Part shown: one piece after another, positions 1-9,239 of the stretch
Layout of the letters: every line of letters begins with the position of its first letter
Numbering within the stretch: position 1 is the first letter of the stretch
Source: Actinomycetes bacterium
GTDB taxonomy: Bacteria > Actinomycetota > Actinomycetes > S36-B12 > UBA10799
NCBI GenBank assembly: GCA_029779995.1
Contig: JAKOZM010000256.1
Span: 1-9,239, forward strand
DNA length: 9,239 nucleotides
Reading direction: 5' to 3'
Translations under genes and position numbers: made by a program
The notes under the pieces: model-generated
Told to the model about the DNA's origin: nothing
Databases searched by the model: none
The model's input: the letters and a program-made list of their open reading frames with translations, nothing else

Positions 1-574
1 ACCACGATGAGACGTGGTCGCGCAGCGCGGCGTGCTGGGTGTTCGCGCACACCACGCGGACCGGGGTCACGAGCAGGCGGAAGGCGCTCTTGCCGTCGTG
101 ACTGTTGAGGGCGGCGAGGTTCAGGTTCACCCGGTCGCTGCCGCCGATGCGCAGATGCTGGGGCAGGCGCATCGTGACGAACACCTGCCGTCCGCCGCGC
201 AGGCTGCCCGCTGTGTCGAAGATCGCGCCGGAGGCGTCCGCGAGGTGGTTCAGGAACTCGGCGTGCTCCTCGTTCTGCAGTGGGTGGTAGCCCGCGCCGA
301 CGACGGCCAGAGGTTCGGTCTGGCCGGTGAAGGGGTTCGTGCGCACGGTGGCGTACGCGCCGGGAACCTCCATCGTGGTGACGCCGTCCTCGCCGATCTC
401 GGTCGCGCTGACGGGGGCCGTGCGGACGTTCCAGCCGCCGAGGTGGCCAAGTGTCATGGCGTCCTGCGCGGTGAACGCCTCCCCCTCGACGGTGGCGCCC
501 AAGCGGTGCCACGGGTCGGTTCGGGCGAAGAGGGCTGCGGCGCGGTTGCCGTGGGTCTCGATCTGGTGGGCCAT
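1..574 (-). CDS. DUF932 / phage-plasmid-like protein, C-terminus outside window
   Basis: This reads leftward and leaves the window without a stop, so about 191 N-terminal residues are visible. The start is ATG at 574-572, preceded by AAAGGA with 9 bases of spacing. The visible part matches what I know of the DUF932 (TIGR03299-type) family of phage and plasmid proteins. An N-terminal W-H-x-L-G segment is followed by 'YATVRTNPFTG' and 'VVGAGYHPLQNEE' (roughly residues 74-102). Then come 'TAGSLRGGRQVF', 'NLAALNSHDGKSAFR' and 'TPVRVVCANTQ', all family hallmarks. The molecular function of the family is not established. It is common beside partition or single-strand-binding genes on actinobacterial plasmids and phage-like elements. 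It lies 118 bp downstream of the parB-like gene in the same direction. An inverted repeat and a tandem motif separate them, so it may have its own promoter. The family call is firm; the function is unknown. Confidence 0.85.
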   Translation of the reverse strand, partial: MAHQIETHGNRAAALFARTDPWHRLGATVEGEAFTAQDAMTLGHLGGWNVRTAPVSATEIGEDGVTTMEVPGAYATVRTNPFTGQTEPLAVVGAGYHPLQNEEHAEFLNHLADASGAIFDTAGSLRGGRQVFVTMRLPQHLRIGGSDRVNLNLAALNSHDGKSAFRLLVTPVRVVCANTQHAALRDHVSSW

Positions 575-613
575 GGTGGTTGGTCCTTTCAGGTTGGGGC
601 TGACTGACGGCAA

Positions 614-633
614 ATCTATTCGATCTATTCGAC
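614..633. repeat. Tandem ATCTATTCG motif, candidate operator upstream of the DUF932 gene
   Basis: ATCTATTCG occurs twice back to back at 614-622 and 623-631, and the second copy extends to ATCTATTCGAC (623-633). The same 11 bases recur in opposite orientation at 2228-2238, just upstream of the parB-like gene. Placement upstream of both leftward genes suggests a shared operator or partition-protein site. That role is inference. Confidence 0.55.
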
Positions 634-671
634 TGGTGGGAGTTGTCCACAGGTGGTCAGCTCCCACCAGT
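632..671. repeat. Perfect 11-bp inverted repeat, 18-base loop
   Basis: ACTGGTGGGAG (632-642) is matched exactly by CTCCCACCAGT (661-671), and the loop is 643-660. It lies 22 bp past the parB-like stop, so in leftward transcripts it could act as an intrinsic terminator or a processing stem. No clear T-run follows on the minus strand, which weakens the terminator reading. The loop begins with a consensus actinobacterial DnaA box, so a DNA-level role is also possible. Confidence 0.6.
643..651 (+). promoter_or_regulatory. DnaA-box match TTGTCCACA
   Basis: TTGTCCACA is an exact copy of the preferred Streptomyces DnaA box. It sits exactly at the start of the loop of the 632-671 inverted repeat. 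A one-mismatch relative, TGATCCACA, lies on the minus strand at 687-695 over the parB-like stop codon. The sequence match is certain; DnaA binding is inference. Confidence 0.45.
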
Positions 672-692
672 CGTGTCGGTCGGGGCTGTGGA

Positions 693-2213
693 TCAGTCCT
701 GCTCGTCGTCGCTGTCCTTGGCGGGGATCAGAAGTTGCTCGACGTCGCTGGCTGGGTAACCCCAGCCGGTGAGCGCGGTCATCACCACGGCGTCCCATGC
801 GCTGGGGTTGCGCCAGGTGTGGGTTCCGCTGCGCTCTTCCCAGGCCGCCAAGACGGTGGCGAGGGTGCGCATGATCGCGGCCTTGGGCGTGGTCGCCGCC
901 TCGATGATGCGGCCGCAGCGCTCCCGCTGGCTCAAGTAGCCGTCGGCGTCGGCCTCAGCGGTCTTGAGGCCGAGGAGGTCGGGCAGGAGGACGGGCCCGT
1001 GCTGGAGGGCGTGGCTGAGGCTGTATTCGCGGCCGATGACCGCGCGGGCGACGAGGACCTCGGCGCCGTTGGGGACGGTGCGTCGGTTCAGCAGCCCGGT
1101 GAGCCACTCGCGACGCACGACCTCGGCAGCCTTCCAGGCCTTGTTGTTGGCGATGACGCGGCGGCGCTCCGCGCTCTCAGCCTCACGGCGTGCTTCGGCC
1201 TGCTCGTCGCGCTCGGCCTCGTCCTCGGACGATGCCGAGTCGTCGGCAGCGCGGCTGGTACGCGGGCCGTAGGCGTAGTGCAGGCCAGCGGCCTCGGGGT
1301 CGGTGCAGACCCAGACGGGGACGTAGACCTGCTCACCGTCGGCCTCGTCCATGTCGGCCTCGTCCGTGTCGTCGTCGCACTCGGGCTCGGCCCACTCGAC
1401 CGTCACGGCGAGGGCGGCCCCGATGACCTGCGCCCACTCGTCCTCGGGGACGGGCTGGTTCTGCTCGGTACGCAGGTTGGCGAGGGTGTGCCGGTGCAGG
1501 TCAGCGGGGACCTCGGCGGGGTCGAGCACGGGCAGCCCTTCGGCCAGCAGGCGCGCCACTTCGGTCTGCAGGGCCTCGGCCTCGGCGCGCTCGTCACGCA
1601 GCCGCTGGACGATGTGGGACAGCTGACGACGACGCCACGGCTCCTCCCACGCGCGGGTGAGGGCGTCGATCGCGCCGGGGTCGTCCTCGAACTCGGCGAA
1701 GAGGGCGGCCTCCTCCAAAGTCATCCCGGCAGCGTCCATGCGCTCCTTGGTGGCGCTGTTGCGGGTGACCGCCAGGGCACTGTCGACCGTTGCGCGGGGG
1801 AGGGCGACGCGCTTGGCGATCTGCGCGGCGGAGACGCCGAGCATGGCCAGCTGCTCGACCGCGTCGCGGGTCTCGCGGGTGTGCATGGCCTGGCGGTGCA
1901 GGTTCTCACTGGCTTGGTCGATGATCCGGTCGACCTCTTCGGGTGCAGCCACGACGCGCACGGGGACGGTCCCGGTGGGGGTGCCCACCTTGGCTGCGAC
2001 GACGGTGCGGCGCTGTCCGCGCAGGACCGTCAAGCCGCCCTCGGGGGCGAGGTACGCGCTGATGACTTCCAGCACGCCTCGGGTCTTGATCGACGCCGCG
2101 AACTCCTTGGCGTCGGGGTGGGTATCCGTGCGGATGTTCGCGCCGATCCTCAGCGCTGCGGGGTCGACCTCGTAGAGGTGGCCGACCTCGTAGGCGGTGG
2201 CGGTGTTGCTCAT
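693..2213 (-). CDS. ParB/Spo0J-like partition or regulatory protein, 506 aa
   Basis: This is a ParB-family DNA-binding protein. The family binds parS-like sites and, in canonical members, is a CTP-dependent clamp used in plasmid or chromosome segregation. The ParB N-terminal fold covers about residues 12-110. It includes 'LRGQRR' (65-69), equivalent to the GxRR part of the CTP-binding box, and 'ENLHR' (103-107), equivalent to ENxxR. A helix-turn-helix follows at about 120-150 ('VSAAQIAKRVALPRATV'). Next come a charged helical region (200-225), a very acidic stretch (278-293), a charged coiled segment (325-355), and a C-terminal domain I do not recognise. At 506 aa it is much longer than chromosomal ParB (about 300-370). 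I place the start at ATG 2213 because AAGGAG lies 8 bases upstream; an in-frame start at 2249 has no comparable site. No parA is present nearby. It could equally be a plasmid or phage ParB-like regulator rather than a true partition protein. Confidence 0.85.
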   Translation of the reverse strand: MSNTATAYEVGHLYEVDPAALRIGANIRTDTHPDAKEFAASIKTRGVLEVISAYLAPEGGLTVLRGQRRTVVAAKVGTPTGTVPVRVVAAPEEVDRIIDQASENLHRQAMHTRETRDAVEQLAMLGVSAAQIAKRVALPRATVDSALAVTRNSATKERMDAAGMTLEEAALFAEFEDDPGAIDALTRAWEEPWRRRQLSHIVQRLRDERAEAEALQTEVARLLAEGLPVLDPAEVPADLHRHTLANLRTEQNQPVPEDEWAQVIGAALAVTVEWAEPECDDDTDEADMDEADGEQVYVPVWVCTDPEAAGLHYAYGPRTSRAADDSASSEDEAERDEQAEARREAESAERRRVIANNKAWKAAEVVRREWLTGLLNRRTVPNGAEVLVARAVIGREYSLSHALQHGPVLLPDLLGLKTAEADADGYLSQRERCGRIIEAATTPKAAIMRTLATVLAAWEERSGTHTWRNPSAWDAVVMTALTGWGYPASDVEQLLIPAKDSDDEQD

Positions 2214-2227
2214 GGTCTCAACTCCTT

Positions 2228-2238
2228 GTCGAATAGAT
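2228..2238 (-). promoter_or_regulatory. Third copy of ATCTATTCGAC, just upstream of the parB-like start
   Basis: GTCGAATAGAT on the plus strand is the exact reverse complement of 623-633. It ends 15 bp upstream of the parB-like start codon and abuts its Shine-Dalgarno sequence. A protein bound here would probably block transcription or initiation. Autoregulation by the ParB-like protein is a reasonable guess. Confidence 0.5.
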
Positions 2239-2330
2239 GGAACTGACACTTGCTATCCTCGTCGCGTGACGCGGACGGCGCTGGGGTCGAAACATGGCTG
2301 TGGAAAGTGTTCGGCGACGGCATCCCCTGT

Positions 2331-2351
2331 GGATTGCGGATCGCGGATTGC
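2331..2351 (+). repeat. Three tandem 7-bp repeats, iteron-like
   Basis: GGATTGC, GGATCGC and GGATTGC follow one another without gaps at 2331-2337, 2338-2344 and 2345-2351, with one mismatch in the middle copy. The first copy overlaps a DnaA-box-like TGTGGATTG (2328-2336). Short phased repeats beside partition-type genes can be operators, centromere sites or iterons. The sequence alone does not decide between these. Confidence 0.45.
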
Positions 2352-2425
2352 CTTGTCCCAAGCCACGATTCGTTACGTAGGCCCCCGAAAATGCACACGG
2401 CTGGGTGTTAGGGGAGGGGGAGGGC

Positions 2426-2893
2426 GTGCCCGGTGAGTCCCGAGAGTCGATCGGCGCATGGTGGGATCCCGAGGTCTGGCAGCGAGCTCGTGCGGCCTAC
2501 ATGTACGACCTGCGCCACCATCCCGACGCGCCAGCGGGGTTCATCCAGTGGCTGCACTGGGTGATCGAGCTGCACATCCGCCGCGGCGTACGCGGCCGCG
2601 GCCTGCTCGAGCTGCCACCGCGTCGTGAACTGTCCGGAAAGCCGGATCCCGACCGACCCAACAACGTAGTCGGCCTGAGCCGTCACCACCCCCTGCGGGC
2701 GGACCTGGTCGCCGACATGGACGCAGCCATCGAGGCAGACGAGAGAGCCAAGCGCTTCCTCACACGCTCTGCCTGGATCCAGCAAGCAGTCCAAGCCGCG
2801 ATCGCCGACGCCGACGCTCGCGCGGGAAGGCGCCTGCCCAAGCTGCCGGCCGGTACCCGACTGCCAAACCAGCCACGCAAGTCTGGCCGCTGA
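2426..2893 (+). CDS. Small DNA-binding-type protein, possibly two RHH/ParB-like repeats, 155 aa
   Basis: Start GTG 2426 is chosen because a G-rich, Shine-Dalgarno-like run (GGGGAGGGGGAGG) lies directly upstream. An in-frame GTG at 2405 would put that run inside the coding sequence and add a TTA codon. Two similar halves can be seen. Residues 13-53 read 'DPEVWQRARAAY' then 'GFIQWLHWVIELHIRR'. Residues 91-130 end in 'FLTRSAWIQQAVQAAIADA'. Each resembles the 'RARAAY ... F..WI..AI' pattern of small actinobacterial plasmid centromere-binding proteins and of ribbon-helix-helix proteins. The C-terminal 20 residues are basic and proline-rich, suited to DNA contact. It diverges from the parB-like gene and could bind the repeats in the shared spacer. 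No ParA partner is seen. The fold assignment comes from pattern reading only. Confidence 0.6.
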   Translation: MPGESRESIGAWWDPEVWQRARAAYMYDLRHHPDAPAGFIQWLHWVIELHIRRGVRGRGLLELPPRRELSGKPDPDRPNNVVGLSRHHPLRADLVADMDAAIEADERAKRFLTRSAWIQQAVQAAIADADARAGRRLPKLPAGTRLPNQPRKSGR

Positions 2894-3321
2894 GCCGATT
2901 CCGACCGGCGGGGTGATGTGCTGTCCGAGACGACACGGAACGTGCGAAGAGCGCTGGTCCACAACGGGATCGAACCTGCAGGCCGCTTGCGCGTGATGGC
3001 CTCTGGCCGCACCGTCACCGACGACTCCTCGTTGGTGGCCAAGCTGGAACACTCGCCTCACCGGTCGTCGGCCTACGTGGCCGACCTCGAAGAGTCCCAC
3101 CGGGCCGGCGTTCCTGCGGAGGAGTTCCTCGTTCACCAACCGCTTCGGATCGGTGATCGGTGGGCGACGGTCGTGGGTTACGTCCACGCCGTGGAGCCGA
3201 CGCACGCCCGGCACGCCGAGGCCGTCGGTCGCCTGCTCCGGCCAGATCCCCGACCTCGTCTGGCCCTACACGGAGCCGCGCGCCCAGGGCGAGGTCTACT
3301 GCCCCGACGACTGGCGGCCGG

Positions 3322-3329
3322 AGAACATC
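3322..3329. repeat. 8-bp target-site duplication, left copy (AGAACATC)
   Basis: AGAACATC lies immediately before the left inverted repeat and is repeated exactly at 3717-3724 after the right one. Eight bases is the usual duplication length for ISL3-family elements. Confidence 0.85.
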
Positions 3330-3594
3330 GGCTCTTCGTACGCCACACCAGCGTGGCGGGCTTGCCGAAAACCGGAGCATCCACCAGGCGGACCTCGCGC
3401 CGACCGTGCCCCTGCGCGATGACCCCGCAGGTCGGGCAGCCCATCGGCTCCGGCGCCGACTCCACTGTGATCGTCAAGGCCCCACCGTCATCCCGCACGA
3501 CGCCGATCACGTGCAGCCCATCCAGGCCAACCAGCAGGTCACAACGGTCGCAGTAGCTGCCGCGCACGCGACAGCACACCGTAGGCTCGGGCAT
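3330..3594 (-). pseudogene. ISL3-family transposase, N-terminal fragment
   Basis: From ATG 3594 (GAGGA about 8 bases upstream) the frame gives 'LVGLDGLHVIGVVRDDGG', then the first cysteine pair of the N-terminal zinc-binding domain in 'GCPTCGV' (C53, C56). 'DAPVFGKPATLVWR' follows, the standard opening of ISL3 transposases. The second cysteine pair, the helix-turn-helix and the whole DDE catalytic domain are absent. The open frame runs past the element end into host DNA until a stop at 3178-3180, adding about 50 unrelated residues. It is not a functional transposase. Whether the fragment is expressed, or acts as a DNA-binding inhibitor, is unknown. Confidence 0.8.
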
Positions 3595-3716
3595 CGTCGA
3601 GGTCCTCGTGAACAGAAGATGTGGAAGTCCTCTGATCCTCGGGGACCTCGACCCCATCCACCCTCACACCGCCGCTCGGCGCGCCGCCATCACCCCACCG
3701 TCAGGTACGAAGAGCC
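3330..3716 (-). mobile_element. 387-bp internally deleted ISL3-family element, MITE-like
   Basis: The termini are perfect 12-bp inverted repeats: GGCTCTTCGTAC at 3330-3341 and its reverse complement at 3705-3716. Both are flanked by AGAACATC. Inside lie only about 120 bp of leader and the first 88 codons of an ISL3-type transposase on the minus strand. Full-length ISL3 elements are roughly 1.3-1.5 kb, so about 1 kb is missing. The left repeat coincides with transposase codons W-R-T-K-S. This suggests that the deletion joined coding sequence to the far terminus through a short stretch of identity. Because both ends and the duplication are perfect, the short form itself appears to have transposed, presumably using transposase supplied in trans. 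Confidence 0.85.
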
Positions 3717-3724
3717 AGAACATC
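3717..3724. repeat. 8-bp target-site duplication, right copy (AGAACATC)
   Basis: This is identical to 3322-3329 and directly follows the right inverted repeat. The interrupted gene resumes at 3725. Confidence 0.85.
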
Positions 3725-3963
3725 ATCATCAGCGCGACCGGCCCCGTCATGATCGACCTCGACCTCGACCGCGCCGGCGTCTGGCCGAGGTCACGCGCCG
3801 TTCAGGTCGCCGTCGACGACTTCGCCGGACCACTGGGCCAGCGCCAGCGCATCAAGACAGCCCTGTTGCGGGGATACGGAACTCATCCGGATTTCGTGCA
3901 TTGAACTGACCGGCGGCAGGGGTGTAGTCCACTGAACGCGCGTCGCTCCCCGAGATGCCGCAG

Positions 3964-3984
3964 CCTGGCTGCATGAGCGCCAGG
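3964..3984 (+). repeat. Small inverted repeat in the 3905-4038 spacer
   Basis: CCTGGC (3964-3969) pairs with GCCAGG (3979-3984) across a 9-base loop. There is no T-run after it. It may insulate the following operon, but the stem is short and could be chance. Confidence 0.25.
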
Positions 3985-4025
3985 TGACATCGCGAGACGC
4001 GCTGCGCTCACCACCTACCGCAGGG

Positions 4026-4031
4026 TAGTTT
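4026..4031 (+). promoter_or_regulatory. Candidate -10 element TAGTTT for a leaderless transcript
   Basis: TAGTTT fits the actinobacterial TANNNT -10 pattern and ends 7 bases before GTG 4039, the spacing expected when transcription begins at the start codon. No convincing Shine-Dalgarno sequence precedes 4039, which supports leaderless initiation. No good -35 is visible. Confidence 0.4.
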
Positions 4032-4038
4032 ACGCATC

Positions 4039-4575
4039 GTGCAGGTGTCACGACGCGCCCTGATCGTCCTCACCCTCCTGCTGTCTCTCTCAGCATGCGG
4101 GAGTGGTGGGAGCGATACGCCTGCGTCCAGCACGTCCCATCCGAGTGACTTTGAGGCCGTCCTGCCGCAGGGGAAGACGCTCACAGCGAGCGATATCGAG
4201 AAGTTGCTAGCTGGACTCGACAACGGCAAACCGCCCGCCACAACGCTGAGCGCGGCAGCCTTTGATCGTGATACGCCATATCCGCGAACCGATGACCCTG
4301 AATGGAAACACTTTCTTGAAGTATTCGGGGCGGTTCGTGGGAAGGCGTTGGAGGGCGGGTGGTCGATTATGGTTGAGGGCTACCAGCAGTCTACGAGTAA
4401 GCCCGTCGGTACCCATGACGACCAACTCTCCGACCAGAGGGCGCAGGCAGCCAAACAGGCTTTGATCGACCTCGGATACCCAAGCGGAAGGGTGCAGGCC
4501 ATCGGACGAGGAGTGGGCGGCCCCAGTCCCTCCGATAGAAAAGTAGTCATCTCATTCGTGAAAGCCACCCCGTGA
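4039..4575 (+). CDS. OmpA-like domain lipoprotein, 178 aa
   Basis: A lipoprotein signal is clear: 'SRR' near the N-terminus, a hydrophobic stretch (residues 7-19), and the lipobox L-S-A-C with the lipidated cysteine at 20. A low-complexity Gly/Ser/Thr linker follows. After a middle region with no recognised domain (about 38-100), residues 105-175 have the OmpA/MotB C-terminal pattern. The blocks are 'IMVEGYQQ', 'DDQLSDQRAQAAKQALIDLGY', 'GRGVGGPSPSDRKVVISF'. The R of 'LSxxRA' (R134), which contacts peptidoglycan in known structures, is kept. The usual Asp of GHTD is replaced by Gln (Q117). The protein should sit on the outer face of the membrane, possibly touching the wall. It is first in an apparent operon and overlaps the next gene by 4 bp. 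Codon use is less GC-rich than the flanking blocks. Confidence 0.8.
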   Translation: MQVSRRALIVLTLLLSLSACGSGGSDTPASSTSHPSDFEAVLPQGKTLTASDIEKLLAGLDNGKPPATTLSAAAFDRDTPYPRTDDPEWKHFLEVFGAVRGKALEGGWSIMVEGYQQSTSKPVGTHDDQLSDQRAQAAKQALIDLGYPSGRVQAIGRGVGGPSPSDRKVVISFVKATP

Positions 4576-5375
4576 CACGTCGAACTATCATCCTCTCAGT
4601 CGTATCGATCTTCCTGCTCTTGGCAGGTACAGCCGTCGCTATGTCCTGGGCCACTCGCACGCCGACTGGATGCGGATCATTGGCGACCACGGCGGCAGGG
4701 GACACCGAGTCGCTGAACCTCGTTGTCGAGCTTCGAGCCAATACGTCGTCTGAGGCGAATGCCGTGCAGAGCTTCGTGCAGCGGTCGTTGACCACTCTCA
4801 CGGAGGACCTCACAAAGCAGTATTCAGTACGCCTCGTTCTCCTGCGATACGGTTCCCCAGTTCAACTCACTGGCTGCTTGGCGGACCTCAGATACATCGT
4901 GCCGCCGAAAGAGGATCTGGACACCTACCGCGCCAGCAGCACGTCAGAAGATACGAAAGCGGCTCTCAAGAAGACGATGGATGAGACGAGGCTTCAAAAG
5001 GTGCATTGGATTGCGGCCGAGGCTCAAGCTCAAGTGGCACAGGTTGACTTAGCAGGGTTCGATCCACGCAAGCCCCAGTTGTCACCATTGCTCGCCTGGA
5101 AGGCCGGGCTAAAGTTTGATGCACCCAATTCGAGGGTGGCAATTTTGTCACCACTTGTCTCTACTGTGGACGACTGTATGGCCCGTGACGGTGCCCCCGC
5201 AGACCTGGTTCGTGACTGCACCAAGTTCGCTCAGTTTTTCCCGGCGACGGCGGCGGGTGTCTCAATCATTGTGGACGAAGCTGCTTTGGACCCAACCTAT
5301 GCTAGGCGGGCGGAGGAAACTCGTACGGCGATCTGCGAACAACTGACAAAGGACAACTGCGGTGTCACGAAGTAG
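4572..5375 (+). CDS. Signal-anchored extracytoplasmic protein, possible degenerate VWA-like fold, 267 aa
   Basis: GTG 4572 overlaps the stop of the lipoprotein gene as GTGA, which implies translational coupling. The start 'MTRR' followed by a hydrophobic segment (residues 6-28) predicts a signal anchor or signal peptide, leaving about 235 residues outside. Six cysteines (34, 102, 202, 216, 255, 263) could form three disulfides. The alternation 'LNLVVELRANTSSEANAVQSFV ...' followed by 'SVRLVLLRYGS', 'LSPLLAWKAGLKF' and 'RVAILSPLVSTVDDC' (172-202) recalls the strand-helix order of von Willebrand A domains. The metal-site residues (DxSxS) are not preserved, so this is only a structural guess. 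L160 is encoded by TTA (5049-5051), a rare codon in Streptomyces. The 4-bp overlap with an OmpA-like lipoprotein gene suggests the two proteins work together at the cell surface. Confidence 0.7.
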   Translation: MTRRTIILSVVSIFLLLAGTAVAMSWATRTPTGCGSLATTAAGDTESLNLVVELRANTSSEANAVQSFVQRSLTTLTEDLTKQYSVRLVLLRYGSPVQLTGCLADLRYIVPPKEDLDTYRASSTSEDTKAALKKTMDETRLQKVHWIAAEAQAQVAQVDLAGFDPRKPQLSPLLAWKAGLKFDAPNSRVAILSPLVSTVDDCMARDGAPADLVRDCTKFAQFFPATAAGVSIIVDEAALDPTYARRAEETRTAICEQLTKDNCGVTK

Positions 5376-5406
5376 GCGTTTAGAGCATTTAGAAAGGCGG
5401 TCGTAG

Positions 5407-6585
5407 GTGGGCGAGTGGAGCACGGCTCAAAATGAGGGTACGGCAGCAAGAAAGCGTACTAAGCGCGACCGGGAGCAAGCAAAAGAGCGGGAAGAGCGCG
5501 ACCGTATACGTGCCGCTGACCTGGACCGACTCCAGGCGCGGATAGAGGAGCGAGTAGCTAGCAGCGATGAGCAGCTCGAGGCCGTCCGCGCCATGGTGGA
5601 GGGCGAGGTATACACGCACGACGCGGATGCCAGAGACGCCGAGGACGAAATCGTCAGCCTTCGATTCAGGCAGGATGAGACGCTGACGCAGCTTCGGGTG
5701 CTGGAGCCGAAGTTCCGGCTGGCATGGAAGACCAGGGAGGCGGCGCTGCGTTCAGGTCATGCTAGCGCGGACCTGATCAAGAGGACCGCGACGTCTCCTC
5801 AATCGTGGGTCCAACTGGCCTTAGTGGTTTTCCTGCTCGTAGCCCTAGAGACGCTGTTTCAGCGACGTCCCTTGGAGCTGATTATTCGGAATCAGCTACC
5901 CGAGGCATCGAGCAGCGTCGTATTCTGGCTTGCTATCGCCACATCCGTTGGCCTGGTCGGCCTCTCGACCTTCTTTCTGCTGCTTGCCGCCAAGACTTGG
6001 GGCGAATATACCGTTCGTCACGCTAAGGCTGATTCATCTGCAGTTGACGCGACTGGCAAGATTGTGGGCGAGAAGGTCTCTCCAGTCTTGGCCCTGATCT
6101 CTACGGCTGTGGCTCTGGTCCTTCAAGTGATTCTCTTTTATCTGCGGTTCCAGATTGGTACATCCGACTCTGCGGCTATGAAAGCGTTGACGATCGGGTC
6201 CGCTCTCATCATGATGTGCGCTGCCGGCACGGCGCTCATGGAATACCGTCGCTCTCATCTTAAGGCGGCTGAAAGGCAGTTGGAAAAGACTCGGGGCGAA
6301 GAAGTCATCGACGAATACCTGAGGCTCGATCGAGAGGCGAACGCGGATATTCCGAGGGCGATAGCCGACCTGCAGAGAAGGAAGTATCAAGCTGTGGAGA
6401 GGTCCCTGCGGGCCTTCCAGGGCCTAGGGGATAAGGCTGGCCCCGAGATCAGAGCCGCGCTCAGCGCACTAATCGTTGAGAACGCGAAGCTCCGTGACAA
6501 CATCACACCCGTCGAGTACAAGCCACCCGCCTTGCATGTTTCTGACGGGGCTGACGTAGAGGCGTCATCCGCCAAGGAGGGCTGA
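5407..6585 (+). CDS. Four-TM membrane protein with long cytoplasmic coiled-coil arms, 392 aa
   Basis: GTG 5407 follows the previous stop by 31 bp and has GAAAGG about 10 bases upstream. Residues 1-120 are highly charged and helical, with runs of K/R/E and then heptad-like 'LDRLQARIEERV' and 'DEIVSLRFRQDETL'. Four hydrophobic segments are visible: about 134-151, 171-195, 224-247 and 258-279. Residues 280-365 form another charged helix and the tail is short and acidic. With four spans and charged ends, both arms should be cytoplasmic. I recognise no family. The layout recalls inner-membrane scaffold or stator-like proteins, but no sequence motif supports that. L139 is a TTA codon (5821-5823). 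The gene end overlaps the convergent Ala-rich gene by 21 bp. It probably forms the membrane and cytoplasmic part of a complex with the two upstream products. Confidence 0.75.
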   Translation: MGEWSTAQNEGTAARKRTKRDREQAKEREERDRIRAADLDRLQARIEERVASSDEQLEAVRAMVEGEVYTHDADARDAEDEIVSLRFRQDETLTQLRVLEPKFRLAWKTREAALRSGHASADLIKRTATSPQSWVQLALVVFLLVALETLFQRRPLELIIRNQLPEASSSVVFWLAIATSVGLVGLSTFFLLLAAKTWGEYTVRHAKADSSAVDATGKIVGEKVSPVLALISTAVALVLQVILFYLRFQIGTSDSAAMKALTIGSALIMMCAAGTALMEYRRSHLKAAERQLEKTRGEEVIDEYLRLDREANADIPRAIADLQRRKYQAVERSLRAFQGLGDKAGPEIRAALSALIVENAKLRDNITPVEYKPPALHVSDGADVEASSAKEG

Positions 6586-7365
6586 GGCGGCTGCGGCTGC
6601 GGCCGTCCCGACGGCGTTCGCGGTGGCCAGTGCCGCTTTGGCGGTGGCTTCGGCGGCTGCTCGCGCAGCCTTGACCGCTGCCTCTGCGGCGGCTCTGGCT
6701 GTGCGAGCAGCGGCCTCGGCGGCGGCGCGAGCGGTCTTGAGCATGGATTCGAGGCCAGCACGGCTTGCCTTCGCAGAAGCTTCGGCCGCTGCTCGAGCCG
6801 TCTTGCTTGCGGCTTCGGCTTGCGCACGTGCAGTCTTGGCAGCCATTTCGGCCTGCGCACGTGCAGTCTTCGCGGCGAGTTCGGCTGACGCGCGGGCAGA
6901 CTGAGCGGCTGCCTCTGAGGCCGCCCGTTCCGCGCGGATCGCCTGCTCGGTCATGGATCTAGCGGTACGCGTCGCCCTTTCGGAGGCCGCTAGGGCAGTC
7001 CGGGCTGCAGCGAGCCTCCCGGCTGTCGCCTTTGTCGCCAACGCTTGCAGTTCAGTGCGTAGCGCGAGGTTACGAGCCTCCAGTCCTTCTACGGTTTTCA
7101 TAAGCCGGGCTGGTGAGGGACCTCGAGAGACCTTTACCAGGGCATCCCGTGCGCGGGATTGCCCTCTCGCGCGGAAAACTGACCCGCCATGTTCGCGTGA
7201 GACGTATTCATTGCCGACCCGTTCGAAGTTGAAATGTGAGTAGCCCCGCGCTCCAGACTGTCCAACCATGGAGTCGCCATCGAATGGTCGTCCAGGCTCG
7301 ATCTTGGGCCCGACATACACATTTACTGAATTGCCGGACTTCGAGAGCTTAAAGAACATCCCCAT
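6565..7365 (-). CDS. Alanine-rich 11-residue (hendecad) repeat protein, 266 aa
   Basis: The gene reads leftward, with its stop at 6565-6567 inside the end of the four-TM gene. I use ATG 7365 (weak AGG about 8 bases upstream); TTG 7383 and ATG 7359 are alternatives. Residues 1-90 form a non-repetitive domain rich in Gly, Ser and Arg ('VNVYVGPKIEPGRPFDGD', 'YSHFNFERVGNEYVS') that I do not recognise. Residues 90-119 are a normal heptad-like helix. From about 120 to 251 come some twelve 11-residue units of the form xxKTARAxAEx, followed by an alanine tail. Eleven-residue repeats favour a long, weakly twisted amphipathic helix, as in LEA group 3 proteins and hendecad coiled coils. The repeat has no signal peptide or membrane span. 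It might associate with membrane or with the charged arms of the convergent gene's product; that is speculation. Codon use resembles the other central genes. Confidence 0.7.
   Translation of the reverse strand: MGMFFKLSKSGNSVNVYVGPKIEPGRPFDGDSMVGQSGARGYSHFNFERVGNEYVSREHGGSVFRARGQSRARDALVKVSRGPSPARLMKTVEGLEARNLALRTELQALATKATAGRLAAARTALAASERATRTARSMTEQAIRAERAASEAAAQSARASAELAAKTARAQAEMAAKTARAQAEAASKTARAAAEASAKASRAGLESMLKTARAAAEAAARTARAAAEAAVKAARAAAEATAKAALATANAVGTAAAAAASALLGG
6613..7008 (-). repeat. About twelve 33-bp coding repeats (11-residue units)
   Basis: The minus-strand translation repeats every 33 bases across this stretch. The best conserved units are A-A-K-T-A-R-A-Q-A-E-M/A (two adjacent copies near 6838-6870) and A-A-R-T-A-R-A-A-A-E-A. 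Unit number may vary between strains through slippage or recombination. Confidence 0.75.
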
Positions 7366-7402
7366 AACTGGTACCTGACTCAACTGACGGGTCGGGGCAG
7401 AA

Positions 7403-7422
7403 GTTGGGCGACCGTTGGGCGA
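7403..7422. repeat. Direct repeat GTTGGGCGA, 11-bp period
   Basis: GTTGGGCGA occurs at 7403-7411 and 7414-7422. The 11-base period puts both copies on the same helix face, as expected for a cooperative operator. They lie between the Ala-rich gene and a strong but unpaired Shine-Dalgarno sequence (AAGGAGG on the minus strand, 7427-7433). Confidence 0.45.
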
Positions 7423-7433
7423 TCAACCTCCTT

Positions 7434-7467
7434 CTGGTCACAGGATAGTGCTGGGACCACTGGTCAC
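7434..7467. repeat. Direct repeat CTGGTCAC with a short palindrome
   Basis: CTGGTCAC occurs at 7434-7441 and 7460-7467, 26 bases apart. The second copy is part of the palindrome GACCA-C-TGGTC (7455-7465). It sits in the divergent spacer between the Ala-rich gene and the GntR-type gene and may be an operator. No further support is visible. Confidence 0.35.
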
Positions 7468-7495
7468 GGGCGGAACCGTCCTGGCGGACCGGCCG

Positions 7496-7533
7496 TTGTC
7501 TAGCGCCGATAATATAGATTATGTCAGTTATAG
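7496..7533. promoter_or_regulatory. AT-rich island in the divergent promoter region
   Basis: A strikingly AT-rich patch stands in GC-rich surroundings. It contains the inverted repeat ATAAT-ATAG-ATTAT (7509-7522). TTGTCT (7496-7501) with TTATGT (7519-7524) gives a plausible rightward promoter with a 17-base spacer, and several TA-rich hexamers could serve leftward transcription. The inverted repeat is a good candidate operator for the GntR-type regulator encoded just downstream, since such regulators usually bind short palindromes in their own promoters. Confidence 0.45.
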
Positions 7534-7561
7534 GCCTTCACTGTTAACCCAAACAGCGTGA

Positions 7562-7567
7562 TAGAGT
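7562..7567 (+). promoter_or_regulatory. Candidate -10 TAGAGT for a leaderless GntR-gene transcript
   Basis: TAGAGT fits TANNNT and ends 7 bases before ATG 7575. A loose -35, TTCACT (7537-7542), lies 19 bases upstream. No Shine-Dalgarno sequence precedes the ATG, so a leaderless mRNA is likely. The geometry is the same as at 4026-4039. Confidence 0.45.
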
Positions 7568-7574
7568 GCACCAC

Positions 7575-7895
7575 ATGGCCACCACCAAGTACGGCGCCAT
7601 CGCCGACACGCTCCGCACCCGCATCGCCGACGGCACCTACCCCGTCGGCTCCAGACTGCCCAGCATCAACGATCTGATGCGCGAGTTCGACGTCCCGGGC
7701 CTAAACACCGTGCGCGATGCGCAGCAGGTGCTGGTCCGCGAAGGCCTCCTGCGCACCGAACAAGGCGTCGGCGCATTCGTCACCGCTCGCCAGAGCCCGA
7801 CGGCCGGCCACGCCCAACTTCTGGAGGGCCTGCGCTCGGCACGCGCCGAGCTCGACCGGGCCATCGCCTACCTCGAGGCTCAGGGGCCAGCGTGA
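7575..7895 (+). CDS. Small GntR-type winged-helix transcriptional regulator, 106 aa
   Basis: The whole GntR-family DNA-binding domain is present. 'YGAIADTLRTRIADGTYPVGSRLPS' (6-30) is followed by the helix-turn-helix (about 28-59, 'INDLMREFDV ... NTVRDAQQVLVREGLL'). The wing is 'GVGAFVTAR' (64-72). After it comes only one helix of about 30 residues ('LLEGLRSARAELDRAIAYLEAQ'), with no effector-binding domain. It therefore resembles the very short GntR-like regulators common on Streptomyces conjugative elements, and the last helix probably mediates dimerisation. ATG 7575 is preferred to GTG 7566 because the candidate -10 overlaps the latter. The stop overlaps the next start as GTGA. It probably represses its own operon through the palindrome at 7509-7522 or nearby sites. 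The regulated function is not evident from the window. Confidence 0.85.
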   Translation: MATTKYGAIADTLRTRIADGTYPVGSRLPSINDLMREFDVPGLNTVRDAQQVLVREGLLRTEQGVGAFVTARQSPTAGHAQLLEGLRSARAELDRAIAYLEAQGPA

Positions 7896-8239
7896 GTGAG
7901 TCCGAGAACCCACGCGATCACCCCAGCCTGGCGAAGTACCCGGGCAACCCGACGGCGCTGTACCGCGGTGAGGACGGGATCCTCTGGCGCGTCCCGCAGC
8001 AGCGCGATCGGGACGAGGCTGTCCCGATACCTGTGGAGGACCTGGTGCAGGCTCGCGGCGCCGTACACCAGTTCAAGCTGATGCTCGAGCGCGGTGCCGG
8101 CGATGACGTCGATGTGGAGATGATCGGGCACGTCCTGCAGGGCACCTCTGCCGACCCCGCCCCCCGAACCCGAACCGAGGTGCTGCGCTATCTCGACGGA
8201 CTGCGCGACCGCCTCACAGGCTCCCTCCCGTACTGGTGA
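7892..8239 (+). CDS. Hypothetical protein coupled to the GntR-type regulator, 115 aa
   Basis: GTG 7892 overlaps the regulator's TGA by 4 bases (GTGA), so the two are probably co-translated. The product is soluble and acidic, with no signal peptide or membrane segment. Residues 1-45 include 'TALYRGEDGILWRVP', which may form a small beta hairpin. Residues 48-68 ('EDLVQARGAVHQFKLMLERGAG') and 93-110 look helical. I recognise no domain. Strong G/C third positions match the regulator and separate this gene from the central block. It may be a partner or modulator of the regulator, but that rests only on coupling. Confidence 0.65.
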   Translation: MSESENPRDHPSLAKYPGNPTALYRGEDGILWRVPQQRDRDEAVPIPVEDLVQARGAVHQFKLMLERGAGDDVDVEMIGHVLQGTSADPAPRTRTEVLRYLDGLRDRLTGSLPYW

Positions 8240-8332
8240 GCAGCCGCACCTGTCAGACCGCGCCGCCATCATGTGTGAAGAGATCCAGCCGCACGCCTCC
8301 GGCCTTCGAGCCCCGAGGAAGGAACCTCAGCG

Positions 8333-9239
8333 ATGACCGAAGTCACGAACCATCCCGAGCCGGCCCGTACCTGGAACGACGTGATGTCCGATGCGATCAG
8401 AGCGCTCACCGAAGCAGCTCGTCTGCGTCAGCCGGTCCTCGAGCCGGTCACCGACGGTGATGGACAAGCAACCCTGACCCACGCTGGCGCGGTGGACTGG
8501 GCCGAGTTCGTCACCCTCGCCGTCGCCGGTGCCGTCGCGAACGTCGGCAGCGTCGAGAAGGCACTTCAGGGCCGGCCGGGGTCCTGGGAGGCCGACAGCG
8601 TGCGGACCATGCTCGCCTCGACAGTGGGTGAAGATCCGGCTGAACTACTTCGCCACCGCACCGAGCCACTCCGGGTGGTCCTCTACCCCGCCGAGATGCT
8701 GCTCGACCTGAGCTACGGACCCGTCTACCAGGAGTCGCATCGCATCCTGGCCGAAGAGATGAAAAGTCACGTCTGGAGCTACCAGCTGAACGAGGACCGG
8801 ACCTGGGCCGCACTCGAACACGACGCACCACCTCACGACCGCGCCCCCGACGAGGAATACCCGACCGGCACGATCCTGCGCGTGCCGCGCTCGGATGCCG
8901 ACGAGGCCGAATACGACCGACTCCGCGACCTGGAGGAACGGCTCGACGACCTGGAGTACGACGAGGATCCGCGGGCCTATGGTGAGGCGCTGCTCGCGTC
9001 GGCAGCAGCCAGAGCCGCCGAGCTCTTCCCCGGCCTTAATGTTGAGTTCCGCGTGGATTTGGACGTGCGGACCCCGCAGGGACTCGATGAGTTCTACGGC
9101 CCCGAGGACGAGCTGCTCGAGCTCGTGCATAAGACCACTGCCCTCCCGTGGTCCGGACTGACCCCGCAGGACTACCCCAGCGACGCGGCAGCCCTGGTTG
9201 CCCTCGAGCGAGACGCCCAGCGTCTGCCCCACCAGCGAC
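8333..9239 (+). CDS. Acidic hypothetical protein, C-terminus outside window
   Basis: ATG 8333 follows AGGAAGGA at about 8-9 bases and opens a frame that runs to the window end without a stop (302 residues visible). The N-terminal 110 residues are mainly helical ('WAEFVTLAVAGAVANVGSVEKAL'). The middle includes 'EPLRVVLYPAEMLLDLSYG' and 'GTILRVPRSDADEAEYDRL'. Residues 189-212 form a very acidic helical stretch ('EERLDDLEYDEDP'), then 'LFPGLNVEFRVDLDVRTP'. No membrane segment, signal peptide or catalytic motif is visible, and I do not recognise the family. It is 93 bp downstream of the 115-aa gene, in the same direction, and likely part of the same operon. High G/C third positions confirm that this frame is coding rather than the opposite-strand frame at 8645-9232. 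Confidence 0.7.
   Translation, partial: MTEVTNHPEPARTWNDVMSDAIRALTEAARLRQPVLEPVTDGDGQATLTHAGAVDWAEFVTLAVAGAVANVGSVEKALQGRPGSWEADSVRTMLASTVGEDPAELLRHRTEPLRVVLYPAEMLLDLSYGPVYQESHRILAEEMKSHVWSYQLNEDRTWAALEHDAPPHDRAPDEEYPTGTILRVPRSDADEAEYDRLRDLEERLDDLEYDEDPRAYGEALLASAAARAAELFPGLNVEFRVDLDVRTPQGLDEFYGPEDELLELVHKTTALPWSGLTPQDYPSDAAALVALERDAQRLPHQR

Follow-up and report, generated by a model that had tools for sequence, protein, structure and literature searches.

Three adjacent genes, encoding a lipoprotein with an OmpA domain, a membrane-anchored protein with six cysteines and a protein with four transmembrane (TM) segments between long helices, have been identified in a stretch of 9,239 nucleotides of actinomycete DNA, called the window hereafter. 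The module is small and unnamed, its known relatives are few, its base composition is foreign to the genes around it, and its setting is plasmid-like. As a tentative proposal, which we rate at somewhat less than an even chance when taken as a whole, the three proteins would form one unit reaching from the cell wall to the cytoplasm, encoded by a cargo operon and used as a barrier. For its parts, assembly into one unit is rather probable, and a use in defence or exclusion is doubtful. New here are the possibly vWA-like domain of the second protein, which is free of the DxSxS motif, the Gln found in place of an Asp in the first, and the conservation of the presumed outer loops in the third.

Three adjacent genes and their products

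The genes are called 1, 2 and 3 in the order of their open reading frames on the + strand, namely 4039-4575 (178 aa), 4572-5375 (267 aa) and 5407-6585 (392 aa). The original prediction had described adjacent genes on the same strand, with the first two joined by GTGA and the third 31 bp on. Indeed, the ORF coordinates and the sequence bear out this layout: GTGA at 4572-4575 combines the stop codon of gene 1 with the GTG at which gene 2 starts, and the gap of 31 bp on the + strand (5376-5406) contains a purine-rich stretch (AGAAAGGCGG) ahead of the GTG of gene 3. Further relatives of each gene were present in a protein collection as two clusters for gene 1 (77-79% identity), four for gene 2 (81-99%; three fall short of the query length, with 165, 177 and 203 aa) and eight for gene 3 (42-97%), and the frames are therefore supported as real genes. 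Terminator-like and promoter-like sites were set aside, all being inside genes or on the opposite strand, and the window contained no tRNA and no RNA family at the gathering threshold.

The predicted kinds of protein (an OmpA-like lipoprotein, an anchored six-cysteine protein and a four-TM protein with helical arms) were also recovered by Pfam and hydrophobicity. Gene 1 (4039-4575, + strand; clusters P0015-P0017) matches PF00691 with 28.8 bits at residues 109-159, a small margin over the Pfam cut-off of 27.2, and a lipobox-like LSAC is recognized by eye. Translation may begin at the second GTG (4045), since the relative P0017 starts with MSRR there. The only solved relative at E<=0.01 is an OmpA domain (5nhx, E 0.0077); in the alignment, its Thr-Asp stands opposite Gln-Gln in gene 1, with the Arg of LSxxRA retained. 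GYQQ thus replaces the Asp of GxTD, and both the Gln and the Arg are found in all three clusters. An OmpA of Acinetobacter uses the equivalent Asp and Arg residues for diaminopimelate binding (PMC5974059). By the correspondence in the 5nhx alignment, gene 1 would hence be an OmpA domain with only half of the usual diaminopimelate-binding pair. NCBIfam models of the OmpA type scored far under their cut-offs, and PHROGs matches to a lipoprotein (E 0.005) and an Rz-like spanin (E 0.026) were rejected, as they covered the signal region alone.

Gene 2 (4572-5375, + strand) has a single N-terminal hydrophobic segment, which contains no Asp, and a putative extracytoplasmic domain. Its cysteines at positions 34, 102, 202, 216, 255 and 263 are each retained in all rows that cover the respective column of the five-row alignment. 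A low-confidence model suggests that the extracytoplasmic domain is possibly vWA-like, and the MIDAS motif DxSxS was not present in the gene 2 of the window. Sequence search returned no solved structure for gene 2, and DUF6375 (E 0.096) was rejected as under the cut-off. A fragment 99% identical to gene 2 over 62% of the query occurs in a record named Dermatophilaceae bacterium; this family is tentatively suggested as the host, with the caution that plasmids can be misbinned.

Gene 3 (5407-6585, + strand) shows four hydrophobic peaks at residues 133-151, 175-193, 227-245 and 260-278, with long charged helical stretches on both sides of this region. While the charges of the loops leave the orientation undecided, we take the arms as presumably cytoplasmic because they are long and charged. 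The family obtained in the protein search comprises nine proteins including the query (42-100% identical), and the alignment reveals strong conservation after TM1. Under the topology with cytoplasmic arms, the presumed outer loops are about 153-170 and 248-258 (29 columns) and would be the best-conserved part of the protein: identities to the relative P0012 amount to 24/29 in the outer loops and 164/363 in the rest, and those to P0014 to 17/29 and 143/363, figures that are optimistic as the bounds were set after the alignment had been viewed. Invariant columns are likewise concentrated there (14/29 in the outer loops, 94/363 in the rest), again an optimistic count with P0012 and P0013 being near relatives. 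No Pfam family stood out over the nine members. The Pfam candidates SpoIIIAH, DUF2070, OPA3 and DUF4131 were all under cut-off, SlyX (E 0.0034) matched only one of the nine, and two sequence matches to solved structures were weak (E 0.2 and 0.82). Fold matches in the PDB and a viral library had E > 0.02 and, among the matches listed, a TM-score <= 0.35; they were mostly long helices and uninformative.

An OmpA-type domain, an anchored adaptor and a TM hub with helical arms would also suit the sensing of the wall, and the trio might accordingly be a wall-stress or osmotic sensor that a plasmid carries for its host, with no role against foreign DNA. We consider this alternative unlikely, because the Asp of the OmpA domain is replaced in gene 1 and because Pfam and NCBIfam found no signalling output domain in the three proteins.

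Plasmid-like setting and base composition

On the left side of the window are the genes of a plasmid-like backbone: a DUF932 protein (2-586, - strand; PF06067 E=5e-34), which is cut by the window edge and whose start is not fixed, a ParB-like plasmid partition protein (693-2249, - strand; phrog_6218 E=3e-46, and plasmid tblastn), and a small conserved gene beside parB, hyp2405 (2405-2893, + strand). The closest ParB proteins are on contigs of metagenome-assembled genomes (MAGs), namely L003 (81%), L005 (73%) and L004 (72%), followed by a Janibacter MAG (L006, 53%); hyp2405 is 86% and 81% identical to its counterparts in L003 and L005, and weaker matches to it adjoin parB in many other loci. 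In sequenced genomes, ParB also matched 31 loci, of which 23 are titled Nocardioides. The DUF932 gene, parB and the small divergent gene (window 1-2893) recur as neighbours on plasmids and on genome contigs of Nocardioides and relatives (L003-L033).

Beyond the small gene, the original prediction had noted a decayed locus, which is real. The window at 1-3329 is 80% identical to L003, and L003 resumes at window 3717-3831. In between lies a 387-bp remnant of the ISL3 family (3330-3716, - strand), which encodes the Zn-ribbon end of the transposase (PF14690, 27.3 bits vs a cut-off of 25.5) and has perfect 12-bp terminal inverted repeats. Its edges carry an 8-bp direct repeat, AGAACATC, at 3322-3329 and 3717-3724, and elements of the ISL3 family make target duplications of 8 bp. 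L003 has no such remnant, and the gene at 2918 matches its open frame piecewise on either side of 3330-3716. Since the frame of L003 is continuous and the inverted repeats and the duplication bound the insert, the decayed locus is, as read from the sequences, a backbone gene into which a small ISL3 element with an internal deletion has inserted. The locus adjoins the module and is outside it.

L003 stops short of the module position, and the content of that position was compared in other loci. After the small gene, plasmid pCHL carries genes for a single-stranded DNA-binding protein and a DUF4192 protein, then a short ORF, and then the gene for DprA; by our comparison, L030 is similarly ordered and continues with a gene related to gene 8333 of the window, whereas in our reading the Janibacter MAG has different genes there. 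Because of these differences, the stretch from the small gene to gene 8333 appears to be a variable cargo region of a plasmid-like element, in which the trio would lie. Gene 8333 (8333-9239) is likely part of this element; its N-terminal half matches 29 plasmid records, and eight of the ten listed carry an annotation as helix-turn-helix or XRE regulators.

The G+C content of genes 1-3 is 57.5-60.3% (0.65-0.67 at the third position), while that of five flanking genes (parB, hyp2405, gntR, h7892 and h8333) is 67-71% (0.78-0.90). Given this difference, the predicted separate acquisition of the region is reasonable, but the composition falls short of proof. A gene convergent with gene 3 (6565-7383, - strand) overlaps its 3' end by 21 bp and has a similarly low third-position G+C of 0.61. 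This gene encodes an Ala-rich protein with repeats of ~33 bp (11 residues); no relative of its N-terminal part was found on plasmids or viral contigs, and its coiled-coil matches in NCBIfam and PADLOC, SMC and JetC among them, all stayed sub-threshold. Among the predicted regulators, a GntR-type gene is present at 7566-7895 (+ strand; PF00392 E=3e-15). It overlaps stop to start with the gene for a small protein without Pfam match (together 7566-8239).

With such a backbone, the trio might instead serve the transfer or exclusion of the plasmid, either by spanning or modifying the wall of the recipient where mating cells touch or by barring a second copy of the plasmid. Indeed, each of the three proteins faces or crosses the envelope, and the backbone ParB resembles the ParB of MobF-relaxase plasmids, including one typed as conjugative with MPF_T. 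No relaxase or transfer gene was recognized within the window, however, and genes 2 and 3, the two genes of the trio searched there, matched none of 72,556 plasmid records, whereas the ParB family matched 195. We thus regard a service to transfer or exclusion as rather unlikely.

Relatives and probable joint occurrence

Relatives of the trio were found in a large protein collection only. For one cluster per gene (P0017, P0003 and P0008), the longest contig is 31,902 bases, and the clusters comprise 19, 18 and 18 contigs; a second pair of gene 1 and gene 2 clusters (P0016 and P0002) has a longest contig of 10,857 bases in both. Because the longest contigs are equal to the base, a common contig is likely, which suggests that the whole trio is present in one further lineage at 77-88% identity. 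On the other hand, the distant gene 3 relatives P0012-P0014 (42-48%) had no counterpart among the gene 1 or gene 2 matches, and this gap could reflect either divergence beyond the reach of a word-based search or true absence of the partners. The prediction that the three genes are a module is hence supported in part, namely by their probable joint presence in a second lineage, but not by these distant relatives.

The lack of visible partners for the distant relatives would also fit a trio of chance neighbours without joint function, gathered in a patchwork cargo region with an ISL3 remnant adjoining. The GTGA overlap, the matching composition and the equal contig sizes for one cluster per gene argue against such a coincidence, which we consider very unlikely; the module as one assembly unit remains our preferred reading.

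Further surveys covered plasmids, viruses and whole genomes. Gene 2 was not found on viral contigs, gene 3 was not found on viral contigs, in phages or on genome contigs, and two of its distant relatives were not found on plasmids. In overlapping sets of whole genomes, gene 3 had matches in 0/4, 1/186, 5/396 (E<=0.01), 1/197 and 0/396, and the match in 1/186 recurs among the 5/396 and in a repeat over 186 genomes. These matches, which are located in the helical arms and span 57-81 of 392 positions, were judged to be chance. The match from the set of 197 genomes reaches no further than position 89 in the gene 3 model, and its locus gave nothing with the gene 1 and gene 2 profiles and only weak matches with single proteins (E 0.017 over 19 residues of gene 2). 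Gene 2 was found in 0/396 genomes. OmpA matched in 51/99 genomes, from which 18 neighbourhoods were taken for their short or clustered OmpA frames; there, the best profile matches had E 0.59 (gene 2) and 0.045 (gene 3), in a set where gene picking often chose wrong frames. Among six-frame stretches of at least 50 residues from the loci, the gene 3 profile gave four weak matches (E 0.001-0.007) at loci already judged to be chance, and the gene 2 profile gave none. The empty surveys are weak evidence, as the sets overlap and include, as a positive control, no genome known to carry the module.

Proposed working and comparison with known systems

In our proposal, the trio would be transcribed together and assemble as one unit, and an actinobacterial plasmid-like element would carry it as cargo. 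On the outside of the membrane, gene 1 would read or touch the wall, and gene 2 would be a membrane-anchored vWA-like adaptor, probably braced by disulfides. Gene 3 would act as the four-TM hub, with its conserved outer loops docking genes 1 and 2, and would pass a change to the long cytoplasmic arms. Since the trio is cargo of foreign composition on a plasmid-like element, a barrier against incoming DNA, either a phage or a competing plasmid, is our first guess for its use.

The original prediction knew of no named system with this layout, and our searches agree: genes 2 and 3 had no significant match in Pfam, NCBIfam, PHROGs or PADLOC, and PADLOC-DB 2.0.0 returned no family for any of the three genes at E<=10. 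Two of the three protein families are thus unnamed in the libraries searched, and the stretch after TM1 in gene 3 is unusually conserved. Among the papers searched, with OmpATb and plasmids of Dermatophilaceae covered as topics, we recognized no description of the arrangement of the trio.

Pal of the Tol-Pal system is a lipoprotein with an OmpA domain, and gene 1 is Pal-like in form, which is a generic feature; in contrast to Tol-Pal, the trio has no match to TolQ, TolR, TolA or TolB at the profile level (Pfam and NCBIfam). ArfABC/OmpATb of mycobacteria is a three-gene operon starting with an OmpA-domain protein and to this extent resembles the trio, an actinobacterial set of three genes with the OmpA-domain protein first, but the trio has no Pfam or NCBIfam match beyond the OmpA domain. 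The MoxR-vWA conflict systems use a vWA domain in which the metal-site aspartates are sometimes missing (PMC7159879), a likeness limited by the vWA fold of gene 2 being only possible. Unlike those systems, the window has no MoxR ATPase match among the scanned ORFs, and the vWA-like domain of gene 2 would sit outside the membrane.

To our knowledge, Zorya is the nearest known system in working principle. ZorAB combines a wall-binding domain with a multi-TM protein having a long cytoplasmic helical extension, and ZorB has one TM with a critical Asp and a periplasmic peptidoglycan-binding domain (PMC11890865). To this extent, the trio is alike in placing a wall-binding domain alongside a multi-TM protein with a long helical extension. 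PADLOC gave no Zorya match for genes 1-4, and Pfam, run on sets of 10 and 5 ORFs (one common to both), showed no ZorC, ZorD or ZorE in a window that may cut the element. The trio differs from Zorya as follows: at the profile level, none of the nine gene 3 family members matches a MotA/ExbB-type Pfam family at E<=1; a lipoprotein carries the OmpA domain, where ZorB is a TM protein whose channel has an Asp; and there is an extra, possibly vWA-like protein. That the trio represents an undescribed, mobile, envelope-spanning machine for defence or exclusion in Gram-positive actinobacteria, working without the ion-channel core of Zorya, is improbable in our estimate. If the three proteins form one complex, they would be a wall-to-cytoplasm device on mobile actinobacterial DNA, and would test whether defence sensing tethered to the wall can do without a rotary ion channel.
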